A stretch of 64,000 bases of DNA from Gemmatimonadales bacterium (GTDB lineage Bacteria; Gemmatimonadota; Gemmatimonadetes; Gemmatimonadales; GWC2-71-9), in assembly GCA_019637315.1 (NCBI GenBank), contig JAHBVU010000001.1:248001-312000 (forward strand). Direction: 5' to 3'. Made by a program: the position numbers and the translations under genes. Positions within the stretch are counted from its first letter, which is position 1. The number at the start of each line of letters is the position of its first letter. Shown here in pieces: positions 1-64,000 of this stretch. The notes beneath the pieces were generated by a model. The model saw nothing but the letters and a program-made list of their open reading frames with translations, did not search any database and was not told where the DNA came from.

Positions 1-769
1 TCGGGCCGATCCTGGTGCCGATCCGCTCGATATAGGGGGTGCGGATGACCGCGACCGGGACTCCGCTCAGTCGCTCGGTGTGAACGATGTCGTCTTCCCG
101 GGCGGCGACGATCGCTGCCTTGTAGGCATCGCTTGCCGTGCACTCGGGCGTCGCAATCAGGCGCGTGCCGAGCTGGACGCCGGCGTATCCTATCCGGAGC
201 GCGGCGGCGAACTCGGCCCCGGAACCGATGCCCCCGGCGCAGACCACCGGCAACCCGAGATCCTGCAACTCAGCCAGCAGTGCTTCGGGTGAGCGCTCGC
301 CCGAGTGACCCCCGGCCCGCCGGTTGACGGCAATCAAACCGTGCACCCCGCCGTCACGCCCCTTGAGCGCCCACTTTCGCTCGGTCACATCGTGATAGAC
401 GACGCCGCCGAACGGGGTCACCGCATCGACCACCCAGCGCGGATTGCCGAGCGACGTGACGAAGAACCGGATGCCTTCTTCCAGGGCGACGTTGACCCAG
501 GTCACCATCCGCTGATGATAGGCCCGGGACGACGCCTCGATCAGCGCGTTCAGACCAAACGGCTTCGTCGTGAGCTCACGAATGGTGCGGAGCCCCGCCC
601 GATACTCATGTCGATGAACGTAGGTCAGGGAAATCGGTTGCACGATCCCGATGCCACCGGCCTCGGACACGGCAGCAACCAGTTCGACGTTGCTGCAGGG
701 ATACATGGCGCCGCCTATGATGGGCAGTGCAATCCCGGCATGCTGAGTCAGCGGTGTCTGGAGAGTCAT
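1..769 (-). CDS. Nitronate monooxygenase / FabK-like flavoprotein, 3' end beyond window
   Basis: The reading frame opens at an ATG (767-769) and stays open to base 1, so the C-terminus lies outside the window. The 256 visible residues read as an FMN-dependent TIM barrel of the 2-nitropropane dioxygenase family. An N-terminal PIIGGAM segment is followed by an EAGGIG loop, then the family's AGGHSG segment with the His that acts in nitronate oxidation, then a CAGGIGSGAEFAAAL phosphate-binding stretch and GVQLGTRLIATPE. Such enzymes oxidise alkyl nitronates or reduce enoyl-ACP using FMN, and the two roles cannot be separated here. It lies 66 bases downstream of the TonB receptor on the same strand and may be cotranscribed. 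Family assignment is firm; substrate is not. Confidence 0.85.
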   Translation of the reverse strand, partial: MTLQTPLTQHAGIALPIIGGAMYPCSNVELVAAVSEAGGIGIVQPISLTYVHRHEYRAGLRTIRELTTKPFGLNALIEASSRAYHQRMVTWVNVALEEGIRFFVTSLGNPRWVVDAVTPFGGVVYHDVTERKWALKGRDGGVHGLIAVNRRAGGHSGERSPEALLAELQDLGLPVVCAGGIGSGAEFAAALRIGYAGVQLGTRLIATPECTASDAYKAAIVAAREDDIVHTERLSGVPVAVIRTPYIERIGTRIGP

Positions 770-835
770 GGACCGACGAAAGCTACCGGGGTCGGCCGCC
801 GAAGGGATGGCCCCCCCGGGTCCGCTGCCGCGCGC

Positions 836-3151
836 TCAGTCGTGGTCGGCGGCCCGGCGGAGGGCAATCCGGACGCCGCCGTTGACCGTCCGACCTTCGA
901 GCAGGCTCCAGACGTCGGTCGTCCATCGCCCGCCCTCGCCCCGGCTCGGAAGCACCAGCGGGTGCACCCGGGTTTGCCGTACATCGGCCAGGTTCTCGCC
1001 ATCGACGAAGACGCGAACCGATCCGAACTGCCGCTCGGCGAGCAACCCGACCACGAGATAGGGACGACTCTCGCGGCGATACGGGTTCTGGTCGAGGGCC
1101 TGTCGCCCGGTATAGTACAGTTCCAGGCCAACCCGGCTTTTCCCTTCCTCCTCGACGCTGGTCACCAGCCCGACTGCGTGCCGTGGTGTGAGGGGGGTGG
1201 CTCGGCGGAGGCACCCGTTGCTGCCGGGGCCGCACTCGGTGCTCCGCAGATGGGTATAGGTGGCCGTGATGCGAAGGGCTCGGCCGCCATGGTGGTCCGG
1301 TGTCCCGCCAGCGTGCTCGTCCTCGTCCTCGTCCTCGCCGTCGAGCCGGTGAACCAGTCGGACCAGGACCTCGCTGCCCCACACCCGGGTTGGCTCACTC
1401 GCGTTGACGAGCTGCAGCCGCCGGGCGCCGCCGGGCGCGATACCGGGCGCCTCCTCGACCTGGACGGGGTGGCGCACCTGCGAGGCGAACAAGGTTCCGT
1501 TCAACTCGAACCTGCCCAGCGCGGTGGCGACCGGCCCTCCGATATCCAGAGAGAGATTGCGAGCGCGTTCGGCCACGAGACCGCTGGGCAGGAGCAGTGG
1601 CGTCAGACCGGTGACCTCGGTCGTCTCGGTGAAGGGTGTTGGAGCAAACGCGCCGGTTCCACCCGAGAGCCGAGCGGTCCAGCCGGCCCAGCCAGCATGG
1701 TCGGTCGGTCGGCGGAGCAGCAGCGAGATCCGCGGATTGAGGAAGGTTCCGTACACGCTGTGCTGATCGACCCGACCGCTCGCCGAGAGCGCCGTCCACG
1801 GTGCCGGATCCAGATCGACCTGGGCAAACAGCGCAGGGGCGCTATGGGTGTAATCGAACGTGGGAAGACTGCTGGCGCGGTAGGCGTCGCGTTGGAAGGC
1901 TGCTCCAGCGACATAGGTGACCGGCCCTCGCGGGACCGCGACCGCTGCCTCCGCAAAGACGGTGCGATGCCGGTCGTCTTCCCCGATCGTTCCGAAGCGA
2001 TGGGCGTGTCGCTGCTCCATCGCCGATCCACGGACCGACACGATGGCGCCTTCCAGGATGCCGTCCGTCACGATCCATCGGGCCAGGCCGCCGAGATCAA
2101 ACCGATAGGTCCGTAGCGACTCCAGAAAGGCTTGTCCGTCAGGGGCAGTGCGCCCCGGCAGGGTGCCGCCCTCTCGCTGCTCGGCAGTCAGTCCCGCCGT
2201 CACGAACGCCGTCCGCCCTCGGCCATCGGCGTAGTAGAAGCGAGGCCGGACTACGGCACGTCGGTAGCCGGGCATATCCGTCCAGCCGTCGCCGTCGAGG
2301 TCGTTGCGCACCTGTCCGTGCCCGCCCGCAAGCAGCGAGTAGCCCCATTGTGACGAGAGCGGCGCGGTCCCATAGAACACCGCGTCCGAGCCCTCGCGGG
2401 AGGTGCCGTTGAGGATCACGGTTGCCTCCGGGTCGGAACCGGGACGGCGCGACACCAGGTTCACCACGCCGCCCAGCGCTGCGCTGCCGTAGAGGGCGGA
2501 GGCCGAGCCTTTGATGATCTCGACGCGACCCAGGTCGACGGGCGGGATCTGCAGCAGACCGAGCCCGCCCGCCTGGCCGCCATACAGAGGCAGCCCGTCG
2601 GCCAGCAGCAGCGAGTAGCGTCCCGCCAACCCCTGAATCCGGACGTTGGCTCCGCCTAACGATGGTGAGGTGGTTTGCACCCGAAGCCCGGCGGTCTCAT
2701 TCAGCATCATCGCGATATCGCCCGGCGTCATCGCGATCTTCTCGCCGATCTCTTCACCGTCGATAACCTCGACCCGAAGCGGGGTGTCCTCGACTCGCCG
2801 CTCGCTGCGCGTGGCGCTTACCACGATCTCCTCGAGCTGGGCCTCGAGTGCCTCGAGCCGGATGGTGAGCGTGGTGTCCTGACCGGGCCGCAATACGACG
2901 TGCGAGCTGTCCGCCCGGTAGCCGATTCGGGAGACGATCACCGTATGGCGCCCGGCCATCAGTCTGAGCAGCGCCAGACCGTCGTGATCGGTCTGGCGGA
3001 CCAGGCGACCGCTCCTGACCAGGGCGGCCTCGACCGGGTTTCCATCGTGCTCGACCTGGATCCGCGCGGTTGCCAGTGAGTCACCAGCCTGTCCGGACAA
3101 CAGCGCTGGCATCGCCGCAGCGAGCACCAGAGCGAGTCGGGCAGCGATCAC
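836..3151 (-). CDS. TonB-dependent outer-membrane receptor
   Basis: A 771-residue protein with a cleavable signal peptide (about 1-22, hydrophobic LALVLAAAMPALLSG). A carboxypeptidase-regulatory-like beta domain follows (about 25-100). The plug (about 115-230) includes a VVSATRSERRVEDTP TonB-box-like segment and the typical ADGLPLYGG and GSASALYGSAALGGVVN signatures. The rest is a 22-strand-type barrel. It imports a scarce ligand across the outer membrane using TonB/ExbBD energy. An unusual acidic and His-rich stretch around residues 600-622 (DGEDEDEDEH then DHHGG) falls in an extracellular-loop position and could bind a metal. It overlaps the upstream hotdog gene by four bases, so the two are translationally coupled. 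Substrate is unknown. Confidence 0.93.
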   Translation of the reverse strand: MIAARLALVLAAAMPALLSGQAGDSLATARIQVEHDGNPVEAALVRSGRLVRQTDHDGLALLRLMAGRHTVIVSRIGYRADSSHVVLRPGQDTTLTIRLEALEAQLEEIVVSATRSERRVEDTPLRVEVIDGEEIGEKIAMTPGDIAMMLNETAGLRVQTTSPSLGGANVRIQGLAGRYSLLLADGLPLYGGQAGGLGLLQIPPVDLGRVEIIKGSASALYGSAALGGVVNLVSRRPGSDPEATVILNGTSREGSDAVFYGTAPLSSQWGYSLLAGGHGQVRNDLDGDGWTDMPGYRRAVVRPRFYYADGRGRTAFVTAGLTAEQREGGTLPGRTAPDGQAFLESLRTYRFDLGGLARWIVTDGILEGAIVSVRGSAMEQRHAHRFGTIGEDDRHRTVFAEAAVAVPRGPVTYVAGAAFQRDAYRASSLPTFDYTHSAPALFAQVDLDPAPWTALSASGRVDQHSVYGTFLNPRISLLLRRPTDHAGWAGWTARLSGGTGAFAPTPFTETTEVTGLTPLLLPSGLVAERARNLSLDIGGPVATALGRFELNGTLFASQVRHPVQVEEAPGIAPGGARRLQLVNASEPTRVWGSEVLVRLVHRLDGEDEDEDEHAGGTPDHHGGRALRITATYTHLRSTECGPGSNGCLRRATPLTPRHAVGLVTSVEEEGKSRVGLELYYTGRQALDQNPYRRESRPYLVVGLLAERQFGSVRVFVDGENLADVRQTRVHPLVLPSRGEGGRWTTDVWSLLEGRTVNGGVRIALRRAADHD

Positions 3152-3624
3152 GATCGTCGCTTCGACAAGCGCCAGACCGTGTGGACCCGGCAGACCTCTG
3201 TGCCACTGGCGTCGGTGATCGACGTTTCGACGCGGAAATCGACTGGCTCCGTACTAACCGCCGGGACAGTCACCCGCGCCTCGGCTACGAGCGCACCGCG
3301 GGCCTTCTTGAGATAGACCGCCCCGATCTCCGTGACGATTCCGCGGATCGAGTCCGGCAGCGCCATCGTCATCGCCAGCCCGCTCGTCATCTCGCCGAGG
3401 TTGACGAGTGCGACGGCGTGAATCGAATCGAGATGATTGCGGACGCGCCGCCGGTCCCGGAGCGTGACCCGGCAGTAGCCTGGTTCCAGGGTCCGGATCG
3501 TTGCGCCGACCGACCCCGAGTAGGGCACGAACCGCCCGAAGATGCGGCTGAACAGCCACGGTCCGCCGGGCAGCGGAGCAAGCCGCCGCCAGAGGTTGCC
3601 GAGAGTGCCTGAAATGGAGGACAT
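3148..3624 (-). CDS. DUF4442-type hotdog-fold protein (putative thioesterase)
   Basis: From an ATG at 3624 the protein is 158 residues; an in-frame GTG at 3660 would add 12 residues. Neither start has a clear ribosome-binding site. The sequence shows a single hotdog domain: a helix with SIHAVALVNLGEMTSGLAM resembles the central hotdog helix, followed by beta strands carrying VYLKKARGALVAEARV. DUF4442 proteins are predicted acyl-CoA or acyl-ACP thioesterases. The stop codon overlaps the TonB receptor start (ATGA), so it heads that operon. Divergent from the thiC riboswitch leader. The fold is well supported; the substrate is unknown. Confidence 0.75.
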   Translation of the reverse strand: MSSISGTLGNLWRRLAPLPGGPWLFSRIFGRFVPYSGSVGATIRTLEPGYCRVTLRDRRRVRNHLDSIHAVALVNLGEMTSGLAMTMALPDSIRGIVTEIGAVYLKKARGALVAEARVTVPAVSTEPVDFRVETSITDASGTEVCRVHTVWRLSKRRS

Positions 3625-3708
3625 GGCGAAAGATAGGCCGGTACCGCGGAGCCGCGTCACCCGTTGTCTGGGTTTTCACACGAGGCGACGCTATCCTTCA
3701 GGTGATCC

Positions 3709-5513
<1,805 letters not shown>

Positions 5514-5561
5514 CCGGCCGCCGCACTTGAGGCGCGGCCGAGGGGGACTAGTTTCCGGTCA

Positions 5562-7868
5562 ATGGATGCTCTCCTCGCCCCCGCTGGCATCCGCCTCATC
5601 GGCGTGCTCGTTCAGACCGTCGCCGTCGTCCTCGTCGGCGTGCTGCTCATGGGGTTGCAGCGGAGAGTCGGGGGTCGGGCCTATCTGCTCTGGTGGCGCC
5701 GAGCGCTGGTTTCGTTGTGGATCGCCCTCGTGGCCATGGGCCTCCGGTACGGCTTGGAGTTTGGCGTGTCGGAGGGCCGTGATTCCCTGTTTGCCGCGGT
5801 CGGCTTCTTGCTGACGGCCGTTCATCACGTTGCCAAGTTGCTGTTCGTCGGGTGGGTCATGGTCGGTGTATTCGTCCTGGCCCGCGAAAGTTCCGCAACC
5901 CGGCTCGAACGGTTCGCGATTCCAACGGTTGCGGCCGCGGTCGGTGTTACCGTGGCCGCCCTCAGCAGTCACTTCCAGCCCTTTGTGGCGGCGCAGGCAA
6001 TCGTGGCAGTTCCGCTGGCGGGACTTGCCATCTGGCGCTTGCTCGGTATCAAGGAGTCGCAGCGCGGGCTCGGGGCCAGCACGCTCTTGCTCGCACTTGC
6101 GTTCATGGCTTTCTCCTACAGCATCTACTGGGCTGGCGTTCTGGCGGCGGACAGTTCCGCAGTCGGGATGGGGGGGTGGCTCGGCGTGACCCTTTCCTAC
6201 AGCGCTTTTGTCGATGCTGCGCAGGTGGCGACGCTTGGGGTCGGTATGTCATTGACTCTGGCTGAGGACGGCCATCGCCAAGAGAAAGCCCTGGAGCAGG
6301 AGCGTATTTCGGATGCCACGTCGGAGCAGGAACGGATCACCGAGGTTCTGCGGGCGGCGCATGATGGGATCGTCACCCTGAGGGCTGATCAAACGATCGA
6401 CCTGATGAACCGTGCTGCCGAGTCGATTCTCGGGGTTGACGCAACCCGAGTTCGTGGCCAGCCGTTCGATCAGTTTCTGAAGGCGGAGGCGGACCGGCCT
6501 TCGCTCTGGCAGCAGATGGCGGTTCGGACCCGTCGGTCCGAGGCGAACCCCGATGTGGCGGTGCGGCACGAGTGCGTGGGCTGGCGCGCCAACGGCGAGG
6601 AGTTTCCGCTCGAGGTGGCCGCCTCCACCTTCGGCGAGGGCCCCGCCCGCGGCTGGGTGCTGGTGCTGCGCGACCTGACCGAGCAGATCCGGGCCCGACA
6701 CGAGTATCACCGGATGCAGGACGAACTGGCCCAAGCCGCCCGTCTCGAGGCGGTGGGGCGGATGGTGTCCGGCGTGGCTCACGAGCTCAACAATCCGCTG
6801 ACGGCAATCATTGCGTTCTCGCAGGACCTCATGGCGACGGCCGTCTCGGAGGAGGACCGGGAGGCCGTCACGACCATCAATCAGCAGGCCGAGCGGTGTC
6901 GGGTCATCGTGAGCGACCTGCTCGTCTTCGCGCGCAGCAGGCGGGAAGAGCGCCGGCGGATCTATCCCGCTGACCTGGTGGGTCGCGTGACCCGGGTCTT
7001 CGATCGAGAGGCAACGGCTCGGCAGATTGAACTCGATGTCGCGATTGCCCCGGACCTGCCCTCGATCGAGGTGGACGTGACCGGGATCGAACAGGTGCTG
7101 ACGAATCTGCTGACCAATGCGTTGCAGGTCTCACCCGCCGGCGATACTGTCGGCCTCGGGGTGTTTGCCCGCGACAGCCGCGTGGTCTTTCAGGTGGACG
7201 ATGCCGGACCAGGAATCGATCCGGAGATCATGCCGCGCCTCTTCGAGCCGTTCTTCACGACAAAACCCGAGGGTCACGGAACCGGGCTGGGTCTTTCCGT
7301 GTCGCACGCGATCGTCGACCAGCACGGCGGAACCATCACCGCCGAGAACCGGTTGACGGGCGGCGCTCGCTTCTCGGTCGAGCTTCCGATCGTCGACCGC
7401 CGGATGCCGCCGCTGCTGCTGACTGCGCAGGAAACCGAGATCCAGCATGCACTGGCTGCCGAGCAGCCGGGTCGGGTGCTGATCGTCGACGACGAGGCCT
7501 CGATTCGGAGCGCCATGCGACGCGCCTTCGAACGACGGGGCTGGCTGGTGGATGACGCCGCCGACGGAGCGGAGGCCTGGCTTCGGATCGAGGTCGGCGG
7601 GCGCGCAGTCGAGTACGATGCGATCGTGACCGACCTTCGGATGCCGGGTGTCTCGGGGATGGACCTGTACGACAAGCTCCGCCTCGTTTATCCGGAGCTT
7701 GCTGCGCGGACGATCGTCATCACGGGGGATACCACGTCGTCAGGGGTGGTTGAGTTTCTCGAGCGCCTCGAAGCACCGGTCTTGCAGAAGCCGTTCGACC
7801 TTCGTCGACTCATCGATCTCGTCGGGAGGGGCCGGCAGGAACGCCGGCGCGAATCGGACCTCGACTGA
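5562..7868 (+). CDS. Membrane hybrid histidine kinase (PAS, HisKA, HATPase, receiver)
   Basis: A 768-residue sensor kinase. The N-terminal 225 residues form several membrane helices. A PAS domain follows (about 260-375), with a short coiled linker before and after it. The HisKA domain carries VSGVAHELNNPLTAI with the phospho-acceptor His at about residue 407. The HATPase domain has DDAGPGID, then FFTTKPEGHGTGLGLSVSHAIV. The C-terminal receiver domain (about 645-760) has RVLIVDDEAS and VTDLRMPG, with the phospho-acceptor Asp at about 691. There is no dedicated output regulator nearby, so phosphate presumably passes from the fused receiver to a distant partner. The signal it senses is unknown. 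Confidence 0.93.
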   Translation: MDALLAPAGIRLIGVLVQTVAVVLVGVLLMGLQRRVGGRAYLLWWRRALVSLWIALVAMGLRYGLEFGVSEGRDSLFAAVGFLLTAVHHVAKLLFVGWVMVGVFVLARESSATRLERFAIPTVAAAVGVTVAALSSHFQPFVAAQAIVAVPLAGLAIWRLLGIKESQRGLGASTLLLALAFMAFSYSIYWAGVLAADSSAVGMGGWLGVTLSYSAFVDAAQVATLGVGMSLTLAEDGHRQEKALEQERISDATSEQERITEVLRAAHDGIVTLRADQTIDLMNRAAESILGVDATRVRGQPFDQFLKAEADRPSLWQQMAVRTRRSEANPDVAVRHECVGWRANGEEFPLEVAASTFGEGPARGWVLVLRDLTEQIRARHEYHRMQDELAQAARLEAVGRMVSGVAHELNNPLTAIIAFSQDLMATAVSEEDREAVTTINQQAERCRVIVSDLLVFARSRREERRRIYPADLVGRVTRVFDREATARQIELDVAIAPDLPSIEVDVTGIEQVLTNLLTNALQVSPAGDTVGLGVFARDSRVVFQVDDAGPGIDPEIMPRLFEPFFTTKPEGHGTGLGLSVSHAIVDQHGGTITAENRLTGGARFSVELPIVDRRMPPLLLTAQETEIQHALAAEQPGRVLIVDDEASIRSAMRRAFERRGWLVDDAADGAEAWLRIEVGGRAVEYDAIVTDLRMPGVSGMDLYDKLRLVYPELAARTIVITGDTTSSGVVEFLERLEAPVLQKPFDLRRLIDLVGRGRQERRRESDLD

Positions 7869-7905
7869 GGCGCGCTGAGGCGGTTTCGACTAGACTACGG
7901 GCGCA

Positions 7906-8658
7906 ATGACACTGCTGGGTGGTGTGCTCGCTGGGCTGATCGGCGTTGTCCTGGGTATACTCGGGGCAGGCGGCGCCATTCTGACCGTGCCGGTTCTCGT
8001 ATACGTCCTGGGGTACAGCATCAAGGCCGCAGTGCCGATGAGTCTGCTGATTGTCGGTGTCGCCAGCGCCGTTGGCCTGGTGGCTTATCAGCGAGGCCGC
8101 GCCGTCAGCTGGGATGCCGTTGCCGCTTTCGCGCCCTCGGCCATGGTCGGGGCGTTCGGTGGCGGCGTCGCCGCCGCGTTCGTCTCATCGCGGATGCAGT
8201 TGGTTGTGTTCGGGGCCTTGCTCCTCAGTGCGTCGGTGGCCATGCTTGCCTGGCCGGCACCTTCGGCTGTCGAGACCGAGCTGGTCGGGCCGCGGCGATC
8301 ATGGTGGCTGATTGCCGTGCTCGGCGCCGCGGTGGGCTTCCTGACGGGTCTCGTCGGTGTTGGCGGCGGCTTTCTGTACGTGCCGGTGCTGACCTTGATG
8401 GGCGGCCTGGCAATGCGTCGCGCGGTCGGAACCAGCCTCGCCCTCATCGTCGTGAGCTGTACTGTCGGACTCTTGACGCATCTTCGCCACGCGGCGCTCG
8501 ATTTGGGCGCCGCGTCTCTTTTCATGGTTCCCATGGCTCTCGGTGCGCTGATCGGTACGCGCCTGGCGCCATCGATGTCACAGGTGACGCTGCGGCGGGC
8601 CTTCGCGGGAGTGCTCGTGGTCATTGGTGTCACCGTTCTGTTCACTGCCGGCAGGTAG
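7906..8658 (+). CDS. TauE/SafE (TSUP) family anion exporter
   Basis: A 250-residue polytopic membrane protein with two pseudo-symmetric halves of about four helices each. Each half has a Gly-rich entry (GVVLGILGAGGAILTVPVL near the N-terminus, GFLTGLVGVGGGFLYVPVL at about 145-165), the signature of the TSUP family. These proteins move sulfite, sulfoacetate or other small sulfur and organic anions. The next gene begins eight bases downstream and encodes a persulfide dioxygenase/rhodanese-like fusion. That pairing supports export of sulfite or thiosulfate made by that enzyme. Confidence 0.9.
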   Translation: MTLLGGVLAGLIGVVLGILGAGGAILTVPVLVYVLGYSIKAAVPMSLLIVGVASAVGLVAYQRGRAVSWDAVAAFAPSAMVGAFGGGVAAAFVSSRMQLVVFGALLLSASVAMLAWPAPSAVETELVGPRRSWWLIAVLGAAVGFLTGLVGVGGGFLYVPVLTLMGGLAMRRAVGTSLALIVVSCTVGLLTHLRHAALDLGAASLFMVPMALGALIGTRLAPSMSQVTLRRAFAGVLVVIGVTVLFTAGR

Positions 8659-8665
8659 GTATCTC

Positions 8666-10105
8666 ATGTTCTTTCGACGGATTGCCAACGACCATCTCTT
8701 CCAGTCAGGGTACCTGATCGGATGCCAGGCCAACGGGACGGCCCTGGTGGTCGACCCGACGCGTGTCATCGAACCCTATCTGGCGGTTGCGCGCCAGGAG
8801 GGTCTCGAGATCGTCGCGGTTGCGGACACCCACATCCACGCCGATTACGTCTCCGGTATCCGGGAACTGGCAGCCGCCACGGGTGCCCGGATGTACCTCA
8901 CGGGAGCCGGGCCAGCCGACTGGCAGTACGCCTTTCGCGGTGAAAGCAATGTGACCGTGATCGGAGACGGTGACACCATCACGATCGGGAACATCCGGGT
9001 GGTTGCGAAACACACACCCGGCCACACACCCGAGCACCTGAGCTTCCTGGTGACCGACGGCGCGGCGGCCGACGCCCCGATGGGCATCCTCACCGGCGAC
9101 TTCGTCTTCGTCGGCGATGTTGGTCGCCCTGACCTGCTGGAGCGCGCCGCGCATGTGGCCGGAACCGCTGAAGCAGGTGCGCACCAGTTGTTTCAGAGCT
9201 TGCAGTGGTTCAAGACGCTGCCGGATCACCTCCAGGTCTGGCCTGGCCACGGAGCAGGCTCTGCCTGTGGCAAGGGACTGGGAGCGGTACCACAGAGCAC
9301 GGTTGGGTACGAGCGCCGCTATAACTGGGCGCTCGGTACGGATGATGAGGCGCTGTTCGTTCGCCAGGTGCTCGCGGGTCAGCCTGAACCGCCCGGCTAT
9401 TTCGGGCGGATGAAGGTGATCAATCGTGACGGCCCGCCGGTGCTGGGAAGACTGCCCGAGCCACGCATCGTCACGGCTGCTGACCTTGCGAGCGAGGTTG
9501 CGGCCGGAAAGGGCGTGGTCGTGGATACCCGTCCTGCCGCGGTGTACGCCGCCGGACACATCCCGGGGTCGCTCAACCTGCCCCTCAACAAGAGCTTCAC
9601 CTCCTACGCAGGATCGGTGCTGTCCTACGACCGGCCCCTCTATTTCATCCTGGCTGAGGCCGGCCCCGAGTCGGTCCAGGCTCTGGTCGAGTCGCTCGTC
9701 GTCATCGGCTTCGAGCAGCTGGTCGGTGCGGCAGGGACCGCAGCGGTGTCCGAGTGGGCGGCAGAGCAAGGTGCGCTGGCGACGGCTTCACTGCAGGACA
9801 TCCAAAGCCTGCAAGGGGAGCAGAGTGGTGAGTCAGTGGTTCTCGATGTTCGGAATCGCCCGGAATGGGACGCGGGGCACCTCCCCGGTGCCCGCCTGAT
9901 CCCCCTCCCCGAGTTGACGGCGCGACTGGGCGAGTTGCCGAAGGATGTGCCGATTCGGGTACACTGCCAGTCGGGCGCCCGGTCGGCGGTGGCCGCCAGC
10001 GTGCTGCGTGCCAGCGGTTTTGCCGATGTCACGGATCTGAGCGGCGGCTTTCTGGCGTGGATGGCCCGCGGAGGAGCGGTCGAACGCGGTCGAGGCAACG
10101 CCTAG
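8666..10105 (+). CDS. MBL-fold persulfide dioxygenase-like protein fused to two rhodanese domains
   Basis: The ATG at 8666 was chosen over an earlier GTG inside the exporter gene because GGCAGGTAGG precedes it. The product is 479 residues. The metallo-beta-lactamase domain has THIHADYVSG (55-64), HTPGHTPEH, TGDFVFVGDVGRPDL and VWPGHGAGSACG, as in ETHE1-type sulfur dioxygenases, which oxidise glutathione persulfide to sulfite. Rhodanese domain 1 (about 270-360) has VVDTRPAAVYAAGHIPGS, but its active-loop position reads ILAEAGPES and has no Cys. Rhodanese domain 2 (about 375-470) keeps VHCQSGARS with the sulfur-accepting Cys. Domain 1 is probably structural. It is cotranscribed with the TSUP exporter. 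Confidence 0.92.
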   Translation: MFFRRIANDHLFQSGYLIGCQANGTALVVDPTRVIEPYLAVARQEGLEIVAVADTHIHADYVSGIRELAAATGARMYLTGAGPADWQYAFRGESNVTVIGDGDTITIGNIRVVAKHTPGHTPEHLSFLVTDGAAADAPMGILTGDFVFVGDVGRPDLLERAAHVAGTAEAGAHQLFQSLQWFKTLPDHLQVWPGHGAGSACGKGLGAVPQSTVGYERRYNWALGTDDEALFVRQVLAGQPEPPGYFGRMKVINRDGPPVLGRLPEPRIVTAADLASEVAAGKGVVVDTRPAAVYAAGHIPGSLNLPLNKSFTSYAGSVLSYDRPLYFILAEAGPESVQALVESLVVIGFEQLVGAAGTAAVSEWAAEQGALATASLQDIQSLQGEQSGESVVLDVRNRPEWDAGHLPGARLIPLPELTARLGELPKDVPIRVHCQSGARSAVAASVLRASGFADVTDLSGGFLAWMARGGAVERGRGNA

Positions 10106-10147
10106 CCATCCGAATAGCAGGCGGCGGGCGGTAGCTCGGCGCGCTGC

Positions 10148-11536
10148 TCAGCCAGCGGTCGGGTGCCACACCGCGGGCGGCCCGACCAGCGCAGCGGTTG
10201 CGAGGGCCCGCGCCAGGTCACGCACGCCATGGACCCGAAGGTAGTCGACGCCCCACCCCGCGAGACTCTGACCGAGCGCGATCGTCTCGACTTCCCGATC
10301 AGCGGGATCCCAGCAAGGGGCGCCCTCCCGTTCGGCAAACAGGGTTTTCAGGAACGACTTGCGCGAGTGGCCGACGAGGAGGCGGACGCCCAGCTGGCGC
10401 AGTTCACCGATGCGCGAGAGAATCTGTACCGTCTGCTGCGCCGTCTTGCCGAATCCGATGCCAGGGTCGATGATGATCCGGTGGAGCGGAATCCCGGCCT
10501 GTACCAGGGCTTCGATCCGGGCGTCCGCCCAGCGGCAGATCGACGAGACCGGATCCGTAGCTGCCGGGAGCACCAGGTCCGACCGGGGTGGCACCGACAG
10601 GCTGTGCATCACCACGACGTCGCCCTCGAAGCCCTGAACCGCACCAACCATTCCAGGGTTGCCGAATCCACCGACATCGTTGATCCAGTCGACCCCGGCC
10701 TCGACCGCCCGCCGCGCCGTCGCCGGGTGGCGAGTGTCGACGGAGAGGAGCGGTCCCGTTCCCCGGCTCCAACGACTCCGCAGGCCGGTAAGAACGGGCT
10801 CGAGGCGGCGCCATTCCCCTTCGGCGTCTGCCGGTGCGGCACCGGGCCGGGTCGACTCGGCGCCGAGGTCGATGACCGACGCCCCGTCGGCGACCAGACC
10901 CGCCGCATGACGCATCGCCGCTGAGGGATCGAGCCAGCGCCCGCCATCAGCGAACGAATCGGGTGTGATGTTGACTATGCCGACCAGTTCGGTCAGACGT
11001 TGTGCTACTCGTCGGGTCCGAAACGGCACGGCCTCTGGATCCGCACGCCAGGGGCGGGCCAACTCGGCTGCAGATACTTGAGCGCCGCCGGGTTCCGCAG
11101 CGAACCTCCAACTGGGAACGAGGTCCGCCATGGGAAGCAGTACGAATGGCCGCCGCACTGCCTCGCGATGGGGCAGGCTGAGCCGCGGTAGCTCGAGACT
11201 GACACCCTCCATGGCGAGCAGATCGAGGTCGATCCGCCGGGGCGACCAGCGCGGTCCGTTGCCTCGGCCGAGTTGCAGCTCGAGCTGCTTGAGCCAGTCG
11301 AGCAGCTCGAGAGGCGCCGTGCTCGTAGTACCGAGGACCGCGAGATTGAGGTAGGGAATGTTCCAGTCCGGCGGCGCATCGTCTGGCAGGAGCGCGTCGG
11401 ATTCGTAGATCGGCGAGATGCCAAGCAATCGGAATCGATCACCGCTGGGCTGGCCCAGGGCGCGGATGGCTCTCCGGAGGTGGCTGATCCGATCGGGCAC
11501 GTTCGAGCCCAACCCCAGCAGGACCCGGCGTGTCAT
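10148..11536 (-). CDS. folKP: Fused HPPK-DHPS (folK-folP) folate enzyme
   Basis: A 462-residue bifunctional protein. Residues 1-165 are 6-hydroxymethyl-7,8-dihydropterin pyrophosphokinase: LLGLGSNVPDR at the start and LELQLGRGNGPRWSPRRIDLDLL, with the RxxxRxxDLDLL pterin/ATP site. Residues from about 188 are dihydropteroate synthase: GIVNITPDSFADGG, IDLGAESTRPGA, SVDTRHPATA, DPGIGFGKTAQQ and LVGHSRKSFL. It joins two successive steps that give 7,8-dihydropteroate from pterin and p-aminobenzoate. The fusion order is HPPK-DHPS. It overlaps folB by four bases upstream, so three steps come from one two-gene operon. Confidence 0.95.
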   Translation of the reverse strand: MTRRVLLGLGSNVPDRISHLRRAIRALGQPSGDRFRLLGISPIYESDALLPDDAPPDWNIPYLNLAVLGTTSTAPLELLDWLKQLELQLGRGNGPRWSPRRIDLDLLAMEGVSLELPRLSLPHREAVRRPFVLLPMADLVPSWRFAAEPGGAQVSAAELARPWRADPEAVPFRTRRVAQRLTELVGIVNITPDSFADGGRWLDPSAAMRHAAGLVADGASVIDLGAESTRPGAAPADAEGEWRRLEPVLTGLRSRWSRGTGPLLSVDTRHPATARRAVEAGVDWINDVGGFGNPGMVGAVQGFEGDVVVMHSLSVPPRSDLVLPAATDPVSSICRWADARIEALVQAGIPLHRIIIDPGIGFGKTAQQTVQILSRIGELRQLGVRLLVGHSRKSFLKTLFAEREGAPCWDPADREVETIALGQSLAGWGVDYLRVHGVRDLARALATAALVGPPAVWHPTAG

Positions 11537-11904
11537 CGCACGATCGTGCGACGGAGCGTCACCGATGCACCACCCTCGACCGCGCGGATCGGCGGCCGTT
11601 CCTTCGTCACGGTGATGGTCAGGCTGCTGCCGCCGGGCAGCAGATCGTCGAGCGCCTCGTCGACCGCTCCAGCCAGCCGCTCGATCAGCTTGAATGGTCG
11701 CTCGCTGACCAGCTGCTCGATCCGATCACAGACGGCGCCGTAGTCGACCGTGTCCGCCAGGGCATCGCTGCGAACGGCAGGGGGTACGGCGGGGAGTTCG
11801 ATGCTCACGTCGAAGCGGATCGTCTGAGGCGTAGCGCGCTCGGCGTCGGTCCAGCCGATCGAAACCGGCAGGCGGAGCCCCTGAACAGCAATCGTGAAAG
11901 CCAT
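11533..11904 (-). CDS. folB: Dihydroneopterin aldolase FolB
   Basis: A 123-residue protein of normal family length. It catalyses the step before HPPK, cleaving 7,8-dihydroneopterin to 6-hydroxymethyl-dihydropterin and glycolaldehyde. Visible family features are the N-terminal LRLPVSIGWTDAERATPQTIRFDVSIEL strand region, the DTVDYGAVCDRIEQLV helix and the FKLIERLAGAV segment containing the conserved Glu that binds pterin. The strand after it ends with VTKERPPI. The gene starts the minus-strand folate operon; its stop overlaps the start of the folK-folP fusion by four bases. Confidence 0.93.
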   Translation of the reverse strand: MAFTIAVQGLRLPVSIGWTDAERATPQTIRFDVSIELPAVPPAVRSDALADTVDYGAVCDRIEQLVSERPFKLIERLAGAVDEALDDLLPGGSSLTITVTKERPPIRAVEGGASVTLRRTIVR

Positions 11905-11970
11905 GGCGGCTCTAAGATAGCGCAGCAGTGCCTACGACCACCCAAGGCGCGCAGGTGGTGGGAAGGCGGC

Positions 11971-12786
11971 TCAGGGGCCGGCGCGCGGTACCAGCCCGAT
12001 GACCCGAACCGGGCCTCCCGAGCCCTTGGCGATCTTCATCGGGAGCGCGATGACCGTCGCGCCGATCGGGGGGAGTGCGTCGAGGCCGGTCAGGTTCTCG
12101 AGCGCGATTCCGTTCTTCGCGCTCAGGATCCGGTGGACCAGGAAGTCCGCCGAAGGGCCGTAGTCGATCGAGGGTGAGTCGATCCCGAGCCCCGTGACCT
12201 GGCGGTCTTCGATCAGGAGCTTGGCCGCATCCACTCCGAATCCCGGAAAGTGAAGCCTCGATGCATCGCCGGCGGTCGTGTCGCCGAAGTACGCCATCCG
12301 GTTGCCCCAATGGCGGTCCCACCCGGTCTTGAGCAGAACGAAGGCACCAGCGGGAATCCGGCCGTGCTGCTGCTCGAAGGCGGTGACCTCGTCGACCGAC
12401 AGCCGCGCATCGCGGTCCTCGGCCGCTCGTGCCGACAGATCGATTACGATGGCCTTGCTGACCAGTTGCTCGAGCGGAATCTGATCCGCTGTGCGTCCCC
12501 CTTCGTGGAAGTGGATCGGCGCGTCGAGATGAGTGCCGCCATGCTCAGGGGCCGCGAAGGCGTAGGATGAGTAGAACCAGCCTCCCGGTGTCGGTCCGTA
12601 GGCCAACTCATCGAGGCGAAAGCCCGAGGGCGAGGTCGGCCAGTACAACGTCTCGGGCGTGAACGCGTGCGTCAGGTCGACCAGTTGGTAACGCGACAAA
12701 TCGAAGCCTGAGTCGGATGCCGGCGGAGCGCAGCCGGCAAGCGCGGCGACGGAGAGCAGCAGGGCGGTCGGGCGTATCGTTGCCAT
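11971..12786 (-). CDS. Cyclase-family (kynurenine-formamidase-like) metal hydrolase, lipoprotein
   Basis: A 271-residue protein with a lipobox (LSVAALAGCAPP), so it is probably anchored in the outer or inner membrane facing the periplasm. The metal-binding signature HGGTHLDAPIHFHEGG is present at about residues 89-104, matching the HxGTHxDxPxH motif of the cyclase/KynB family. A second conserved part, FVLLKTGWDRHWGN followed by HFPGFGVDAAKLL and GLGIDSPSID, completes the active site. Family members open amide or ester bonds, as in N-formylkynurenine or isatin. There is no tryptophan gene nearby and an exported copy is unlikely to be KynB itself, so the substrate is open. Confidence 0.9.
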   Translation of the reverse strand: MATIRPTALLLSVAALAGCAPPASDSGFDLSRYQLVDLTHAFTPETLYWPTSPSGFRLDELAYGPTPGGWFYSSYAFAAPEHGGTHLDAPIHFHEGGRTADQIPLEQLVSKAIVIDLSARAAEDRDARLSVDEVTAFEQQHGRIPAGAFVLLKTGWDRHWGNRMAYFGDTTAGDASRLHFPGFGVDAAKLLIEDRQVTGLGIDSPSIDYGPSADFLVHRILSAKNGIALENLTGLDALPPIGATVIALPMKIAKGSGGPVRVIGLVPRAGP

Positions 12787-12885
12787 GTCGTGATCCCGCG
12801 CGTGGAGCGCGTCGCGGTGGATGGAGGCTGGAATCGGTCGGTGATAATCCCTGTATGTACTGCAGTCGCCGCGCTGGCGGAAGAC

Positions 12886-13443
12886 TCAGTCGAGGAATTT
12901 TGGCGCCGGGATATCCAGGCCTTTACCCGGGAGCACCATCAGGGTCGAAGCTCCCCTCGCCAGTAGCCGCCCGTCGTGGGATCTGATTGTCGCCTCCGAG
13001 TAGGAAACCGTCCGTCCGCCCCGGATCAGCGTGCCCTCCGCAATCAGCCGGCCCGGTCGTCCCGGCTCGAGGTAGTTGAGCTTGAGGTCGACGTTGACGA
13101 GCCCTGCGTCTTCCGGAATCGGTGCGAACGCCGCCCAGAACGTGGCGGTATCGACCAGAGTCGCGATGACCCCCCCGTGGACAATTCCGAACGGCTGCAG
13201 GTGCTGAGTTCCGGCCTCCAGTTCGACTCGGCACCGATCCAGCTCGATCTCAACCAGCTGCATCGAGATGTGATGCGGGAATGGCGCGGCCCGAACTCGT
13301 TCATACAGGCTCGCAAGATAGGCCGGGTTGAGGCGACGCATGCCGGGAAGAATAATGAACCCGGCAACGGACTCGAACGGGCCTGCCATCGGAACGCCTC
13401 CAAGTGCCACATTGACAGGTTCAGGTACAGCTTCTTGGGTCAT
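12886..13443 (-). CDS. PaaI-type hotdog thioesterase
   Basis: A 185-residue hotdog protein. The catalytic region reads GIVHGGVIATLVDTATFWA (about 96-114), the usual HGG loop plus acidic residue of PaaI/YbgC-like acyl-CoA thioesterases, followed by NVDLKLNYLEPGRPGRLIAEG. The family core is about 140 residues; the first 34 or so residues before MRRLNPAY are extra, so translation may start internally. It probably hydrolyses a small aryl- or acyl-CoA. The gene is divergent from hsp20, with a shared 113-base upstream region. Confidence 0.85.
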   Translation of the reverse strand: MTQEAVPEPVNVALGGVPMAGPFESVAGFIILPGMRRLNPAYLASLYERVRAAPFPHHISMQLVEIELDRCRVELEAGTQHLQPFGIVHGGVIATLVDTATFWAAFAPIPEDAGLVNVDLKLNYLEPGRPGRLIAEGTLIRGGRTVSYSEATIRSHDGRLLARGASTLMVLPGKGLDIPAPKFLD

Positions 13444-13556
13444 ATCCGCCAGTTTGGCTGGGTTTGGGCGGCATGCGGACTGCGTTTTCAGCTGGCAGTC
13501 GTGCAGCCGCGTGGCTCACGGTTCCAGAACAACTGTATTTGAAGGAGAGTGGCCGA

Positions 13557-13991
13557 ATGTTGGTTCGATGGATGGAGCGTCCGACCGAGTCTCGGCGCGC
13601 GTGGCGTGAGGTGAATCGTTTGTTCGATGAGACCTTCGGCTTGGCGAACGGAGCTGCCGCACCGAACGGTGGCGGGTGGCTTCCGGCGGTCGACGTGACC
13701 GAGGATGAGCAGGCCTATCGAGTGGCGCTCGAGCTGCCCGGCGTGAAGGCGTCGGACGTCAAGGTCGAAGTCGACGGCAACCGTTTGACCGTCAGTGGCG
13801 AGAAGAAGCTCGAGGTCGACACCGCGACCCGATCCGAGCGGCGCTATGGCAGTTTCAGTCGAGTCTTTACCCTGCCTGAAACGGTCGACGTCGGCTCCAT
13901 CGGCGCACGATCGCAGGATGGCGTGCTGACCATCACGCTGCCCAAGGTCGAGAAGGCCAAGCCGCGGCAGATTGCTGTGACCGCGAGCTAA
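13557..13991 (+). CDS. Hsp20/alpha-crystallin small heat shock protein
   Basis: An ATG at 13557 preceded by GAAGGAGAG gives 144 residues, normal for a bacterial Hsp20. Earlier in-frame codons would start without a ribosome-binding site. The alpha-crystallin domain (about 42-135) contains PAVDVTEDEQAYRVALELPG, VEVDGNRLTVSGEK and the C-terminal GVLTITLPK segment. A short tail carries the IxV-like IAV. It is an ATP-independent holdase that keeps unfolding proteins soluble. I see no CIRCE element or other recognisable heat-shock operator upstream. A hairpin terminator candidate lies 26 bases after the stop. Confidence 0.95.
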   Translation: MLVRWMERPTESRRAWREVNRLFDETFGLANGAAAPNGGGWLPAVDVTEDEQAYRVALELPGVKASDVKVEVDGNRLTVSGEKKLEVDTATRSERRYGSFSRVFTLPETVDVGSIGARSQDGVLTITLPKVEKAKPRQIAVTAS

Positions 13992-14016
13992 GACCCCCCG
14001 AGGCTTCTGCCTCACC

Positions 14017-14060
14017 ACCGCCGTCGTGCGCACCCGGGCAGGGTGATGCGCGGCGGCGGT
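14017..14060 (+). terminator. Hairpin terminator candidate after hsp20
   Basis: ACCGCCG (14017-14023) pairs with CGGCGGT (14054-14060), and GCGCA (14028-14032) with TGCGC (14047-14051), leaving a small internal loop. It is followed by TTTGG. A shorter GAGGC/GCCTC hairpin lies just upstream at 14000-14013. The U-tract is poor, so this is only a candidate. Confidence 0.4.
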
Positions 14061-14148
14061 TTGGCGTCGGCGTCGGGCTGCACTGGACGCCGCTCCGGCC
14101 GCTGGCGATCTTGTTTCGAGCATCCCTCTGACCAGCGCGAGGTTCTCC

Positions 14149-15297
14149 ATGTCGACGTCCCGTCGTCAGTTCCTTCGGCGTGTTTCCGCCGGCGTGGCCG
14201 CCATGCCGTTCGTGTCGAGCCGAGGACTGGAGGCCGCCTGGGCTGATCCGGGTCGGATTCGGATCGAGAACCCCGCCGATCTGATTTCCCTCGACAGCAA
14301 CGAGAATCCGACTGGGCCATCGCCCCGAGCCATGTCGGTCATTCGCGACATCGTTGCCGAGGGCAACAGGTACCCCTATGAGCTGGTCACCGCGCTGAAC
14401 GAAAAGGCTGCGGCATTTCACGGGGTGACGACCAAGGAGATTCTGTTGGGGTGCGGGTCGACCGAACACCTGCGGATGATTGTCGACGCCTTTGCAACCC
14501 GCGGCTCCGGGCTGGTCGCGGCGACCCCGACCTATGAGGCGCCGCTCCGCATCGCCACTCGGCGGGGCATTCCGGTGGCGGCGCCGCCGCTCACAGCGGA
14601 GCTCCGCCTCGATCTGGACGCGATGCTGAGCGCGGCTGGCGGAGCAGGTCTCGTCTATCTCTGCAACCCGAACAATCCGACCGGAACCATCCGCAGCAAG
14701 AGCGATGTCGAGGGCTTTATTCGCGCCGTCTGGACCAGGTCGCCCAAGGCGACGGTTGTCGTCGACGAGGCGTACTTCGAGTACGTCGATGATCCTGCGT
14801 ACGGCACCGCGATTCCCCTGGCGCTGGCCGATCCGCGTGTCGTCGTGCTCCGGACCATGAGCAAGGTGTACGGCATGGCGGGACTGCGAATCGGCTACGC
14901 GGTGGGGCATGCCGATGCGATGGCGACTCTTGCTGTGCACAGCCTTGGCCTCAACATCAACACCATTGGTGCTGCCGGGGCCGTCGCTAGTCTCGCTGAT
15001 CAGGATCACGTCCGGAAGGAACGGAAGCGCAACAATGACCTGCGCGCCTCCACCCAGGCGTTCTTTGAACGAGCCGGCTATCAGGTTGCCGCGTCACAGA
15101 CCAACTTCCTGCTGGTCGACGTGCGTCAGCCGATTGCCGACTTTCGAAAGGCTTGCCAGGATCGCGGGGTGCTGATCGGCCGACGGTTTGCTCCGCTCGA
15201 GACGCATGCGCGCATCACGATCGGAACCAAGGACGAGATGAAAACGGCACTGAAGGTCTTTGCCGAGGTGCTCGGCCTCAGTGCCCAGGCGGGGTAA
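14149..15297 (+). CDS. Tat-exported HisC-like PLP aminotransferase
   Basis: A 382-residue fold-type I aminotransferase close to histidinol-phosphate aminotransferase. The N-terminus is a twin-arginine signal: SRRQFL at residues 3-8, a hydrophobic stretch, then EAAWA as a likely cleavage site. The enzyme domain shows SLDSNENPTGPSP, GCGSTEHLRM, YLCNPNNPTGT, VDEAYFEYVDD and TMSKVYGMAGLRIGYA with the PLP-binding Lys. Cytoplasmic HisC has no leader, so this copy most likely works in the periplasm, where cofactor-loaded proteins go through Tat. Its substrate is unknown. No his genes are nearby. Confidence 0.9.
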   Translation: MSTSRRQFLRRVSAGVAAMPFVSSRGLEAAWADPGRIRIENPADLISLDSNENPTGPSPRAMSVIRDIVAEGNRYPYELVTALNEKAAAFHGVTTKEILLGCGSTEHLRMIVDAFATRGSGLVAATPTYEAPLRIATRRGIPVAAPPLTAELRLDLDAMLSAAGGAGLVYLCNPNNPTGTIRSKSDVEGFIRAVWTRSPKATVVVDEAYFEYVDDPAYGTAIPLALADPRVVVLRTMSKVYGMAGLRIGYAVGHADAMATLAVHSLGLNINTIGAAGAVASLADQDHVRKERKRNNDLRASTQAFFERAGYQVAASQTNFLLVDVRQPIADFRKACQDRGVLIGRRFAPLETHARITIGTKDEMKTALKVFAEVLGLSAQAG

Positions 15298-15433
15298 CCC
15301 GCCACGACAACAGGATCAGCTGCAGCAGCAGATACAGGGCAACGAGAGGCATCAGGGCCTGGAGGAGCGGCGCACGCCGTTGTGAACGGTAACGCATCTC
15401 GACAAGGTATCGTCGAAGAGACGCGGAGTCCAT
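15278..15433 (-). CDS. Possible small single-span membrane protein
   Basis: A 51-codon frame from an ATG at 15433 encodes a basic N-terminus (RRYLVEMRYRSQRR) followed by a clean hydrophobic span (about 28-44, PLVALYLLLQLILLSW). It fills the gap between two plus-strand genes and its 3' end overlaps the aminotransferase gene by 20 bases on the opposite strand. The positive-inside pattern and the fit to an otherwise empty gap favour a real gene, but there is no clear ribosome-binding site. No family recognised. Confidence 0.3.
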   Translation of the reverse strand: MDSASLRRYLVEMRYRSQRRAPLLQALMPLVALYLLLQLILLSWRVTPPGH

Positions 15434-15461
15434 CCGGGCGAGATTCGACCAGGGAGACGGC

Positions 15462-16319
15462 GTGATTGGCATCATTGGCGGTAGCGGGCTGTACCGAATC
15501 GACGGCCTGGAAGACCCGGTCTGGCGGAAGGTATCGACCGCGTGGGGCGAGCCCTCCGACGACGTTCTGACTGGTCGCCTCGACGGGCACGAGCTGGTCT
15601 TTCTTCCCCGGCACGGTCGCGGCCACAGCATCCCGCCGACCGATCTCAACTTCCGCGCCAACATTGCCGCGCTCAAGGAACTGGGTGCCACCGATGTGAT
15701 CTCGCTGAGCGCCGTCGGGTCGCTCCGCGAGGACTTACCACCAGGCACCTTCGTGATCATCGATCAGTTCGTCGACCGCACCTTTGCGCGCGTCAAAAGC
15801 TTCTTCGGCAGCGGACTGGTGGGCCACGTCTCGATGGCCGACCCGGTGTGCTCCCGCATCGGCGATGCGCTCGAGGCGGCGGCCCGGTTGCTCGACCTTC
15901 CAGTCAGGCGTGGGGGAACCTACCTCGTGATGGAGGGCCCGCAGTTCTCAACCAGGGCCGAGTCCGAGCTGTACCGCTCCTGGGGCATGAGTGTGATCGG
16001 GATGACCAACATGCCGGAAGCGAAGCTGGCCCGCGAGGCCGAGCTCTGCTACGCGACCGTGGCCATGGTGACCGATTATGACTGCTGGCATCCCGATCAC
16101 GCGGATGTGACAGTCGACCAGGTCGTTCGCGTCGTTCAGGAGAACGCCGACGCAGCGCGCCGCCTGGTGCGGAGTGCCATCCCTCACCTGGCCGCGCGTC
16201 CGAATCCCTGCCCGAGTCGCTGTGACCGTGCGCTCGATCACGCCATTATGACCGCGTCGGAGGCGCGGGATCCAGAGGTCCTCAAGTGGATGCGCAGTGT
16301 CGCCGGGCGGGTCCTGTGA
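15462..16319 (+). CDS. mtnP: S-methyl-5'-thioadenosine phosphorylase
   Basis: A GTG start with a GGGAGA ribosome-binding site gives 285 residues. Family signatures are IGIIGGSGLY at the N-terminus, LPRHGRGHSIPPTDLNFRANI, the substrate loop YLVMEGPQFSTRAESELYRSWG, and the MTNMPEAKLAREAELCYATVAMVTDYDCW segment with the Asp that binds the purine in MTA phosphorylases. It splits methylthioadenosine (and probably 5'-deoxyadenosine) with phosphate into adenine and the ribose-1-phosphate derivative. It is the first gene of a four-gene operon with apt, mtnA and a class II aldolase, all overlapping. Confidence 0.95.
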   Translation: MIGIIGGSGLYRIDGLEDPVWRKVSTAWGEPSDDVLTGRLDGHELVFLPRHGRGHSIPPTDLNFRANIAALKELGATDVISLSAVGSLREDLPPGTFVIIDQFVDRTFARVKSFFGSGLVGHVSMADPVCSRIGDALEAAARLLDLPVRRGGTYLVMEGPQFSTRAESELYRSWGMSVIGMTNMPEAKLAREAELCYATVAMVTDYDCWHPDHADVTVDQVVRVVQENADAARRLVRSAIPHLAARPNPCPSRCDRALDHAIMTASEARDPEVLKWMRSVAGRVL

Positions 16320-16846
16320 CCGACCTGCGCCAGTTGATTCGTTCGATACCCGATCACCCGAAGCCGGGCATCCTGTTCCGCGACATTACCACCTTGTTGG
16401 CCGACGCCGCGGGCTTCCGAGAAACCATCCGCCGTCTGGCCGCCAGGTACGAGGGGCAGGGCATCAGCAAGGTAGCGGCCATCGAAGCGCGCGGATTCAT
16501 TCCCGGGGGCGGGCTTGCCGAGCGGATCGGCGCCGGTTTCGTTCCGCTCCGCAAGCAGGGGAAGCTGCCATCGGATTCCGTGGGCTACGACTACCAGCTC
16601 GAGTACGGCACCGACCGGATTGAAATCCATCGGGATGCCATCGTGCCGGGCGAACGCATCGTGATGGTGGACGACCTGATTGCAACCGGCGGCACCGCCC
16701 TGGCCGGTCTCCATTTGCTGCGTTCACTCGGTGCGCAGGTCGTCGAAGCCTGCTTCATTATCGACTTGCCCGAGCTCGGTGGCCGCCGTCGTCTCGAAGA
16801 GGCCGGATGCCCGGCCTTCTGTCTGATGGAGTTCGAGGGGCACTGA
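16316..16846 (+). CDS. apt: Adenine phosphoribosyltransferase
   Basis: The GTG at 16316 overlaps the mtnP stop; the 176-residue product aligns end to end with E. coli Apt. Motifs include IPDHPKPGILFRDITTLL, AIEARGFIPGGGLAERIG, VPLRKQGKLPSDS, LEYGTDRIEIH, the PRPP loop VMVDDLIATGGTALAG and the closing FEGH. It turns adenine and PRPP into AMP. In this operon it recaptures the adenine released by the MTA phosphorylase and draws the reaction forward. Confidence 0.96.
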   Translation: MTDLRQLIRSIPDHPKPGILFRDITTLLADAAGFRETIRRLAARYEGQGISKVAAIEARGFIPGGGLAERIGAGFVPLRKQGKLPSDSVGYDYQLEYGTDRIEIHRDAIVPGERIVMVDDLIATGGTALAGLHLLRSLGAQVVEACFIIDLPELGGRRRLEEAGCPAFCLMEFEGH

Positions 16847-17886
16847 TGCGAGTGGCGGGGCAATGGCACCGTACCATCGGTCTCTCGGCCGACGGCTGGT
16901 CGGTTTCACTGATCGATCAGACGGTCCTGCCCGGTCGCTTTCAGATCATCCGGGTCACCGATGCCGAGCAGATGGCGGAGGCAATCCGGACCATGCGGGT
17001 GCGTGGCGCACCGCTGATCGGAGTCGCGGCAGCGTTCGGCATGGCCCTGGCCATGCGGCACGATCCGTCCGATGCCGGGCTTGAGCGCACCTATCGGATC
17101 CTCGATGCCACGCGACCAACAGCCGTCAATCTCCGCTGGGCGCTCGATCGGGTTGCCACGGTCCTTCGCCCGGTTCCAGCGGCCGACCGCGAGGCGCGTG
17201 CCTATCAGGTTGCCGAGCAACTGGCCGACGCCGATGTAGCTGCCTGCCAGCAGCTCGGCTTACACGGATCCGGCTTGCTCCGATCGGCCTGGGAGGCCAT
17301 CGGTCGGGCTCGACCCGTCGCGGTCATGACGCACTGTAATGCTGGCTGGCTCGCCACGGTCGATTGGGGCACTGCACTGGCACCGGTGTATCATGCGCAC
17401 GATGCCGGCGTGCCGCTGCATGTCTGGGTCTCGGAGACTCGTCCCCGCAACCAGGGGCTGCTGACGGCGTGGGAACTGGATCAGCACGGCGTGCCCTACA
17501 CCGTCGTCGCCGACAACGCCGCCGGACACCTGATGCGGCAGGGACGGGTCGATCTCTGTCTGGTTGGCACCGACCGCGTGGCGCGGAACGGCGACGTGGC
17601 CAACAAGGTCGGTACCTACCTGAAGGCGTTGGCCGCCTCTGACACGGGCGTGCCCTTTTACGTCGCAGTACCCTCGGCCAGCATCGATTGGTCGTCACCG
17701 ACCGGCGACGATATCCCCATCGAGGAACGCCCGGGCCTGGAGCTCGGTCATGGCGCGGTGCCGGTGCTGAACCCGGCGTTCGATGTCACGCCGGCGCGAC
17801 TCGTTACTGGCCTCCTGACTGAGCGTGGCGTGACCGAGGCCTCGGCTGCCGGACTGGACCGGCTCTTTCCGGAGCAAGGGCAATGA
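16846..17886 (+). CDS. mtnA: Methylthioribose-1-phosphate isomerase MtnA
   Basis: The ATG at 16846 shares one base with the apt stop (TGATG), giving 346 residues. The family's eIF2B-alpha-like fold is shown by MRVRGAPLIGVAAAFG, MTHCNAGWLATVDWGTALAPVY, VWVSETRPRNQG, VPYTVVADNAAGHLM, VGTDRVARNGDVANKVGTY (with the catalytic Asp) and YVAVPSASID. The upstream THCNAG Cys is the other catalytic residue. It isomerises 5-methylthioribose-1-phosphate to the ribulose form. Its coupling to a class II aldolase and the lack of mtnB, C or D in the window argue for the shunt and not the full methionine salvage cycle. Confidence 0.96.
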   Translation: MRVAGQWHRTIGLSADGWSVSLIDQTVLPGRFQIIRVTDAEQMAEAIRTMRVRGAPLIGVAAAFGMALAMRHDPSDAGLERTYRILDATRPTAVNLRWALDRVATVLRPVPAADREARAYQVAEQLADADVAACQQLGLHGSGLLRSAWEAIGRARPVAVMTHCNAGWLATVDWGTALAPVYHAHDAGVPLHVWVSETRPRNQGLLTAWELDQHGVPYTVVADNAAGHLMRQGRVDLCLVGTDRVARNGDVANKVGTYLKALAASDTGVPFYVAVPSASIDWSSPTGDDIPIEERPGLELGHGAVPVLNPAFDVTPARLVTGLLTERGVTEASAAGLDRLFPEQGQ

Positions 17887-18542
17887 TTTACCGGGCGGAG
17901 CGCGACCAGGTGCTCGAGGCGGCTCGCCGGTGCGTTACCCAGGGCCTGACACACGGCACTTCGGGGAACGTCAGCCTTCGACTCGCCACAGGCTTTGCCG
18001 TGACGCCGAGTGGCCTCGACTACGCCGAGGCGGGGCGGGAAGACATCGTGGTGCTCGACGACTCGGGCATCCCGCTTGCTGGGGAGCGACGGGTGCCATC
18101 GAGTGAGTGGCCGATGCACGCCAGAATCTATCAGACCCGCGTCGAGGTTCGGGCCATCGTACACGGGCACAGCCCCGCCGCTACCGCGCTCGCATGCCTG
18201 GGGCGGGACGTTCCACCGATCCACTACATGATTGCGATTGCCGGAGGTGATTCGATTCGCTGCGCCCCCTACCGCCCGTTCGGAACCGACGACCTCGCCC
18301 GCGTCGCGGTCGAGGCGTTGACCGATCGAAAGGCGTGCCTGCTGGCCCACCATGGGTTTCTGGCCGTCGGCGAATCGTTGCAAGAAGCCTTATCGGTTGC
18401 TGCGGAAACCGAGTTTCTTGCGGATTTGTACCTCAGATTGCTCCCGCTGGGCGATCCACCTCTCCTGTCGCGTGAGGCCATTGCTGATGCGCTCGCGCGA
18501 TTTGCCGGTTACGGTCAACCTCGCCACCTGCCGAGTTCCTGA
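17883..18542 (+). CDS. Class II aldolase, likely 5-(methylthio)ribulose-1-phosphate aldolase of the DHAP shunt
   Basis: A 219-residue zinc aldolase of the class II/adducin family, the length of L-fuculose-phosphate aldolase. Visible motifs are LTHGTSGNVSLRL, VTPSGLDY, PSSEWPMHARIY with the catalytic Glu, VHGHSPAATALAC with two metal-binding His, and ACLLAHHGFLAVG with the third His. The alternative family member, MtnB dehydratase, shares the fold. Aldolase is favoured because known DHAP-shunt operons pair mtnP, mtnA and this aldolase, giving DHAP plus methylthioacetaldehyde or acetaldehyde. It overlaps mtnA by four bases and ends the operon, three bases from a convergent gene. Confidence 0.85.
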   Translation: MIYRAERDQVLEAARRCVTQGLTHGTSGNVSLRLATGFAVTPSGLDYAEAGREDIVVLDDSGIPLAGERRVPSSEWPMHARIYQTRVEVRAIVHGHSPAATALACLGRDVPPIHYMIAIAGGDSIRCAPYRPFGTDDLARVAVEALTDRKACLLAHHGFLAVGESLQEALSVAAETEFLADLYLRLLPLGDPPLLSREAIADALARFAGYGQPRHLPSS

Positions 18543-18545
18543 GCG

Positions 18546-19433
18546 TCAGTCGCGCGCCAACATCATGATGAGCCGCGACACTCGATACGCTACGATGGCG
18601 TCCGGCGCCCGGTAGCGAACCCGAACGCCGTTGACACGTTCCATCCCGGGGACGAACATCGCGGCATCGGCGTGGCTCGCCATGGCCAACTCGACTTCGA
18701 GAACGATCGGTGTCGTGTGGGAGACCGGTGCAATCGTCCTTCGACGGCTCAAGCCCGTCCTGACACCAGCGGCAATCCGTTCCCGCGCAGTGACGGGATT
18801 CATGGTTTTGGCGGCCATGAAGCCGAGACCTTCTTTCACGGCCAGCGCCTCGACCCCGGGAAAGAACTCGCGGGCGACCTCAGCGAACGCCTGATCACCT
18901 GAGACGAAGACGACCGGGACCCGGTGATGACCCGCCACCATCCCTGCGGTTCCGTACTCGCCGACTTCGGTGCCGTTGATCAGGATGTGCCGGAGTGCGT
19001 GCGAGTAGGTATGGCCCATCACGGCATTGGTTTGCGCAGCATGGCCGTGATATCCGATCAAGATCACGGCGTCGTAGCTGCCGTCGAGACCCTCGATCAT
19101 GCCGAGCGGCTTGGAACGGCCGGTGATCAGCTGCGCACGGGAGTCGAGCTGATCGGCCCGAAGGTTGGTATGCGATCCATGGGCGTCGTTGACGACCACC
19201 TCGGTTGCGCCGGCCTCGAAAGCGGCAGCGATCGCCGCATTGACCTCGCCGAGCATCAGCGGGCGAGCCCATTCGTAGTCGGATCCGCCAGCCTGAGCAG
19301 CGGTAACGACGCCCGCCACCCCTTCCATGTCGGCGCTGATGTACACTTTGAGCTTCGACTGGGCCGTGACACCGGCCATCGGAAGGTGCAGTACGGCCAG
19401 CAGGCCGACGAAGGCGCGGATTGAACCCGTCAT
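18546..19433 (-). CDS. Secreted M55 D-aminopeptidase (DppA-like)
   Basis: The ATG at 19433 gives 295 residues beginning with a signal peptide (AFVGLLAVLHLPMAGVTAQ). A longer frame upstream has no coding support. The zinc residues of DppA are all recognisable: SADMEGVAGV (Asp and Glu), VVNDAHGSHTNL (His), LIGYHGHAA (His), the HTYSHALRH His and NGTEVGEYGTAG (Glu). B. subtilis DppA cleaves D-Ala-D-Ala and related D-peptides as a self-compartmentalised decamer. This exported form could trim peptidoglycan-derived D-peptides in the periplasm. It is divergent from a D-aminoacylase-like lipoprotein, which supports a D-amino-acid theme. Confidence 0.93.
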   Translation of the reverse strand: MTGSIRAFVGLLAVLHLPMAGVTAQSKLKVYISADMEGVAGVVTAAQAGGSDYEWARPLMLGEVNAAIAAAFEAGATEVVVNDAHGSHTNLRADQLDSRAQLITGRSKPLGMIEGLDGSYDAVILIGYHGHAAQTNAVMGHTYSHALRHILINGTEVGEYGTAGMVAGHHRVPVVFVSGDQAFAEVAREFFPGVEALAVKEGLGFMAAKTMNPVTARERIAAGVRTGLSRRRTIAPVSHTTPIVLEVELAMASHADAAMFVPGMERVNGVRVRYRAPDAIVAYRVSRLIMMLARD

Positions 19434-19559
19434 GAGATAGCTCGATCGAGTGGGAGGCCGGAAACTAGAGCCAGGTGCTGGATGTTGCCAGACGCAGGGC
19501 CTTGCCAATCGTGGCATCGTAGCAGCATCATTGCTTCCCCCATCCCGCCGACAGACTGC

Positions 19560-21080
19560 ATGCGTCATCTCATCCCATTCGCCGCCCTGCTGGGGGTCGC
19601 CTGTGGCGGCGCCTCTGATTCGCCTTCCGGTACGACGATCACCAACGTTCGCATCGTGGACGGCACCGGGGCACCGAGCCGACTCGGTGCGGTTCGTATC
19701 GTCGGCGACACCATCGTCGCCGTAGGTGATATCGCGCCGGAATCCGGCGACTCGGTCGTCGATGGGGGTGGTCTCACCCTGGCACCAGGGTTTATCGATA
19801 CCCACAGTCACCACGACCGCGGCCTCTTGAGCACCCCAGAAGCGGTCGGCGCGGTCAGTCAGGGCATCACCACGATCATCGCCGGCCAGGATGGCGGCCA
19901 TCCGATGCCGCTGTCGCGCGCGATCGACACGACGGTGCGGGTCCGACCAAGCATCAACGTCGCTTTCTACGCAGGGCACAACTCGATTCGGTCCGCTGTG
20001 ATGGGCAGCGATTTCAAACGCCCCGCGACCTCAGCCGAAGTCGATTCGATGGCCGCGATCCTCACCCGTGAGCTGGAGGCGGGCGCCCTCGGCCTGGCAA
20101 CCGGTCTCGAGTACGATCCCGGGATCAACTCGGATCGTGCCGAGGTCATTGCACTGGCCAAAGTCGCAGCGGCGGCAGGGGGCCGTTACATCAGTCACAT
20201 CCGCAGCGAGGACCGTTGGTTCTGGGAGGCGATCGACGAGATTATCGCGGTTGGTCGGGAAGCAGGACTGCCGGTTCAGATCAGCCACGTGAAGCTCGCG
20301 ATGACGCCGCTCTGGGGGAAAGCAGACAGTCTGATCCGGATCCTCGACGCCGCACGGGCCAGCGGCATCGATATCACGGCCGACATCTATCCATACCCCT
20401 ACTGGCAGTCGACCCTGCAGGTACTCTTCCCGGCCCGGAATTTCGATGATCGACGCGAGGCCGAGCGGGTGCTGCGAGAAATTGCCCCGGCCGAAGGACT
20501 GTTGATCGGCGACTTCGCCGCGAACCCGGAGTATGCCGGCAAGACAGTCGCGGAGATTGCCGTGGTCCGCAATGAAGCCCCCGCGGTCACGCTGCTGGCG
20601 CTGATCAAGGAGTCGATTGCCTGGGAGCAGGCCAATCCGGGTCGCGGCGGTGAGAGCGTGGTGGGTACCAGCATGTCGGAGCCCGATATTGCTGCGCTGA
20701 TGGCCTGGGCGCACACCAACTTCTGCTCGGACGGGTCGCTGTCTGGTGCGCATCCCCGCGGCTTCGGCAGCTACACTCGCGTGCTCGGGCGCTATGTTCG
20801 GGAACAGAAGGTACTGACGCTCGAGACTGCGATTCGCAAGATGACCAGTCTGGCCGCCCAGCATGTTGGCCTGACTCGGCGCGGGACGATTGCCCCGGGC
20901 TACTTTGCCGATCTCGTTCTCTTCGATCCTGGTACGGTCATCGACAATGCGACGCCGGCCAGTCCGCATCTGATCTCGACCGGCATCGAGCGAGTCTGGG
21001 TCAACGGGCAGACGGTCTGGGCGGCCGGTGCGGTAACTGCACATCGACCGGGGCGGGTCCTGCTCCGCCAGGCCCAATGA
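19560..21080 (+). CDS. N-acyl-D-amino-acid deacylase-like amidohydrolase, lipoprotein
   Basis: The ATG at 19560 puts a short signal and lipobox (LLGVACGG) at the N-terminus, giving 506 residues. The amidohydrolase barrel carries APGFIDTHSHHDRGLL (metal HxH), YISHIRSEDRWF and QISHVKLA (His ligands), and the late signature CSDGSLSGAHPRGFGSYTRVLGRYVRE of D-aminoacylases. The known D-aminoacylase metal Cys lies in a GNCG segment; here the matching place reads IIAGQDGG, with Asp. The substrate range may therefore differ. It shares a 126-base promoter region with the divergent M55 peptidase and overlaps the next gene by four bases. Confidence 0.9.
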   Translation: MRHLIPFAALLGVACGGASDSPSGTTITNVRIVDGTGAPSRLGAVRIVGDTIVAVGDIAPESGDSVVDGGGLTLAPGFIDTHSHHDRGLLSTPEAVGAVSQGITTIIAGQDGGHPMPLSRAIDTTVRVRPSINVAFYAGHNSIRSAVMGSDFKRPATSAEVDSMAAILTRELEAGALGLATGLEYDPGINSDRAEVIALAKVAAAAGGRYISHIRSEDRWFWEAIDEIIAVGREAGLPVQISHVKLAMTPLWGKADSLIRILDAARASGIDITADIYPYPYWQSTLQVLFPARNFDDRREAERVLREIAPAEGLLIGDFAANPEYAGKTVAEIAVVRNEAPAVTLLALIKESIAWEQANPGRGGESVVGTSMSEPDIAALMAWAHTNFCSDGSLSGAHPRGFGSYTRVLGRYVREQKVLTLETAIRKMTSLAAQHVGLTRRGTIAPGYFADLVLFDPGTVIDNATPASPHLISTGIERVWVNGQTVWAAGAVTAHRPGRVLLRQAQ

Positions 21081-22054
21081 GCCTCGTTGCCAGGATCGAA
21101 GCCGCCGATCGTCGGATTCGTCCCCATGCACGGGAAACGCCGCTGCTGTGGTCGCCGGCCCTGTCGGATCGGGCAGGTACCGGGATCCATCTCAAGCTCG
21201 AGAATCTTCAGCACACCGGGTCGTTCAAGCTGCGGGGTGCCCTGAATCGGATGCTGACTCTTAGCGATGCCGAGCGGTCACGTGGCATTGTCACGGCATC
21301 GACGGGGAACCACGGTGCGGCGTGCGCCTACGCCGGACGGATGAGCGGCGTTGCGCCACTCGTCTTCGTGCCGACGGGTGCGGCGCCGAGCAAGGTGGCA
21401 CGGATCGAACGGCTGGGCGGGCAGGTGCGCTATCACGGGGTTGATTCCGGCGAGACCGAGCGCGAGGCCCGCCGGCAAGCCGAGCTGAGCGGCCAGTACT
21501 TCCTCTCGCCGTACAATGACGAAGAGGTCATGGCCGGGCAGGGAACCGTTGCGGCCGAGCTGCTGCGCCAGCTGCCGGACCTCGGCGCGGTCGTGGTCGC
21601 CGTTGGCGGCGGCGGCTTGATCGGCGGCATCGCGACTCTGCTCAAGCAAGTCCGGCCCGATACCCTCGTGATCGGCTGCTCGCCGCGCAACTCGGCCGTC
21701 ATGGCCGCGTCCGTGGAAGCCGGGCGAGTGCTGGACCTGCCGTGCGAACCGACCTTGTCCGATGGCACGGCCGGTGGCGTCGAGGCCGATACGGTCACCT
21801 TCGAGCCATGTCGGCGCTATGTCGATCGCTACGATCTGGTGCGTGAAGACGAGATTCGCGACGCGATGCGACTCGTCTACGAGTCGGAAGGGCTGATTAT
21901 CGAAGGAGCCGCCGGAGTGGCTGTTGCCTCGGCGTTGCGCCTGGCGTCCGATCTGGGCGGGCGAGATGTGGCGGTGGTCGTCTGCGGCGGCAACATCGGG
22001 CGAGCGGTATGGAGCGAGGCGCTGGAGACGGGATCGCTCCCGTCTCCCGCTTGA
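21077..22054 (+). CDS. Threonine/serine ammonia-lyase-like PLP enzyme (copy 1)
   Basis: A 325-residue fold-type II PLP enzyme. LKLENLQHTGSFKLRGALNRM holds the Schiff-base Lys, TASTGNHGAACAYAG contacts the substrate, VVAVGGGGLIGGIATLLK is the Gly-rich phosphate loop and VVVCGGNIG closes the active site. There is no C-terminal ACT domain, so it is the short catabolic or racemase-like type (threonine dehydratase, serine racemase or hydroxyaspartate lyase). It overlaps the D-aminoacylase gene by four bases, so the free amino acid released by that enzyme is the obvious substrate candidate. A paralogue lies 467 bases downstream. Confidence 0.9.
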   Translation: MSLVARIEAADRRIRPHARETPLLWSPALSDRAGTGIHLKLENLQHTGSFKLRGALNRMLTLSDAERSRGIVTASTGNHGAACAYAGRMSGVAPLVFVPTGAAPSKVARIERLGGQVRYHGVDSGETEREARRQAELSGQYFLSPYNDEEVMAGQGTVAAELLRQLPDLGAVVVAVGGGGLIGGIATLLKQVRPDTLVIGCSPRNSAVMAASVEAGRVLDLPCEPTLSDGTAGGVEADTVTFEPCRRYVDRYDLVREDEIRDAMRLVYESEGLIIEGAAGVAVASALRLASDLGGRDVAVVVCGGNIGRAVWSEALETGSLPSPA

Positions 22055-22061
22055 TACGCAG

Positions 22062-22415
22062 CTACCGTGGAGGAATTCGCAGCGTGACCTCGTCTCCAGG
22101 TGAGACGGTAATCTCGTCCGAAACCGGGGTCCGGTTGCTGCCCACCGGGTCGGCTAGAAAGCGCAGTGGGGTCAGCGTCTTCACGAGATGCGACGGCAAC
22201 CTGAAGCGCGTCTGGGTGTTCCCGGTTGCCAGGCCGAGCCGAATCCGGCGTCCGCCTTCGATCACGAAGATCGTCATGTCCGCAAATCCCTGGTTGTCGA
22301 CCAGCACCGTCGTCGGCGCGTTGGGGTCGATACCGGTCGTCGGGCGATTGCTGCTGCAGCCCAGCAGAACCGAGGTTGCGAGTGCCAGCAGTCCGAGCGT
22401 CATCGTGCGTGTCAT
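22062..22415 (-). CDS. Small lipoprotein of unknown function
   Basis: An ATG at 22415 preceded by AAGGAGAAG gives 117 residues; upstream in-frame codons read through non-coding sequence. The lipobox is LATSVLLGCSSN. The mature part is a short all-beta domain (TVLVDNQGFADMTIFVIEGGRRIRL, then a closing EITVSPGDEVTLRIPP). The pattern resembles small periplasmic beta-sandwich lipoproteins, but I do not recognise a family. It lies opposite in direction to the flanking PLP enzyme genes and splits them. Confidence 0.75.
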   Translation of the reverse strand: MTRTMTLGLLALATSVLLGCSSNRPTTGIDPNAPTTVLVDNQGFADMTIFVIEGGRRIRLGLATGNTQTRFRLPSHLVKTLTPLRFLADPVGSNRTPVSDEITVSPGDEVTLRIPPR

Positions 22416-22520
22416 TTCTCTTCTCCTTGCAGTGGTCCGGTTGAATCGACTCCCCCGTCCCCGTTTCGTGACACTGCGTCTGACAGACCACCCTGACCGA
22501 GATTCTACCACCAGGATCGC

Positions 22521-23513
22521 ATGACCGATTTACCGCCAACATTGCCGGCCATCGATGCCGCCGCCGCCCGCCTGGCTCCCTTCGTCCGCCAAACTCCGGT
22601 CTGGGAGTGGCGGGACGACCTGCTGGAGGGGCCAGGGTCCGTGGTACTCAAGCTGGAACTGTTTCAGTACTCTGGCTCCTTCAAGGTGCGTGGCGCCTTG
22701 ATGAACATGCTCGCGCTTTCACCCGATCAGGTCAAGCGGGGCGTCACGGCCGTCAGCGCCGGCAATCACGCCGCTGCGGTTTCGTACGCAGCGCGAACCT
22801 TGGGGACTACCGCCAAGGTGGTGATGCCTCGGACCGCCAGCCCTGCGCGGGTAGCCTTGAGCCAGCGCTTGGGGGCCGAGGTCGTGCTGGTGGACGATGT
22901 GGCTGAGGCATTTGCTCGGGTCAAGGCCATCGAAACGAGCGAAGGACGCGCCTTTATCCACCCCTTCGAGGGGCTCGGCACGGCCACCGGCACGGCGACC
23001 GTCGGGCTCGAGTTCTGTCGCCAGGTCGACGATTTGGATGCCGTCGTCGTTCCGGTTGGCGGCGGCGGATTGATTGCCGGCATTGCGGCTGCCGTCAAGC
23101 AGTTCAAGCCGGGGTGTCTCGTCTTTGGTGTCGAGCCCGAGGGCAACGACGTCATCAAGCGAAGCATCGCCTCGGGGCAGCCCGAGCAGGCCATCCGTCC
23201 CAGCACGATCGCGGACAGCTTGAGCCCGCCGTTTGCGATGCCATACAGCCTCGGGCTGATCCGCCGATTCGTCGATGAGATCGTTCTCGTCAGCGACGAC
23301 GCGCTGACCGAGGCGATGTATCTCCTGTTCGACCGACAGAAGCTCGCGGTCGAACCGGCCGGCGCGGCGACGACAGCAGCTTTGCTGGGTCCGCTGCGGG
23401 CGCAGTTACGCGGCCTGCGGGTCGGCCTGATTGTGTGCGGCGCCAACATCGATCCGGCACGGTTCAGCGAATACCTTGCTCGTGGTGAGGCTGGCTGGAA
23501 GGCGAGGACGTGA
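22521..23513 (+). CDS. Threonine/serine ammonia-lyase-like PLP enzyme (copy 2)
   Basis: A 330-residue paralogue of the enzyme at 21077-22054. The Lys motif is YSGSFKVRGALMNML, followed by VSAGNHAAAVSYAART, VVPVGGGGLIAGIAAAVKQ and LIVCGANI. AGNHA replaces TGNHG of copy 1, and the late segment SLSPPFAMPYSLGLIRRFVD differs, so the two copies have probably diverged in substrate. It has no regulatory ACT domain. It has its own start region 106 bases from the divergent lipoprotein gene. Confidence 0.9.
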   Translation: MTDLPPTLPAIDAAAARLAPFVRQTPVWEWRDDLLEGPGSVVLKLELFQYSGSFKVRGALMNMLALSPDQVKRGVTAVSAGNHAAAVSYAARTLGTTAKVVMPRTASPARVALSQRLGAEVVLVDDVAEAFARVKAIETSEGRAFIHPFEGLGTATGTATVGLEFCRQVDDLDAVVVPVGGGGLIAGIAAAVKQFKPGCLVFGVEPEGNDVIKRSIASGQPEQAIRPSTIADSLSPPFAMPYSLGLIRRFVDEIVLVSDDALTEAMYLLFDRQKLAVEPAGAATTAALLGPLRAQLRGLRVGLIVCGANIDPARFSEYLARGEAGWKART

Positions 23514-23553
23514 TTCGTCCCGGCCAAAGCTGTGGCGGTACGGGCGGGCTGCC

Positions 23554-23727
23554 ATGATGGCGATGCTGCTCTATGCCGCTATTCTCGGAGGCTTGTCGAT
23601 TCTCTTTCTCGGAGCGATCAGTGCGCTTCGAGATGCCTTCCGTCAACGGGCGCGGCTGCGAGGGTTTCTGGCGGCAATCGCGGTGGCCTTATTGTCGCTT
23701 GCTGGCATGTTCGCGATGCTGATCTGA
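23554..23727 (+). CDS. Small two-span membrane protein
   Basis: A 57-residue product from ATG 23554 with two hydrophobic segments (about 3-22, LLYAAILGGLSILFLGAISA, and 37-56) separated by a basic loop (RDAFRQRARLR). Its stop codon shares one base with the methyltransferase start (TGATG), the pattern of translational coupling used elsewhere in the window, which supports it as a real gene. No family recognised. Confidence 0.55.
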   Translation: MMAMLLYAAILGGLSILFLGAISALRDAFRQRARLRGFLAAIAVALLSLAGMFAMLI

Positions 23728-24488
23728 TGCCGTCTCCTCGTCCGTTTCAGGATCACTTCTCGGCCGGGTCGTCCGACTACGCAGCTTTCCGGCCGCGCTA
23801 TCCGGAGACCCTGTTTCGCTGGGTGGCCAGTCAGTCCCCCGGGCGCGACCTGGCATGGGATTGTGCCACCGGCAACGGGCAGGCCGCCGTCGGCCTGGCG
23901 CCGTTGTACACCCGCGTCGTGGCAACCGACGCGAGCAGTGCCCAGCTGGCCATGGCGGAACCCCGCGCCAACATCGACTACCGTTGCGCCTCGGCCGAAG
24001 CGTCGGGGCTGGCGGACCTGTCGGTCGATGTCGTAACCGTGGCGCAGGCGCTCCACTGGTTCGATCGCCCGGCGTTCTTCGCCGAGGTGATCCGGGTCGC
24101 GAAACCGGGCGCTCTGCTGGCGGTGTGGACCTACAATCTCATCCGCGGAGGCGGCGCCCTCGACCACGTCGTCGACCGGCTCTATGGCGACGTGCTTGGC
24201 CGTTACTGGCCAGCCGACCGCGCTCTGGTGGAAACCGGGTATCGCGACGTTGCAATACCCTTTGCCGAGCTGACGACGCCCCCCTTCGAGATGAGCGCTC
24301 AGTGGACGCTGGCACAGTTGAAGGGGTACCTGCGGACCTGGTCGTCTGCTGTGCGGTACCAGGCCCAGCACGGCGTCGATCCGCTGCTGTCGGTTGCTGA
24401 CGAGTTGGCAGCCGCCTGGGGCGACCCCTCCCAAGTGCGTGATCTTCGCTGGCCCTTGGCGGTGCGGGCGGCTCGGGTCGAGCGCTGA
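23727..24488 (+). CDS. Class I SAM-dependent methyltransferase
   Basis: A 253-residue methyltransferase of the type-11 kind. It shows DLAWDCATGNGQAAVGL as motif I (SAM-binding), VVATDASSAQLAMA as motif post-I with the acidic ribose contact, and VDVVTVAQALHWFD as motif II. It opens with FQDHFSAGSSDYAAFRPRYP, the start seen in the YafE/Tmt1-like trans-aconitate methyltransferase group. Small acids or lipids are likely substrates, but none can be read from context. It is coupled to the small membrane protein gene upstream. Confidence 0.88.
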   Translation: MPSPRPFQDHFSAGSSDYAAFRPRYPETLFRWVASQSPGRDLAWDCATGNGQAAVGLAPLYTRVVATDASSAQLAMAEPRANIDYRCASAEASGLADLSVDVVTVAQALHWFDRPAFFAEVIRVAKPGALLAVWTYNLIRGGGALDHVVDRLYGDVLGRYWPADRALVETGYRDVAIPFAELTTPPFEMSAQWTLAQLKGYLRTWSSAVRYQAQHGVDPLLSVADELAAAWGDPSQVRDLRWPLAVRAARVER

Positions 24489-24562
24489 TTGGAAACACGA
24501 CCTCCTGATCGTGCGTAGATTGAGGAGAGGTACGCTTCGAATTGCACTCAGGAGATCATGCC

Positions 24563-25918
24563 ATGCTAGCACTGTTGACCGTTCTCGCGGCGGCCGTCGT
24601 CGGGAACGACCCGGCCCCGCAGCAGCCAACCTACGCCATCGTCAACGTTTCGGTCGTTCCGATGGATCGGGAACGAGTCCTGGCCGGTCAGACGGTGGTG
24701 GTTCGCGGTGACCGGATCGTTGCCATGGGCCCAACGGCGTCGACCGAAGTCCCGGCTGGCGCGGTCCGGATCGAGGGCAGGGGCAAATATCTGATGCCGG
24801 GGTTGGCCGAGATGCACGGCCACATTCCCCCAGGTCAGGTGGTGCCCGACTCGACCATCGAGCGGATTCTCGCGCTCTTTGCCCTGAACGGCGTAACCAC
24901 GGTTCGAGGGATGCTGGGTGATCCGCGGCACCTCCCCATTCGCGACAGGGCGGCGCGCGGCGAGATCCTCAGCCCGACGATTTATACGTCCGGGCCGTCG
25001 CTCAACAGCAACTCCGTCAAGACAGGCCAGGACGCGATCGACTCTGTCACCAAGTACGCCAAGGCCGGTTACGACCTGCTCAAGATTCACCCGGGGATCA
25101 AGCGTGGAGTGTTCGACACGCTGGCGGCCACTGCCAAGGCCGTCGGAATCCGCTTTGCGGGTCACGTGCCGCTCGATGTCGGGATCGAACGCGCCATCGA
25201 ACTCGGGTACTGGACGGTCGACCACTTCGATGGCTACATCGAAGGTCTGGTGCCTTCATCCGGACCGCTGACACCGCAGGAAACGGGGTTCTTCGGCCTG
25301 GGCCTGGTTGACCGGGTCGACGAAAGCCGCCTGGCCCAGCTTGCTGCGAAGACCAAGGCCCAGGGGGTCTGGATGGTGCCGACCGAAACCCTGATGCGGT
25401 ATGTCACGGGGGGGTACACCATCGAGGAGCTGCGGAACTGGCCTGAAATGAAATACTGGTCCAAGGCAGGGCTGGAGGCCTGGGCCAAACAGACGGCAGG
25501 TTTCAAGGGCGCCAATGAACCTCCCAAGGCAACCCGCGATCGGTATATTGCCTTGCGCCGGAAAATCATCTCCACTTTCCACAAAGCGGGTGTCGGCTTT
25601 CTGCTTGGTTCGGATGCGCCCCAGATCTGGAACGTTCCCGGCTTTTCGATCTTCCGGGAGCTCGAGTATCTCGTCGATGCAGGGTTGACACCGTATCAGG
25701 CGCTCGAGAGCGGCACCCGCAACGTTGCCGTGCACTTCGGCACCGAGGCGGAGCGAGGCACCGTGGCTGCAGGCAAGCGGGCCGATTTGATCCTGCTCGA
25801 TGGCAACCCGCTTTCCGCCATCAGCAATGTTCGGAAGCAGGCCGGCGTGATGGTCGGCGGCCGCTGGCTGCCGCGATCGGAAATTGCGCAGCGACTGAGG
25901 GCCCTGGAAGCTCAGTAG
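24563..25918 (+). CDS. Secreted amidohydrolase
   Basis: The ATG at 24563 follows CAGGAGA at suitable spacing and gives 451 residues; the first 18 form a signal peptide. The barrel has YLMPGLAEMHGHIPPG (HxH metal pair), LLKIHPG (in the place of the carboxylated Lys or its neighbour), RFAGHVPLDVG and VDHFDGYIEGL (later His ligands), and LLGSDAPQIWN (catalytic Asp). A KRADLILLDGNPL composite-domain strand closes it, as in imidazolonepropionase-like and prolidase-like secreted amidohydrolases. Such exported members are common in soil bacteria and hydrolyse amide or cyclic bonds. A terminator hairpin follows. Confidence 0.88.
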   Translation: MLALLTVLAAAVVGNDPAPQQPTYAIVNVSVVPMDRERVLAGQTVVVRGDRIVAMGPTASTEVPAGAVRIEGRGKYLMPGLAEMHGHIPPGQVVPDSTIERILALFALNGVTTVRGMLGDPRHLPIRDRAARGEILSPTIYTSGPSLNSNSVKTGQDAIDSVTKYAKAGYDLLKIHPGIKRGVFDTLAATAKAVGIRFAGHVPLDVGIERAIELGYWTVDHFDGYIEGLVPSSGPLTPQETGFFGLGLVDRVDESRLAQLAAKTKAQGVWMVPTETLMRYVTGGYTIEELRNWPEMKYWSKAGLEAWAKQTAGFKGANEPPKATRDRYIALRRKIISTFHKAGVGFLLGSDAPQIWNVPGFSIFRELEYLVDAGLTPYQALESGTRNVAVHFGTEAERGTVAAGKRADLILLDGNPLSAISNVRKQAGVMVGGRWLPRSEIAQRLRALEAQ

Positions 25919-25923
25919 CCGTC

Positions 25924-25946
25924 AGCCGGTTGGCCTGATACCGGCT
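25924..25946 (+). terminator. Hairpin terminator candidate after amidohydrolase
   Basis: AGCCGGT (25924-25930) and ACCGGCT (25940-25946) form a seven-base-pair stem six bases after the stop, followed by TGGCGG without a U-tract. A second hairpin (ACACTCCCC with GGGGTGT) follows near 25975-26005. The rest of the 196-base gap shows nothing else I can name. Confidence 0.4.
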
Positions 25947-26114
25947 TGGCGGACGCCGAGCCGGTGCCTGTGCCACACTCCCCCGCGCCGAACGGGGTGT
26001 GGGTGGATCCGCGACTGCCAACCGTGTACCCTGGCAATTGCATCCCGGAATGGATACCATTGCGGTCTGGGTCGAAACCTCGACCAATGGTTTCCCGTAT
26101 CAAGCCGATAGCCC

Positions 26115-26600
26115 ATGGTCGACCAGCTGGTTCCGACAGCGGAGCTGTTTGCACTCCATACCAGGCTCTTCATCAATACGATCGCCGATCTCGATGACGG
26201 TGCCGCCGTGGTCCGCCCCAACGGTCGGACCAACAGCATTGCGTTCATCGGCGGGCACCTGGTCGAGACGCGTGCCTGGATGGCCCGTTTGTTGGGGCTC
26301 GACGTCCCGGCGCCGTTCGGTGGCGAGTTGGAGCACGAGACCGGTATCGACAAGATCCTCGCGCTCCCGTCTGTCACTGCCATTCGGGAACAATGGGAAG
26401 ATGTCAGTCGGTTGATTCTGGCGAGGCTCGATGATGTCACGGCCGACGAGCTGGCGGCCCCGTCGGGACAGCGCTTCCCGGTCGTCTCCGGCAGCATGCT
26501 CGGCGCGCTGACCTTTCTGATGCATCATGAGGCGTATCATATCGGGCAGCTTGGCTATTTGCGGAAATTTGTCGGCTACCCGCCGATGTCGTATCGATAG
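26115..26600 (+). CDS. DinB-family (four-helix metal-binding) protein
   Basis: A 161-residue helical protein of the DinB/YfiT type. Three well spaced His are visible, as in the family's metal site: IAFIGGHLVETRAW in the second helix, and FLMHHEAYHIGQLGYLR in the fourth, the most diagnostic segment. Members bind Ni or Zn and some act as thiol-dependent S-transferases or maleylpyruvate isomerases. The domain name comes from B. subtilis DinB and has nothing to do with DNA polymerase IV. Function here is unknown. Confidence 0.85.
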   Translation: MVDQLVPTAELFALHTRLFINTIADLDDGAAVVRPNGRTNSIAFIGGHLVETRAWMARLLGLDVPAPFGGELEHETGIDKILALPSVTAIREQWEDVSRLILARLDDVTADELAAPSGQRFPVVSGSMLGALTFLMHHEAYHIGQLGYLRKFVGYPPMSYR

Positions 26601-26630
26601 GATCATCTTCAGCGGAAAGGCAAACCTCGG

Positions 26631-28022
26631 ATGGGTTTCATCAGGGTGGTGGCACTCGGTTTCCTGGCGGGTGCGACAGCATGTGCTGGCAGTGGCAACG
26701 GTGGGAGTGGTGGTGCCCGGGGTAGTGCGCATGCTGCCCTGGTGGCCCGGATCGACTCGATCATCGAGGGGCCGATCAAGTCTGGCAAGGTGGTCGGCGC
26801 ATCCGTGGCGGTGGTGAAGGGCCGAGACACGATCGTCGCCAAGGCGTACGGATTGGCCAACCTCGAGCTCAACGTGCCGACGCCGCCCAACGCGATCTAC
26901 GAAATTGGCTCGGTCACCAAGCAGTTTACCGGCGCGGCTATCCTGCAGCTGGTCGAGCAAGGCAAGCTCAGCCTCGATGACGACATCAAGAAGTATCTGC
27001 CGACGTATAACACGCAGGGGCGCAAGATCGTCGTTCGGCAGCTGCTCGACCACACGTCCGGCATCAAAGGGTACACCGAGATTCCGGAGTTCCGGCAGTT
27101 CGGGGCTTACCGCCTGTCGCCGGATACGCTGGTCAATCTCTTCGCCAAGAAGCCCTTCGACTTCGAGCCCGGTGAAGAGGAGATCTACAACAACTCCGGG
27201 TTCTACCTGGCCGGCCTGATCATCGAGAAGGTGAGCGGTCAGTCCTACGAGGACTATGTCCAGAAGAATCTCTTCGATCGGGCCGGGATGACTCACTCGC
27301 ACTATTGCAGCGAGTCCAAGGTCTACCAGAACAAGGTTTCCGGTTACGACAGTGACTCGGCCGGCCCGGTGCTCAAGGGGCCGCTGAGCCATATCTGGCC
27401 CTATGCCGCCGGCTCGCTTTGCGCGTCGGCGCTGGACCTGGTACGCTGGAACGAAGCGCTCCACCGCGAAGGGAAGATTCTCGGGCCGGCGGCCTATCAG
27501 GCGTTCATCACGCCGAGCAAGCTGAACGACGGTACTACGATCCGCTACGCCATGGGGATTGCAACTTACGACCGTCTGGGGCGTCGGGCACTCCATCACG
27601 GGGGTGGGATCAACGGGTTCCTGTCACAGAACAGCTACTTTCCGGATGACTCTCTGAGCGTTGTCGTCCTGTTCAATACTGCGGGGCCGGGCAGTCCGGA
27701 CGCTGCGGCGCAAGCGATCGCGGAGGCGGTGCTGGGTACGCCGCCGTCGGCGGCTAAGGCCATTGACGGCGATGTGAGCCGCTTTGCCGGGACCTATGCG
27801 GGCCGCGGTCGCGGCCGCCCGATGGAACTCACGGTCGCGGTCGACGGCGGCAACGTGACAGTTCGGTTCCCCGGCGCCGATTCCGCCGAAACGCTGACCT
27901 ATCTCGGCGACAACGTGTTCCTGCGGGATGAGACCCGCCTGATCTTCCAGGATCAGGGTGGCAAGATCGCCAAGGTCCGGCTCGATGCCGGGTATGCCAA
28001 CAACGTCCTGACGCGGAAGTAG
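26631..28022 (+). CDS. Serine beta-lactamase-like hydrolase (class C / PBP4* type), lipoprotein
   Basis: A 463-residue protein with a lipobox (LAGATACAG) and a Gly/Ser linker. The penicillin-binding fold has the SVTK catalytic tetrad (Ser at about 94, Lys 97), the YNNSG motif (Tyr near 187) and a HHGGGINGF segment in place of KTG. A C-terminal beta domain (about 385-463, ending FQDQGGKIAKVRL) resembles the lipocalin-like tail of secreted esterase or D-peptidase members. It may act on D-amino-acid peptides or esters rather than on beta-lactams. A strong terminator follows. Confidence 0.9.
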   Translation: MGFIRVVALGFLAGATACAGSGNGGSGGARGSAHAALVARIDSIIEGPIKSGKVVGASVAVVKGRDTIVAKAYGLANLELNVPTPPNAIYEIGSVTKQFTGAAILQLVEQGKLSLDDDIKKYLPTYNTQGRKIVVRQLLDHTSGIKGYTEIPEFRQFGAYRLSPDTLVNLFAKKPFDFEPGEEEIYNNSGFYLAGLIIEKVSGQSYEDYVQKNLFDRAGMTHSHYCSESKVYQNKVSGYDSDSAGPVLKGPLSHIWPYAAGSLCASALDLVRWNEALHREGKILGPAAYQAFITPSKLNDGTTIRYAMGIATYDRLGRRALHHGGGINGFLSQNSYFPDDSLSVVVLFNTAGPGSPDAAAQAIAEAVLGTPPSAAKAIDGDVSRFAGTYAGRGRGRPMELTVAVDGGNVTVRFPGADSAETLTYLGDNVFLRDETRLIFQDQGGKIAKVRLDAGYANNVLTRK

Positions 28023-28038
28023 TCACAGACGGACGCAG

Positions 28039-28072
28039 CCGGCCGGGCCTCAGTCTTCTGGGGTCCGGCCGG
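28039..28072 (+). terminator. Terminator hairpin between serine hydrolase and MoxR operon
   Basis: CCGGCCGG (28039-28046) pairs with CCGGCCGG (28065-28072), and the stem extends inward through further GC and GU pairs to about 12 pairs, followed by TCGTGTTT. It isolates the operon that begins at 28210 from upstream transcription. Confidence 0.6.
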
Positions 28073-28113
28073 TCGTGTTTCGCACCCCCGGGTCGACCGG
28101 CCGGATCGGAAAC

Positions 28114-28143
28114 TTTACCAGGAGGCCAGGCGTCGATTATAGA
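28114..28143 (+). promoter_or_regulatory. Possible promoter of the MoxR/VWA operon
   Basis: TTTACC (28114-28119) and TATAGA (28138-28143) with an 18-base spacer, each 4/6 to the sigma-70 consensus, lie after the terminator and about 65 bases before the GTG of the first operon gene. This is the only AT-rich part of the gap. The match is weak. Confidence 0.3.
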
Positions 28144-28209
28144 TAGATATGTCGGTCGACCTCCCGACCTCTCCCGGGTCGGTGAGCGGAGCGCCGCGAG
28201 GATCATTCG

Positions 28210-30501
28210 GTGGCCTGGTCCCCTCTGTCGGTGCCCGAGCTGCTCGTCAAATACCCTGCTCGGGTCTTCGAGCAGGGGATCCTGGTGTGGCAGCATGCCG
28301 GGTGGCTCCGGATCCTGGCTCCTGTCACGCTGTTGTTGATTGCTTTCACGATTGCGGGGTACCTCAAGGCCGGGCGGGTTGGTCGGCTCGATCGGATCAT
28401 CCTGGCCACGGTGCGCAGCCTGGGGCTGCTTCTGGTGGCGCTCTGCTTGCTTCGTCCTGCCCTGCTGGTGTCGACCTCGCTTCCTCAGCAGAACATTCTC
28501 GGTATCGTCCTCGACGATTCGAAGAGCATGCAGATTCGGGATGTCGACGCCGGGACCAGACTCGAGCTGGTCCGGCAGCTCTTTGGCGACACCGAAGGTT
28601 CGCTGGTGCCGAGGCTTGCGGAGCGGTTCGCACTCCGGTTCTACCGCTTTTCCGAGACGCTCGAACGAATCGATGGCCCCTCCGCGCTGCGGGGCACCGG
28701 CAGTCGGACCGACCTGGCGACGGCACTCGGTGATGCCCGCCGGGACTTCGCCGGAGCGCCGCTAGCCGGGCTGATCGTTGCGACGGATGGCGCCGACAAC
28801 GCCGGACAGGCCATCAGTGATGCCCTGCTTGGCTTGCAGGCCGCGAAGATACCGGTCTACACCGTGGGTGTCGGGTCCGAGCGCTTCGCGCGCGATGTTG
28901 CCATTGACCGGATCGAGTTGCCGCACTCAACCCTCAAGGGTGCCGTGCTGGTGGGCTCCGTCTCGCTTCGCGCTCGCGGCGTGGCGGGAACGACGCTGGC
29001 GCTGGTGGTCGAGGACGGCAACAAGATCGTCGCCAATCAGGAGGTCGTGGTTCCCCGGGGGGCTGACGTTCTGACGGTGCCGATCCGCGTGCCGCCGCTC
29101 GAGGCGGGGGTGCGTGATATCCGTGTCTCGGTGCGTCCCGTCGACGGGGAAGTCCTGGCCCAGAACAACAGTCAGAACGCCAGGGTTGAAGTCCGCGATC
29201 GGCGAGAGAAGATTCTCTATGTCGAAGGCGGCATTCGCCCCGAATTTGCCTTCCTTCGCCGTGCGGCACAGAGCGACAGCAATTTGCAGGTGGTCGGCTT
29301 GCAGCGTACCGCCAAGGACAAGTACCTCCGGCTCGGTGTCGATGACAGTCTCGAGCTCATCAGCGGGTTCCCGACGACCCGGGCCGAGCTGTTCCGCTAT
29401 CGAGCGCTGATCCTGGGGAGCATCGAGGCTGCCTCGTTCACTGCCGACCAGCTGCGCATGATCGGCGAGTACGTCAGCGATCGCGGTGGCAGCCTGCTGG
29501 CGCTTGGTGGGCGTGCTGCGCTGGGCGAAGGGGCGTTCGAAGGCACTGCTCTGGCGGATGCCCTTCCCGTGACCTTCGTGAACCGAACAGCCGATTCGGC
29601 TGAGATCCCGATCGAGTTGCAGGTTCGACCGACCCCGGCCGGCTTCAGTAACGCGGCGCTCCTGCTGGCCGAGGACCCCGATGCGAATCGGACCCGGTGG
29701 GATTCGCTGCCTGCGCTGACCAGTGTGAATCGGACCACGGGTCTCAAGCCGGGTGCAACGGCGCTGCTCGACGGTCGGTCCGCCAACGGCGAAACCGTTC
29801 CGGTGCTGGCCTGGCATCGGTATGGTCGTGGGCGTGCCTTGGCCTTTCCGATTCAGGACAGCTGGCTCTGGCAGATGCACGCCTCGATTCCGGTCGAGGA
29901 TCAGACCCATGAAACACTCTGGCGGCAGCTGCTGCGCTGGATGCTGGAGGAGGTTCCCGACCGGACCGACCTCGCGATTGCTCCGAACTATCCTGCTCCT
30001 GGTGAGCGGACGACCATCCAGCTCGAGTTGACTGACTCTGCCTTCCGTCGTGTCAACGACGCCCAGGTGGAGGTTGAGGTCGTCGGGCCCGATGGCACGA
30101 CCCGGCAGGTTCCGCTGGAGTGGACCCTGGGACGGGATGGCCAGTACGCCGGCACCTTCGTTCCGACCGAGGAGGGGGAACATCTCCTGAGCGGTCAGGC
30201 CGTCATCGGCAGCGACACGGTTCGTCTGACGCCGACTTCACTCGGCGTGGCAGATCGCGGCGCGGATTTCGTCAATGCAGAGATGCGCAGCGTGCTGCTG
30301 CAGCGGGTGGCGCGTGAGACGGGCGGACGGTTCTACACGCAAGCGACCGTCGCCTCGCTTCCGGATGACGTGGTATTTACCGAGAGCGGTGTCACGATAC
30401 GTGAGGCCTTGGATCTCTGGGACATGCCGATCGTGCTGATCGGGCTGCTGGGTCTGCTCGGCTTCGAATGGGTTTACCGCCGGTATCGGGGGCTGATATG
30501 A
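28210..30501 (+). CDS. VWA-domain membrane protein, first gene of MoxR operon
   Basis: A GTG start with GAGGA eight bases upstream gives 763 residues. Two membrane spans (about 33-52 and 67-86) are followed by a von Willebrand A domain: ILGIVLDDSKSM gives the MIDAS DxSxS-like motif near 98-107 and LIVATDGADN the conserved TDG. Ig-like/CARDB-like beta regions follow. A class-I-glutaminase-like region (about 335-570) contains LILGSIEAASFTADQLRMIGEYVSDRGGSLLALGG, and one C-terminal span (about 738-757) ends the protein. Such proteins occur beside MoxR ATPases and are thought to be periplasmic or membrane clients or adapters. Its stop overlaps the next start by four bases. Confidence 0.87.
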   Translation: MAWSPLSVPELLVKYPARVFEQGILVWQHAGWLRILAPVTLLLIAFTIAGYLKAGRVGRLDRIILATVRSLGLLLVALCLLRPALLVSTSLPQQNILGIVLDDSKSMQIRDVDAGTRLELVRQLFGDTEGSLVPRLAERFALRFYRFSETLERIDGPSALRGTGSRTDLATALGDARRDFAGAPLAGLIVATDGADNAGQAISDALLGLQAAKIPVYTVGVGSERFARDVAIDRIELPHSTLKGAVLVGSVSLRARGVAGTTLALVVEDGNKIVANQEVVVPRGADVLTVPIRVPPLEAGVRDIRVSVRPVDGEVLAQNNSQNARVEVRDRREKILYVEGGIRPEFAFLRRAAQSDSNLQVVGLQRTAKDKYLRLGVDDSLELISGFPTTRAELFRYRALILGSIEAASFTADQLRMIGEYVSDRGGSLLALGGRAALGEGAFEGTALADALPVTFVNRTADSAEIPIELQVRPTPAGFSNAALLLAEDPDANRTRWDSLPALTSVNRTTGLKPGATALLDGRSANGETVPVLAWHRYGRGRALAFPIQDSWLWQMHASIPVEDQTHETLWRQLLRWMLEEVPDRTDLAIAPNYPAPGERTTIQLELTDSAFRRVNDAQVEVEVVGPDGTTRQVPLEWTLGRDGQYAGTFVPTEEGEHLLSGQAVIGSDTVRLTPTSLGVADRGADFVNAEMRSVLLQRVARETGGRFYTQATVASLPDDVVFTESGVTIREALDLWDMPIVLIGLLGLLGFEWVYRRYRGLI

Positions 30502-31460
30502 CGCAACTGATGCTGGCCCTGCTGCTCGGAACGGTTCAGCCCTCAGGCGAGGTGACCCAGCTCCTGGTGGTGACCGGCTTATCGGGTGAGCCGTCGTATG
30601 CCGCCATGCTGACCTCGCTCGGCCGCAGCATGGTTGCCGCAGCCAGGGAGCGGTGGGGCCTGGCCGATTCCAACATCATCTACCTGGCGGAACAGCATGC
30701 CCCCGCAGCCGGCACGACGGGCCGCTCCGATCGAGATGGCGTGATCGCGGCCGTATCCCGGCTGGCCGCTTCTGGCGGTGGGAACGGTGTCGTTGTCGTG
30801 CTGCTCGCCGGGCATGGCAGTGAGCAAGCCGGGGTCGCGCAGCTCAACTTGCCCGGACCGGACCTCACGGCACCGGATCTGGCGCTCGCGCTCCAGGCCT
30901 TTGGGCGCCGACGCGTGGTGGTCGTCAACGCGGCCAGTGCCAGTGGGGGGTTCCTCGGGCCGCTGGCGTCGCCTTCGCGAATCGTCATCACGGCAACGAA
31001 AACGGGCACCGAGCGCAACGCGACCCGGTTCGGCGAGTTCTTCGTCAAAGCGCTGACCAGTGACGAGGCGGACGCCGACAAGAACGGCCGGATTTCGCTG
31101 GCCGAAGCATACAGGTATGCCCGCCAGGAGGTGATCCGGTCGTACCAGTCGGCCCGCAGGTTGCTGACCGAGCATTCCCAGATCGACGACAATGGCAGCG
31201 GCACCGGCAGCGCCGAGCTTGCCGGCGCCGGTGGACGAGCTGCTGCGATCAGCGTGCCCCTCAAGGTCGAAGAACAGAGTACCGATCCGCGGGTAGCTCA
31301 GCTGCTGGCAGAGCGACGGCGGCTCGAGGCCGCCATCGCCGAGTTGCGCGGTCGAAAGGCGGCAACGGACTCGGTGGCATACGAACGAGAGCTCGAGCGG
31401 CTGGTCGTCGCCCTGGCGGAGACGAATCAGAGGATCCGTGCCGTACGGGGGTCCCCATGA
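30498..31460 (+). CDS. Caspase/legumain-like (C13/CD clan) protein with Ser in place of the catalytic Cys
   Basis: The ATG at 30498 overlaps the upstream stop, giving 320 residues with a short signal peptide. The alpha/beta core shows VVVVLLAGHGSEQ with the catalytic-type His at 106. The strand that should end in the nucleophile, VVVVNAASASGG, aligns with the family's ACxSG block, but Cys is replaced by Ser at 147. A perfect EF-hand loop (DADKNGRISLAE, 192-203) and an IDDNGSGTGS segment follow, as in secreted bacterial C13-like proteins. The C-terminal 60 residues form a basic coiled coil. It is probably a pseudoprotease or a Ser variant. It sits inside the MoxR operon, overlapped on both sides. 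Confidence 0.78.
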   Translation: MTQLMLALLLGTVQPSGEVTQLLVVTGLSGEPSYAAMLTSLGRSMVAAARERWGLADSNIIYLAEQHAPAAGTTGRSDRDGVIAAVSRLAASGGGNGVVVVLLAGHGSEQAGVAQLNLPGPDLTAPDLALALQAFGRRRVVVVNAASASGGFLGPLASPSRIVITATKTGTERNATRFGEFFVKALTSDEADADKNGRISLAEAYRYARQEVIRSYQSARRLLTEHSQIDDNGSGTGSAELAGAGGRAAAISVPLKVEEQSTDPRVAQLLAERRRLEAAIAELRGRKAATDSVAYERELERLVVALAETNQRIRAVRGSP

Positions 31461-33937
31461 TGGCGGTGCGTGGTCTTCGAATCGTCACCGGCATGATCGT
31501 GCTGGCGCTGGCCGTCACGACCTGCGCCGGCGACCGGAATCCGGCTCAGCGCTCCCCGCGCTGGCTGCTCGACCGAGGCGACGCCGAGGCGGCGATACAG
31601 CAGGCGGCTGGTACGCCGGGGGGGCAGCTGTGGATGGCAGAGGCGATGGCGCTCCGAGGGCGCCTGGTCGAGGCAGACCGGCACTTTGCCGAGGTCGCCG
31701 CGGCGGGCGGACCGAATGCAGCCCTGGCCGCGGCGCGGCGCGCAGAGGTGACGGCCCGGCGTGGCGACCGCAAAGAAGCGCTGCGCCAAGCCGATCGCCT
31801 TGCCACCACCCTCGAGCGCCGACCGGATCTGATGCCGGCCGACTGGTTGGCGCTGGGGCTGGCGTATCAGTTGCTGGGCAGCGAGCAGCCTGCGCAGTTC
31901 CGCGATGCCCTGACGGCGTTCGATCGCGCCATTGCGGCCGACTCGACACTGCTCGAAGCGCAGCTCAGACTTGGAGATCTCTTCCTCGACAAGTACAACG
32001 TTCCGGATGCGCGACGCAGCTACCAGCAGGTGCTGACTCGCGACCCGGACAACCCCCGTGCGCAGCTTGGCCTGGCGTTGGCCGGGCAGCTGGACGGCAG
32101 CCCGGGGAGCGGTGCGATGTTCGAAGGGGCGGTGCGGAGTGGCCCTGGCCTTGCCCTCACTCATGCTGCGCTTGCTCGCCTCGATCTCGATGCGGAATCG
32201 TTCGACTCTGCCCTAGTCCGTGCCGATCGCGCCATTGCGCTCGATTCTGCCGAGCAGCTCGGCTGGGCCGTGCGGGCCGCTGTCCAACTCGTTCGCGACG
32301 ACTCCGCCGGGTTTGCCGCAACGGAGGCGCGGTTGCGGTCACGCCAGGCCGCGCCGTCCGACTTCTATGCGCAGGCGGGTGAGGCCCTCGCGCGGCAGCG
32401 TCGCTATCGTGAGGCGGCCGACCTGGCGCGAAGGGGAGTGGCGCTCGACCCCGATCACCCGGCCGCGCTGACTACCCTCGGTACCAACGAGCTCCGGCTC
32501 GGCAGGATAGATACAGCCAGAGTGCACCTCGAGCGCGCGTTCCGCCGCGATCCGTATCACCTGTGGAACAAGAACACGCTGGATCTGCTGGACCGACTCG
32601 CAAACTTTCGCACGATTGGCTCGAATCGGATCCAGATCGTTGCACCTCCGGACGAGGCGGACCTGCTGGCGCTGTACCTCGTACCGCTGCTCGAGGCGGG
32701 GTATGACTCGCTCGCTGCGCGGTATCGCTACCACCCGCCCACGCCGATTCGTCTCGAGCTGTACGGCAGTCACGCCGACTTCTCGGTGCGCACGGTCGGG
32801 ATCGCCGGGCTCGGGGCGCTCGGGGTGAGTTTCGGCTCGGTGCTGGCCATGGATGCCCCTTCTGCACGCGACCCGGGCGACTTCAACTGGGCCTCGACCG
32901 CGTGGCATGAACTGGCGCACGCCTTTACCCTCGGAGCCACCGACCATCGGGTGCCCCGATGGTTGTCGGAAGGACTCTCTGTTCTGGAAGAGCGACGTGC
33001 CCGACCCGGCTGGGGAGCGCAGGCCAGCCCCGCGTACCTGGCGGCGCTGAAAGGCGGCCGGTTACGATCGGTGGGCACGCTGAATGATGGCTTCGTCCGG
33101 CCGCGGTACCCGGCTGAGATCGGGCTCTCGTACTATCACGCCTCGCTGTTGTGCGAGTACTTGGAGGCAACCTACGGGTTCGATGCCATTCTCGGTTTGC
33201 TCGACGGCTATCGGCGTGGCGTACCGACGGACGACGCGATTCGCGGGGCCACCGGAGTCTCGGTCGCGGAGGTCGACTCGCGCTTCAACGACTGGCTGGC
33301 ACAACGGTTTGCAACACCACTCAAGAGTGTCGCAGCGGTGCGCGATTCGGTCGCTGTTCCGGGAGAACTCGAGGCGCTGGTGGCGAGCGGCATCCGCCTT
33401 CGCGCCGCGGGTCAGCTCGACGAGGCTGTTTCCACCCTGGAGCGGGCCGATCGCATCTTTCCGGATATGGGTGTGGAGGATGGTCCCGCTTGGCATCTCG
33501 CCGAGATCCACCGCATGCGTGGCGACACCGCGCGTGCCATTGAGTACTTGAGTCGGGTAACCCGGTTCAACGACAGCCACTATGAGGCCAATCGTCGCGA
33601 GGCTGAGTTACGGGCTGGCCGAGGCGATGCGGCGGGGGCCCTTGCCGCACTCGAACGGGCTATTTACATCCACCCGTACGACCAGGCCCTTCACAGGCAA
33701 GCGGCTGAGCTCGCCGCTGCAGCCAAGGATCATGCGCGCGAGGTCCGGCAGCGGCGGGCTGTGGTTGCCCTGATGCCGACGGATCGGGCGGGCGCGTACT
33801 ACGCCCTCGCCCTCGCCTATCGCAACGCGGGTGACAACGTCTCGGCGCGTCGCGAGGTACTCCGAGCCCTCGAAGAGGCGCCGTCATACGAACCGGCGCA
33901 GCAGCTCCTGCTCGAGCTGCGAGGTGGGGCGCGATGA
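31457..33937 (+). CDS. TPR-repeat lipoprotein with MA-type metallopeptidase domain
   Basis: An 826-residue protein with a signal and probable lipidation at Cys about 23 (LAVTTCAGD). Residues 35-380 are a solenoid of TPR-like helices (for example ALTAFDRAIAADSTLLEAQLRLGDL). The middle domain (about 400-620) has HELAHAF at 484-490, the HExxH zinc site, then RWLSEGLSVLEERR with the third zinc ligand Glu, as in the peptidase MA/gluzincin family. More TPR units close the protein (about 640-826). It overlaps both neighbours by four bases. It is likely a periplasmic processing enzyme linked to the VWA/MoxR machine; substrate unknown. Confidence 0.9.
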   Translation: MMAVRGLRIVTGMIVLALAVTTCAGDRNPAQRSPRWLLDRGDAEAAIQQAAGTPGGQLWMAEAMALRGRLVEADRHFAEVAAAGGPNAALAAARRAEVTARRGDRKEALRQADRLATTLERRPDLMPADWLALGLAYQLLGSEQPAQFRDALTAFDRAIAADSTLLEAQLRLGDLFLDKYNVPDARRSYQQVLTRDPDNPRAQLGLALAGQLDGSPGSGAMFEGAVRSGPGLALTHAALARLDLDAESFDSALVRADRAIALDSAEQLGWAVRAAVQLVRDDSAGFAATEARLRSRQAAPSDFYAQAGEALARQRRYREAADLARRGVALDPDHPAALTTLGTNELRLGRIDTARVHLERAFRRDPYHLWNKNTLDLLDRLANFRTIGSNRIQIVAPPDEADLLALYLVPLLEAGYDSLAARYRYHPPTPIRLELYGSHADFSVRTVGIAGLGALGVSFGSVLAMDAPSARDPGDFNWASTAWHELAHAFTLGATDHRVPRWLSEGLSVLEERRARPGWGAQASPAYLAALKGGRLRSVGTLNDGFVRPRYPAEIGLSYYHASLLCEYLEATYGFDAILGLLDGYRRGVPTDDAIRGATGVSVAEVDSRFNDWLAQRFATPLKSVAAVRDSVAVPGELEALVASGIRLRAAGQLDEAVSTLERADRIFPDMGVEDGPAWHLAEIHRMRGDTARAIEYLSRVTRFNDSHYEANRREAELRAGRGDAAGALAALERAIYIHPYDQALHRQAAELAAAAKDHAREVRQRRAVVALMPTDRAGAYYALALAYRNAGDNVSARREVLRALEEAPSYEPAQQLLLELRGGAR

Positions 33938-34713
33938 GGCGAGTCTTACGCTGGCTCACCGGATTGGCCGCCGCGGCGCTGATCCTGGCCACGGCGGAAG
34001 CTCAGCGGCGGCGGGGAGGGGAGAGTGGTGCGTCGGAGTATCCGCCGAACGTGCCGTACGACGGCCGCTTCACCTTCGTGCGAATCCAGTACCAGCCTCG
34101 GGGTGGAGTCGGCGACTTCGGCTTCGGTCGAGGGGATCCGCGGTGGAATCACGACTATCCCCGTGCCGAGCGTCATTTCACCAGGATTCTTGCCGAACTG
34201 ACGACGGTGCGACCGCGGGTCGATGCGTCAAACATCATGACGCTCGATGATCCGGACCTGTTCAAGTTCCCGGTCGCCTATCTCTGTGAACCCGGCTTCT
34301 GGGTGCCAAACGATGCCGAGGTAGCGGCGCTCGGCGCGTACATCGCTAAAGGCGGGTTCTTGATCGTTGACGACTTTGCCGGGCGGCAGATCATCAACCT
34401 GCAGGAACAGCTTCGACGGGTGCTTCCCGAGGCCCGGATGCAGCCGATCCCGGTCGAGCATCCGGTCTTTGACTCGTTTTACCGGATTCGATCGTTCGAT
34501 CAATATGTCCACCCCTACCAGCAAGTCCAGACTGAGTTCCTTGGCATCTTCGAGGACAACGATCCCACCAAGCGCCTGATGGTGGCGATCAACTACAATG
34601 GTGACATCGCGGAGTACTGGGAGTACTCCGATACCGAGTGGTTCTCGGTCGACTTGTCGAACGAAGCGTACAAGCTCGGCATCAACTACATCGTCTATGC
34701 GCTCACCCGCTGA
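33934..34713 (+). CDS. DUF4159 secreted protein
   Basis: A 259-residue protein with a signal peptide (LTGLAAAALILATAEA). The mature protein shows FTFVRIQYQPR, DPRWNHDYPRAERHF, a LCEPGFWVPNDAEVAALGAYIAKGGFLIVDDF segment and MQPIPVEHPVFDSFYRI, the recognisable core of DUF4159, a GATase1-like fold. DUF4159 domains are often fused to BatA/VWA membrane proteins in other bacteria, so a stand-alone copy in this operon fits. The glutaminase-type catalytic Cys is absent, so a binding role is likely. Confidence 0.9.
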   Translation: MRRVLRWLTGLAAAALILATAEAQRRRGGESGASEYPPNVPYDGRFTFVRIQYQPRGGVGDFGFGRGDPRWNHDYPRAERHFTRILAELTTVRPRVDASNIMTLDDPDLFKFPVAYLCEPGFWVPNDAEVAALGAYIAKGGFLIVDDFAGRQIINLQEQLRRVLPEARMQPIPVEHPVFDSFYRIRSFDQYVHPYQQVQTEFLGIFEDNDPTKRLMVAINYNGDIAEYWEYSDTEWFSVDLSNEAYKLGINYIVYALTR

Positions 34714-34725
34714 TCGAGGTCCCGC

Positions 34726-35760
34726 GTGACTCTGACAACACCAACTATCGGATCGGATTCGGACGATCGCATCGTCGCGGATCGATTGCATGCCGCGGCG
34801 GGCCGGATCAGGACCGAGCTCGCCAAGCGAATCATCGGACAGGAGCCGGTCGTCGAGCAGTGCCTGATTGCGCTGCTGTCGGGCGGGAACTGCCTGCTGG
34901 TTGGCGTTCCCGGTCTGGCCAAGACCCTGCTGGTGCAGACGCTGGCTGAAGTGCTGGATCTGTCCTTTCAGCGGATTCAGTTCACGCCCGACCTGATGCC
35001 ATCGGATGTGACGGGAACAGACGTGATCCAGGACGACCCCGCTACCGGGCAGCGTCGACTCGTCTTCATGCGAGGACCCGTCTTTGCCAACGTCGTGCTG
35101 GCCGACGAGATCAACCGAACGCCGCCGAAAACTCAGGCGGCCCTGCTCGAGGCCATGCAGGAGCGGCGGGTGACTGTTCAGGGCAAGACCTATCCGCTCG
35201 ATCCACCCTTTCACGTCTTCGCAACTCAGAACCCCATCGAGCTCGAGGGAACCTATCCGCTGCCTGAGGCACAGCTCGATCGATTCCTCTTCGAGGTCGT
35301 GCTCGATCACCTGTCCGAGGCCGACGAGATCCGGGTCGCCCGACTGACCACCGGAGTCCAGGGCGGATCGCTCGATCGAGTCGTTTCGGGTGCGGATCTC
35401 GTCCGGTTCCAGCACCTGGTTCGTCGCGTTCCGGTTGCCGATCCGGTCGTCGACTACGCCGTACGTCTCGTGCGGATGAGTCGACCGGCCGATCCGGATG
35501 CGCCGGCCTTCGTTCGGCAGTGGGTTTCCTACGGAGCGAGTGTGCGTGCCGCACAGGCCCTGCTGCTCGGTGCGAAGTCGAAGGCCCTGCTCGACGGCCG
35601 CGCCCACGTCGGGTTCGAGGACATTCGTTTCCTGGCGCGTCCGGTGCTTCGGCATCGTCTCCTGCTCAACTTCCAGGCCCGGGCCGAGCGGGTCACGACA
35701 GACAGTGTCATCGAGCAACTCGTCGCGGCGGTGCCGGCACCGCGATCCGGGATGGCCTGA
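34726..35760 (+). CDS. MoxR-family AAA+ ATPase
   Basis: A GTG start gives 344 residues. Walker A is GVPGLAKT (60-67), Walker B is VLADEINRTPPKTQAALLEAMQERRVT (about 125-150), sensor 1 is FATQNPIELEGTYPLPEAQLDRF (Asn near 167), and the lid domain carries RAAQALLLGAKSKALLDGR near 275. This is the MRP-type MoxR that works as a chaperone with VWA proteins encoded beside it. Its stop overlaps the DUF58 start by one base. The operon encodes at least three VWA-fold proteins that could be partners. Confidence 0.97.
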   Translation: MTLTTPTIGSDSDDRIVADRLHAAAGRIRTELAKRIIGQEPVVEQCLIALLSGGNCLLVGVPGLAKTLLVQTLAEVLDLSFQRIQFTPDLMPSDVTGTDVIQDDPATGQRRLVFMRGPVFANVVLADEINRTPPKTQAALLEAMQERRVTVQGKTYPLDPPFHVFATQNPIELEGTYPLPEAQLDRFLFEVVLDHLSEADEIRVARLTTGVQGGSLDRVVSGADLVRFQHLVRRVPVADPVVDYAVRLVRMSRPADPDAPAFVRQWVSYGASVRAAQALLLGAKSKALLDGRAHVGFEDIRFLARPVLRHRLLLNFQARAERVTTDSVIEQLVAAVPAPRSGMA

Positions 35761-36656
35761 TGACAGTGTTGCCCGGCCTGCTCGATCCCGTCGTGCTGGC
35801 TCGCATCGGCGATCTCTCGCTGATTGCGCGGACCGTGGTCGACGGGTTCATGCATGGCTTGCACCGGGCGCCGCGGCTGGGTCATTCGACCGAGTTTGCC
35901 GAGCATCGGTCGTATCAGCCGGGCGACGACCTCAGGCGGCTCGACTGGCGAGTCTATGGTCGGACCGATCGGTACTACATCAAAGAGTATGAGGCAGACA
36001 CGAACGTGTCGGTCTTGCTCGCGCTCGATCTGTCGAAGTCGATGGCGTTTGGTTCTGCCGGCGTGACCAAGCTCGACTACGCCAGGATGCTGGTGGCTGC
36101 GCTGGCGTGGTTCTCGCAGCGCCAGGGCGACCGGATCGGCCTCGTGCTGTACACCGACCGGGTTGTCCGCTACGTGCCGCCCTCGACGCGCCATCTCTGG
36201 CTGGTCCTGCATGAGCTGGCGAACGCGTCACCCGCAGGGTCCGGCAGCGGCATCGAGGCCAACCCGGCCATCAACGAACTGCTCGGTCGTGGAGGCATTA
36301 CGGTCTTCGTGTCCGACTGGTACGCGCCGCCCGAGGCCGTTACCGGTGCGCTTGGCGGCGTCCGTGTACGTGGGCACGACGTGATTGCCATTCATGTCAT
36401 GGACCCCGCGGAACAAAGTTTTCCGTACAGCGAGGCCGCCAGCTTCGAAGATCTGGAGTCGGGCGAGCGCATCTCGCTTTCTCCCGAACGTCTGCGCCCC
36501 GCCTACCGGGCGGCCTATGACGAGCACCTGGCCCAGCTGCAGACGCTGCTGACCCGATCGAGCGTCGACTATGCGCGGGTAGCAACCTCGGAACCGCTCG
36601 ATCGCGCGTTGTACCGCTACTTGCATCAGCGTGAAGCGCTGGGACGGGTTCGCTGA
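35760..36656 (+). CDS. DUF58 (VWA-like) protein
   Basis: The ATG at 35760 overlaps the MoxR stop and gives 298 residues; a longer frame upstream runs through the ATPase gene and is not coding. The DUF58 signature is clear: SLIARTVVDGFMHGLHRAPRLGHSTEFAEHRSYQPGDDLRRLDWRVYGRTDR. It is followed by a VWA-like core with LLALDLSKSMAFG (MIDAS-like DxSxS) and DRIGLVLYTD. No membrane span, so it should be cytosolic next to MoxR. MoxR-DUF58 pairs are the conserved heart of this type of cluster. Confidence 0.95.
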   Translation: MTVLPGLLDPVVLARIGDLSLIARTVVDGFMHGLHRAPRLGHSTEFAEHRSYQPGDDLRRLDWRVYGRTDRYYIKEYEADTNVSVLLALDLSKSMAFGSAGVTKLDYARMLVAALAWFSQRQGDRIGLVLYTDRVVRYVPPSTRHLWLVLHELANASPAGSGSGIEANPAINELLGRGGITVFVSDWYAPPEAVTGALGGVRVRGHDVIAIHVMDPAEQSFPYSEAASFEDLESGERISLSPERLRPAYRAAYDEHLAQLQTLLTRSSVDYARVATSEPLDRALYRYLHQREALGRVR

Positions 36657-36658
36657 TC

Positions 36659-38701
36659 GTGGGACTCGGCTGGCTGGTGCCGGCGCTGCTGGCAGGGTTG
36701 GCAGCCATCCTGGTGCCTGTGCTGGTGCACCTGCGCCAGCGCGAACGGCGCGATCCGATCGCGTTTCCGTCGCTGATGTTCCTGCGCCAGGTCCCCAGCC
36801 GCACGGCGGAGCGGCGCCGGATCACGCACCCGCTGCTATTGCTGCTCCGCGCCCTGGCGGTTGCGGCTCTGGTGGCCGCGTTTGCCCGGCCGTTCTGGCG
36901 CCAGGCCGATCCGAGCCCGGCAGCAGGCAAGGTGGCTCGGACCCTGATCGTGGCGGTGGATCGCTCCCTCAGTATGGGATATCGCGGCGTCTGGGAGCGG
37001 GCCCAGGACTCGATCGGTGCTGTGCTAAGTACGCTCGGTTCGGGCGACCAGGCCGCGCTGATTGCCTTCGACGACGCGGCGGAAGTGCTCGCTCGACCGA
37101 GTGCAGACCTGGCCGGCCTTCGCGGTCTGGTCGTCTCGTTGACGCCCGGTTCAGGCAGGAGTCGGATTGGTCCCGCGATTCGGGTAGCGCGTGACCTGGC
37201 AGCCGAAGCGCGAGGCTCCGCCATCGAAGTCGTGGTCGTGTCCGATCTGCAGCGGCACGCGCTGGCGGGCCTCGAATCGGTGGAGCGTATTCCCGGAGCG
37301 GCCATGCGATTCATCTCGGTCGCAGAGTCGGATCCCGTCAACGCACGAGTCGTACAAGTCGAGGTCGATCGCCGCACCGAGGGCCGTCGGACCCGACTGA
37401 CCGTCAGTGCCCCGATCGCGTCGAAGGGAGCCGCTGGGCGCAGCACCCGGGCCACCCTGCTCGTCAACGGTCGGGAGCTGGCGTCCACCCAGGTGACGTT
37501 GAGCGCGTCCGGCATGACGACCGCCAGCTTCGATCCGGTCTGGATTGCCGAGGGTGATGGCATCGCAGCGGTAGCGCTGGAACCCGACGCCCTCGCGGCC
37601 GACGATACGCTCCGGTTCTCGCTGACCGCCGCGGCCGGCGTGCCCGTCCTGCTGCTCGTCCCGCCAGGTACGCCTGCAGAGGAGGCCGTCTTCCTCGAGC
37701 GCGCCTTGATGATCAATCGCTCGCCGGCGCTGGCCATTACGGTGCGACGGAGCGCTACGCCCTCGGCTGCAGACCTTGGCCAGAGCCAAGTGGTGGTCGT
37801 GGTCGACGGTGGTGGTGTGTCGCCGGCGGGAATGGCGGCACTGCGCGGCTTCACCGAACGCGGCGGCGGCGTGGTCCTTGGTGCTGGCAGGTCCGCATTT
37901 CGGGGAGATGCTGGCTGGCTCCCGGCAACGATCGGCGGTACGATCGACCGCATGAACGACCGGGGCGGCCGTCTCGGCCAGCTCGACGGCGATCATCCAG
38001 TCTTCGAGCCCTTCAAAGAGGCGCTGTCCCGAGACTTCGGCGCGGCGCGGTTCTTTCGCTATCGCGACCTTACGGCCGACTCGTCCGCTCAAGTCGTGGC
38101 CCGCTTCGACGACGGCAGGCCCGCTCTGATCGACGGCAGCTCCGGAGCCGGTCGCGTGGTGGTCTCGGCTCTGGCCGTGGGCACTCTCTGGTCTGACTTC
38201 GCGCTTCAACCTGTATTTCTCCCGCTGATGCAGCAGCTCGTATCCCATGTCGGACAACTTCGGGAAGAGAAGCGGTGGTATACAGCCGGCGAAGCGGCTG
38301 CGATTCCCCAGGACACTCGGGCGCTCACACTGATCGACCCCTCCGGCGGAAGCCAGCGAATCGCGGCGGACAGTAACCGAACGGTCATCCTGCCCGCGAT
38401 CGGCTTCTATCAGTTGCGGAGCGATCTCGCCGCCGTGCCGGTAGCTCAGCTGGCGGTGAACCCGGCGCCGGAGGAATCGGAGCTGACCTCCGTGACGCCA
38501 GCCGATGCCCTGGCTCAATTGCGGGCTCCAACGGACTCGGCCGCGGCGCCGACGGTTGCGCCGCTTACGGCCGTCGAGCAGGAGCGGCGCCAGTCCTGGT
38601 GGAGCATTCTCCTCATCCTGGCGTTTCTGGCGCTCGGAGCCGAAACTCTATACACGGTTCGCGCGGCTCGGCGCGTCCGGGAGACGGGAGGTGGTGCATG
38701 A
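36659..38701 (+). CDS. BatA-like VWA membrane protein
   Basis: A GTG start gives 680 residues. The N-terminal BatA domain reads LVPALLAGLAAILVPVLVHLRQRERRDPIAFPSLMFL, then a second span, LLLLLRALAVAALVAAFARPFW. The VWA domain has LIVAVDRSLSMGYRG (MIDAS DxSxS) and QAALIAFDDAAEVL. A beta-rich and GATase-like region (about 330-610) includes VVVDGGGVSPAGMAALRGFTERGGGVVLGAG. A final span (about 648-666) closes it. In aerotolerance and related operons BatA partners MoxR; here it follows directly after DUF58. Confidence 0.93.
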   Translation: MGLGWLVPALLAGLAAILVPVLVHLRQRERRDPIAFPSLMFLRQVPSRTAERRRITHPLLLLLRALAVAALVAAFARPFWRQADPSPAAGKVARTLIVAVDRSLSMGYRGVWERAQDSIGAVLSTLGSGDQAALIAFDDAAEVLARPSADLAGLRGLVVSLTPGSGRSRIGPAIRVARDLAAEARGSAIEVVVVSDLQRHALAGLESVERIPGAAMRFISVAESDPVNARVVQVEVDRRTEGRRTRLTVSAPIASKGAAGRSTRATLLVNGRELASTQVTLSASGMTTASFDPVWIAEGDGIAAVALEPDALAADDTLRFSLTAAAGVPVLLLVPPGTPAEEAVFLERALMINRSPALAITVRRSATPSAADLGQSQVVVVVDGGGVSPAGMAALRGFTERGGGVVLGAGRSAFRGDAGWLPATIGGTIDRMNDRGGRLGQLDGDHPVFEPFKEALSRDFGAARFFRYRDLTADSSAQVVARFDDGRPALIDGSSGAGRVVVSALAVGTLWSDFALQPVFLPLMQQLVSHVGQLREEKRWYTAGEAAAIPQDTRALTLIDPSGGSQRIAADSNRTVILPAIGFYQLRSDLAAVPVAQLAVNPAPEESELTSVTPADALAQLRAPTDSAAAPTVAPLTAVEQERRQSWWSILLILAFLALGAETLYTVRAARRVRETGGGA

Positions 38702-41700
38702 CCGACCGAGACCACATTCACACAGCCCTCGATGGCATCCGGGCTCGCTGGCGCCGTCGCCTGGCGTTGGAGTCGCTAGTCGTGCTGGCCGTCGTGATCG
38801 CATTGCTCGTCGTTGCCGTCGGCCTGGCTTGGGGGTCGATTCGCGAGCACGAGACCACAGTTCGGACGGCGCGCTGGCTGGCTGGATTGGTCGTGGCAGT
38901 CACGGCGCTGCTCCTGATGCGACGCTGGTCGAGGCGTCGTCCTTCATCGGCTCAGGTCGCCTTGTACGTCGAGGAGCGCTCGCCCGCTCTTCGGGCCGCC
39001 CTGCTCAGCTCTGTTACGGTTGAGACTGATCCGAATGCTTCGCCGGGGTTGGCGGAACGGGTCTTTGCGGCTGCCCGACGCGGCTTGGCATCGATCGACG
39101 ACGGCCGCCACCTGGAACGCGATCAAGTGCGGCGGGCGGCGGGCCGTTTCGGTGGAGTGATTCTGGCGTCGGCCGCCCTGCTGGCTTTTGGCCCGACCGG
39201 TTTTCGCGACGCGACCCTGAGCTTGCTCAACCCCTGGCGACCGATACCGCGGGCGCCGGTATTCTCGGTTGATGTTCTTCCCGGCAACGCCGAGGTGCCG
39301 AGAGGCGGAGCCGTCGACGTAGCGGCTCAGTTGGGCGGCTTCACCAGCCCGGCAGCCGAACTGGTGTTTCGGATCGACTCCACCGGGGAATGGGAGCGCC
39401 TTCCCATGACGCAGGACACGGTGCTCGGTCGGTTCACGTCGCGCCTGTTCGATGTCGACGGGCCGGTCGACTACTTCGTAGAGTCTGAAGGGGTCCGCTC
39501 GTCGGCGTTCCGCCTCACCGTCGTTGACCTTCCTGCAGTGCGCAGCGTCTCGGCCACCATCGATCCTCCCGGGTACACCGGCCTTCCGGTCGAGTCGGTC
39601 GAAGCGGTTGGTGACCTTGCCGTGCTGACTGGCAGCGTCGTGCGGCTCAGTGCGCAGCCGACCCGATCGGCGCGGGCCGCATTCCTGGTGGTTGAGGGTC
39701 GTCCGCCCGAGGCAATGGCGATTGGTTCCGACGGCGCCTGGAACGGGACGGTGCGGGTCGGGGCAGACCTCTTCTGGCGAATCGACCTGGTGGCCGATGA
39801 CGGGCGTCGGATCACAGGGCTGCAATACGCCATCGACGCACTGGACGATACACCGCCGACGGTTCGGTTTGCCGCGCCGGGTCGGGACACCAAGCCGACC
39901 TCGATCGAAGAGGTTACCGCCCAGGTCGAAGCATTCGACGATTTCGGCGTTCGCCGCCTGCTGCTGCACGTCAGCGTCAACGGCGCCGAGCCGACGACAC
40001 ATGTCCTGTCCGACACTACCGTACGCGCGCTGCGCGACCTCGCGGCTGCGCACACCTTCTTTCTCGAGGAATGGTCGCTCCAGCCGGGTGATCTCGTGTC
40101 CTACCATGCGGAGGCGATTGACGGCGCGGGACAGTCCGGTGTGAGTGACATGTACTTCCTGGAAATCCGTCCCTTCGACCGAAGCTACCGTGAAGCGGAG
40201 CAGAGCGGCATGCCTGGCGGTGGCGGCGGTGGCGAGGAGCCGGATGGATTGGCTGAGCGTCAGCGCCTCATCGTGGTGGGAACCTTCAATGTCACCCGCG
40301 ACAGTGCGGCTGATGCACGAAGCTATCGCGAGAATCTCACGACCCTGGCTATCGGCGAGGGGCGGATCCGTCAGGATGTTGCGGAGCTGCGTCGCCGCAT
40401 GGCGCAGCGTGGTATGGCGCGGGTGGATTCGACGTTCGTCCTGATCGGTGAGGCGCTCGACTCCGCAGCGGTTCACCTTCAAGAGGCCGAGGAACGTTTG
40501 GGGCGCCATCGCCCTCGGGCGGCGCTGCCCCCGGCGCAGCAGGCGCTGACCCACCTTCAGCGGGCCGAGGCTGCCTATCGGGAGGTGCAGGTTTCCCGGG
40601 GTAATCAGCAGGGCGGCGGCGGAGGCGGCGGGCAGCAGCGGAACGCCGAGGAACTGGCAGACCTCTTCGAGCTGGAAACGGATCGATTGCAGAACCAGTA
40701 CGAGGCCATGCCGCAGGATCAGGGCGCCGAGGCTGAGCGGACCCTCGACGAAACGGCAGAGCGACTTCGACGACTGGCAGCTCGGCAGCAGCAGGAGAAC
40801 GAGCGGATGGCGCGGATGGCAGACGCGTTGCGCAATCGCTCGGCGCAGGGTGGTGGGCGCAGCAATGCGCAGCGCCAGCTGGCGGACGAAACGCAGGAAG
40901 CGGCCCGGCAGCTCGAACGCCTGGCGAGAGAGCGGCAGGACCAGGGCATGGCAGACGCGGCCCGTCGGCTGCGCGAGGCGGCAGACCAGATGAGGCGCGC
41001 TGCCGGGACCGATCCGCAGTCGGCGCCCGGCCAGGGCAACGAGGCGCTGGAGCAGCTGCGCGACGCGGCTCGGCAGCTCGAACGCTCACGGTCGGAGAGC
41101 CGGCAGGACGAAATTCGTCGGCTCGAAGCGCGTGCCGAGGCCTTGCGGCAGCGACAGCGCGAAACAGCCGAGCAGGCCACCTCGCTCCCGGCAGATCCGA
41201 CCGAACGCCGCCGCCGCGCCGCCGCGCTGAGCGAGCGGAAAGAAGAGATGGCCCGTGACGCAGAGCAGCTTGCTGCGGATGCCGATCGTCTGTCGAAGGA
41301 CGCGGCCAGGGAGCAGCCGGCCGCCGCCCGCAAGCTGGCCGAAGCCGCTGAGGGTATGCGCACCGATCGGGTCGGTGACAAGTTGCGATTCTCTCAGAGC
41401 TTGCTGCAGCGCGGGTCGCAGGAGTATGTCCGGCAGTTCGAAGAACAGATTGCCGAGAACCTGGCGGATGCGGCGGGGCGGCTCAGGGAGGCCTCACGAA
41501 GCCTCGGTCAGGCCGAGGGCAGCCGGGAGAACCGCGCCATGGAGCGGGCGCGGGATCTGGTGCGCGGGCTCGAGTCGCTCAACGAACGGGCCCGGGCCGA
41601 GCAGCGCCGCGGTCAGGGCAGTCAGGCGTCGGGGGCGCCAGCGCCGGGTGAAGCGCGGGACCCCAGCTCGGCCGAGGCCGCTCCGTCCCAAGGAGGGGCT

Positions 41701-42090
41701 CGGAACGGCACTCCCGATGGAGCCGATGGCAGACCGGGCCGGCAGTTTGCGCGTGAGCTGCGCGCCAGGCGCCAGGCTGCCGATTCGCTGCGGGCGGATC
41801 TTCGCGCGCTCGGTGAGGAGACGGCGCCGCTGGATCGGGTGCTGCAGGGGTTCCGCCAATTCGAAGATCAGCAGAGCTTCGACGACCCGGCGGCGCTGGA
41901 TCGACTGGAACGAGACCTGATTGCAGGCCTCAAGGAGATCGAGTTTGCGCTCTGGCGCCGGTTCGGCAGCGATGGAGGCCAGCGTCCGGCGGCGGGCGCC
42001 ACCGCTCGAGTCCCGCCCCAGTATCGAGAACTGGTCGAGGAGTACTACCGGGCGCTTGCCAGACAGCGTCCCAGCCCGGCTCAACCCTAG
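38698..42090 (+). CDS. DUF4175-like large membrane protein with long charged coiled coil
   Basis: The ATG at 38698 overlaps the BatA stop; 1130 residues. Three N-terminal spans (about 22-43, 58-77 and 140-160) precede a beta-rich domain (about 185-490) that looks Ig-like. A poly-Gly stretch near 504-510 is followed by a very long, Gln/Glu/Arg-rich helical region (about 525-1090) with a second poly-Gly hinge near 635 and repeated AARQLERLARER-type heptads. The C-terminus ends near YRELVEEYYRALARQRP. The layout matches DUF4175 proteins, whose role is unknown. It is the last and largest gene of the operon and could form a long periplasmic stalk. Confidence 0.82.
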   Translation: MTDRDHIHTALDGIRARWRRRLALESLVVLAVVIALLVVAVGLAWGSIREHETTVRTARWLAGLVVAVTALLLMRRWSRRRPSSAQVALYVEERSPALRAALLSSVTVETDPNASPGLAERVFAAARRGLASIDDGRHLERDQVRRAAGRFGGVILASAALLAFGPTGFRDATLSLLNPWRPIPRAPVFSVDVLPGNAEVPRGGAVDVAAQLGGFTSPAAELVFRIDSTGEWERLPMTQDTVLGRFTSRLFDVDGPVDYFVESEGVRSSAFRLTVVDLPAVRSVSATIDPPGYTGLPVESVEAVGDLAVLTGSVVRLSAQPTRSARAAFLVVEGRPPEAMAIGSDGAWNGTVRVGADLFWRIDLVADDGRRITGLQYAIDALDDTPPTVRFAAPGRDTKPTSIEEVTAQVEAFDDFGVRRLLLHVSVNGAEPTTHVLSDTTVRALRDLAAAHTFFLEEWSLQPGDLVSYHAEAIDGAGQSGVSDMYFLEIRPFDRSYREAEQSGMPGGGGGGEEPDGLAERQRLIVVGTFNVTRDSAADARSYRENLTTLAIGEGRIRQDVAELRRRMAQRGMARVDSTFVLIGEALDSAAVHLQEAEERLGRHRPRAALPPAQQALTHLQRAEAAYREVQVSRGNQQGGGGGGGQQRNAEELADLFELETDRLQNQYEAMPQDQGAEAERTLDETAERLRRLAARQQQENERMARMADALRNRSAQGGGRSNAQRQLADETQEAARQLERLARERQDQGMADAARRLREAADQMRRAAGTDPQSAPGQGNEALEQLRDAARQLERSRSESRQDEIRRLEARAEALRQRQRETAEQATSLPADPTERRRRAAALSERKEEMARDAEQLAADADRLSKDAAREQPAAARKLAEAAEGMRTDRVGDKLRFSQSLLQRGSQEYVRQFEEQIAENLADAAGRLREASRSLGQAEGSRENRAMERARDLVRGLESLNERARAEQRRGQGSQASGAPAPGEARDPSSAEAAPSQGGARNGTPDGADGRPGRQFARELRARRQAADSLRADLRALGEETAPLDRVLQGFRQFEDQQSFDDPAALDRLERDLIAGLKEIEFALWRRFGSDGGQRPAAGATARVPPQYRELVEEYYRALARQRPSPAQP

Positions 42091-42174
42091 CGCCGCCGGA
42101 TGCCGCTCGACAGCGCATCGAGCGTTCGATCATCGGTCTGCCAGGTTCGCACCGCTGGCGGGCGGGGAAAAACA

Positions 42175-42200
42175 GAAGGGCCGGCGTTTGCCGGCCCTTC
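42175..42200. terminator. Bidirectional convergent terminator
   Basis: A perfect 11-base-pair GC-rich stem (42175-42185 with 42190-42200, loop GTTT) lies between the convergent DUF4175-like gene and the S41 peptidase gene. On the minus strand the stem is followed by TGTTTTTCCCC, a good U-tract, so it is a classic intrinsic terminator for the S41 gene. On the plus strand only TCATTTG follows. Confidence 0.85.
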
Positions 42201-42225
42201 GTCATTTGCCTGATCAAGCTGTGGA

Positions 42226-43812
42226 TCAGGGCTTGGTTGCTTCCATTGGCGGCACCTGCGCCAGCAACTGGCGCTGTGTCGGGCTTCGCTGCAGGTACTC
42301 CATGGCCGTCTGCAGCTGGCGGTCGTACTTGATCGACCGGCGGAACCAGGCCGAATCGCCGAAGGCCAGGCGCGAGGTCCACCGTTCGAGTTCCCGATCG
42401 ACCAGGGCCGACCCGGCCTCGAACTGATCGCGAGTCACCGTCACCTTGGAAGCCTGCAGCTTCTTCCAGACCGTTTCCCGCCAGGCGGGCTGCACAGCAA
42501 AGTCCGGCTTGACCGAGCCCTTGAGGTCGAGGCTGGTCGAGTAGACCGCGATGTACCACTGTGACTGGTGCGCACCGAACGCACGGGCCAGATTCCGCTC
42601 CGGGTCGGTCAGGGTGTCGGACTGGACGATGATATCGGGGGTGATGCCGCCGCCACCGAGGATTGGCCGACCGCCGTCGGACTTGAAGACCGGGCGCTGG
42701 CGGGTCGAATCGGTCTGACCCGGCTCCGCAGCGTACTCGACGAAGCGCTCATCGCCCAGGCGATCATGGTCCGCCTGGATCGACCGTCCGCTTGGGGTGT
42801 ACCACTTCCCGGTCGTGATCTTCATCGCCCAGCCGCCGTCGAGCGGGTAGAGCGTCTGCACCAGGCCCTTGCCGAACGATGTCGTACCGACGACCAGCGC
42901 CCGGTCATGGTCCTGCAGGCTGCCGGCTACGATTTCCGAAGCCGAGGCGCTGTAACCGTCGACCAGCACCGCGACAGGCATGGAGTCGACGACCGAGGTC
43001 CGGGTTGCGCGATAGACCTCAGGCGTGCGGCCGCGATGCCGCACACTCGCCAGCTCCTGGCCGGGCCGGAAAAACAGGTTGCCGATTTCGAGCGCCTGCT
43101 CGAGGCTGCCACCGCCGTTGCCGCGCACGTCGATGATGAAGGACCGAGCGCCTTGCTGTTTGAGCGCTTGCAGCGATCGTTCGACGTCCTGGGCCGCCGA
43201 CTCGTTGAAGCTCTGCAGCGGGATGTAGCCAACCCCGCCGTCGAGGACCAGTGTATACGGTACGGCCGGTACCCGAACCACGGCGCGCTTGAACGTGGTA
43301 CGGATTGGCTCCGGCAGACCGGGGCGCTGGAACACCACTTTGACTTCGGTGCCCGGGGTGCCGAGCAGTCGCTGCGAGACCTGATCGAGGCGGAGCCCCG
43401 TGACCGGGACGGAGTCGACCGCGACAATCCGGTCGCCGGCGAGCACGCCGCCCTTTTCGCTCGGTGCGTTAGGGAAGACCCGCGCCACGATGATGGCGCC
43501 GTCCTGGCTCTCGATCTGCATTCCGACGCCCGCATAGTTGTTGCGGAGCGTCTGGCGCTGGAAGGAGGCCAGTTCTTCGGGCGAGTACAGATCGGCGTAC
43601 GGATCGTTCAGCTGCTTGACGAGGCCGCGCGCGGCCCGTTCGAAGATCGCGGCGCGGGCCAGCGAATCGACGGCACTTTCCTCGATCCGCTGGATTACCT
43701 GCGAAAAGAGCCGAGCGCCGTCGCCGGCCGACTGACTCTGCTGAACGAATGCGCCGATCCCCAAGGGAAGGCCCAGAATGACCGTTGCTGCCAACCAATG
43801 GCGACGTCGCAT
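42226..43812 (-). CDS. S41 (CtpA-like) PDZ protease, membrane anchored
   Basis: The ATG at 43812 follows GGGAGC at usable spacing and puts MRRRHW before a hydrophobic span, giving 528 residues; in-frame ATGs at 43830 and 43860 are possible. A PDZ domain (about 90-175) contains AGVGMQIESQDGAIIV, SEKGGVLAGDRIVAVDSVPV and the carboxylate-binding region. The S41 protease core has IDVRGNGGGSLEQALEIGNLF, then DGYSASASEIVAGSLQDHDRAL with the catalytic Ser and TSFGKGLVQT with the catalytic Lys. It degrades or trims periplasmic proteins from the C-terminus. The tail beyond 400 is longer than in CtpA. Confidence 0.95.
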   Translation of the reverse strand: MRRRHWLAATVILGLPLGIGAFVQQSQSAGDGARLFSQVIQRIEESAVDSLARAAIFERAARGLVKQLNDPYADLYSPEELASFQRQTLRNNYAGVGMQIESQDGAIIVARVFPNAPSEKGGVLAGDRIVAVDSVPVTGLRLDQVSQRLLGTPGTEVKVVFQRPGLPEPIRTTFKRAVVRVPAVPYTLVLDGGVGYIPLQSFNESAAQDVERSLQALKQQGARSFIIDVRGNGGGSLEQALEIGNLFFRPGQELASVRHRGRTPEVYRATRTSVVDSMPVAVLVDGYSASASEIVAGSLQDHDRALVVGTTSFGKGLVQTLYPLDGGWAMKITTGKWYTPSGRSIQADHDRLGDERFVEYAAEPGQTDSTRQRPVFKSDGGRPILGGGGITPDIIVQSDTLTDPERNLARAFGAHQSQWYIAVYSTSLDLKGSVKPDFAVQPAWRETVWKKLQASKVTVTRDQFEAGSALVDRELERWTSRLAFGDSAWFRRSIKYDRQLQTAMEYLQRSPTQRQLLAQVPPMEATKP

Positions 43813-43972
43813 GTTTCGAATCGCTCCCATCAGAACTTGTAACGCCGGAATGGCGCCCATCTCACCATTAACCGTGCATCCTTCGGGCCACCCTGACACG
43901 GTTGCCACACCTAACTAACCAGAAAATCTGGCGTTCGACAACCCGGGTCGGGTCTGCCGGGCGCAACGTGCC

Positions 43973-44005
43973 GGAGGGGGACCAACAGTAGCTGGATCCC
44001 CCTCC
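43973..44005. terminator. Hairpin downstream of HEAT operon
   Basis: GGAGGGGGA (43973-43981) and TCCCCCTCC (43997-44005) form a perfect nine-pair stem, extendable with CCA/TGG inside. It lies about 43 bases past the last HEAT gene, in the 235-base gap before the S41 gene. No U-tract follows on either strand, so it may be a terminator or an mRNA-end structure. A smaller CCAGA/TCTGG hairpin lies near 43919-43931. Confidence 0.45.
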
Positions 44006-44047
44006 ATAGACTCTACGGATTGTGGCAGGAAAATGTTCGGAAGCGCC

Positions 44048-44857
44048 CTAGGGCTTGGTCAGGATGTCCTCGAACAGGGACAGTGCCCGAGGATCGTCCG
44101 ACTGACCGAGCCAGAACATGGCCTTCCGCCGGACCCCCGGGTTCGGATTGGTTCGGGCAACCCGGAGCAGAATCGGAACCCCTTGATCCTGCGGCAGTTG
44201 CGAGATGGCAAAGACCGCGTGCTCCCGGACGTCGCGATCATCGCCCTCGTCGGTGACGATCCGCTCTAGGCCATCGGCCGCTTTGTCGCCCGCTGCCTGA
44301 CTGAGCCAGAACACGGCATTCTTTCGACTCGATGAGGCCACCTGCCGGTCCCGGGCCAACTCGAGCAGGTCCGGCCACAAGGTGACGCTGTCGGCCAGGG
44401 TGGCAGGGAAGATCAGATCGTTGCCCTTGCCATAGCTGTTCCGGGCCATGCTCAGGAGGCCCCGAGCCGCCTCGGCGGCGCCGATCCGGCCCAGGTCGGT
44501 GACCCGTTCCTCGCTGGGTCGCCAAATGCCGCCCACGGCGGTGCGAACCGACCGGACCTCGCCGCCCTGGACCCGGAGTCGGATCCGAACCGGACCCTCC
44601 TCACAGGGGCGGGACCGCCAGTCGCGCCAGTCGCCGGACATGGTGACATGGTTGTCGCGGTTCAGGTCGCGGATGAACGTGGCGCCGTCGCCGCAGATCC
44701 CTTCCCGCGAGGCAAAGGTGAGCCGAACCTCGCCGTCCGGTGCCGCCGCAATCCGGGCCGGCAGGTTCTGCGCAACGAGCGGTCCGACGGCGAGCGCGGC
44801 AAGAAGGAGTCCGGCGGCCGTTCCGGTCAGCGTGGTCATGGTGATCGTCTCCGTCAC
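44048..44857 (-). CDS. Secreted HEAT-repeat protein, short paralogue
   Basis: A 269-residue protein with a signal peptide (TGTAAGLLLAALAVGPLVAQ). An N-terminal beta domain with two Cys (CGDGATFI and RPCEEGPV) is followed by HEAT-like repeats whose cores read KNAVFWLSQAAGD, EHAVFAISQLPQD and RKAMFWLGQSDDP. It ends in FEDILTKP, almost the same as the neighbour's VFLEEMLTKP. It overlaps the long HEAT gene by four bases (ATGA). The repeats suggest a protein-binding scaffold in the periplasm, regulated by the ECF sigma factor upstream. Confidence 0.85.
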   Translation of the reverse strand: MTETITMTTLTGTAAGLLLAALAVGPLVAQNLPARIAAAPDGEVRLTFASREGICGDGATFIRDLNRDNHVTMSGDWRDWRSRPCEEGPVRIRLRVQGGEVRSVRTAVGGIWRPSEERVTDLGRIGAAEAARGLLSMARNSYGKGNDLIFPATLADSVTLWPDLLELARDRQVASSSRKNAVFWLSQAAGDKAADGLERIVTDEGDDRDVREHAVFAISQLPQDQGVPILLRVARTNPNPGVRRKAMFWLGQSDDPRALSLFEDILTKP

Positions 44858-46266
44858 GGCTTCGTCAGCATCTCTTCCAGGAACACGGCCACCCGAGGAT
44901 CGCGCGACTGGGAGAGCCAGAAGATGGCCTTCTTCCGCAGCTCGGGATCCTTGTCGCTGCGGGCGATTTCGATCAGCTTGTCGACGGCGCCGCGTTCCTG
45001 GCGCTGCGAGTAGGCAAAGATTAGCTGCTCCCGAATGGCCCGTTCCTCGATCCGGTCGTAGAGGCTGAAGAGCTCGGGCAGGCCGGTGCCGCCGGACTGG
45101 GCGATCCAGAAGATGGCGCGCTTCCGGATCTCGAGGTCCTCGCGGGTGTCGCGGGCAATGCTCAGCAACCAGGCTCGGGCGTCGCTGCCGCTCTGCTGCG
45201 ACACCGCAAAGACGATCTTGTCTTTGATGGCCCGCTCGGTCGACGACCGGTAGATGCCCTGCAGGAACTCGATATTGTTGCCGCCGCCAGTCTGCCCCAG
45301 CCAGAAGATGGCATTCTCTCGCAGCTTGAGCGGCGCTCCGGGACGCACGGCATAGTCGCGGAGGGCGCGGTTGGCGCCGGCCGAGCCGATCTGCGACAGC
45401 GCGAAGATGGCCTTATCCTGGACTGCGGCGTCCGCCGACGTCTTGAGGAGCGAGTCGAGCGCAATGACCGCACGGTCGCCCCCGGCCTGGCCCAGCCAGA
45501 AGACGGCCTGCTCGCGCACTTCGGCGTCCGGATCGGCGCGGACCGCATCGAGCAGCATCCGTTCCGAGCCGCGCTGCTGCGAGATCAGGAAGACCGCCCG
45601 CCGGCGGAGGCAGGTCGAGGCCTCGTCGCGCCGGGCCATGATCTTCTCCAGGATCGGCATGGCGCGATCGGAGTCCATCTGGAGCAGCGCATCGAGTGCC
45701 GCGACCCGTTCGTCGTTGCGCTGTTCCCGGCAGGCGGTTCTGCTCACCAGGCTCGACCGAGCCGACTCCGTCCGGGCCCGGGCCTTTTCCAGGTCGGCAA
45801 CCGCATCCGCGCGCCTGGTCGTTGCTTCGGCCATGGCCTGGACCTCGGCTGCCGCACGGGCGTCTCCTCGCTGTGCCAGCTGGGCATTGACGCGAGCCAG
45901 CAGGGAAACGGCGTCGTCCCGGGTCCGGGCATTCGGGTGGGCCGCCTGCTGCGCCAGCAGCGCCGAGCGGGCCGCTTCCAGGCTCGCGTTGGTGCCGCTC
46001 CGATACTGCGCCCAGGCCTCCCAGTAGTAGGAGTCGGCCGCGTAGCTCGAACGCGGATGCCGCCCGTAGACTTCGGCAAAGAGGTACGCTGCCCGGGTGT
46101 AGCTGCCGCGATTGAGCGCCGAGCGGGCCTCCCGGTAGAGGGAGTCGGCCGGATCCTGCGCAGCCCAGGCAAGCGGAGGTGTCAGCTCTTGCCAGGCCCC
46201 GCCGTCCGGGGATTGGGCCAGCCCTGGCAGGACCGCCGCGATCGCAAGGATCGAAATGAAGCGCAT
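44854..46266 (-). CDS. Secreted TPR plus HEAT-repeat protein, long paralogue
   Basis: A 470-residue protein with a signal peptide. Residues about 38-150 look like TPR/tol-pal-type helices (ALNRGSYTRAAYLFAEVYGRHPRSSYAADSYYWEA). From about 215 the protein is a run of HEAT-like repeats of about 31-35 residues. Their core segments alternate between FLISQ/FALSQ/FAVSQ/FAYSQ and FWLGQ/FWLGQ/FWIAQ/FWLSQ types, so the true unit is a pair. The paralogue downstream shows the same alternation. Likely a scaffold for envelope protein contacts; no enzymatic motif seen. Confidence 0.85.
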   Translation of the reverse strand: MRFISILAIAAVLPGLAQSPDGGAWQELTPPLAWAAQDPADSLYREARSALNRGSYTRAAYLFAEVYGRHPRSSYAADSYYWEAWAQYRSGTNASLEAARSALLAQQAAHPNARTRDDAVSLLARVNAQLAQRGDARAAAEVQAMAEATTRRADAVADLEKARARTESARSSLVSRTACREQRNDERVAALDALLQMDSDRAMPILEKIMARRDEASTCLRRRAVFLISQQRGSERMLLDAVRADPDAEVREQAVFWLGQAGGDRAVIALDSLLKTSADAAVQDKAIFALSQIGSAGANRALRDYAVRPGAPLKLRENAIFWLGQTGGGNNIEFLQGIYRSSTERAIKDKIVFAVSQQSGSDARAWLLSIARDTREDLEIRKRAIFWIAQSGGTGLPELFSLYDRIEERAIREQLIFAYSQRQERGAVDKLIEIARSDKDPELRKKAIFWLSQSRDPRVAVFLEEMLTKP

Positions 46267-46282
46267 GGTTCGTGTCTCCGAT

Positions 46283-46930
46283 CTATAGTGTCAGGCCGCC
46301 CGGCCCGGCTGGCACCGCATGGCGGAGCCGGGGACGGATGGCACGGTTGGACAGGTTCTCGTCGATCAGTTCGCGGTCGATCCTCGAGCCGCTGCCGTCG
46401 AGCTGGGCTACCTGGACCAGCAGCATCTCGAGGTCGGTCAGCAGGGCGCGGATGGCTGGATCGGTCAGTGCCTTCGAGTCGAGCAGCAACTGGGTTTTGG
46501 TCAACAGGTTGCGCGCAGTCAGCCCAACGTCGCTCTCGTTGCCGGAGTCGAGGTCTGTCAGCAAGGTCTCGATCTGCCCGAGGTGCTCGACCGCGGCGTA
46601 GTGCATCACCCTCTCGCCCCGGCGGGTCAGGTCGGCGGCGGCCTGCTCGGTCGTGATCGGACTCGTCAGGTCGACTGAGACCCAGCGTCCGATGCCGATG
46701 CCCAGGACGAGGACTGCTGCGAGCGCTATCGCAAGCCCGACCCAGCGACCTCGGCGGCGCCTGGCCGCGTCGAGGTCGATGACCCTGCCTGCCGCCCCTC
46801 CGGTCTCCCGCGACCGACGCTGGGCCTGGATTCGGTTCCAGATCTCTTCCCGGGGTGTGCCCGGTGGTTCTCGGAACCCGCGAGCCAGTTCCGCCAGTTT
46901 CGGGTCGAGCTCGTCGCGCTCTTCGGTCAT
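46283..46930 (-). CDS. Single-span anti-sigma-factor candidate
   Basis: The ATG at 46930 overlaps the ECF sigma stop (ATGA) and is preferred over an ATG at 46942 that would sit directly on the ribosome-binding site. The 215-residue protein has a cytoplasmic N-terminus rich in Arg/Glu (IWNRIQAQRRSRE, then DLDAARRRRGR), one membrane span (about 63-83) and a periplasmic helical domain. There is no zinc-finger HxxxCxxC, so it is not a classical ZAS anti-sigma. Its position right after the ECF gene is the main argument for the role. Confidence 0.65.
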   Translation of the reverse strand: MTEERDELDPKLAELARGFREPPGTPREEIWNRIQAQRRSRETGGAAGRVIDLDAARRRRGRWVGLAIALAAVLVLGIGIGRWVSVDLTSPITTEQAAADLTRRGERVMHYAAVEHLGQIETLLTDLDSGNESDVGLTARNLLTKTQLLLDSKALTDPAIRALLTDLEMLLVQVAQLDGSGSRIDRELIDENLSNRAIRPRLRHAVPAGPGGLTL

Positions 46931-47472
46931 TGTGTTACCCATCCTCCCGCAAATGCCGCCAATGCCTGACGCAGCTTCGATCGGGCCCGGCTCAGCTGGG
47001 CCTTGGACGTGCCTTCCTGGATCCCGAGCGAGCTGGCAATCTCGCCGTGGGTGTAGCCCTCGACGTCGTGCATCACGAACACGGTCCGGTATCCTTCTGG
47101 CAGGCTCGCCACGGCCCGGTCGAGACTCGTCTTGAGGTCCGGCTCGCCGTTTGGCAGAGCCGGGACTGCCAGGTCAACCACCTCGAGGTCGACGCTGCTT
47201 TCCCGAAGCCGTTTGGTCTTCCGGAGCGCGTTGTAGATCACTGAGTACGCCACGCTCGTGATCCAGGTCGAGAGGGCGGCCTCACCTCGGAACGTGGCCA
47301 GGCGCTCGAAGATCCGGATGAACGCCTCCTGGGTGCAGTCGGCCGCCAGCTCGGAGTCTCCCGTGAGCCGGAAAGCGAGTCGGTAGACTCGGTCCACGTG
47401 CAGGTCATACAACTCCCTCTCAGCGAGGGGGTCACCGCCCAGGACTCGACCGACCAAGTCGGTAGCGCTCAC
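46927..47472 (-). CDS. ECF-type RNA polymerase sigma factor
   Basis: A GTG start gives 181 residues, standard for the ECF group. Region 2 reads LYDLHVDRVYRLAFRLTGDSELAADCTQEAFIRIFERLATFRGEAALSTWI, with the conserved DCTQEAF and the STWI box for core and -10 contacts. Region 4 has LPEGYRTVFVMHDVEGYTHGEIASSLGIQEGTSKAQLSRARSKLRQAL, a clear helix-turn-helix for the -35. It leads an operon with the anti-sigma candidate and two HEAT proteins; the first two overlap by four bases. A TGCAACC-17-GTC promoter-like element lies in its own leader. Confidence 0.96.
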   Translation of the reverse strand: MSATDLVGRVLGGDPLAERELYDLHVDRVYRLAFRLTGDSELAADCTQEAFIRIFERLATFRGEAALSTWITSVAYSVIYNALRKTKRLRESSVDLEVVDLAVPALPNGEPDLKTSLDRAVASLPEGYRTVFVMHDVEGYTHGEIASSLGIQEGTSKAQLSRARSKLRQALAAFAGGWVTQ

Positions 47473-47515
47473 GAGACTCCGAAGTTGAGGTGGCGACCCG
47501 CCATCACGACTCTCT

Positions 47516-47542
47516 GACAGGAGTCCGGCTGGAAAGGTTGCA
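47516..47542 (-). promoter_or_regulatory. Candidate ECF autoregulatory promoter
   Basis: On the minus strand, TGCAACC (from 47542) and GTC (47518-47516), with 17 bases between AACC and GTC, lie about 44 bases before the ECF sigma start. AAC-type -35 and GTC-type -10 elements at this spacing are typical of ECF-dependent promoters, which often autoregulate. I found no second clear copy beside other genes in the window. Confidence 0.45.
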
Positions 47543-47597
47543 TGGCTACAGGACGTGGCCGGATTGGTTGTTCATCACGTATGGCATTGATAACTGA

Positions 47598-48365
47598 ATG
47601 AATGAACCATTTATTATTAGCATGGCAAGATCCAAAGCCCCAGGTCGACTCGAAGACATTATTGCTGCCGCCCTCTGGGCTTTTGCGGATGCCGGATACG
47701 ATCGCACCAAGATCGCCCATGTCGCCGCACGGGCTGGAGTTGGCCCGGGGACGGTCTATCTCTATGCCGAAGACAAAGAAGCCCTGTTCGAGCTCGTCCT
47801 GCTCAGGTCGCTCGAAAGCCCGGTCGTTTCCCACCCCAGCCTGCCCTATCGGAAGACCGACCGGGCCGCCCGGACTCGTCTGATCGACGAATGTCTTCAC
47901 GAGGTGGCGCATTTTCCCCAGCTGTGGATCGGGACTCAGCGCCGTACCTACGACGGGGCAATAGAGGAGTATGTAGGCATACTACTAGAAATGGCGAGGT
48001 GGTTCCGTCGCTATCGGGCGGCGATCCTTCTGGCGCAGCGGAATCGGTACGACTGGCCCGAACTGTCCGAAGCCTTCGATCGCGTCGTGTGGAGCGACGT
48101 CCAGCGCAGGCTGGCCAGCTTCCTCACCTCGCGCATGCGGGCCGGAGCACTCGCGGTCGTCGGCGACCCCGGTCTGGTGGCCAGGTTTGCGGTCGACGCT
48201 CTCGTCTCGGGACTGGTCGCGGGGCCCGTCTCCGGATCAACCCCGGAACGCCCCGGGGACGAGGGTGTGCTGGTGACGCTGATCGCCGCGTCGGTCCGGC
48301 TGCCCGCCGAAGTAGATCCAGAGCCCGATCCCGCCGCCCGGGCTGAAAGCCCGGGGGATCTGTAG
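47598..48365 (+). CDS. TetR/AcrR-family transcriptional regulator
   Basis: An ATG at 47598 gives 255 residues; a second in-frame ATG at 47622 (MARSKAPGR) is an equally good start. The DNA-binding domain is the standard TetR three-helix unit: IIAAALWAFADAGYDRTKIAHVAARAGVGPGTVYLYAEDKEALF. The ligand-binding C-terminal part has no recognised subfamily. The upstream 125 bases, shared with the divergent ECF gene, hold an imperfect GTTCAT ... ATGAAC inverted repeat (47570-47607) that could be its operator. Nothing downstream is an obvious target. Confidence 0.92.
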   Translation: MNEPFIISMARSKAPGRLEDIIAAALWAFADAGYDRTKIAHVAARAGVGPGTVYLYAEDKEALFELVLLRSLESPVVSHPSLPYRKTDRAARTRLIDECLHEVAHFPQLWIGTQRRTYDGAIEEYVGILLEMARWFRRYRAAILLAQRNRYDWPELSEAFDRVVWSDVQRRLASFLTSRMRAGALAVVGDPGLVARFAVDALVSGLVAGPVSGSTPERPGDEGVLVTLIAASVRLPAEVDPEPDPAARAESPGDL

Positions 48366-48422
48366 CGTCGGCCTCGCGGGCTTGGATCGACCGCGCAAGG
48401 CGACCGTCGGGATCGAAAGCCG

Positions 48423-50060
48423 TCAGGGAACCTGTTGCCAGACCTTGCCCATCCGGGCCAGGACCCCAGCGTAGAGTTCGATGCCGTCCCAGAGGTTCTG
48501 CAATCGCAGGTTCTCGTTCTCGCCGTGCTGGTTGTTGTCGTGGTTGACGATCGGCAGGACGGCAAACTGGGCCCCCAGCACTTCGACGAACACCGAGAGC
48601 GGCAGGCTACCGCCCAGCGTGGGTACCCGCATTATGGGCGCGCCGAGAAACTCGTCGACGGCAGTCAGCAGTGCCCGGGAACCGGGGCCGTCGACCGCAG
48701 TACGGGCTGACGCGTAGCCGCTTAGCCAGTTGAGCCGGACTATCCGCGGATGGGCCCGCCGGGTGGCCGAATCGGGTGTCTCGGACACGATATGATATCC
48801 CTGGGCCCGAATATGGCGTTCGACCAGAGCCCGGATCCGTTCGGGGGTCTGATTCGGCACGAGACGGAAGTCGAGGTAGGCCGCAGCCTCCGGTACAATC
48901 ACGTTCGCCCCGCCCCCGGCTGCGCGCCCACCGCTCAAACCGCTCATGTTGAGAGCCGGCAGGGCAATCGCCTCGGCCAGTGAGGCAGGCGATCCCTCGG
49001 TCCGCCCGATCCGGAACTCCCCGATCAGCTGCGACTCGACGGCCGGAATCGAACGGAGGGCGTCGCGCTCGGCCGCCGACAGCGGCACCACGTCGTCCAT
49101 GAACCCGGCGATGGTGATTCGTCCTTCGGTGTCGCGCATCGAGGCCAACAGGTGCACCAGCATGGCGTTGGCGTTGGGCGCCCAGTTGCCGTAGTGGCCG
49201 CTGTGCAGCGGACGAATCGGCCCATAGACCGTCAGGTCGAGCCCGGTCACCCCTCGGACCCCGAAGACGGCTTGCGGCGCCCGGGTCTGGTGGACCGGGC
49301 CGTCGCCGAAGATCCAGTAGTCGGCTGCGAGGAGCGACCGATACTTGGTGAGCATGGGGCGGAGGTTGGCAGAGCCGGCCTCCTCCTCGCCCTCGAAGAA
49401 GAACTTCAGGTTGACGGACAGCGGCGTGCCTGAGGCCTTGAGCGCGTCGATGGCGTGCAGCACCGCGACGATGGGTCCTTTGTCGTCGCTGACACCCCGT
49501 GCATAGAGGCGTGCCTCCGGGTCGAACCGGCCGTTGACTCCGGCCAGATCCAGCTCCTTGGCCGCCGGACCAGGAAACCCGGTGCGCAGCACCGGTCGCC
49601 AGGGAGAACTGGCCCAGCGGGTGGAGTCGACCGGCTGACCGTCATAGTGCGCGTAGAACACGACCGTTCGCGTGGCGCCAGGTGTCAGCAATTCGCCATA
49701 AACTGCCGGCGGCGTACCGTCGAGCTCGAGCATCCGGGCCGAGATACCGCGGCGCTCCATCATTCCGACGAGGTGGCGGGCGTTGGTCCGGATGTCGTCC
49801 AGGTTGGAGGCGACATTGGGAAGGGCCACGAAGTCGGCAAGCTCGCGTACGATGGCCGCCTCGTGCCTGACCCGGTACTGGCGGATTTCGCTGCGAAGAT
49901 CAGATTGTGCCGGGAGCGACGCGCCAGGGACGGCGACCAGGAGCAGTGTCGCCAGGAGCCACCGCCGACCGATTCGAAACCGCTCCGTTGGAGGTAACGT
50001 ACGCTGCGAGTGGCGCGGATACCTGGCGCTGGTGGTGCTATCCCCGGCAGTTACCGTCAT
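48423..50060 (-). CDS. Secreted M20-family peptidase
   Basis: From the ATG at 50060 the protein is 545 residues, with a long basic N-region before a signal segment (WLLATLLLVAVPGASLPAQ). Metal and catalytic motifs are present: VVFYAHYDGQPVD (HxD), RGVSDDKGPIVAV (bridging Asp), KFFFEGEEEAGS (catalytic Glu pair) and IVNHDNNQHGENENL at the C-terminus. The lid domain from about 265 contains the PLHSGHYGNWAPNA segment typical of dipeptidase-like M20 enzymes. The start lies only 13 bases from the divergent TM2 start, so either promoters overlap coding sequence or the true start is further in. Confidence 0.9.
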   Translation of the reverse strand: MTVTAGDSTTSARYPRHSQRTLPPTERFRIGRRWLLATLLLVAVPGASLPAQSDLRSEIRQYRVRHEAAIVRELADFVALPNVASNLDDIRTNARHLVGMMERRGISARMLELDGTPPAVYGELLTPGATRTVVFYAHYDGQPVDSTRWASSPWRPVLRTGFPGPAAKELDLAGVNGRFDPEARLYARGVSDDKGPIVAVLHAIDALKASGTPLSVNLKFFFEGEEEAGSANLRPMLTKYRSLLAADYWIFGDGPVHQTRAPQAVFGVRGVTGLDLTVYGPIRPLHSGHYGNWAPNANAMLVHLLASMRDTEGRITIAGFMDDVVPLSAAERDALRSIPAVESQLIGEFRIGRTEGSPASLAEAIALPALNMSGLSGGRAAGGGANVIVPEAAAYLDFRLVPNQTPERIRALVERHIRAQGYHIVSETPDSATRRAHPRIVRLNWLSGYASARTAVDGPGSRALLTAVDEFLGAPIMRVPTLGGSLPLSVFVEVLGAQFAVLPIVNHDNNQHGENENLRLQNLWDGIELYAGVLARMGKVWQQVP

Positions 50061-50073
50061 CGAGAAAGCGGAC

Positions 50074-50445
50074 ATGGCCAATTCTTCCGATAAGAGTCGT
50101 GCGGTTACCCTGATTCTCGGCCTGACGCTCGGCGTGTTCGGTGCGCATCGTTTCTATGCCGGCAAGATCGGCACGGGATTGCTGATGCTGGTAACCGTCG
50201 GCGGCTGTGGCATCTGGTATCTGGTCGACAACATCATGATCGCGACAGGCGGCTTCCGCGACGCCGAAGGGAAGCTGATTTCCCGCTGGGAGCCCGAGGG
50301 CGACGGCCAGGGAACCGGGGTGCCGCAGGAACTGCTCGACGAGATCTACGCGCTGCGCACCGAAGTCAACGAACTGCACGAGCGGGTCGAGTTCAACGAA
50401 CGCCTTCTGGCGGAACGGACCGGGGCGCGACCGGACGATCGTTAG
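50074..50445 (+). CDS. TM2-domain membrane protein
   Basis: The ATG at 50074, after GAGAAAG, gives 123 residues; upstream in-frame sequence is antisense to the M20 gene and not coding. The TM2 domain (about 8-60) has VTLILGLTLGVFGAHRFYAGKIGTGLL and GGCGIWYLVDNIMI, two spans joined by the conserved GAHRFY turn. A C-terminal helix (LDEIYALRTEVNELHERVEFNERLL) is a likely coiled coil. Function of bacterial TM2 proteins is poorly known. Its 3' end overlaps the convergent MOSC gene by 53 bases. Confidence 0.9.
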   Translation: MANSSDKSRAVTLILGLTLGVFGAHRFYAGKIGTGLLMLVTVGGCGIWYLVDNIMIATGGFRDAEGKLISRWEPEGDGQGTGVPQELLDEIYALRTEVNELHERVEFNERLLAERTGARPDDR

Positions 50446-51250
50446 GCACCGTGCCCGTCTCTTCGACGGCAATCGGATCGCCGACCCGCAGGGTGCCGCT
50501 GCCGCGGTGCGCCACATTCATGCCGAACATCACGCCATCGGCGTGTTTGCGGAAGCTGGCCAGGGTCCGAAGCGGTTCCTTGCCCCGCGCCCCGGTAGCC
50601 TGATCGGTGGTGGTGACCGGACAGCGGGCGCAGAGCTTGAGGCCCTCGAATCGGATCCCGCCGGCGGAAAAGACCCGCCAGCGATCTTCCGCAAACGGCG
50701 TGCTGCCGCGGACGACGAGGTTGGGCCGGAATCGGTTCATCGGCAGCGGCACCTCGAGGCGGCGGTTCAAATCTTCGAGCGAGGCCTCGCTAATCACCAG
50801 GATCGGATAGCCATCGGCAAAACTCACCCGGGCGCCGATCGGGTCGTACTCAGGATTGGTCCGGCGGAGCGCGTGGTCCGGGAGGTAGATCAGGCGGAGT
50901 GAGGCGCCGAGGGCCTGGCTGATCCAGTCGGCAGCGACTGGACCGAGCTCGACCCCATCCGTCTCGTCGTCCCAGATCGCGACCCGCCGGGTTGGACTGT
51001 CGGGAGCTGGTCGGGCCAGAACCAGCGGTTCGAGGTTCGGAGCGGAGAGGGTAACCCCGCTGTTCGACGGGACTGCGCCGATCTGGCAGAGCGCCGGAAT
51101 TTCCCGCTGGGTCACAAAGCTCCCGTCCGCCTCGATGACCATCCAGCGCCGGTCGTTCTTGGGCCCGAAACGGTCGAGCTCGACTTGGTCGAGGGAAAGA
51201 CCGCGCCCGCCCTTGAGCGGATAGATGTGAAGCGAAGCGATCGAGGTCAT
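50393..51250 (-). CDS. MOSC-domain protein (YcbX/mARC-like)
   Basis: The ATG at 51250 gives 285 residues. The N-terminal MOSC beta-barrel domain (about 3-115) starts IASLHIYPLKGGRGLSLDQVELDRFGPKNDRRWMVI, as in YcbX and the mitochondrial mARC proteins. The C-terminal MOSC domain has LKLCARCPVTTTDQATG with the Cys that would coordinate molybdenum cofactor, then FGMNVAHRGSGTLRVGD. Members reduce N-hydroxylated compounds and detoxify base analogues with molybdenum cofactor. No electron-transfer partner is encoded next door. Divergent from the M42 gene. Confidence 0.93.
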   Translation of the reverse strand: MTSIASLHIYPLKGGRGLSLDQVELDRFGPKNDRRWMVIEADGSFVTQREIPALCQIGAVPSNSGVTLSAPNLEPLVLARPAPDSPTRRVAIWDDETDGVELGPVAADWISQALGASLRLIYLPDHALRRTNPEYDPIGARVSFADGYPILVISEASLEDLNRRLEVPLPMNRFRPNLVVRGSTPFAEDRWRVFSAGGIRFEGLKLCARCPVTTTDQATGARGKEPLRTLASFRKHADGVMFGMNVAHRGSGTLRVGDPIAVEETGTVPNDRPVAPRSVPPEGVR

Positions 51251-51393
51251 CCAGATGCGCGGTTGCTGGAGCGTCGCAATGTAACCTCGATGCCGAGAAC
51301 GAGCCGGGCACCTGGGCCTGGTTTGATGATCGGTTGATCCGCAAACCTGGCGGGTGTTGCAAAACTGGCCCTGGGTAGGTAGCTCCATAGGCT

Positions 51394-52461
51394 ATGAAAA
51401 CACCCTCACATGACTTCCTCCGGGCCCTGCTCAGCGCGCCCGGCCCCTCCGGCTTCGAGGCCGGGCCGGCTCGTCTCTGGCGCGACGAGGCAGCGACCTT
51501 TGCCGACAGTGTCTCGGCCGACGTCAGCGGCAATTCCTACGCGACCGTCAAAGGGCAGTCGGCAGGGCCCGGGGTGATGTTTGCCGGGCACATCGACGAG
51601 ATCGGCCTGATGGTCCTCTACATCGACGAGCACGGCTTCCTGAGCTTTGATACGATCGGGGGATGGGACGAGCAAGTACTTGTGGGACAAAGAGTTACGT
51701 TAATCGGACGTGATGGACCGGTGGCTGGGGTCATCGGCAAGAAGGCCATCCACCTGATGGAGAAAGAGGACCGCGAGAAGCCGAGCAAGGTGAAGGATCT
51801 GTGGATCGACATTGGTGCCACCTCTCGGGCCGAGGCGGCTCTGCGGATTCGAATTGGCGATGCGGGGGTCATCGATGCGGGAGTGCTGGAGTTACCGAAT
51901 GGTCGGATCGTCAGCCGCAGCATCGACAACCGGATGGGGGCGTATGTGGTGCTGGAAGCGCTTCGGCTGCTGGCCAAGGATCGTCCTCAGGTGGGGGTGA
52001 CCGCCGTCGCCACGGCTCAAGAGGAGATTGCCTACACCGGAGGCGGTGCACGCACCTCCGCGTCGGGACTGCTTCCCGCGGCGGCGATTGTTGTGGACGT
52101 AACCCATGCTACCGATACCCCAGGGTCGGATCACAAGCGCCACGGGGAGGTCAAGTTGGGGGGCGGGCCGGTTCTTTCCCGCGGCTCGTCGGTCAATCCG
52201 CGGGTGGCCGATTTGCTCGCCGAAACGGCGGAGTCGATGGCAATACCGTATGTCTGGCATGCGTCGCCCAAGTACACCTCCACTGACGCGGACGCCATTG
52301 CGACGTCGATGCGGGGCGTGGCGACCGGGCTCGTCTCGGTCCCGAATCGCTACATGCACAGCCCCAACGAAATGGTGGTGCTTGAGGACATCGATCGGGC
52401 AGCGGCGCTGCTGGCGGGATTCGCGCGGCGGATTACGGCTGATACCAACTTCATTCCATGA
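51394..52461 (+). CDS. M42-family aminopeptidase/deacylase
   Basis: A 355-residue cytosolic-type metallopeptidase. MFAGHIDEIGLMV carries the first metal His and Asp, DNRMGAYVVLEALRLL the bridging Asp, ATAQEEIAYTGGGA the catalytic Glu pair, and VVDVTHATDTPGSD the next Asp; the closing RYMHSPNEMVVLEDI supplies the last His. M42 enzymes (glutamyl aminopeptidase, TET peptidases) form large dodecameric shells that trim peptides. It overlaps the M28 gene by four bases, so the pair is co-expressed, although one is cytosolic and the other exported. Confidence 0.95.
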   Translation: MKTPSHDFLRALLSAPGPSGFEAGPARLWRDEAATFADSVSADVSGNSYATVKGQSAGPGVMFAGHIDEIGLMVLYIDEHGFLSFDTIGGWDEQVLVGQRVTLIGRDGPVAGVIGKKAIHLMEKEDREKPSKVKDLWIDIGATSRAEAALRIRIGDAGVIDAGVLELPNGRIVSRSIDNRMGAYVVLEALRLLAKDRPQVGVTAVATAQEEIAYTGGGARTSASGLLPAAAIVVDVTHATDTPGSDHKRHGEVKLGGGPVLSRGSSVNPRVADLLAETAESMAIPYVWHASPKYTSTDADAIATSMRGVATGLVSVPNRYMHSPNEMVVLEDIDRAAALLAGFARRITADTNFIP

Positions 52462-53744
52462 GGAAGCGGGGCAGGATGCGGGTTGCCGGGTGGATAGCGG
52501 CATGGGTTCTTGCGGTGCCGGTCAGCGACGCTGCCGGGCAGGCGACGGTCGAGTCGGCGTTGCGGCGTGATGTTCAGGTCTTGAGCGCCGACAGTCTCGG
52601 CGGTCGGTTTACGGGCAGCCCGGGCGGCGATGCAGCGGCGCGGTACCTGGCGTGGCGCTTCGAAGAGGCGGGTGCCAAGCCGGCGCCGGGCGGATGGCTG
52701 CATGAGTTCACCATGCCTGCCGACCTGGCCGGGTTCAGGTCCCTGCCCCCCGACCGCCGTCCGACTCGGGCGGCCAATGTCGTCGCGCTGGTGCCAGGGA
52801 CCGATCCGGAGTTGCAGAACGAGTATGTCGTGGTTGGTGCGCATTACGATCACCTGGGCGATGGGCACGCCAACTCGCTCGGTACGCCCGGGGAGATTCA
52901 CAACGGCGCTGACGACAATGCGTCCGGAACGGCTGCGTTGCTCGACATTGCCCGGCGTTTCGCGGCTGCTCCCGCCAAGCGGACCGTGGTGCTGGTCGCA
53001 TTCTCCGGCGAAGAGTTCGGTTTGCTCGGCTCGGCGGCCTACGTGCGTTCGGCGCCGGTCTCGATGGAGCGCACGGTTGCGATGGTCAATCTCGACATGG
53101 TGGGTCGGCTGCGGAACGACCGCTTGCTGGTGTTCGGGTCGGAAACGGCAACGGAGTTTCCCGCGATGCTCGATTCGCTCAACGGGACTCACCGGTTCGA
53201 CCTTCACTACTCCGGCGACGGCTTTGGTCGCAGCGATCAGCAGTCGTTCTACCTGGCGCGGAAGCCGGTGCTCCACATGTTCACCGACTTGCACGAGGAT
53301 TATCACCGGCCGAGCGATGACTGGGACAAGATCAATCTGCCGGGGCTGGTCAGGGTCGCCGCGTATACGACTGATGTGGTGCGCGCCATTGCCGACCGTC
53401 GGACGCCGCTGACGTTCGTGATGGGGGCGCCACCTGCGCACAGCGGCGCGGCTGCGGCGCCGGTGTCGGCCGGGTATGGCGCCTATCTGGGGTCGATTCC
53501 GGATATGGGGTCGGGTGGTCCTGGTGTCCGCTTGTCGGGAGTGCGTCCTGGCAGCCCTGCGGATCAGGCCGGACTCGCCGAGGGAGACGTGCTGCTGCGG
53601 ATCGGCGACTTCGAGATTGCCGATCTCCAAGCCATGACCGACGCTTTACGCAGCTACAAGCCAGGGGAATCCGCAGTGGTCCGTTACCGGCGTGGAGCTG
53701 ATGAACGTTCGACCACCGTCGTGTTCGGCCGGCGGGGAGGCTGA
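52458..53744 (+). CDS. Secreted M28 aminopeptidase with PDZ domain
   Basis: A 428-residue protein with a signal peptide (MRVAGWIAAWVLAVPVSDAAGQ; an ATG at 52476 is an alternative start). The zinc peptidase domain has VVVGAHYDHLGDGHAN, HNGADDNASGTAALLDIA, VAFSGEEFGLLGS with the catalytic Glu, MVNLDMVGRL and DLHEDYHRPSDDWDKI with the last zinc His. A PDZ domain follows (about 345-425): GVRPGSPADQAGLAEGDVLLRIGDFEIADLQAM. PDZ-M28 fusions act in the periplasm on peptides, perhaps tethered to envelope partners. It is cotranscribed with the M42 and GAF genes. Confidence 0.94.
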   Translation: MRKRGRMRVAGWIAAWVLAVPVSDAAGQATVESALRRDVQVLSADSLGGRFTGSPGGDAAARYLAWRFEEAGAKPAPGGWLHEFTMPADLAGFRSLPPDRRPTRAANVVALVPGTDPELQNEYVVVGAHYDHLGDGHANSLGTPGEIHNGADDNASGTAALLDIARRFAAAPAKRTVVLVAFSGEEFGLLGSAAYVRSAPVSMERTVAMVNLDMVGRLRNDRLLVFGSETATEFPAMLDSLNGTHRFDLHYSGDGFGRSDQQSFYLARKPVLHMFTDLHEDYHRPSDDWDKINLPGLVRVAAYTTDVVRAIADRRTPLTFVMGAPPAHSGAAAAPVSAGYGAYLGSIPDMGSGGPGVRLSGVRPGSPADQAGLAEGDVLLRIGDFEIADLQAMTDALRSYKPGESAVVRYRRGADERSTTVVFGRRGG

Positions 53745-53746
53745 GG

Positions 53747-54202
53747 ATGGCGGTCTTGGATGGAGCGGCCATCGCTGCTCAGCTGCAGCAGGCGGCGCGG
53801 GATGGAGCCGGGCGGCAGGCGCTGCTGCAGCTTGCCGCCGACCGGATCAGGGCGGCGGGATCGCCCTATACGTCGGCCTATCTCTACATGCTGCACGGGC
53901 AGGAGCTGGTGCTCGAGGCGTTCAGCGGTCGGGAAACTGATCACACCCGCATCCCGGTCGGCAAAGGGGTCTGCGGCACCGCGGTCGCGACCGGGCTCGA
54001 TCAGAACGTGCCCGACGTCCAAGCCATCGGGAACTACCTTGCCTGTAATCTCGAAACGCGCTCAGAACTCGTGGTGCTGATCCGGCGCGGCGAGGAGATT
54101 CTGGGACAGATCGATATCGACAGCGACGTCATCGACCCGTTCACCGCCGCCGAGGAAGCTGAGAACCGGCGCGTTGCTGAGGCGCTGGCCGAGTTGCTGT
54201 AG
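53747..54202 (+). CDS. GAF-domain protein resembling free methionine-(R)-sulfoxide reductase
   Basis: A 151-residue single GAF domain starting two bases after the M28 stop. It carries the fRMsr block VGKGVCGTAVATGLDQNVPDV and YLACNLETRSELVV. In E. coli fRMsr the three Cys are 84, 94 and 118; here Cys76 and Cys100 match 94 and 118, while the place of Cys84 is His66. If active it would reduce free methionine sulfoxide by a two-Cys path with thioredoxin; otherwise it could be a ligand sensor. Context with peptidases could mean salvage of oxidised amino acids. Confidence 0.82.
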   Translation: MAVLDGAAIAAQLQQAARDGAGRQALLQLAADRIRAAGSPYTSAYLYMLHGQELVLEAFSGRETDHTRIPVGKGVCGTAVATGLDQNVPDVQAIGNYLACNLETRSELVVLIRRGEEILGQIDIDSDVIDPFTAAEEAENRRVAEALAELL

Positions 54203-54211
54203 GCCTCAACT

Positions 54212-54239
54212 GCCCGGGATGGCCGAGGCTGTCCCGGGC
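54212..54239. terminator. Convergent terminator hairpin
   Basis: GCCCGGGA (54212-54219) pairs perfectly with TCCCGGGC (54232-54239) around a 12-base loop, in the 55-base gap between the convergent GAF and acyl-CoA synthetase genes. There is no U-tract. Confidence 0.5.
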
Positions 54240-54257
54240 GGCCGCTCGACTTCCGAA

Positions 54258-55940
54258 TCAGACCGTATCGTCCAGCCAGAACTCCTCAGGGGCGCGCTCA
54301 CCGCTGGCACGCAGGTCGCGTTCGCGAGTGCGCAACTCGACCCGCCGGATCTTCCCGCTGATCGTTTTCGGAAGCGCGGCAAACTCGAGCCGGCGAATCC
54401 GCTTGTAGGGTGCCAGCTTCGCAGAGCAGAAGCTCAGGATGGCGCGGGCGCTTGCGGCGTCAGGCGGGGCGCCCGGGACGAGCACCACGAAGGCTTTGGG
54501 TACCGCCAGTCGCAATGGGTCCGGGCTTGGTACCACGGCGGCCTCCGCCACCAGCTCGTGCTCGATCAGGACACTCTCGAGTTCGAACGGGCTGATCCGG
54601 TAGTCGCTGCTCTTGAAGACGTCGTCGCCCCGCCCGACAAAGTGGATGTAGCCTGCCTCATCCCGAACGGCTTCGTCCCCGGTACGGTAGAGACCGCTCG
54701 CCATGGCCGCGTCGGTCCGTTCGGGGTCGTCCTCGTAGCCTGTCATCAGCCCGACCGGTCGGTCGGCCAATCGGATGGCAACCTCGCCCTCGGTGGCGTC
54801 CCGTCCGTCACGGTCCACGATGGCGATGCTATACCCGGGAAGCGGCTTGCCCATCGAGCCAGGGACGATCGGAAAGCCCGGCGGATTGCCCACCAACGCC
54901 GTCGTCTCCGTCTGACCGTAGCCGTCGCGGATGGTGAGCCCCCAGGCCGACTCGACCTGGGCAATGATCTCGGGGTTAAGCGGCTCGCCGGCGCTGGCCA
55001 GTTCGCGGAGGGCGGCTGGGCGCTCACCCATGGCCTCGAGCACGAGCATGCGCCAGACCGTCGGCGGGGCACAAAGCGAGGTGACTGCGTGCTGATGCAG
55101 GATCTCGAGTGCTCGCTGCGCACTGAACCGCGCCGCATCGTGCACCAGCACCGTCGCGCCCGCGTTCCAGGGGGCAAAAAAACTCGACCAGGCGTGCTTG
55201 GCCCACCCGGGTGAACTGATGTTCTGGTGGACGCCACCTGGTTCGAGGCCCAGCCAGAACATGGTGGACAGGTGGCCGACCGGATAGCTCTGGTGCGTAT
55301 GCAGCACCAGCTTGGCCTTGGCGGTTGTGCCCGAGGTGAAGTAGAGGAGGAGCGGGTCGTTCGCACGAGTCGCCACCCGCGGCAGGCTGGCGGGTGCCGA
55401 AAGGGCTTCATCGAACGGTGTGAACCCCTCGGCCGCTCCAGTGCAGAGCCGCACGCCGAGCCGTTCCCGATTGCGCACCTTGCTGGCGCCGGGCTCGTCG
55501 GTCACGATGTGACGGACCTGGCCCCGAACCAATCGGTCTTCGACGTCCTCGACGGTGAGCTGAGTCGTTGCGGGAATCACGACCGCGCCGATCTTGATCG
55601 CGGCGAGCATCGTCTCCCAGAGCGGCAGCGTGTTGGACAGCATCAGCAGCATCCGGTCGCCGCGAGCGACGCCCTGATCGGTCAGGTAACGGGCCAGTCG
55701 AGTCGATCGCTCGTCGAGTTCCCGGAAACCGATCCGGGTCAGCTCGGGCCCGGCGGTGGTGTCACGGATCAGGATGAGCGCCGTCTGGTCAGTTTGGGCC
55801 GCGTAAACAGAGAACCAGTCCCTGGCCCAATTGAACTCGTCGAGCACCGGCCAGCGAAACTCCGCGCGGGCGCGTTCGAGGTCATTGCGATGGCGGAGCA
55901 GTGTCGCGCGGGCGCGCTCGAAGGTTTCGGTCGGCGTCAT
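54258..55940 (-). CDS. AMP-forming acyl-CoA synthetase (medium-chain type)
   Basis: A 560-residue ANL-superfamily ligase. Motifs in order: LLYFTSGTTAKAKLVLHTH, the adenylate P-loop with Ala-Lys instead of Gly-x-Pro in the usual TSGTTGxPK; GYGQTETTALVG, the core A5 motif; LYRTGDEAVRDEAGYIHFVGRGDDVFKSSDYRISPFELESVLIEH, the hinge region; and LPKTISGKIRRVELR with the catalytic Lys. It forms acyl-CoA from a carboxylate, CoA and ATP. The closest pattern is medium-chain and benzoate-like ACSM enzymes; substrate not fixed. The gene stands alone. Confidence 0.93.
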   Translation of the reverse strand: MTPTETFERARATLLRHRNDLERARAEFRWPVLDEFNWARDWFSVYAAQTDQTALILIRDTTAGPELTRIGFRELDERSTRLARYLTDQGVARGDRMLLMLSNTLPLWETMLAAIKIGAVVIPATTQLTVEDVEDRLVRGQVRHIVTDEPGASKVRNRERLGVRLCTGAAEGFTPFDEALSAPASLPRVATRANDPLLLYFTSGTTAKAKLVLHTHQSYPVGHLSTMFWLGLEPGGVHQNISSPGWAKHAWSSFFAPWNAGATVLVHDAARFSAQRALEILHQHAVTSLCAPPTVWRMLVLEAMGERPAALRELASAGEPLNPEIIAQVESAWGLTIRDGYGQTETTALVGNPPGFPIVPGSMGKPLPGYSIAIVDRDGRDATEGEVAIRLADRPVGLMTGYEDDPERTDAAMASGLYRTGDEAVRDEAGYIHFVGRGDDVFKSSDYRISPFELESVLIEHELVAEAAVVPSPDPLRLAVPKAFVVLVPGAPPDAASARAILSFCSAKLAPYKRIRRLEFAALPKTISGKIRRVELRTRERDLRASGERAPEEFWLDDTV

Positions 55941-56071
55941 GACGCGAAGCTAGGCCGCGTTTGCGGCTTGCGCAATCGAGCGTACCGAGGCAGCAGTTGG
56001 CGTCCCCATTCGGGGGCCACTTATCATTGCCAGCCCGGGGTGTTGTGGATCATGGGTGTCAGGGCACCGTT

Positions 56072-57319
56072 ATGGCAGTAGCAGCGACCATTCTCCATGC
56101 CGACCTCGACGCGTTCTACGCGTCGGTCGAGCAACTGCTCGACCCGTCGCTCCGGGGCAAGCCAATCGCGGTCGGTGGGGGTGTTGTCCTTGCTGCATCG
56201 TACGAGGCCAAGGCATTCGGTGTCCGTGGAGGCATGCCGGGTCGCCGGGCGCGGGAACTCTGTCCCGGGTTGATCTTCGTACCCGGCCATTTTCGCGAGT
56301 ATCAGCGTCTCGGCGATGCGGCCATCGCCGTGCTGGGTGACTATACGCCACAGGTCGAGCGAATCTCGATCGACGAGGCCTTTGCGGACGTGGCCGGCTG
56401 TACCCACCTGTTCGGCCCGCCGCCGGCCATTGCTGCCGCGATCCGTCAGCGGGTCCGCGACGATCTGGGCTTGCCGATCTCGATCGGTGTCGCGCGTACC
56501 AAGCATCTCGCGAAGATTGCTTCGCAGGTGGCAAAGCCCGATGGCCTGGTCGTCGTCGAGCCGGGCGGGGAGCGGGAGTTTCTCCACGACCTCCCGGTCG
56601 AGCTCATGTGGGGTGTCGGTCCAGCGGTCAGGGCCCGGCTCGCCGCCATCGGCGTCCGTACCATCGGCCAGCTGGCCGCCGTACCCGGCGGGTCACTCGA
56701 GCACTTGCTCGGGCGCGCGATTGGCGAGAAGCTGGTCGCGCTCGCGCTGAACCGGGATCCTCGCGGGGTCGAGCAGCACCGTCGCGCGCAGTCGGTCGGG
56801 GCGCAGTCGGCGTTGGGTCGGGTTGCTCCGGACCTGCGACGTCTGCGCCCGGTGCTGGTGCATCTGGCCGATCGGATCTGCAGCCGGCTCCGGACCAAGG
56901 GCCGGGCCGGTCGCACCGTCACCGTTCGGGTCCGGTTCGCGGATCTGCGCGCGGTGACGCGGGCCATCACGCTCGACGCTGCGATCTCGGCCACCCCAGT
57001 CCTGGCTGACGTGGCGCTCGGCCTGGTGCGCACGGTGCTGCGAGAGCACCCGAAGGAGCGGGTGGTCACCCTGGTGGCGATTGCCGTATCCCACTTGGAT
57101 CAGAATGCGCACCTGCAGCTGGAGCTGTCGCTCGACCTCCCGGACGAGGCTCGCCGGCCCGGAACGCCAGCTGGCTTGGCCCGCCGCGCCGCGGATGGAG
57201 CGGTCGACGCCATCCGCACCCGGTTCGGCTGGAATGCCGTCGGTTATGCCTCCGTAGCGCTGGGCAAAACTCGGACGGTTCCGGACGGATTTCGGGAACT
57301 CGCCGAAAAGGACCGCTAG
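56072..57319 (+). CDS. dinB: DNA polymerase IV (Y family)
   Basis: The ATG at 56072 gives 415 residues, standard for Pol IV. ILHADLDAFYASVEQLLDPSLRGKPIAVGG supplies the first metal Asp, VVLAASYEAKAFGVRGGMPGRRARELCP the fingers, and VERISIDEAFADVAGCTHLFG the SIDEA motif with the other catalytic acids. A helix-hairpin-helix region (LMWGVGPAVRARLAAIGVRTIGQLA) and little-finger domain follow. It copies past DNA lesions with low fidelity. No LexA box is visible upstream. No recognisable beta-clamp-binding QLVLGF-like tail is seen at the C-terminus (GFRELAEKDR). Confidence 0.97.
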   Translation: MAVAATILHADLDAFYASVEQLLDPSLRGKPIAVGGGVVLAASYEAKAFGVRGGMPGRRARELCPGLIFVPGHFREYQRLGDAAIAVLGDYTPQVERISIDEAFADVAGCTHLFGPPPAIAAAIRQRVRDDLGLPISIGVARTKHLAKIASQVAKPDGLVVVEPGGEREFLHDLPVELMWGVGPAVRARLAAIGVRTIGQLAAVPGGSLEHLLGRAIGEKLVALALNRDPRGVEQHRRAQSVGAQSALGRVAPDLRRLRPVLVHLADRICSRLRTKGRAGRTVTVRVRFADLRAVTRAITLDAAISATPVLADVALGLVRTVLREHPKERVVTLVAIAVSHLDQNAHLQLELSLDLPDEARRPGTPAGLARRAADGAVDAIRTRFGWNAVGYASVALGKTRTVPDGFRELAEKDR

Positions 57320-57332
57320 CTGCGGTCGTGGA

Positions 57333-58625
57333 TCAGAGCGGAAAGACGCCGATCAGCACCGCGACGACCGTCATCACGATGGTGGTGGCAAAGAGGTACC
57401 CGATCGAGTAGCGCTGGTGAGTACCGAGATCCAGGCGAAGCAGCCCGACCAGCAGAAACGGTGACGGCGTGAGCGGCGTGACCGGAAAGCCCGTCGTCAT
57501 CTGACCGAGCAGGGCTGCCTGGGCAATCTGCGCCTTTTCCAAGCCGAAGTTCTGACCGATCTCCGCCACCACCGGCAGCACCCCGAAATAGAACGAACTG
57601 GCGTCGAAGAGCAGGCTGAGCGGCATCGACAACACCGCAACGATCACCGCCAGGTGCGGGCCGAGTTGCGGCGGCAGCAGTCCGGTGCCCGCCTGTGCCA
57701 ACGCCGTCAGCATGCCTGTTCCGGTCAGGATGCCGCTGAAGACGCCGGCCGCAAACAGCAGGCAGGCCATCATCAGGGCTTCCTTCGCATGCGCCTCGAG
57801 GCGGCGCCGCTGCTCGCCGATGTCGGGATAGTTGAGCAGCAGTGCCAGCACCGTCCCGACCATGAACGCGATCATCGGCTCGGTCAGTCCGAGTACCAGA
57901 ATGGCAATGATGGTGATCGTCAGCACCAGGTTGACCCAGAAGCGATCCGGCCTCCGCAGCGGATCCGCAGCGGTTTCGGCGGGGTTCGCAGATGTGGTGT
58001 CCAACTCGGCTGCGCCAACCAGGCGGGCCCGCTCACGCGTGCCAAGCCACCACGATACCGCCAGCACGAAGACCGTTCCCGCCGCTTCGGGGATGATCAG
58101 CGGGCGGAACAGGTCGGCGGGCGAGATCTCCAGGACGGCGGCGGCCCGCAGCGTGACCGCGGACCAGGGCAGGATGTTGACGCCCGCTCCCATCGCGGCG
58201 GCGCATGCCAGGACGCGGCGGTCCAGACCAAGCCGGTTGTACAGCGGCAGCATGGCGGTGACCGTGATCAGAAAGCTCACGGCGCCGGACCCGCTCAGGT
58301 GGCTCACCAGCGCAATCAGCGTGGTCCCAACCACGATGCGTCGCGGGTCGCTGCCGACGACGCGGACGATGGCGCTAACGATCGAATCGAGCAGACCTGC
58401 ATCCGTCATCACGCCGAAGTACAGGATCGCGAAGACGAACATGCCCATGACTGGTGTGACGCTGCGGACCCCGTCGGTAATCATGGCGGTGGTCGCACCA
58501 CCGGTCCCGATTGCGAGCGCGGCCAGGATCGGGAGCGTGATCAGCGCCACCAGCGCCGAGATTCGCCCTGACATGATTGCGATCAGCGTGAGCATGATCG
58601 TGATGAGACCTGCCCAGGCCAGCAT
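57333..58625 (-). CDS. CitMHS-family divalent-metal/citrate-type transporter
   Basis: A 430-residue, about 11-12 span protein. The start is like CitM (WAGLITIMLTLIAIMSGRISALVALITLPILAAL), followed by MGMFVFAILYFGVMTDAGLLD, LVSHLSGSGAVSFLITVTAMLPLYNRL and, near the end, LSMPLSLLFDASSFYFGVLPVVAEIGQNFGLE plus TTGFPVTPLTPSPFLLVGL. These are conserved in the CitMHS (citrate-Mg2+/Ca2+:H+ symporter) family. The substrate may be a metal-citrate or another dicarboxylate complex. A short leader ORF with a strong ribosome-binding site ends four bases before its start. Confidence 0.9.
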   Translation of the reverse strand: MLAWAGLITIMLTLIAIMSGRISALVALITLPILAALAIGTGGATTAMITDGVRSVTPVMGMFVFAILYFGVMTDAGLLDSIVSAIVRVVGSDPRRIVVGTTLIALVSHLSGSGAVSFLITVTAMLPLYNRLGLDRRVLACAAAMGAGVNILPWSAVTLRAAAVLEISPADLFRPLIIPEAAGTVFVLAVSWWLGTRERARLVGAAELDTTSANPAETAADPLRRPDRFWVNLVLTITIIAILVLGLTEPMIAFMVGTVLALLLNYPDIGEQRRRLEAHAKEALMMACLLFAAGVFSGILTGTGMLTALAQAGTGLLPPQLGPHLAVIVAVLSMPLSLLFDASSFYFGVLPVVAEIGQNFGLEKAQIAQAALLGQMTTGFPVTPLTPSPFLLVGLLRLDLGTHQRYSIGYLFATTIVMTVVAVLIGVFPL

Positions 58626-58628
58626 GGC

Positions 58629-58664
58629 TCAGGCGCTCCGCTCGACGCGGTTCTGATCGGTCAT
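58629..58664 (-). CDS. Possible 11-residue leader peptide upstream of CitMHS transporter
   Basis: An ATG at 58664, preceded by GGGGAGG, opens a short frame (MTDQNRVERSA) whose TGA stop lies three bases before the transporter ATG. The transporter itself has only a weak GGAG at a distance. This arrangement could couple translation of the transporter to the leader. There is no protein family to support it, so it is speculative. Confidence 0.3.
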   Translation of the reverse strand: MTDQNRVERSA

Positions 58665-58834
58665 CCGACCTCCCCGGGGAAACTCTCGATTCTTCGGCAG
58701 GATTCCTCAACATAACGCGCGGCAACTCCCCCGCACCACCGCCTTTCGCGTCCTGTGCTACCTCAAGCCCTTCCAGAATTGCCGGCCTGAATCGGGGCGA
58801 GATTGCCGATGACATCCTGTGGGATTGCCGGGCC

Positions 58835-58860
58835 TTGACAAATTATCTTGTCAATATGAT
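58835..58860 (+). promoter_or_regulatory. Palindromic operator overlapping promoter of ArsR-type regulator
   Basis: TTGACAA (58835-58841) and TTGTCAA (58848-58854) form a perfect inverted repeat around six AT-rich bases. Its left arm contains TTGACA, a perfect -35 sequence, and TATGAT (58855-58860), a near-perfect -10, follows directly. Their 14-base spacing is shorter than the usual 17. The site is 18 bases before the regulator start (58872), the expected place for an autoregulatory operator. Confidence 0.7.
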
Positions 58861-58871
58861 CATCGATCCCC

Positions 58872-59477
58872 ATGGAGGATCTCGAAGTCGTCACCGATGC
58901 GGTCGCCGCGGCTGCGGTGCTCGATCCGGTGCGGAACCGCTTGCTGGCCGAGCTCTCCAGTCCGATCTCGGCGGCGGCGGTTGCGGATCGGGTCGGGCTG
59001 ACTCGGCAGAAAGCGAACTACTACTTGAGGTCGCTGGAACGACTGGGCCTGGTGTCGGTGGTCGGTCAGCGCCAATGGGGCGGGCTGACCGAACGGCTCT
59101 TCCTGGCTAGCGCCGCCGGGTACGTCATCTCGCCTGCGGCGCTCGGACCGATGGCGGTCGATCCGGATCGCGCCGCCGACCGATGGTCTGCGAGTTACCT
59201 GGTCGCCCTGGGAGCTCGGATGGTTCGTGAGGTCGGGGAGTTGTGGCGCGCCGCCCGGCAGGCAGGCAAGCGTCTCGCCACCCTGTCGATCGATACCGAG
59301 ATCCGGTTCCGAAGCCCGGCCGAGCGGGCTGCATTCACGCAAGAGCTGACCGACACCATGGCTCGCCTGGCTGCGCGGTACCACGACGACAACGCGCCTG
59401 GCGGCCGCCGCCATCGCCTCGTCGTGGTTGCGCATCCGATCATGGCCGAGCCGGAAAGGAGCGCAGCATGCCACTGA
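58872..59477 (+). CDS. ArsR-like winged-helix regulator
   Basis: A 201-residue protein. Residues about 15-85 are a winged helix-turn-helix: AVLDPVRNRLLAELSSPISAAAVADRVGLTRQKANYYLRSLERLGLVSVVGQRQWGGLTERLF, the ArsR/MarR-like pattern with a positive recognition helix. No metal-binding CxC is seen. The C-terminal part is helical and has no clear family. It overlaps the SRPBCC gene by ten bases, and its promoter carries a palindrome that it probably binds itself. ArsR-SRPBCC pairs are widespread and the ligand is often unknown. Confidence 0.9.
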   Translation: MEDLEVVTDAVAAAAVLDPVRNRLLAELSSPISAAAVADRVGLTRQKANYYLRSLERLGLVSVVGQRQWGGLTERLFLASAAGYVISPAALGPMAVDPDRAADRWSASYLVALGARMVREVGELWRAARQAGKRLATLSIDTEIRFRSPAERAAFTQELTDTMARLAARYHDDNAPGGRRHRLVVVAHPIMAEPERSAACH

Positions 59478-60265
59478 AGCACGAGGGCGATCGTCGTTGG
59501 GTCGAGATGGAGTTCCTGGTTCCGGGCACCCCGGAGCAGATCTGGGCCGCCGTCGCGACGGGGGCTGGTATGACGGCATGGTTTACTCCGACCAAGGTCG
59601 ACGAACGCGTTGGCGGCGCCATTGAGTTCGACTTTGGCGGTGGCGCGTCATCGTCCGGCAAGGTCATTGTCTGGGATCCGCCGGTGCGCCTGGTCTACGA
59701 GGAGTACGGCTGGAGCGGCGACGCGCCCCCGGTCGCGACCGAGGTGACGGTGGAAACTCGGTCACGCGGCCGCTGCGTCCTCCGCATCGTGCACAGCATG
59801 TTCACGACCGACGACCAGTGGGACGATCAGTTTGACGGATTCGAGTCGGGCTGGCCGGGGTTTATCGAGGTGTTGCGCATCTATCTCGCGCACCATCCCG
59901 GCGCCAAGGCTGCGGTGGTCCGCGCTCCGGTCATTCACTCCGGCGATACGGCCGCGGCCTGGTCGACACTTGCAGGAGAACTCGGCCTGGCCGGATTGGA
60001 CCGGGAGGCACGGTGGACCGCTCCCGCGAACCTGCCGGCTGCAACCGGTGTGCTTGAGCGGATCCAGCAGGATGCCGGCTCGCATGAAGCAATGCTTCGG
60101 CTGGACCAGCCGCTTCCGGGCGTGATGTATATCGGCGCGTACCGGTGGGAAGCGCAGGCCAGGGCTGTCGTCATCCTCTACCTGTACGGCGATCGGGCTG
60201 CTGAGCTGGCCGCCCAGCTCGAACCCGCCTGGGTGGCGTGGATGGCGAAACGATTCCCGGCCTGA
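59468..60265 (+). CDS. SRPBCC (AHSA1/START-like) protein
   Basis: The ATG at 59468 gives 265 residues. The first domain (about 8-145) is an Aha1-C-like SRPBCC fold: WVEMEFLVPGTPEQIWAAVATGAGMTAWFTPTKVDERVGGAIEFDFGG, then VIVWDPPVRLVYEEYGW and a CVLRIVHSMFT strand, with a large ligand cavity. The C-terminal half (about 150-265) looks like a second, shorter related beta domain. The gene overlaps and is coregulated with the ArsR-like repressor. Likely role: binding or altering a small hydrophobic compound. Confidence 0.85.
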   Translation: MPLKHEGDRRWVEMEFLVPGTPEQIWAAVATGAGMTAWFTPTKVDERVGGAIEFDFGGGASSSGKVIVWDPPVRLVYEEYGWSGDAPPVATEVTVETRSRGRCVLRIVHSMFTTDDQWDDQFDGFESGWPGFIEVLRIYLAHHPGAKAAVVRAPVIHSGDTAAAWSTLAGELGLAGLDREARWTAPANLPAATGVLERIQQDAGSHEAMLRLDQPLPGVMYIGAYRWEAQARAVVILYLYGDRAAELAAQLEPAWVAWMAKRFPA

Positions 60266-60298
60266 GACAGGTCCGCCCGGTTTCCCTGACCGCCGGCC

Positions 60299-61450
60299 TC
60301 ATGACGGGGTCGGCGGGGGTTCCGGGGGCGCTTCGACATTCAAAACGGTCACGGCAACCTCAACCGGCGGAGTCGCCCCGCTCGCGGGAATGTTGTCGAC
60401 CGGGCCGTACTCCTCGGTGAACATTTCCCAGACGGTAAGAAACAGGCCCGCCACGACCGGGCCGATCACGAATCCCGACAGTCCCACCGAAGCCAGACCG
60501 CCAAGGATCGAGATGAACACGATCCAGTCAGGAATTCGGGTCTCGCGTCCGACCAGGATAGGGCGGAGTACGTTGTCCACCATGCCGATGACGAGCGCAC
60601 CGACCAGGACGAGGATGACGCCCTTCGCGACCTGACCGGTCAGCGCCAGGATGATGGCTGCGGGTACCCAGACGATGCCCGACCCCACCGCAGGCAGCAG
60701 CGAGATTACCGTCATCACCACCCCCCAGAAGACTGCTGCGGGGATGCCCAACAGGGCAAAGGTGACCCCTCCCAGCGCACCTTGCGCCATGGCAACGATG
60801 ATGGTGCCCTTCATGGTCGCCCGGGTGATGCGAGCAAACCGTTCCATCAGCTGCCGTTCGCGCACGTCGCCCAAGGGCAGGGCCCGAACGATCGCGGCCG
60901 TTAGGCGATCGCCGTCTCGGAGGAAGAAGAACAGCAGGTAGAGGGTCACCACGATCATCAGCAGCATGCGCAGCGCATTCTGCCCGATGGCCAGCGCCTG
61001 CGACGCCAGAAAGCGACTGACCGTAACGGCCACCCCGGACAGACTCTGTCGCAAGCGGTCGACGTCCAGACCGAACCGTTCCATCACGCGAGCCACCTGC
61101 GGCATGGCCCGCTCGGCGGCGTCGATCGGCGCCTGTACGTTGATGGCGCCACTCTCGATCCGCTGGTAAAGGGCGGCGGCCTCGCTGGTTACCGCCGCGC
61201 CAATCGCCGACAGCGGCAGGACCACGACGACCAGGATCAGCAGGATGGTTGCCCCCGCGGCCAGGGCCTCGCGTCCGCCCAACCGCCGATGCAGCCAGCG
61301 GTAGGCCGATTCGAACAGCACGGCCAGCACCACGGCCCAAAAGATCGGTGTCGCAAGGCTGCCGACCATCCAGAGAAAGGCGATGGTGACGCCGGCAACC
61401 AGCCCGATCAGGAAGGTCTTTTCCATCGAGGTACGCAGTGTGGTGGCCAT
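60299..61450 (-). CDS. AI-2E family (PerM-like) transporter
   Basis: A 383-residue membrane protein with eight or so spans in the PerM/YdiK layout. The N-terminal pair is FLIGLVAGVTIAFLWMVGSL and a second span; then comes a long periplasmic helix pair (about 90-150). LRMLLMIVVTLYLLFFFLRDGDRL is the conserved middle span, GALGGVTFALLGIPAAVFWGVVMTVISLLPAVGSGIVW the core and VDNVLRPILVGRETRIPDWIVFISILGGL the signature. Family members include TqsA and Na+/H+ antiporters. Starts at 61450 or 61426 are both possible. Confidence 0.9.
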   Translation of the reverse strand: MATTLRTSMEKTFLIGLVAGVTIAFLWMVGSLATPIFWAVVLAVLFESAYRWLHRRLGGREALAAGATILLILVVVVLPLSAIGAAVTSEAAALYQRIESGAINVQAPIDAAERAMPQVARVMERFGLDVDRLRQSLSGVAVTVSRFLASQALAIGQNALRMLLMIVVTLYLLFFFLRDGDRLTAAIVRALPLGDVRERQLMERFARITRATMKGTIIVAMAQGALGGVTFALLGIPAAVFWGVVMTVISLLPAVGSGIVWVPAAIILALTGQVAKGVILVLVGALVIGMVDNVLRPILVGRETRIPDWIVFISILGGLASVGLSGFVIGPVVAGLFLTVWEMFTEEYGPVDNIPASGATPPVEVAVTVLNVEAPPEPPPTPS

Positions 61451-61522
61451 GGGGTGGGGCTCCGCAAGAGGCCACCGATGTACGCAGCGCCAGCGTTGCG
61501 AGTCAAGCCCGACCCGGGCGCG

Positions 61523-64000
61523 TCAGTCGGTCAGCGCCTCCCGGGCATCGACGCGCGCGGCCTGGCGTCCCGGCAGCCAGCACGCCAGGGCCGCAACCGC
61601 GAAGAGACCGATTGCCACGGCAACCATTGTCACGGGATCCGCCACCCGGACGCCATACAGCAACGAACCGAGCCACCGCCCTTCCAGCAACGTCAGACCC
61701 AAGCCGACCGTGATCCCGATCCCGGCGTGCCGGAGGCCGCGTCGCACGATCAGCGAGGTCATGTCGTCCGGTGCGGCGCCGAGCGCGAGACGGATCCCGA
61801 TGGTGCGGCGCTCCTGCCTGACGGTATAGGACATCAGCCCGAATATTCCCAGCGCAGCAAGCATTGCGGCGGTGACGGCAAAGCCGACCAGCACGGCCGT
61901 CCAGCGACGCGGCGCGGCCAGCGAGTGGCCCAGGCGGGCCGTCAGGGTCGAGGTGGCGACAGGTAGCTCGGCATCCAGCGTCCGAACCATCTCCTGGATC
62001 GAGCGAATCGCATCCGCTGGGCTCCCGGGAGTCCGTGCAATCATGTGCATCCGGCGCGGTGTAGCTTGGACGAGCGGTTGATACACAGCGTCGGCGTTGG
62101 CGGTAAGACCCTGGTACTTCACATCCCCCACGACACCGACCACTGTGGTAAGTGGGCAACTGGTGCATCCCCCGCTGACCATCTGCTTGCCGACCGCGCT
62201 GCCTTCGGGATAGTACCGTTTGGCCCACGCAGCACTTACCAGCACGACAGGCGGGCCGAGACCGGAATCTGCCGGGGTGAACATGCGGCCTTCGAGGAGG
62301 GGGATGTTCAGGGTGGCAAAGTAGCCCGGGGTGACCCAGACCCACGGCGCGGTCGGTTCGCTGCCGCCTGACGGGACGGGTTTGTCGAGCAGGTCGAAGT
62401 TGTTCATCGCATCCGACTCGTCGGGTGGCAGGCTCAACGTCATGCCAACCGCAGTGAATTCCGTCATGTCGTGAACTCTCTGCTCGAGCTGGCGCCAGAA
62501 GGTCTGGATGGCAGGGTAGCCCCCGTAGCGAGAGTTCGGGAGCGCGAGCGTGGCGGTGACGACGCCTTCCGGATCAAACCCAGGATCGACCCGGCGGAGT
62601 TCGATCAAGCTCTGCACCAGCAGGCTCGCACCCACCAGGAGCGGTAGCGCCAAGGCAAACTCGGCAACCACGAGGGCGGAGCGGATCGTGCCCGTGCGCC
62701 GGTCGGTTCCGGCGCGACGGGTATCGATGCGCAGCGATGTGCTGGCCCGACTGGCGAGCGAGGCGATCATCGCAGGCGCGCTGATTGCCAGGCCGCTTGC
62801 CAGCGCGGCGAGCAACAGGAAGCCGAGGGCCCGCGCATCGAGCGCGACGTGATGGACGCGGGGCAGGTCGGTAACATGCTCAGTCACCAGACGAACGCCT
62901 GCGGAAGCCACCATCAATCCGAACACGCCAGCGGCGAGCGTGAGGATCACGCCGTCGGTCACCAGCAATCGGGCCAAGCGGCCCTTGCCGGCGCCGAGCG
63001 CGAGGCGAACCCCAAACTCCTGGGCTCGGCCCGAGGCGCGGACCAACATCAGCGTGGCCACGTTGGCAATCGCCACGAGCAGCACCAGGCCGACGGCCGC
63101 CGCAAAGAGGTTGACCTGCTGCCCGGCGTCGCCGACGATCGTCGTCACCAGCGGCACCGGCGTGAGCTTGGCGGTCTGATCGCGGAACCCGGTGGCCCAG
63201 AGAGGGAAGATCCGCTCGCTGATACCGGCCAGGTCGCGGGTGGCCGATTCGAGGGTCGCTCCCGGTTTGAGGCGGCCAACGACTCGGAGCCAGAACGGAC
63301 CTCGCCTCGACGGCGTATCGAGCTGAAGGGCAGTCCAGAGTTCGGCCCGGATTCCGGCCAGCTCTCGGACCGAGGGCGGGAAGACTCCGACGATCTCATG
63401 ACCGGTGCCGTCGATGGTGATGGGCTGGCCGACGGCACCGGCTGGGTCGCCCCAGCGTTGGCGGGCCATCGCGTCGGATACCAGAGCCACCGCCGGGGCG
63501 CCTGGTGTTTCGTCGTCGGGTCGGAGCGGGCGGCCTATGGCGACCGGCGTGCGGAGCGCGTCGAAGAATCCTGCTGTTGCCCAGCCGACGAGAAGCTGGT
63601 CCGGGCCGCTTGGACCAGGCACCTCAACCGGAAGAACCCGCAGCGCCCCAACGGATTCGAAGCTCTGCTGCTGCGCGATGATGGCTTGGGCATCGACCGT
63701 CGAGATGGCCCAGCGGTTGGAGGGATTCTGCTGATAGACCCGCAGCAGGCGGTCCGCATCGGGGTGCGGCAGCCGGGCAAGAAGGACGGCGTCGACCACG
63801 GCAAAGACCGTGGTGCTGGCACCCAGGCCGAGTCCTAGGACAACGACGGCAGCGGCAGTGAAGATCGGGTGCTTGCCGAGGTTGCGAACGGCGTAGCGGA
63901 CGTCAGCCAGCAGCTCTTCGAAACCACGGGTGCCACGGGCGTCGCGCACCTCCTCCTTGAACTGCTCGATTCCGCCGAAAGCCAGCAGTGCCGCACGCCG
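61523..64000 (-). CDS. ADOP-type (MacB/FtsX-like) permease, 5' end beyond window
   Basis: The frame is open to base 64000: the codons upstream of a GTG at 63949 read FGGIEQFKEEVRDARGTRGFEELLADVRYAVRNL, the usual start of ADOP orphan permeases. The gene therefore continues past the window; 825 residues are visible. After the first span come a MacB-like periplasmic domain, three spans, the second periplasmic domain (TLALPNSRYGGYPAIQTFW, WVWVTPGYFATLNIPLLEGR) and a C-terminal FtsX half with RQERRTIGIRLALGAAPDDM. ADOPs lack their own ATPase gene and are hallmarks of Acidobacteriota and Gemmatimonadota-like genomes. Confidence 0.93.
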   Translation of the reverse strand, partial: RRAALLAFGGIEQFKEEVRDARGTRGFEELLADVRYAVRNLGKHPIFTAAAVVVLGLGLGASTTVFAVVDAVLLARLPHPDADRLLRVYQQNPSNRWAISTVDAQAIIAQQQSFESVGALRVLPVEVPGPSGPDQLLVGWATAGFFDALRTPVAIGRPLRPDDETPGAPAVALVSDAMARQRWGDPAGAVGQPITIDGTGHEIVGVFPPSVRELAGIRAELWTALQLDTPSRRGPFWLRVVGRLKPGATLESATRDLAGISERIFPLWATGFRDQTAKLTPVPLVTTIVGDAGQQVNLFAAAVGLVLLVAIANVATLMLVRASGRAQEFGVRLALGAGKGRLARLLVTDGVILTLAAGVFGLMVASAGVRLVTEHVTDLPRVHHVALDARALGFLLLAALASGLAISAPAMIASLASRASTSLRIDTRRAGTDRRTGTIRSALVVAEFALALPLLVGASLLVQSLIELRRVDPGFDPEGVVTATLALPNSRYGGYPAIQTFWRQLEQRVHDMTEFTAVGMTLSLPPDESDAMNNFDLLDKPVPSGGSEPTAPWVWVTPGYFATLNIPLLEGRMFTPADSGLGPPVVLVSAAWAKRYYPEGSAVGKQMVSGGCTSCPLTTVVGVVGDVKYQGLTANADAVYQPLVQATPRRMHMIARTPGSPADAIRSIQEMVRTLDAELPVATSTLTARLGHSLAAPRRWTAVLVGFAVTAAMLAALGIFGLMSYTVRQERRTIGIRLALGAAPDDMTSLIVRRGLRHAGIGITVGLGLTLLEGRWLGSLLYGVRVADPVTMVAVAIGLFAVAALACWLPGRQAARVDAREALTD

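Follow-up and report, generated by a model that had tools for sequence, protein, structure and literature searches.

A 64,000-nucleotide stretch of the genome of a Gemmatimonadales bacterium (hereafter, the window) encodes a protein, here called pseudo-C13, that is predicted to adopt a legumain-like fold and that has lost the catalytic cysteine. Known bacterial caspase-fold pseudoproteases are mainly C14 relatives, commonly with the histidine changed as well as the cysteine; the family described here is a separate, C13-like one that occurs in the two phyla sampled, keeps the catalytic histidine invariantly, lacks the cysteine throughout, and is associated with a single partner gene as well as with a MoxR operon. 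What function could such a protein serve? In our judgment, it is probably an exported, non-proteolytic subunit of a MoxR/VWA envelope machine, in which it would act in binding, as an adaptor, or in ligand sensing. The analysis names a definite partner and mutable residues, and it could help to explain the role of the BatA/DUF58/DUF4175 MoxR operons.

The pseudo-C13 gene occupies positions 30498–31460 of the forward strand and encodes 320 amino acids plus a stop codon, an assignment based on the open reading frame and its translation, the Pfam C13 match, an AlphaFold2 model, and a fold search of the PDB. Re-reading the sequence, we found the reading frame, the coordinates, and all of the residues named in the preliminary description to be correct. 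The start codon overlaps the stop codon of the upstream gene (ATGA, 30498–30501), and the downstream gene, starting at 31457, overlaps the stop codon of pseudo-C13; because of these overlaps, the translational coupling that had been proposed is plausible on both sides of the gene. Promoter and terminator scans yielded no signal exceeding that of shuffled sequence. Judging from its leader, the protein is probably exported and acts outside the cytoplasmic membrane. This N-terminal hydrophobic segment, a possible export signal read from the sequence (30498–30554, forward strand), is weak in the window protein, where a basic residue is absent at its start; a simple rule identified a leader in 98 of 117 curated homologues. 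In the remaining 19, that rule detected no clear leader, partly because of guessed start codons, which were themselves picked by rule. At the other terminus, residues 264–317 (31287–31448, forward strand) form a helical hairpin, with helices at 264–285 and 292–317 in the AlphaFold2/DSSP assignment.

Three approaches were used to assign the fold. The Pfam C13 model (PF01650) matches residues 94–215 with a score of 23.5 bits, only marginally over its gathering score of 22.8; at E 0.1, it also matches 24 of 58 homologues. The AlphaFold2 model (58 sequences) has a pLDDT of 91.3 and a pTM of 0.82. When this model was compared to the PDB using Foldseek, active legumain (4awb, E 3.1e-07) was the top match; other legumains came next and, after them, the GPI transamidase subunit, metacaspases, and caspases. 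The TM-scores are moderate (0.4–0.5 by query length), and the extra C-terminal hairpin of the model probably contributes to this. A sequence-based search of the PDB with the family profile found metacaspases, aligned up to the GHG region. Together, the Pfam match, the model, and its resemblance to legumain bear out the caspase/legumain-like fold of the preliminary description, and place the protein, marginally by Pfam score, among the C13 homologues. The Pfam p20 model does not place it among the C14 orthocaspases or pseudo-orthocaspases: Peptidase_C14 failed to match the window protein at E 1 and matched just one of 58 homologues (E 0.014). Two other candidate relationships were discarded. 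A distant PDB match to tannase (E 0.006) was attributed to chance, as it vanished with the family profile, for which metacaspases ranked first; a match of the C-terminal helices to chorismate mutase was rejected (15.8 vs. 69.55 bits).

The preliminary description held that the catalytic histidine is intact and that a serine replaces the nucleophilic cysteine. Residues 146–150 of the window protein read A-S-A-S-G, and His106 (codon 30813–30815, forward strand) lies within a G-H-G motif, such that the glycine preceding the catalytic histidine of active C13 peptidases (G105) is present. We aligned the family with five Cys-type C13/C14-like proteins (Pfam C13 or C14) from the same two phyla (L121, L122, L123, L125, and L171). 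The profile-profile comparison (99.5% probability, E 1.1e-22) placed NAASASGGF over FQQCYGGGF, with Ser147 (AGT, 30936–30938, forward strand) on the cysteine, His106 on the histidine, and the EH segment (225–226) on the EHP of the Cys-type relatives. Single HMM alignments agreed. Among the 117 curated members, position 147 is serine in 100, threonine in 9, glutamate in 3, and aspartate, proline, alanine, glycine, or asparagine in one each; it is never cysteine, the residue that the His-Cys dyad of an active C13 peptidase requires. His106, by comparison, is invariant (117/117). The window protein contains no cysteine whatsoever, and thus another cysteine cannot be the nucleophile. Both claims of the preliminary description therefore stand. 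The neighboring Ser149-Gly150 (30942–30947, forward strand; S149 in 114 of 117 members) is shared with the C-x-S-G motifs of most Cys-type relatives and is probably structural. In an acidobacterial-labeled subgroup (L092–L103 and L108), Gly150 is changed to phenylalanine or alanine (A-S-F-P-F), and most of the non-hydroxyl residues at 147 fall within this subgroup.

How widespread and how old is this substitution? A protein search returned matches in 78 of the 150 Gemmatimonadota genomes sampled, including a spurious one (G113) and a fragmentary one (G124). A scan of genome contigs found a single relative, in an Acidobacteria-labeled MAG, which led to the examination of a second phylum; there, a profile search matched 66 of 199 genomes, of which the weak matches were rejected as distant caspase-like proteins. 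A Pfam C13 search of 61 Gemmatimonadota genomes recovered few Cys-type members and mostly missed the divergent pseudo-C13 family. The reading frames of the family are nearly all intact, and dN/dS in close pairs is about 0.07–0.21. Given the family-wide absence of the cysteine at position 147 and these low ratios, the protein is under selection and, on comparative grounds, has stably lacked the cysteine for a long time.

The preliminary description also pointed to a canonical calcium-binding loop, and the residues on which that rested (D192, D194, N196, G197, I199, and E203) are all present. The 12-residue segment D192–E203 (DADKNGRISLAE; 31071–31106, forward strand) is well conserved: D192 and E203 each occur in 117 of 117 members, as does D/N at 194, with D/N/S at 196 and S/T/N at 200; E225 is likewise conserved (117/117). 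The segment D192–E203 conforms to the EF-hand loop pattern (D at position 1, D/N at positions 3 and 5, and E at position 12). The Pfam EF-hand models scored below their cut-offs for the window protein (11.4–11.6 vs. 25.4–25.9 bits), and no helix directly precedes the loop in the AlphaFold2 model, the preceding helix ending at 187, four residues ahead. The loop is not, however, peculiar to the window protein: a D-x-N/D-x-D-G...E segment is also found in Cys-type bacterial C13/C14 relatives, so it appears to be an inherited trait of the wider C13-like family rather than specific evidence for sensing or for a new sensor. Bound calcium may stabilize the fold in both groups of proteins.

Directly upstream of the pseudo-C13 gene lies the gene for a VWA/GATase-like protein (28210–30501), and downstream are those for a TPR protein with a Peptidase_MA_2 domain (31457–33937; Pfam and sequence), a DUF4159 protein (33934–34713; Pfam, E 3.9e-46), a MoxR-type AAA+ ATPase (34726–35760; Pfam AAA_3, E 1.7e-61), a DUF58 protein (35757–36656, start codon approximate; Pfam, E 2e-51), a BatA/VWA membrane protein (36659–38701; Pfam BatA and VWA_2), and a DUF4175 protein (38692–42090, start codon approximate; Pfam, E 6.4e-08), all on the forward strand. 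In the upstream protein, Pfam calls a GATase1_like domain (31 bits) and no VWA domain; its MIDAS-type motif (DDSKS) was read from the sequence, and the D-x-S-x-S pattern is kept in this neighbor at nearly all loci. Its domains lie between N-terminal and C-terminal hydrophobic segments, by our reading of the sequence, and it thus appears to be membrane-anchored. No nucleophilic cysteine is present in the GATase-like segment, which reads GGRAALG in the window; the operon therefore combines two enzyme folds, each without the catalytic cysteine. The TPR protein retains an intact metallopeptidase motif (HExxH, here HELAH) and has a possible lipoprotein leader; its gene is absent from several loci that retain the C13-like gene.

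In a survey of 40 loci from both phyla, the pseudo-C13 gene was directly 3' of the VWA/GATase-like gene in 37, and MoxR was detected within the fetched stretch in 34, in agreement with the MoxR-operon context described earlier; the usual setting is a MoxR-DUF58-BatA-DUF4175 cluster. At two further loci (L157 and L162), other cluster genes are present and the fetched stretch begins at a contig end. Strong VWA/GATase-like matches (E below 1e-80) occur in 76 genomes, 74 of which have the C13-like gene; reciprocally, 74 of 76 genomes with a strong C13-like match have a strong VWA/GATase-like match. Among the four exceptions, G092, G142, and G146 are at contig edges; the fourth is G120. In a same-genus genome, G132, a fusion scar links residues 14–57, from the beginning of the VWA/GATase-like gene, with residues 1099–1128, from the end of the DUF4175 gene, so the cassette running from the first of these genes to the last was lost as a block. 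At this scar, located at about 9198–9403 of locus L170 (G132:C7:109000-128900), the two remnants are in different reading frames. The preliminary description suggested a sensor or adaptor; the near-strict co-occurrence with the VWA/GATase-like gene fits such a role, although the calcium loop lends sensing no specific support.

These observations can be assembled into a model. In an ancestor with the legumain/caspase fold, the catalytic cysteine would have been replaced, mostly by serine, before the family radiated in the two phyla. A binding module would have been retained, comprising the fold, His106, the calcium-type loop, the C-terminal hairpin, and conserved residues beside the old substrate cleft. 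The protein would form a periplasmic complex with the neighboring VWA/GATase-like membrane protein, the most economical arrangement given the hydrophobic leader of most homologues and the apparent membrane anchoring of the partner. Within this complex, the C13-like fold might bind a ligand or a protein segment in the old substrate cleft, and the VWA protein might hold or release the C13-like fold. MoxR would remodel the assembly, as has been proposed generally for MoxR-VWA pairs (PMC7159879), with the BatA and DUF4175 membrane proteins as candidate links between the cytoplasmic ATPase and the periplasmic complex.

Is pseudo-C13 truly devoid of peptidase activity? The preliminary description left the choice between a catalytically dead regulator and a protein that uses the serine. 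We infer that a dead protein is favored: position 147 lacks a hydroxyl in eight members, a tree built without the motif columns requires at least four changes between hydroxyl and no hydroxyl, and His106 remains constant throughout. This constancy of the histidine, set against the occasional loss of the hydroxyl, points to a role for the histidine in binding or in structure. Against this reading, serine or threonine at 147 in 93% of members together with an invariant histidine is equally expected of a Ser-His enzyme, and dead proteases do not usually keep the histidine invariant; it is mostly lost in the pseudo-orthocaspases published so far (PMC6426788). A hydrolase with a dyad of Ser147 (Thr in some) and His106 on the clan CD scaffold, cleaving an envelope peptide, ester, or amide perhaps with the aid of calcium, is an alternative that we regard as unlikely. 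It is favored by the hydroxyl in 109 of 117 members, by the stronger conservation of 147 than of its direct neighbors 145, 146, and 148, and by purifying selection; it has difficulty with the E, D, P, A, G, or N found there beside an intact His106, with the rank of 147 in conservation (52nd of 302 columns), and with the description of MEROPS clan CD as Cys peptidases with a His-Cys dyad (PMC12445089). The fuller version of this idea, in which a clan CD family switched from a cysteine to a serine (or threonine) nucleophile and the resulting Ser-His hydrolase, possibly calcium-dependent, operates in a MoxR/VWA envelope complex, strikes us as rather improbable. If Ser147 did prove to be catalytic, the caspase/legumain fold would include a hydrolase of the Ser type, and clan CD would no longer be Cys-only.

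A different partner might also be envisioned. As a pseudoprotease regulating the adjacent TPR-metallopeptidase, perhaps by inhibiting it or by serving as a substrate adaptor, pseudo-C13 would sit directly beside its target in the window and at most loci, and the HExxH motif of the window copy is intact; nonetheless, several loci (among them L138, L145, L146, L149, and L150) have pseudo-C13 with the VWA/GATase-like gene and no metallopeptidase detected nearby. These loci make the VWA/GATase-like protein the more constant partner, and we give regulation of the metallopeptidase a small chance. We are very doubtful that the active site was rearranged around another nucleophile. Ser149 is nearly invariant, but it corresponds to the serine of the C-x-S-G motifs in Cys-type relatives and so is itself likely structural; a cysteine at 148 (S/T-C-S-G), which could be functional or reflect a register shift, is present in only four members, all acidobacterial (L088, L091, L098, and L109). 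Finally, the missing cysteine could mean that the gene is decaying into a pseudogene or that the sequence of this genome contains an artefact, a notion that is barely credible: it is refuted at the level of the family, where the cysteine is replaced in every member, nearly all frames are open, and dN/dS lies well below 1.

The favored reading, an inactive binding subunit, can be set against known proteins. Like legumain and its family (C13; PF01650, MEROPS clan CD), pseudo-C13 has the predicted fold, the GHG histidine, and the pocket-side segment after the next strand; unlike legumain, it has no catalytic cysteine, a C-terminal helical hairpin replaces the prodomain, and it possesses the calcium-type loop and resides in a bacterial operon with MoxR genes. 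The Cys-type C13/C14-like proteins are homologous over residues of about 21–240, including the loop and the EH segment, but they carry the cysteine, most have extra domains or extensions, and they fall outside the operon family. The published surveys deal with C14. Its bacterial pseudo-orthocaspases (PF00656 p20 without the His-Cys dyad) have serine at the cysteine position and are presumed inactive; Tyr-Ser dyads predominate among them, as do alphaproteobacterial and cyanobacterial sources (PMC6426788). Pseudo-C13 shares with them a predicted caspase fold and the serine; in contrast, its histidine is invariant, its nearest Pfam family is C13, and it occurs in other phyla. An older survey listed a single putative metacaspase from Gemmatimonadetes, in which the dyad was not intact (PMC3501461). 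A cysteine-to-serine change also characterizes metacaspase 4 (MCA4) of Trypanosoma brucei, a functional pseudopeptidase (cited in PMC7475262); MCA4 is a single eukaryotic metacaspase, whereas pseudo-C13 is a bacterial operon component.

At the level of the operon, the closest parallel is with the MoxR-vWA ternary conflict systems (Kaur et al. 2020), which combine MoxR AAA+ and VWA proteins and have caspase-like effector domains (PMC7159879); the pseudo-C13 operon similarly pairs a MoxR AAA+ ATPase, VWA proteins, and a caspase-like fold. The gene set differs, being BatA/DUF58/DUF4175/DUF4159 plus the VWA/GATase-like protein. By Pfam, the third component of the ternary systems (VMAP, iSTAND, FtsH, or beta-propeller) was absent from the seven neighboring operon proteins, and PADLOC had no match in six operon proteins. 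Within the library of papers searched, none pairs the phrases Peptidase C13 and MoxR.

With regard to mobile elements, no relative was found in the viral contigs searched, and the only match among plasmids was on a Gemmatirosa megaplasmid. This copy (L053, G079:C3:744142-751049), on the 1.1-Mb plasmid of Gemmatirosa kalamazoonensis (NZ_CP007129.1), matches in two overlapping frames, which suggests a frameshift or a sequencing error.
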